A DNA stretch of 11,657 nt, taken from positions 1 to 11,657 of the forward strand of contig CATYEA010000041.1 in the NCBI GenBank assembly GCA_958405355.1, in the 5' to 3' direction. Source of the DNA: an uncultured Lachnospiraceae bacterium (GTDB taxonomy: Bacteria; Bacillota; Clostridia; Lachnospirales; Lachnospiraceae). Within the stretch, counting starts at the first letter, position 1; each line of letters starts with the position of its first letter. The position numbers and the translations under genes are program-made. Under the pieces are notes generated by a model. That model was not told where the DNA came from, did no database searches, and saw nothing but the letters and a program-made list of their open reading frames with translations. Positions 1 through 11,657 of the stretch are shown here, in pieces.

Positions 1-759
1 GAGCGTGCTAAAGAAATTTTGCATACCTATGGGGATTTTGATGCCATCGGTATCAGTACAGCCGGACAGGTGGATTCCCAAAATGGGAAGATTCATTATG
101 CCAATGATAATATTCCAAACTATACAGGAATGGAAATCCGGGCTGTTTTGGAAAAGGAATTCGGAGTTCCTGTTGCGGTGGAAAATGATGTCAATGCGGC
201 GGCTCTCGGAGAGCTTTACTTTGGCGCGGCACAGGGTAGTAAAAATTTCCTGTGTCTGACCTATGGCACCGGTGTCGGTGGGGCTATCGTTTTAAACGGC
301 GGCATTTATACGGGAAATACATTTTCCGGAGCAAGCTTTGGAGGCATTGTTGTCCATCCTGAAGCTATTAAAAAAGACGTGGAATTCAGCGGATGTTATG
401 AGAAATATGCATCGACAACAGCGCTGGTCAAACGGGTGATGGCTGTGGATGCTGCGCTGGATAACGGTCGTAAGATTTTTGAAGCCTTTGAACGGCCGGA
501 AATCCGGGCTGAGATTGATGCATGGATTGATGAGATCGTCTACGGACTGATAACATTGATTCACATTTTTAATCCTTCGGATATCCTGCTGGGCGGCGGT
601 ATCCTTGCTCAGAAATATATTATTGAAGAAGTGTGCCGACGGGTGGATGAAGGTATTTCCGAAGGCTTCCGGGGAACGAAAATCCGTCAGACCGGGCTTG
701 GCAATCAGGCCGGACTTTTAGGAGCAGCATGGCTTGCTTCAGGACTTTTAGAGAAATAA
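1..759 (+). CDS. ROK-family sugar kinase, 3' part (possible N-acetylmannosamine kinase)
   Basis: The reading frame is open from base 1, so the N-terminus (about 40-50 residues, with the first phosphate-binding loop) lies outside the window; 252 residues are visible. ROK hallmarks are clear: ISTAGQVD (sugar-binding side of the N-terminal domain), VENDVNAAALGE, the GTGVGGAIVLNGGIYTG glycine-rich stretch, and a C-terminal DILLGGG followed by GLLGAAWLA. ROK kinases phosphorylate hexoses or N-acetylhexosamines with ATP in the cytoplasm; next to a nan-type operon the natural substrate would be ManNAc, but this is inference. Oddities: where canonical ROK proteins have GExGH this one reads GASFGG, and the CxCGxxGC zinc site is reduced to SGC in FSGCYEKYAS (codons about 379-414). 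A ROK subgroup with a degenerate zinc site and the YASTTALV sequence exists, so this need not mean loss of function. Glucokinase, beta-glucoside kinase or fructokinase activity is not excluded. Confidence 0.9.
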   Translation, partial: ERAKEILHTYGDFDAIGISTAGQVDSQNGKIHYANDNIPNYTGMEIRAVLEKEFGVPVAVENDVNAAALGELYFGAAQGSKNFLCLTYGTGVGGAIVLNGGIYTGNTFSGASFGGIVVHPEAIKKDVEFSGCYEKYASTTALVKRVMAVDAALDNGRKIFEAFERPEIRAEIDAWIDEIVYGLITLIHIFNPSDILLGGGILAQKYIIEEVCRRVDEGISEGFRGTKIRQTGLGNQAGLLGAAWLASGLLEK

Positions 760-770
760 AAAAATGTAAT

Positions 771-830
771 AAAAAACAGCTGTTTGTTTCTGTCACATTG
801 AATCGGTGACAGAAAAACGGCTGTTTTTTT
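771..830. terminator. Long hairpin terminator between convergent genes, probably bidirectional
   Basis: Bases 771-784 pair with 816-829 (AAAAAACAGC against GCTGTTTTTT, then a short continuation with one G-U pair). After a two-base bulge at 785-786, bases 787-796 (TTTCTGTCAC) pair with 806-815 (GTGACAGAAA), leaving a 9-base loop. The A-run on the left and T-run on the right give a U-tract on both strands. It sits exactly between the stop of the ROK gene (759) and the stop of the opposing RpiR gene (833), so it can end transcription from both sides. Confidence 0.9.
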
Positions 831-832
831 AA

Positions 833-1690
833 TTACAATAGTTTTTTTGCGATGGCCTGAGCTGTCGATGCGCGGGCAGCAGCCCGAATTTCCGGATTCT
901 TTCGACAATAACCATAGAACAAACACTCAATCAAAAATAATTGTCCGACTTTAGCGGCAATGGAACCGGATTGGAGCGGGCTTTCACTGTATCCGCATTG
1001 TAAAACGATGTCGGCAAATTCTGCCGCCCGGGATTTTGGAAAATGCGTGACAAGAATAATCGGTGTTTTTCTCTGTTTTGCAAGCTGTAGAACCTCTTCC
1101 ATATCTTTTGTGGAACCGGAGTAAGAAAAGAAAAAGATAACATCCTGAGGAGAAGCCAGTGCGGCCGCCATCGTCTGCATATGTGAATCTTCAATATGGA
1201 TAAAATTTGATGTTGTCGTGGAAAAACGGGCCCATGCTTCCATAGCCATAACCATGCTTCCACCCTGACCGAAACAGTAGACATGGCGTGCTCCTGAAAG
1301 AAGGTTAACGGCTTTGTCAAGAGTTTTTTCCTCCAGATGTTCCAGTGTTTCATTCAGGGAAACGATATTTGATGCATGCAGCTTGTGGCACATAGTATCG
1401 AAATTATCGTCTGCATTGATCGTTTGGGGAATATCCGAAGGATCACCCAGATCATTGGTCCGTTCACATTTTGCTAAAGCCAGTTTAAAGTCGTTATAAC
1501 CGGAAAGACCAAGTCCGCGGCAAAAACGGGTAATTGTCGCTTCGGATACGCCGCAGCTTTCCGCCAGGGAGGTGATAGACATATATTGTGTGCTGGCTGT
1601 GTTGGCAAAGATATAGTCTGCCAGTTTTTTTCCGGAACGGGTCAACGAGTTATATTGTTTTGTAATAGAATCCAGTATATTTTCAGCCAA
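833..1690 (-). CDS. RpiR/MurR-family transcriptional regulator with SIS domain (candidate NanR-type)
   Basis: The 285-residue product has the two-part RpiR plan. Residues about 1-77 form the HTH_6 DNA-binding domain, including SITSLAESCGVSEATITRFC (39-58, turn and recognition helix) and LGLSGYNDFKLALAK. Residues about 125-260 form a SIS sugar-phosphate-binding domain, with VYCFGQGGS (137-145) and FSYSGSTKDMEEV (188-200), the two classic phosphate-contacting loops. Length matches the family. The start is a TTG at 1690, chosen because an AAGGAGG site lies 7 bases upstream (1698-1704) and the HTH domain begins directly after it. It is transcribed divergently from the importer operon and convergently to the ROK kinase. 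Known RpiR-type NanR proteins sense ManNAc-6-P, which suggests but does not prove the same here. MurR-like or other amino-sugar regulators are the alternatives. Confidence 0.93.
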   Translation of the reverse strand: MAENILDSITKQYNSLTRSGKKLADYIFANTASTQYMSITSLAESCGVSEATITRFCRGLGLSGYNDFKLALAKCERTNDLGDPSDIPQTINADDNFDTMCHKLHASNIVSLNETLEHLEEKTLDKAVNLLSGARHVYCFGQGGSMVMAMEAWARFSTTTSNFIHIEDSHMQTMAAALASPQDVIFFFSYSGSTKDMEEVLQLAKQRKTPIILVTHFPKSRAAEFADIVLQCGYSESPLQSGSIAAKVGQLFLIECLFYGYCRKNPEIRAAARASTAQAIAKKLL

Positions 1691-1697
1691 GAAACCG

Positions 1698-1704
1698 CCT
1701 CCTT
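1698..1704 (-). promoter_or_regulatory. Ribosome binding site fixing a TTG start for the RpiR gene
   Basis: On the minus strand AAGGAGG is followed by a 7-base spacer (CGGTTTC) and TTG. This is a near-perfect Shine-Dalgarno at ideal spacing, and no nearby in-frame ATG has anything comparable, so the non-ATG start is well supported. Confidence 0.85.
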
Positions 1705-1727
1705 GTATATATTCAAAATCTATTACG

Positions 1728-1756
1728 ATTATAAAACAATTTGATTTCTAACGCAA
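1728..1756 (-). promoter_or_regulatory. Sigma-A-type promoter of the RpiR gene
   Basis: Reading the minus strand, TTGCGT (1756-1751) is followed after exactly 17 bases by a consensus TATAAT (1733-1728). Transcription would begin about base 1721, giving a leader of about 30 bases before the TTG start at 1690. The dyad at 1759-1775 lies just upstream of the -35 box. Confidence 0.75.
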
Positions 1757-1757
1757 G

Positions 1758-1777
1758 GAAAGTTTCAAAAACTTTTC
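1758..1777. promoter_or_regulatory. Inverted repeat next to the RpiR gene -35 box
   Basis: AAAGTTT (1759-1765) and AAACTTT (1769-1775) form a dyad with a 3-base gap. On the minus strand the same stretch shows two TTGAAA copies about one helical turn apart, and GAAA/TTTC half-sites recall those of the 1929-1943 palindrome. It is a candidate regulator site for autoregulation. Confidence is modest because the region is AT-rich. Confidence 0.35.
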
Positions 1778-1927
1778 AAATGTAATGACAAAAATTTACA
1801 TTTTAATGAATATACCTTTAAATTTTCCTATATTCGGTATTCTTTTTGCTTAATTCAAAAAGGCAAAAACAAATCTATCTTGTGCAATGTGTACAAAAAA
1901 TAAATGGATTTTCATGTAATTAAGACA

Positions 1928-1956
1928 TTGAAAATTATTTTCAGAAAGAGTATTAT
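1928..1956 (+). promoter_or_regulatory. Sigma-A-type promoter of the importer/catabolic operon
   Basis: TTGAAA (1928-1933), a 17-base spacer, then TATTAT (1951-1956) make a good vegetative promoter. The start site would fall near 1963, leaving a leader of about 44 bases before the ATG at 2007. A perfect palindrome (1929-1943) overlaps the -35 box and half the spacer, so a bound protein would block RNA polymerase. Confidence 0.75.
1929..1943. promoter_or_regulatory. Perfect 15-bp palindrome over the -35 box, candidate RpiR operator
   Basis: The sequence TGAAAATTATTTTCA has two identical 7-base arms around a single central T. TGAAA...TTTCA half-sites of this kind fit general expectations for RpiR-family operators. 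Its placement inside the operon promoter, opposite a divergent RpiR gene, suggests repression relieved by a sugar phosphate. The pairing with this regulator is inferred from position only. Confidence 0.6.
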
Positions 1957-2006
1957 AAATGTAACGATGAGCATGTGAATGCTTAGTGCAAAAGGAGGAT
2001 GTTACT

Positions 2007-3614
2007 ATGAAAAAAATGTTGGCCGCCTTATTGGCAACCACGCTGGTTGTAGCTTCTTTAGTCGGATGTGGTTCCGGCAGTAAAGAGACAACAGCAGCAA
2101 AGTCCGACGAAACAACAGCAGAGAGCGTTGCAGAAGCAGCGTCCGTTGACGGCGGAACTTTAAAATTGTCTGTAACGACAGGTGATGGTTCTACAACAGA
2201 TGACAAGATTCCAACACCATGGTATAACCGTATCATGGCAACAAATCTGATGTTCCGTGCCCTGCTTATTGCAGACAGCGATTTGACAAATCCACAGCCG
2301 GATTTGGCAGAATCTGTAGAAATTAGTGAAGATGGCCTCGTATACACCATTACAATGAAAGATGGTTTGAAATGGTCCGATGGCGAAGCTCTGACAGCAG
2401 AAGATGTTCAGTGGTCTATTGAAACAGCATTAAAAGCTGCAACATGTAACTCCATTTATACATCTGCTTTCAAGAAAATCGACAGTATGGCTATCGATGG
2501 CAGCACAATCACTATGACACTGACTGAGCCATACGCTGCAATGAAAGATGTACTTGCTCAGTTCGCAATCTTACCAAAACATTGTCTTGAAAACGCAGAC
2601 CCTCTGACTCTGGAATCTGACGCGTTCTGGACAAATCCAGTTTGCTCCGGTATGTACACACTGAATGAACTGAATGTTGGTAACTACTTTACATTAAAAG
2701 TAAATGAAAATTATGAAGGCACAGCACCAAAGATCCAGTCTATTATCTGCTACTTTGTACAGGATTACATTACAGCAGCACAGGCAGGACAGGCTGACTA
2801 TGTATTCGGCAACGCAGCTGACCTTGTAGAAGCTCTTGAAGGTATGCCAAATTACACAGAACATGAAGTTGATGTATTATTCTACAAATATTTCCTGTTC
2901 AACATGAAGGGTGTTGACGGTAACGAAAACGAGGCTATGCAGAACGTAGAAGTTCGTAAAGCATTGATCGAAGCAATCGACCGTGCAACTCTGGCAACAC
3001 TTTATCCGACAGCAAGCGTTCTGAACAGTGGTGTTCCAAACAGCAACGAAGCTTACAATGGTTTCGAATATACTTTCGATGCTGAAAAAGCAAAAGCAGA
3101 CCTTCAGGCTGCTGGCTATGATATGAGCCGTACACTGAAAATCTGCTACTATAACAATGACCAGACATCTATCGACTTGATCCAGACAGTTGTTCATTAC
3201 CTTGAACAGACTGGTTTGACAGTTGAAGCTACATTGTCCAACGATGGTACAACAGACCTGTTTACAACACGTAACTACGATATCGGTTTCAAAGGTAAGA
3301 GTGCATTCTCCATCGATGAATGGTATACCGAATATCAGAGTACAGATGCTCTGTTCGCTAACGTATTCGGCGGAACAGATGAATTTGATGAACTGGTTAA
3401 CAACCTGTTCAAAGCTACAGACTCCGCAGCAAGAAACGAAGCTCTGAAAGCTCTGCAGGATAAAGAACAGGAAGCTGTTTATAAAGTTCCTGTATTCACT
3501 GTTGGTACATATGTATTCACAAGTGACAAAGTTGTCATTCCGGAAGGCGTAACATTCTGCAATCCACTGTACATGTGTGATCTGGATTTCGCTAACTGGG
3601 AAATGGCTCAGTAA
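2007..3614 (+). CDS. ABC transporter solute-binding lipoprotein, family 5 (peptide/Opp class; likely sialic acid or sialoside)
   Basis: The 535-residue product is exported and lipid-anchored. MKK and a hydrophobic core lead to the lipobox LVGC, with Cys21 as the lipidated residue, followed by a Ser/Thr/Ala/Glu-rich linker to about residue 48. The SBP_bac_5 signature is present as PDLAESVEISEDGLVYTI (98-115) and LKWSDGEALTAEDVQWSIE (121-139), and the overall length fits the class. The start is ATG at 2007, 8 bases after AGGAGG (1993-1998); an in-frame GTG at 1986 would lengthen the signal peptide without its own site. It is the first gene of the operon and is followed by its permeases and ATPases. 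Family 5 proteins bind peptides, nickel, glycosides or sugars, so the ligand cannot be read from sequence. The nanA and nagA neighbours favour Neu5Ac or a sialylated glycan, analogous to the Opp-like SAT systems. Confidence 0.93.
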   Translation: MKKMLAALLATTLVVASLVGCGSGSKETTAAKSDETTAESVAEAASVDGGTLKLSVTTGDGSTTDDKIPTPWYNRIMATNLMFRALLIADSDLTNPQPDLAESVEISEDGLVYTITMKDGLKWSDGEALTAEDVQWSIETALKAATCNSIYTSAFKKIDSMAIDGSTITMTLTEPYAAMKDVLAQFAILPKHCLENADPLTLESDAFWTNPVCSGMYTLNELNVGNYFTLKVNENYEGTAPKIQSIICYFVQDYITAAQAGQADYVFGNAADLVEALEGMPNYTEHEVDVLFYKYFLFNMKGVDGNENEAMQNVEVRKALIEAIDRATLATLYPTASVLNSGVPNSNEAYNGFEYTFDAEKAKADLQAAGYDMSRTLKICYYNNDQTSIDLIQTVVHYLEQTGLTVEATLSNDGTTDLFTTRNYDIGFKGKSAFSIDEWYTEYQSTDALFANVFGGTDEFDELVNNLFKATDSAARNEALKALQDKEQEAVYKVPVFTVGTYVFTSDKVVIPEGVTFCNPLYMCDLDFANWEMAQ

Positions 3615-3654
3615 GATAGTTATTTAGAAATCAAACAATGATTCAGTGATTAAA

Positions 3655-3692
3655 GGGGGAGACAGGAGAGATTTTTTCGAAAGTCTCCCCTT
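3655..3692 (+). terminator. Intercistronic stem-loop after the binding-protein gene (partial terminator or mRNA stabiliser)
   Basis: GGGGAGAC (3656-3663) pairs perfectly with GTCTCCCC (3683-3690), extended by a G-U and an A-T pair. The loop is 19 bases and contains TTTCGAAA. The downstream tail (TTGTTTATGG) is only weakly U-rich. Its position in the 134-base gap between the binding protein and the first permease is typical of ABC operons, where such hairpins keep the binding protein more abundant than the membrane parts by partial termination or 3'-end protection. Confidence 0.6.
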
Positions 3693-3748
3693 GTTTATGG
3701 GAGGTTAAGAATCCTTGTTTGATGTTGCTTTAAGAATGGGGTGATAGA

Positions 3749-4708
3749 ATGTTAAAATTCATCATTAAGAAGCTGCTTATGATGATTCCGATGCTTTTAG
3801 TTATCAGTTTTATTGTATATTATGGTCTGCAGCTGACAGGTATCGACCCGATCAACTTTATGGTCAGCCCGGAGATGCTTTCCTCAAATAAAGAAAATGT
3901 TGAAGCATTGAGAGAATCTCTTGGATTGAATGACCCATTGATCGTACAGTATTTCCGTTGGCTTGGAAATATTCTTCATGGTGACCTTGGATATTCCTTC
4001 GATGGTTCATCCATCGCTTCTGTTATCGCAGTAAGACTTCCATATACCTTTGAGCTGGCTGGATATTCACTTCTTTTTTCCACCATCATTGGTATCGGTA
4101 TCGGTATTATTTCTGCAGTACGTCAGAATGGTATTATCGATTATGTAGGACGTGTTCTGGCCGTTTTAGGACAGGCTGTTCCTCAGTTCCTTGTTGGTAT
4201 TATATTGATTCAGGTTTTCTCAATTAAACTTGGTTGGTTTCCGGCGAGCAACCGTGTCAGTCCGGATGCAACAAGCGCTCTTGCAGATGCCTTCTTCCAT
4301 TTGTTCCTTCCGGTTCTCACACTGACGATCGGTATGGTAGCTGTATTGATGCGTTATGCACGAAACACCATGCTGGATGTATTGAACAGTGATTATATTA
4401 AAACAGCACGTTCCAAAGGTATTCCGGAATGGAAGGTTTATTTGAAACATGGATTCCGAAATGCCATGAAACCGGTTCTGGTTATTTTGGTATTCCGTAT
4501 TCCTGCATTGATCGGTGGTTCCGTTGTTATTGAAACCGTATTCTCTTATCCGGGAATCGGCTTGACAATGACGAATGCCATCGTATCCGGTGATTATCCG
4601 GTCGTTCTTGTAACAACATTGATTATTGCGGCTACCATGTTGATCTGTTCTTTCATGGTCGATGTATTCAACGCATTGTTAGATCCGCGTGTACGTCTTG
4701 GTGAATAA
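3749..4708 (+). CDS. ABC transporter permease, DppB/OppB type
   Basis: The 319-residue integral membrane protein has the DppB/OppB plan. It has an N-terminal membrane segment (about 8-28), a periplasmic-side region with DPINFMVSPE and LRESLGLNDPLIVQYFRWL (55-72), a core of about five further helices, and the EAA coupling loop at about 212-242 (LNSDYIKTARSKGIPEW through NAMKP). That loop contacts the ATPases. The C-terminal ETVFSYPGIGLT (262-273) and LDPRVRLGE are typical of the family. The ATG at 3749 follows GGGGTGA (3738-3744). Only 17 bases separate it from the second permease. It forms the importer's channel with that protein. Length and motifs are intact. The transported substrate is inferred from the operon, not from this protein. 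Confidence 0.93.
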   Translation: MLKFIIKKLLMMIPMLLVISFIVYYGLQLTGIDPINFMVSPEMLSSNKENVEALRESLGLNDPLIVQYFRWLGNILHGDLGYSFDGSSIASVIAVRLPYTFELAGYSLLFSTIIGIGIGIISAVRQNGIIDYVGRVLAVLGQAVPQFLVGIILIQVFSIKLGWFPASNRVSPDATSALADAFFHLFLPVLTLTIGMVAVLMRYARNTMLDVLNSDYIKTARSKGIPEWKVYLKHGFRNAMKPVLVILVFRIPALIGGSVVIETVFSYPGIGLTMTNAIVSGDYPVVLVTTLIIAATMLICSFMVDVFNALLDPRVRLGE

Positions 4709-4725
4709 AGAAGGAGGAAGAATTT

Positions 4726-5613
4726 ATGGGTGAAACAACGAGTATTAAAGATTCGAATAAAAGCGCATCTTCTTCTTTATTTAAACGAAATGTGCGAAAA
4801 TTTATGAACAATAAGCTGGCTGTTCTCGGCTTGGTTATCATTGTAGTTATTACCGTTGCCTGCATCATTGGCATGATCGTTGGTGTAGACTATGGCACGC
4901 CGGTATTGACTGATATGAAACAGGCTCCGGGAAATGGACATCTCTTTGGTACAGACACGATTGGTCGTGATCTGTTTGCCCGTGTCCTTGTCGGTGGATG
5001 TTATTCCATTCTGATTGGTGCTTTCTGTGCGGTCATGAGTTCTGTTATCGGTGCGATTTTAGGAGCGCTTGCCGGATATTTCGGTGGAAAAGTGGATATG
5101 ATTCTTATTCGTATTTCCGAGATTTTCCAGGCATTCCCACAGTTGGTACTTGTCATGATGCTTGTGGCTATCGTAAATAAACGAGGCCTTGGCAATTTGT
5201 TGTTTATCTTTGTATTTACCGGATGGATGACGACTTTCCGTATGGTCCGCAACGAATTTATGAGTTTGAAAAACGAGACCTACGTTAAAGTATGCGAAGC
5301 TTTCGGTATGAAGAAGAGCAACATTATGTTTAAGCAGATTCTTCCGAATGTAATGAGCCCAATTATCGTTTCCACAACGACAAACGTTGCGTTCTTCATT
5401 CTGCAGGAAGCAGCACTTTCCTTCATTGGTCTTGGTGTGGCTGACAGTACACCGACCTGGGGAAATATTTTAAATGCGGCGAAATCCGTATCCGTTGTTA
5501 CTAACCAGTGGTGGATCTGGGTATTCCCTGGTCTTGCCATCAGTCTTTTTGTCCTGGCAATCAACTTCTTCGGCGACGGTCTGCGTGATGTGCTGGATGC
5601 TAAACAGCAGTAA
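4726..5613 (+). CDS. ABC transporter permease, DppC/OppC type
   Basis: The 295-residue product has an OppC N-terminal segment (basic FKRNVRKFMNNK then a hydrophobic helix, about 19-53). The family signature GTDTIGRDLFARVLVGG follows at 75-91, then about five more membrane segments, the EAA coupling loop at about 185-215 (VKVCEAFGMKKSNIMFKQI, then LPN), FIGLGV and PTWGNIL (233-249), and the terminal GDGLRDVLD (283-291). All expected parts are present. The start at ATG 4726 is set by AAGGAGG (4711-4717). The stop codon is embedded in the next gene's ribosome binding site, which suggests coupled translation with the ATPase. It pairs with the upstream permease to form the membrane pore. Confidence 0.94.
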   Translation: MGETTSIKDSNKSASSSLFKRNVRKFMNNKLAVLGLVIIVVITVACIIGMIVGVDYGTPVLTDMKQAPGNGHLFGTDTIGRDLFARVLVGGCYSILIGAFCAVMSSVIGAILGALAGYFGGKVDMILIRISEIFQAFPQLVLVMMLVAIVNKRGLGNLLFIFVFTGWMTTFRMVRNEFMSLKNETYVKVCEAFGMKKSNIMFKQILPNVMSPIIVSTTTNVAFFILQEAALSFIGLGVADSTPTWGNILNAAKSVSVVTNQWWIWVFPGLAISLFVLAINFFGDGLRDVLDAKQQ

Positions 5614-5624
5614 GGAGGGGCATC

Positions 5625-6653
5625 ATGGATAATAAAGAAATTATTTTAAATGTTGAGAAATTAAATACAACTTTCATTTCAGATAGAAAAGAAATTAAAA
5701 TTGTTAAAGATGTATCTTTCCAGGTGCGCCGCGGAAAGACTCTGGCTGTTGTTGGTGAATCCGGCTGCGGCAAGAGTGTTACCATGAACTCCATCATGCG
5801 TTTTACAGGAAAGAATGCTATTGTTAAAGCAGACAGTATCCAGTATAATGCTTTAAAGGATGGTAAAGTCACCGAATATCATCTGGAAAGTATTAAAGAA
5901 CCAAATGGTCCTGAAATGCGGGCGCTCCGTGGACCGGACATGTCCATGGTATTCCAGGATCCGATGTCCAGTCTGAATCCGGTATATAAGGTTGGTGACC
6001 AGGTGGCAGAGGGACTTCTTCAGCACAATAAAGGCATGAAGAAAGATGAAGCCCGTCAGAAGGTTTTGGAAATGTTCCGTAAACTGGGTATTCCGGATCC
6101 GGAAGAACGTATTGATTGTTATCCGCATCAGTTCTCCGGCGGTATGAAACAGCGTGTTGTTATTGCCATCGCTATGATCTGTAATCCGGAATTGATCATC
6201 TGTGACGAGCCGACAACGGCGCTAGACGTAACGATTCAGGCTCAGATCATGGATCTTTTAAAAGAACTTCAGTTAAAAGAGGGTAAATCCATTATCCTTA
6301 TTACACATAACATGGGATTGGTAGCTGAGATGGCGGATGAAGTCTGTGTTATGTATATGGGCCGTGTGGTTGAGTTCGGAAGTCTGGAAGATCTTTTTGA
6401 CCGCACAAGTCATCCATATACACGGGCATTGCTCCGAAGCGTTCCTGTTCTCGGCCTGGCTGACGGACAGAAACTGGAGACGATTCCGGGTGCTACACCG
6501 AATCCGGCAGACTTAAAGGGCGGCTGTGAATTTGCCGACCGTTGTTCCGAATGTATGGAACGCTGCCGTGAAAAGACGATACCAATGTTTGAAATTTCCC
6601 CGGGACACCGGGTACGTTGCCTGAAATTTGATTCTTATCCGGAGGTGGACTGA
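5625..6653 (+). CDS. ABC transporter ATP-binding protein, DppD/OppD type
   Basis: This 342-residue ATPase powers import. It has Walker A GESGCGKS (44-51), Q-loop Q111 in VFQDPMSSLNP, signature FSGGMKQR (170-177), Walker B LIICDEP (190-196) with the catalytic Glu, D-loop ALD, and the switch His228. The C-terminal oligopeptide-transporter domain (about 250-342) carries a cysteine set at C301, C307, C310, C314 and C332. From memory, DppD-type proteins studied by cryo-EM hold a [4Fe-4S] cluster here, and the spacing is compatible with that. The start is ATG 5625, with AAGGAGGG (5612-5619) overlapping the previous stop. The next ATPase starts one base after this stop. It is a full-length, apparently active subunit, expected to form a heterodimer with the next gene product on the inner face of the membrane. 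Confidence 0.95.
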   Translation: MDNKEIILNVEKLNTTFISDRKEIKIVKDVSFQVRRGKTLAVVGESGCGKSVTMNSIMRFTGKNAIVKADSIQYNALKDGKVTEYHLESIKEPNGPEMRALRGPDMSMVFQDPMSSLNPVYKVGDQVAEGLLQHNKGMKKDEARQKVLEMFRKLGIPDPEERIDCYPHQFSGGMKQRVVIAIAMICNPELIICDEPTTALDVTIQAQIMDLLKELQLKEGKSIILITHNMGLVAEMADEVCVMYMGRVVEFGSLEDLFDRTSHPYTRALLRSVPVLGLADGQKLETIPGATPNPADLKGGCEFADRCSECMERCREKTIPMFEISPGHRVRCLKFDSYPEVD

Positions 6654-6654
6654 T

Positions 6655-7674
6655 ATGAGTACAGAAAATAAAGAAATTATTTTTAAAATCCGGAATTTAC
6701 AGACATGGTTTCCGATTACAAAAGGTTTTATGAAAAAGGTAGTCGGCCACGTAAAAGCAGTGGATGACGTTAGTCTGGATGTTTATAAGGGTGAAACTTT
6801 AGGAATCGTTGGTGAGTCCGGCTGCGGTAAGTCAACATTTGGTAAAACCGTAATGATGCTTGAAAAGCCGACCGGCGGACAGGTTATGTTTAACTATGAC
6901 GGTGAATATAAAGATATTACCAAATTTAATAAAGAGGAAATGTTTGAATTCCGTAAGAAGGTTCAGATGGTTTTCCAGGATCCGTATTCTGCATTGAACC
7001 CTCAGAAGAAAATCTATTCCTCTTTTGAAGAACCGTTAAAAACTCACGGTATTACTTCCCAGGAAGAACGTGAAAAGATGATGCAGAGAGTATTAAAGAT
7101 GGTAAATATCCAGCCGGACTACCTGCTGCGTTATCCGCATGAATTCTCCGGTGGACAGCGTCAGCGTCTTTGTATTGCCAGAGCGTTGGAAGTTATGCCG
7201 GAAGTACTGATCTGTGATGAACCGGTGTCTGCGCTGGACGTATCTATTCAGGCTCAGGTATTGAACCTGATGAAAGAGATTCAGCAGGAATTGAATCTGA
7301 CCTATCTTTTCATTGCTCATGACCTTTCGGTTGTTCAGTATATGTCCGACCGTATTATGGTTATGTACCTTGGAAAGATTGTTGAGGTTGCAGATTCCAG
7401 AGCGCTTTATGAAGAGCCGCTGCATCCGTATACAAAGGCACTGCTTTCAGCAATACCTGTAGCGGATATACATAATAAGAAACAGCGTCAGATTCTGGAA
7501 GGTGAGGTTCCAAGTCCGATCCATAAACCGAGCGGCTGTGCATTCCGTAACCGTTGTCCGCATTGTATGGACATTTGTAAAGAGCAGGACCCTGCACTTC
7601 GGTATCATGGAAAAGAGGGCCATATGGTGGCTTGCCATTTATATGATGGAAAAGAAAGTGGAGACAGCGAATGA
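6655..7674 (+). CDS. ABC transporter ATP-binding protein, DppF/OppF type
   Basis: This second ATPase has 339 residues, with Walker A GESGCGKS (53-60), Q108 in VFQDPYSALNP, signature FSGGQRQR (164-171), Walker B VLICDEP (184-190), and switch His222 in FIAHDLSVVQYMSDR. The C-terminal domain again has a cysteine set (C295, C301, C304, C308, C327), parallel to that of its partner. The start is ATG 6655 with GGAGGTG (6641-6647). An in-frame TTG at 6628 lies inside the preceding gene and has no site of its own. The stop TGA (7672-7674) shares bases with the ATG of the following YhcH-like gene (ATGA), so transporter and catabolic genes are translationally coupled. Confidence 0.95.
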   Translation: MSTENKEIIFKIRNLQTWFPITKGFMKKVVGHVKAVDDVSLDVYKGETLGIVGESGCGKSTFGKTVMMLEKPTGGQVMFNYDGEYKDITKFNKEEMFEFRKKVQMVFQDPYSALNPQKKIYSSFEEPLKTHGITSQEEREKMMQRVLKMVNIQPDYLLRYPHEFSGGQRQRLCIARALEVMPEVLICDEPVSALDVSIQAQVLNLMKEIQQELNLTYLFIAHDLSVVQYMSDRIMVMYLGKIVEVADSRALYEEPLHPYTKALLSAIPVADIHNKKQRQILEGEVPSPIHKPSGCAFRNRCPHCMDICKEQDPALRYHGKEGHMVACHLYDGKESGDSE

Positions 7675-8123
7675 TTTATACTGACATGAACAATTTGGAA
7701 CATTATCGCGGTATGGCGCCGCATCTGGATACGGCCATTGACTTTTTAAAAAGTCATGCGCTCAGTGAGCTTCAGGCCGGAAGAAATGATGTGGACGGCG
7801 AGAATGTGTTTATCAATCGTTTTGGTTATGAAACGATGGCTGAAGAAGCAGCAGCTTTTGAAGCCCACGAATTTTATGCGGATATCCATCTGGTATTATC
7901 CGGACAGGAGTGGATTGGCGTAACGGACATGGAGAAGATGACCGTGACAGCCATAGATAAAGTGACAGATTCAGTGGATTGCGATGGTCCGGTGGAGAAT
8001 CGGCTTTATATGACTCCGGGGAAGGTATTGATCGTCCTTCCTGAGGATGCCCATAAAGTTAAGATTGCCGTAGACGGCCCGGAACGGGTTGAAAAGGCAG
8101 TAGTAAAAGTACAGATGAAATAG
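7671..8123 (+). CDS. yhcH: YhcH/YjgK/YiaL family protein (NanQ-like, candidate sialic acid anomerase)
   Basis: The 150-residue cytoplasmic protein matches the YhcH/YjgK/YiaL family in length and motifs. These are GENVFINRFGYETM (43-56), FEAHEFYADIHLVLSGQEWIG (63-83, with His66 and His73), LYMTPGKVLIVLPEDAHKVKI (112-132, with His128), and a terminal VEKAVVKV. The family fold is a cupin-like beta barrel, and the histidines and acidic residues are probable metal ligands. E. coli YhcH (NanQ) speeds interconversion of sialic acid anomers so that the lyase receives its preferred form. The same role here would link the importer to NanA, and the gene lies between the two. It overlaps the upstream ATPase gene by four bases and is 28 bases from nanA. 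A role on another sugar cannot be excluded. Confidence 0.92.
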   Translation: MIYTDMNNLEHYRGMAPHLDTAIDFLKSHALSELQAGRNDVDGENVFINRFGYETMAEEAAAFEAHEFYADIHLVLSGQEWIGVTDMEKMTVTAIDKVTDSVDCDGPVENRLYMTPGKVLIVLPEDAHKVKIAVDGPERVEKAVVKVQMK

Positions 8124-8151
8124 TAGACAGAATGAAAGGAAAGCGAGAATT

Positions 8152-9069
8152 ATGAAAAATATTTCAAAGTATCAGGGAATTATTCCTGCATTTTACGCAT
8201 GTTATGATGATCAGGGAGCTGTCAGCCCGGAACGGGTGGAAGCACTCACAAAGTATATGATTAAAAAAGGTGTTAAAGGTGTTTATGTTGGCGGTTCCTC
8301 CGGTGAATGTATTTATCAGAGTGTTGCAGAGCGTAAATTAGTTCTGGAGCATGTTATGAAAGCAGCCGAAGGAAAACTGACTGTGATTGCCCATGTTGCC
8401 TGCAATAATACGGCAGACAGTATGGAATTGGCAGCTCACGCTGAAAGCCTTGGTGTAGATGCTATTGCGGCCATTCCTCCAATTTATTTCCATTTACCGG
8501 AATATGCCATTGCTGAGTACTGGAATGACATTTCTTCTGCAGCGCCAAATACGGATTTTGTTATCTACAACATTCCTCAGTTGGCCGGAGTTGCACTGAC
8601 AATGCCATTATTTAAAGAGATGCGTAAAAATCCACAGGTAGCAGCTGTAAAGAACAGCTCTATGCCTGTTCAGGATATTCAGATGTTTAAGATGGAAGGC
8701 GGCGAAGGATTCGTTGTTTTCAATGGCCCGGATGAACAGCTTGTTTCCGGTCTGGCCATGGGCGCAGACGGCGGTATCGGTGGAACTTATGCTGTAATGC
8801 CTGAGCTTTACTTAAAAATCAAAGAACTGGTTGAAGCTGGAAACGTTGTGGAAGCACAGAAGATTCAGTATGCTGCTGATGCAATTATCTATGCTATGTG
8901 CGAATGCCACGGAAATCTCTATGCAGTTATGAAAGAAATTCTGAGAATCCGTGAAGGTCTGGATATCGGCGGTGTTCGCAAACCACTGACGAATCTGGTT
9001 CCGGAAGATATGGAACAGGTAAAGAAATGTGCAGCTATGATTGATGATGCGATCAAAGCATACTGCTAG
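8152..9069 (+). CDS. nanA: N-acetylneuraminate lyase
   Basis: The 305-residue (beta/alpha)8 aldolase of the DapA/NanA superfamily cleaves Neu5Ac to ManNAc and pyruvate through a Schiff base. Visible parts are GSSGE (48-52, pyruvate carboxylate binding; E. coli has GSTGE), PPIYFHLP (109-116), catalytic Tyr139 in YNIPQLAG, Schiff-base Lys167 in AVKNSS, and NGPDEQ (191-196), whose Asp194 and Glu195 align with residues that hold the sugar tail in E. coli NanA. GADGGIGGTY (205-213 region) has Gly211 where E. coli has Ser208. The YNIP motif, the DE pair and nagA/YhcH neighbours favour NanA over dihydrodipicolinate synthase. The overall sequence resembles, from memory, the Ruminococcus gnavus enzyme. 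ATG 8152 follows GAAAGGA (8134-8140). A keto-deoxy sugar acid aldolase is the main alternative. Confidence 0.9.
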   Translation: MKNISKYQGIIPAFYACYDDQGAVSPERVEALTKYMIKKGVKGVYVGGSSGECIYQSVAERKLVLEHVMKAAEGKLTVIAHVACNNTADSMELAAHAESLGVDAIAAIPPIYFHLPEYAIAEYWNDISSAAPNTDFVIYNIPQLAGVALTMPLFKEMRKNPQVAAVKNSSMPVQDIQMFKMEGGEGFVVFNGPDEQLVSGLAMGADGGIGGTYAVMPELYLKIKELVEAGNVVEAQKIQYAADAIIYAMCECHGNLYAVMKEILRIREGLDIGGVRKPLTNLVPEDMEQVKKCAAMIDDAIKAYC

Positions 9070-9074
9070 GGAAT

Positions 9075-9081
9075 GGGGCGG
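9075..9081 (+). promoter_or_regulatory. Weak ribosome binding site choosing a TTG start for the propeller gene
   Basis: GGGGCGG lies 5 bases before TTG 9087. The only close alternative, ATG 9102, is preceded by AT-rich sequence without any purine-rich site. The initiation signal is poor compared with every other gene of the operon, so this protein may be made at low level. Confidence 0.45.
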
Positions 9082-9086
9082 ACTCT

Positions 9087-10541
9087 TTGTCAAAATATTT
9101 AATGCTCGACCGAAGGGCTTTAAATCCTCAGGCTATGGAAAATATATCAATACAGGTAACGCCTCCAAAAAAGGATGGGGTAAATAATCCTTTGATGGTT
9201 CAGGATAAACCCTGGGAGATACGAATTGACAATGGCTATCCCAATGTTATTTATGATAAAGAGAAAGAAATTTATCGCTGTTATTACACGTTATTTACGG
9301 ATGATCTGGATACGGAAGGAACGACTGTCAAGGAACGGGCGTCGAGAGATTATCTTCCGAGAATGGACAGGGTGACATCCCTGGCTTATGCGGAAAGTAA
9401 AGATGGTATTCATTGGGAAAAACCGGCTCTTGGCCGGGTAGAATGGCGTGGCAGCAAGGCGAATAACATTCTCTTTCTATTTGCACATGGGACGGGGGTT
9501 ATGGTCGATGACCATAACTCCTCTCCCGATTCAAAATATAAGTTAGTGACAAAGGTGGATATTCCGGGGCATGGAGCTCATATGGCGGTGGCCTTTTCGC
9601 CGGATGGCGTTAACTGGTCCGAACTGATTCCATGGCCGGATTATAATCCACAGGCAGACAGTCATAATCTGCCTTTCTGGAATGAAGAAGAAGGGTGTTA
9701 TATGCTTCTGTCCCGAGTGTGGAAGGACGGTATCCGTATGACGACCCTGAGCCGCAGTGATGATTTTATTCACTGGAGTGAGCCGAAGGAAACTCTCAGG
9801 GGACGGGGCTTTGAGGCTCAGGTTTATTCTATGCCTGTATTTTTCTGGAATAATCTTTATCTTGGTCTGGCTTCCATGATTCATGAGGGAGATCGGACCG
9901 ATAAAGATTTTGACACAGTGGATTGCGAACTGACATGGGCAGTGGAGCCGGAACATTTTGATTTTGTGGCGCCGGGCCAGTCTGTGATTCCAAGAGGTCA
10001 GGGACATTATCCGACAGGTGATTTTGACTGTGGCTGCATATACGCATCCCAGCCGGTCATTGGTCCGAATGGTGAACTGTGGTTATATTATATGGGCGGC
10101 AATGGACGACATACGAATTTCCGTGAAACGTCGCTGGCGAGAGCACGGTGGCAGGCGGACAAGTTTGCTGCGATGGTGCCGAAACGTGAAGAAGAAAACA
10201 GCCTTTTGACGACCTGTAAAATGAAATTTCAGGGAGATTCCCTGGAAATTCTGGCGGAAGCCATCGATAAAACAAAGCCGGTTCTGATGGAAGCACAGAT
10301 TCATCGTGTGTGGACCGAGGATGCGGTACCGGGATTTTCCTTTGAGGAAAGTCAGGTATCTGAGATGAAAGATGGATGGAAATCCATTCGATGGCCGAAA
10401 GGATTTGGAAGTCTTGCAGGAACCAGCGGCTGTATAAAGTTGAAGTTTAAAAATCTAAAAATCTGGGCAATGCGGGGAGATATTTGCCTGGATGGGCATC
10501 GCCTCTGGGAAGGCGCAGACATGGAAAACGAGGGATATTAA
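9087..10541 (+). CDS. Cytoplasmic beta-propeller protein, GH32/GH43-like, unknown activity
   Basis: I cannot assign a named function. The 484-residue product has no signal peptide or membrane segment. Residues about 40-355 look like a five-bladed propeller of the GH32/GH43 type, with repeated S-x-D-G-x-x-W turns: SKDGIHW (104-110), SPDGVNW (171-177) and the related SDDFIHW (224-230). Strands such as YRCYYTLF (63-70), YMLLSRVW (205-212) and LWLYYMGGNGRH (331-342) add to the pattern. Residues about 370-484 resemble the small beta-sandwich of GH32-like proteins (CIKLKFKNLKIWAMRG). Candidate acidic residues include Asp48, Asp141 or Asp142, and Glu243, but no catalytic set is certain. The start is TTG 9087 after GGGGCGG (9075-9081); the in-frame ATG at 9102 has no ribosome site. 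It lies 17 bases after nanA, and its stop overlaps the nagA start. A glycosidase acting on imported sialosides is a contextual guess. Confidence 0.75.
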   Translation: MSKYLMLDRRALNPQAMENISIQVTPPKKDGVNNPLMVQDKPWEIRIDNGYPNVIYDKEKEIYRCYYTLFTDDLDTEGTTVKERASRDYLPRMDRVTSLAYAESKDGIHWEKPALGRVEWRGSKANNILFLFAHGTGVMVDDHNSSPDSKYKLVTKVDIPGHGAHMAVAFSPDGVNWSELIPWPDYNPQADSHNLPFWNEEEGCYMLLSRVWKDGIRMTTLSRSDDFIHWSEPKETLRGRGFEAQVYSMPVFFWNNLYLGLASMIHEGDRTDKDFDTVDCELTWAVEPEHFDFVAPGQSVIPRGQGHYPTGDFDCGCIYASQPVIGPNGELWLYYMGGNGRHTNFRETSLARARWQADKFAAMVPKREEENSLLTTCKMKFQGDSLEILAEAIDKTKPVLMEAQIHRVWTEDAVPGFSFEESQVSEMKDGWKSIRWPKGFGSLAGTSGCIKLKFKNLKIWAMRGDICLDGHRLWEGADMENEGY

Positions 10542-11657
10542 TGATTATTCAGAGCAAAAAAGTCTGGATTGGCGGACAATTTATACCGGCTCAGATAGAG
10601 ATTTCAGAAGATAAAATTCAAAGAATCTATGCTTACGGTACAAAGCCTGTAGAGGAAGATTACGGAGAGAAGGCGATTCTTCCTGGCTTTATAGACATTC
10701 ATACCCACGGTTCCTATGGTTTTGATACAAATGATGCAGAACCTTCCGGTCTTAGAGACTGGATGGAAAGGATTCCCGAAGAAGGAGTCACTGCGATCCT
10801 GCCGACAACGGTAACCCAGATGCCGGATGTTCTTACAAAGGCTGTGGCGAATGTAGCCAGTGTCATTGAAGAAGGGTATGACGGTGCAGAAATTCTCGGC
10901 ATTCATTTTGAGGGGCCTTATCTGGATATGGAGTATAAAGGAGCCCAGCCGCCGGAGGCTATTGCAAAGCCTTCTGTGGAACAGTTTAAAATGTATCAGG
11001 AAGCGGCAAAGGGATGGATTAAATATATTACTATCAGTCCGGAACATGATGAGGATTTCGAGCTGATTCGATATTGTTCGGAAAATGGTGTTGTTGTCAG
11101 CATGGGACATTCTTCGGCAACTTACGAGGAAGCTTTGATGGCTGTGGCCAATGGCGCTACCTCTATGACCCATGTTTACAATGGAATGACACCGCTGCAC
11201 CATCGGAATCCGGGGCTTGTCGGGGCGGCTTTCCGTATCCGGGATATTTATGGTGAGATTATCGGAGACGGACACCATTCACATATTGGAGCCCTGAATA
11301 TATTTTTTCAGGCCAAGGGCCGGGAACGGGGCATCCTGATTACAGATTCTCTGCGGGCAAAACATTGTCCGCCGGGAGGAAATTATCAGCTTGGCGGCCA
11401 CGATATCGAAATTGGTGAGGATGGCCTGGCACGGCTGAAAGGAACGGATACGATTGCGGGAAGCACACTGCAGATGAACAAGGGGCTTCAGGTTTTGATT
11501 GAGGAAGCAGGTGTTCCTGTGGATACGGCGATTAATGCCTGTACGCTGAATCCGGCACGGTGTTTGGGGGTAGATGACCGGAAAGGAAAAATCTGCGCCG
11601 GATATGATGCGGACCTGGTAGTTATGGATCGGGATTACAATGTTATCCAAACCTATT
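10541..11657 (+). CDS. nagA: N-acetylglucosamine-6-phosphate deacetylase, 3' end cut by the window edge
   Basis: The frame is open from ATG 10541 to the edge; 372 residues are visible, nearly the full usual length. The amidohydrolase NagA removes acetate from GlcNAc-6-P, giving GlcN-6-P and acetate. Motifs in order are LPGFIDIHTHGSYGFDT (47-63, metal-site HxH at 54 and 56), HFEGPYL (122-128, Glu124), VSMGHSSAT (186-194, His190), MTHVYNGMTPL (209-219, His211), GDGHHSHI (242-249), TDS with the catalytic Asp269, and DADLVVMD (356-363) near the C-terminus. The ATG overlaps the propeller stop as TAATG, with GAGGG (10530-10534) as ribosome site, so translation is coupled. It takes the GlcNAc-6-P expected from NanA, NanK and NanE. 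NagB (deaminase) and NanE are not in the window and may lie just outside it. Confidence 0.95.
   Translation, partial: MIIQSKKVWIGGQFIPAQIEISEDKIQRIYAYGTKPVEEDYGEKAILPGFIDIHTHGSYGFDTNDAEPSGLRDWMERIPEEGVTAILPTTVTQMPDVLTKAVANVASVIEEGYDGAEILGIHFEGPYLDMEYKGAQPPEAIAKPSVEQFKMYQEAAKGWIKYITISPEHDEDFELIRYCSENGVVVSMGHSSATYEEALMAVANGATSMTHVYNGMTPLHHRNPGLVGAAFRIRDIYGEIIGDGHHSHIGALNIFFQAKGRERGILITDSLRAKHCPPGGNYQLGGHDIEIGEDGLARLKGTDTIAGSTLQMNKGLQVLIEEAGVPVDTAINACTLNPARCLGVDDRKGKICAGYDADLVVMDRDYNVIQTY

Follow-up and report, generated by a model that had tools for sequence, protein, structure and literature searches.

A predicted five-bladed propeller protein encoded beside sialic acid catabolism genes in Lachnospiraceae as a candidate accessory hydrolase

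The stretch of DNA analysed here (11,657 nucleotides from an uncultured Lachnospiraceae bacterium, called the window below) holds a nan operon in the order nanK, a divergent rpiR, a family-5 binding protein with OppBCDF, yhcH, nanA, the gene of a propeller protein named PROP here, and nagA; all lie on the plus strand except rpiR. A NanK-type ROK kinase, assigned by reading, occupies 1..759, its 5' end being cut by the window, and upstream of its counterpart in the Frisingicoccus caecimuris locus (L001) lies nanE. The RpiR-family regulator (833..1690, minus strand) carries HTH_6 and SIS. Between rpiR and the binding-protein gene an 11-nt inverted repeat (1775-1806; 10 of 11 pairs, 10-nt spacer) is a possible operator. 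The PDB matches of the family-5 solute-binding protein (1986..3614) include SatA of H. ducreyi at E 6.5e-14, other binding proteins scoring higher; PMC10017367 gives this name to entry 5z99. The Opp-type permeases and ATPases (3749..7674) were named by reading alone as OppB (3749-4708), OppC (4726-5613), OppD (5625-6653) and OppF (6628-7674), and homologues occur in the same position in the loci of relatives. A YhcH/NanQ-type protein (DUF386; 7671..8123) matches the N-acetylneuraminate anomerase model below its cut-off. The protein of the N-acetylneuraminate lyase type, NanA (8152..9069), has two N-acetylneuraminate lyase models as its best NCBIfam matches, both below the equivalog cut-off (227.6 against 281 bits and 209 against 382 bits), and it contains the G-x-D-E motif. 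NagA, the GlcNAc-6-phosphate deacetylase (10541..11657, 3' end cut by the window), scores above the cut-off of TIGR00221. A tRNA scan found none.

The gene of PROP (9087..10541, plus strand) encodes 484 amino acids without a signal peptide. Its TTG start at 9087 lies 17 bases 3' of nanA, and at its other end stop and nagA start overlap in TAATG. The analysis confirms the reading frame, with the coordinates given and the location between nanA and nagA; the operon gene assignments also support the original prediction that it is embedded in a sialic acid operon. Judging by gene position, PROP is tightly coupled within this operon. It reached no Pfam model (the best, PF04616, scored 12.4 bits where 32.2 are required, E 0.1) and no NCBIfam model, which bears out for these two collections the earlier description of it as unassigned. 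Searches with PROP of PHROGs, of plasmids by tblastn and of the PDB as a single sequence gave no match, and in a profile search of the PDB no match exceeded 28 bits, most of the matches lying on Asp-box stretches. In titles and abstract starts no published description of PROP was found; most subscription papers lie outside this search, which is no proof of absence.

Relatives of PROP are nevertheless numerous. Among 4,446 candidates from a protein database 1,622 matched PROP at E <= 1e-3, 120 of them being listed, and with a distant relative as the query at least 7,895 relatives were obtained, of 7,999 candidates scored. Where names are given among the 120 relatives listed for this second query, they read 'hypothetical protein', 'glycoside hydrolase family protein' or 'Glycosyl hydrolase family 32'. 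An alignment of 81 sequences (A1) comprised 49 from a close branch, 13 from an exported sister branch and 19 from a distant branch. The close sequences are PROP of the window and, after thinning by length and at 75% identity, 48 of the 120 proteins listed for PROP as the query; the other 32 were chosen from 51 length-filtered open reading frames at the loci. In a tree in which 17 of the 49 close rows were used, the close branch groups with the sister branch at 100/100 support, and the close sequences make up a single clade beside an Anaerolineae sequence (L004). A hydrophobic N-terminal stretch, scored by a simple hydropathy rule and not by a trained predictor, is present in 0 of 49 close, 12 of 13 sister and 14 of 19 distant members. 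The close branch thus looks cytoplasmic from its sequences, as the original prediction had stated for PROP in noting the lack of a signal peptide, and under midpoint rooting the cytoplasmic form would have arisen from exported ancestors. Members of the exported type occur in Planctomycetota, Verrucomicrobiota, Bacteroidota and other groups.

Compared with its F. caecimuris counterpart PROP has 83% amino-acid identity and a dN/dS of 0.078, indicating purifying selection. Among the five operon genes compared it is the least conserved, the identities of its neighbours being 91% (NagA), 96% (NanA), 97% (YhcH) and 99% (OppF). Low dN/dS together with lower identity than that of the neighbours shows PROP to be a selected gene that evolves faster than the neighbours compared.

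Strong relatives, defined by a score of 774 bits or more to A2, occur in six genomes (G001, G002, G003, G068, G152 and G372), among which are two Frisingicoccus. In a family-level survey 9 of 397 genomes had any match at E <= 1e-3 and 4 (G001, G068, G152 and G372) had a strong one; in a class-level survey there was any match in 38 of 391 genomes and a strong one in G001 only, the next best reaching 154 bits. The sialic acid link of PROP is real: for all six close relatives in genomes, the surrounding cluster contains both a NanA homologue and yhcH. The rarity near nanA that the original prediction had named as counting against it is thus not seen among the close relatives. G003 has its lyase some 5.6 kb from PROP, and an SBP1/MalFG importer replaces Opp there, yet YhcH is still adjacent to PROP and has a second, distant-type PROP on its other side. 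The NanA homologue beside PROP in G068 is 39% identical and is without the G-x-D-E motif. The nagA gene adjoins PROP in 2 of the 7 loci seen, window included, and other flanking genes (DUF362, subtilase, PHP etc.) vary from locus to locus. In the nan cluster of Cottocaccamicrobium the second, distant-type propeller has 533 amino acids and no Pfam match and is encoded between a MalG-type permease gene and yhcH (L003:7850-10001 / L100:11153-13304).

The AlphaFold2 model of PROP (pLDDT 95) consists of a five-bladed beta-propeller (residues 21-362; 9147..10172) followed by a C-terminal beta-sandwich (residues 363-470; 10173..10496), which supports the propeller-type fold proposed earlier from sequence turns. 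The model aligns over nearly the whole of five-bladed GH130 chains, with 276 residues aligned to a chain of 302, and its strands fit five blades. Its predicted fold groups PROP with GH130, GH43 and the FpGalNAc deacetylase and not with the six-bladed GH33 sialidases. Searched alone, the C-terminal domain gave no clear fold match and no chain named GH32 in two lists. Against a viral fold library PROP reached E-values down to 8e-12, yet the TM-scores to the query were at most 0.44. The PROP family is uncharacterised but of a known fold class, large and mostly exported; its link to sialic acid catabolism is new.

Conservation was read on this model, the placement of polar residues near inner strands being taken from the DSSP line. 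In front of blade I stands W43-E44 (9213..9218), with W43 in 80 and E44 in 79 of the 81 aligned sequences, and D191 (9657..9659), which precedes the first blade-III strand, is present in 81 of 81. H134 (9486..9488), close to where the first strand of blade II begins, is kept in 49/49 close, 13/13 exported sister and 13/19 distant sequences. E44, H134, D191 and N194, and in close and sister branches also Q245, are conserved polar residues near inner-strand starts; W43, E44, D191, R217 and the Asp-box residues are kept in all three branches. Four arginines behave differently, being common to the close and exported-sister branches and absent from the distant branch: R46 (9222..9224; close 49/49, sister 12/13), R84 (9336..9338), R95 (9369..9371) and R346 (10122..10124), the last three in 49/49 close and 13/13 sister sequences, and each of the four in 0/19 distant ones. 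D48 (0/19) and N49 (1/19) show a similar pattern in the distant branch. In E44 and D191 the family-wide alignment thus contains the conserved acidic residues that the original prediction had proposed to look for. Their conservation suggests that they are a candidate acid pair, and that of the arginines suggests a candidate carboxylate clamp.

Alternatively, PROP could be a GH130-like glycosidase or phosphorylase acting on a sugar that accompanies sialic acid, for example a mannoside or an oligosaccharide without sialic acid. Identity to GH130 chains (7fip, 9gph, 5b0p) is 15-16% in alignments, and PROP differs from GH130 in not matching PF04041, in its extra C-terminal sandwich and in its nan context. 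The alignment of the GH130 profile with the PROP family is shifted by one blade, with a probability that goes down to 27 for the close branch alone, and residue mapping from it was therefore not used as proof; by eye, the place of the GH130 blade-II catalytic Asp would be taken by H134 or G135. Since moreover the consistent linkage of PROP is to sialic acid genes and not to nagA, we regard such an activity as quite improbable.

GH43 belongs to clan GH-F and GH32 to clan GH-J. Both share the propeller fold with PROP. Weak matches at E <= 0.01 occur among the 81 aligned relatives, for PF00251 in 8 and for PF04616 in 2; PF00251 is not matched by PROP itself in Pfam at E <= 1, and the profile comparison with GH43 is weak (probability 38) and gives no reliable residue mapping. 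Counted from strand ends, the place of the GH43/GH32 blade-I Asp would correspond to G50 in PROP.

The third comparison is with FpGalNAcDeAc, the GalNAc deacetylase of Flavonifractor plautii (6n1a/6n1b, P0122). It is a multi-domain protein of 772 amino acids (PF00754, PF02368), and like PROP it has a propeller that continues into a second domain. Its active-site residues we take to be E64, H97, D100 and H252, corresponding to E90, H123, D126 and H278 in P0122. By analogy, PROP could use its propeller pocket to deacylate sialic acid or some related amino sugar, the group removed being N-acyl, O-acetyl or a lactone. By motif position, matching residues are indeed present in part of the distant branch (E97 in 8/19, H134-N in 9/19, H245 in 9/19). 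In the close branch, however, position 97 is T/V/P/A/S in 49/49 and position 245 is Q in 49/49, where FpGalNAcDeAc has E and His; the close branch is therefore not a plain copy of this deacetylase. Only H134 of the presumed active-site set is kept there, and the profile of the close branch alone is unmatched (probability 17), so that we consider a deacylase of this type unlikely. A fragment of FpGalNAcDeAc gave 4 weak matches in the 391 class-level genomes. The label CE18 for FpGalNAcDeAc was rejected, as CE18 was founded on the fungal Agd3. The literature considered also includes PMC10570557, PMC11762096 and PMC5583593.

As a control, nan loci without PROP were considered. NanA was found at E <= 1e-60 in 59 of the same 397 genomes, 4 of them carriers of PROP. 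For 40 of the remaining 55 the nan locus was inspected; contig ends truncate some of these loci. None of these 40 loci contains PROP; two of the genomes (G341, G117) have a distant-type relative elsewhere. The importers recognised at these loci are of Opp, SSF or MalFG type, SSF and MalFG often by weak matches. At 4 of the 40 (L186, L195, L197, L200) there is an Opp-type binding protein similar to that of the window, with 754-841 bits. The binding proteins of carriers score 906-1166 bits in three and 544 in G068; G003 has no such binding protein, and the G002 contig ends before the position is reached. Thus neither nan catabolism nor the importer requires PROP, and PROP is an accessory.

This control also bears on the earlier proposal of an intracellular exosialidase acting on imported sialyl-oligosaccharides. 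The missing signal peptide and the operon position suit it, the conserved arginines could bind the carboxylate, and 4 of 6 carriers are without a GH33-type (PF13088) gene. With GH33 sialidases and SatABCD-type nan operons PROP has in common the Asp-box turns, the metabolic context and an importer resembling the SatABCD class. PROP differs from GH33, however, in having five predicted blades and not six. None of the Pfam sialidase and BNR models is matched by PROP at E <= 1, and a BNR_2 match occurs in 1 of the 81 aligned relatives (E 7e-4). GH33-type genes are no rarer in carriers (2/6) than in non-carriers with nanA (11/40), and there is hence no sign of PROP replacing a sialidase; the absence of GH33 as an argument for this was rejected after the control. 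The G003 genome even has two GH33-type genes above cut-off besides PROP. For these reasons the description of PROP as sialidase-like could not be upheld, and neither could the argument from an Opp-class importer for large ligands. According to PMC10017367, SatABCD-type ABC importers transport free Neu5Ac, and a transporter similar to that of the window is present at the four loci without PROP named above. An exosialidase in this sense therefore appears rather unlikely.

Among the exported relatives, nan markers (lyase, NanM by its NanM part only, YhcH, NanE) were counted by phmmer in stretches of unequal length. Of the 17 sister loci 5 have such a marker, as compared with 3 of the 60 distant ones (Fisher p 0.011; independence of the loci is not given, L007 and L014 coming from the same contig). 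In the sister branch these are a lyase at L006 and L015, NanM at L007 and L013 and YhcH at L023, with none of the counted markers at the other 12 loci within the stretches inspected; in the distant branch they are a lyase at L031 and L053 and a weak YhcH at L060. The lyases of L006, L015, L031 and L053 all keep the G-x-D-E motif. The sialic acid association runs along the branch that is marked by the four arginines.

Several of these loci have features of their own. By Pfam, a NanM mutarotase is fused to a sodium:solute symporter at L007:12680-15352 and L013:13788-16514. The same reading was rejected for L007:5474-8170, to which Pfam assigns an HZS_alpha-domain protein, and for L022:5926-8622, a carboxypeptidase-regulatory-like protein. 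Two Bacteroidota (L031:6214-12031, L053:9788-15512) share a gene order that starts at the propeller and continues with an MFS-like, an N-acetylneuraminate-lyase type, an SDR-like and a Gfo/Idh/MocA-like gene, MFS and SDR being assigned by reading. Directly upstream of the sister propeller at L005:4562-9883 and L006:8193-9923 a protein of 571-577 amino acids without Pfam match is encoded, at L005 in three related copies in a row; for the one copy from L005 that was searched, the PDB contained no relative at the sequence level (best E 0.98). In a Saprospiraceae cluster (L023:593-11588) the propeller sister is accompanied by yhcH, two SASA esterases, a polysaccharide deacetylase, a BNR_2 protein and two ADP-ribosylglycohydrolase-like genes. 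Four consecutive open frames adjoin the propeller sister of an Anaerolineae bacterium (L004:1824-7725) and are weakly similar (31-49 bits) to the ADP-ribosylglycohydrolase-type protein of L023. Since L023 and the G003 genome also have BNR_2 genes, an ordinary alpha-2,3/2,6 sialidase is a less likely function for PROP.

PROP is probably an enzyme. A non-catalytic propeller that binds sugar or has a regulatory role would be in line with the GH43 and GH32 Pfam cut-offs that were not reached and with the fact that no catalytic triad is assignable. However, the conserved polar residues near inner-strand starts combined with strong purifying selection, and the position of some exported sisters in catabolic clusters, make this very improbable. 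The fold class comprises carbohydrate hydrolases, phosphorylases and a deacetylase, which we counted in favour of a hydrolase. As the sialic acid association is common to the cytoplasmic and some exported relatives and persists despite a change of importer, the reading that fits best is that of an optional cytoplasmic hydrolase which acts on an imported sialic acid derivative before NanA; we hold it tentatively, at somewhat short of even confidence.

As such a hydrolase, PROP would act on a sialic acid derivative brought in by the operon importer and hand free sialic acid to YhcH, for anomer conversion, and to NanA. E44 and D191 may form the acid pair, next to H134, in a pocket that lies on the axis of the propeller, and the four arginines may hold the carboxylate. 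The target bond could be glycosidic or acyl, with a glycosidic bond as the assumption made here. PROP would then be no core step but an optional accessory through which further kinds of sialic acid become usable.

A more specific and rather doubtful version is that PROP represents a new family of five-bladed-propeller glycosidases for sialic acid compounds that use E44 and D191 as the acid pair, together with H134, and the four arginines as a carboxylate clamp. The family would have a cytoplasmic form in gut Clostridia and exported forms elsewhere, some of them beside NanM-symporter or lyase genes. Its target may be an anhydro, polysialic or unusual-linkage form that is left by ordinary sialidases, and its strategy would be distinct from the solutions of GH33, GH156 and GH181. 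To the last of these families Amuc_1547 presumably belongs. The start of the abstract on Amuc_1547 describes it as six-bladed.

Gut bacteria draw on sialic acid from the host as an important nutrient, and the core steps of its use have been described well. Because close relatives lie in the same type of cluster and some exported relatives lie beside sialic acid genes, PROP may perform a step that has not been described so far. If this holds true, a conserved accessory of the nan system with thousands of uncharacterised relatives, some of which adjoin sialic acid genes in other phyla, would point to a form of sialic acid or a catalytic strategy that has been missed.
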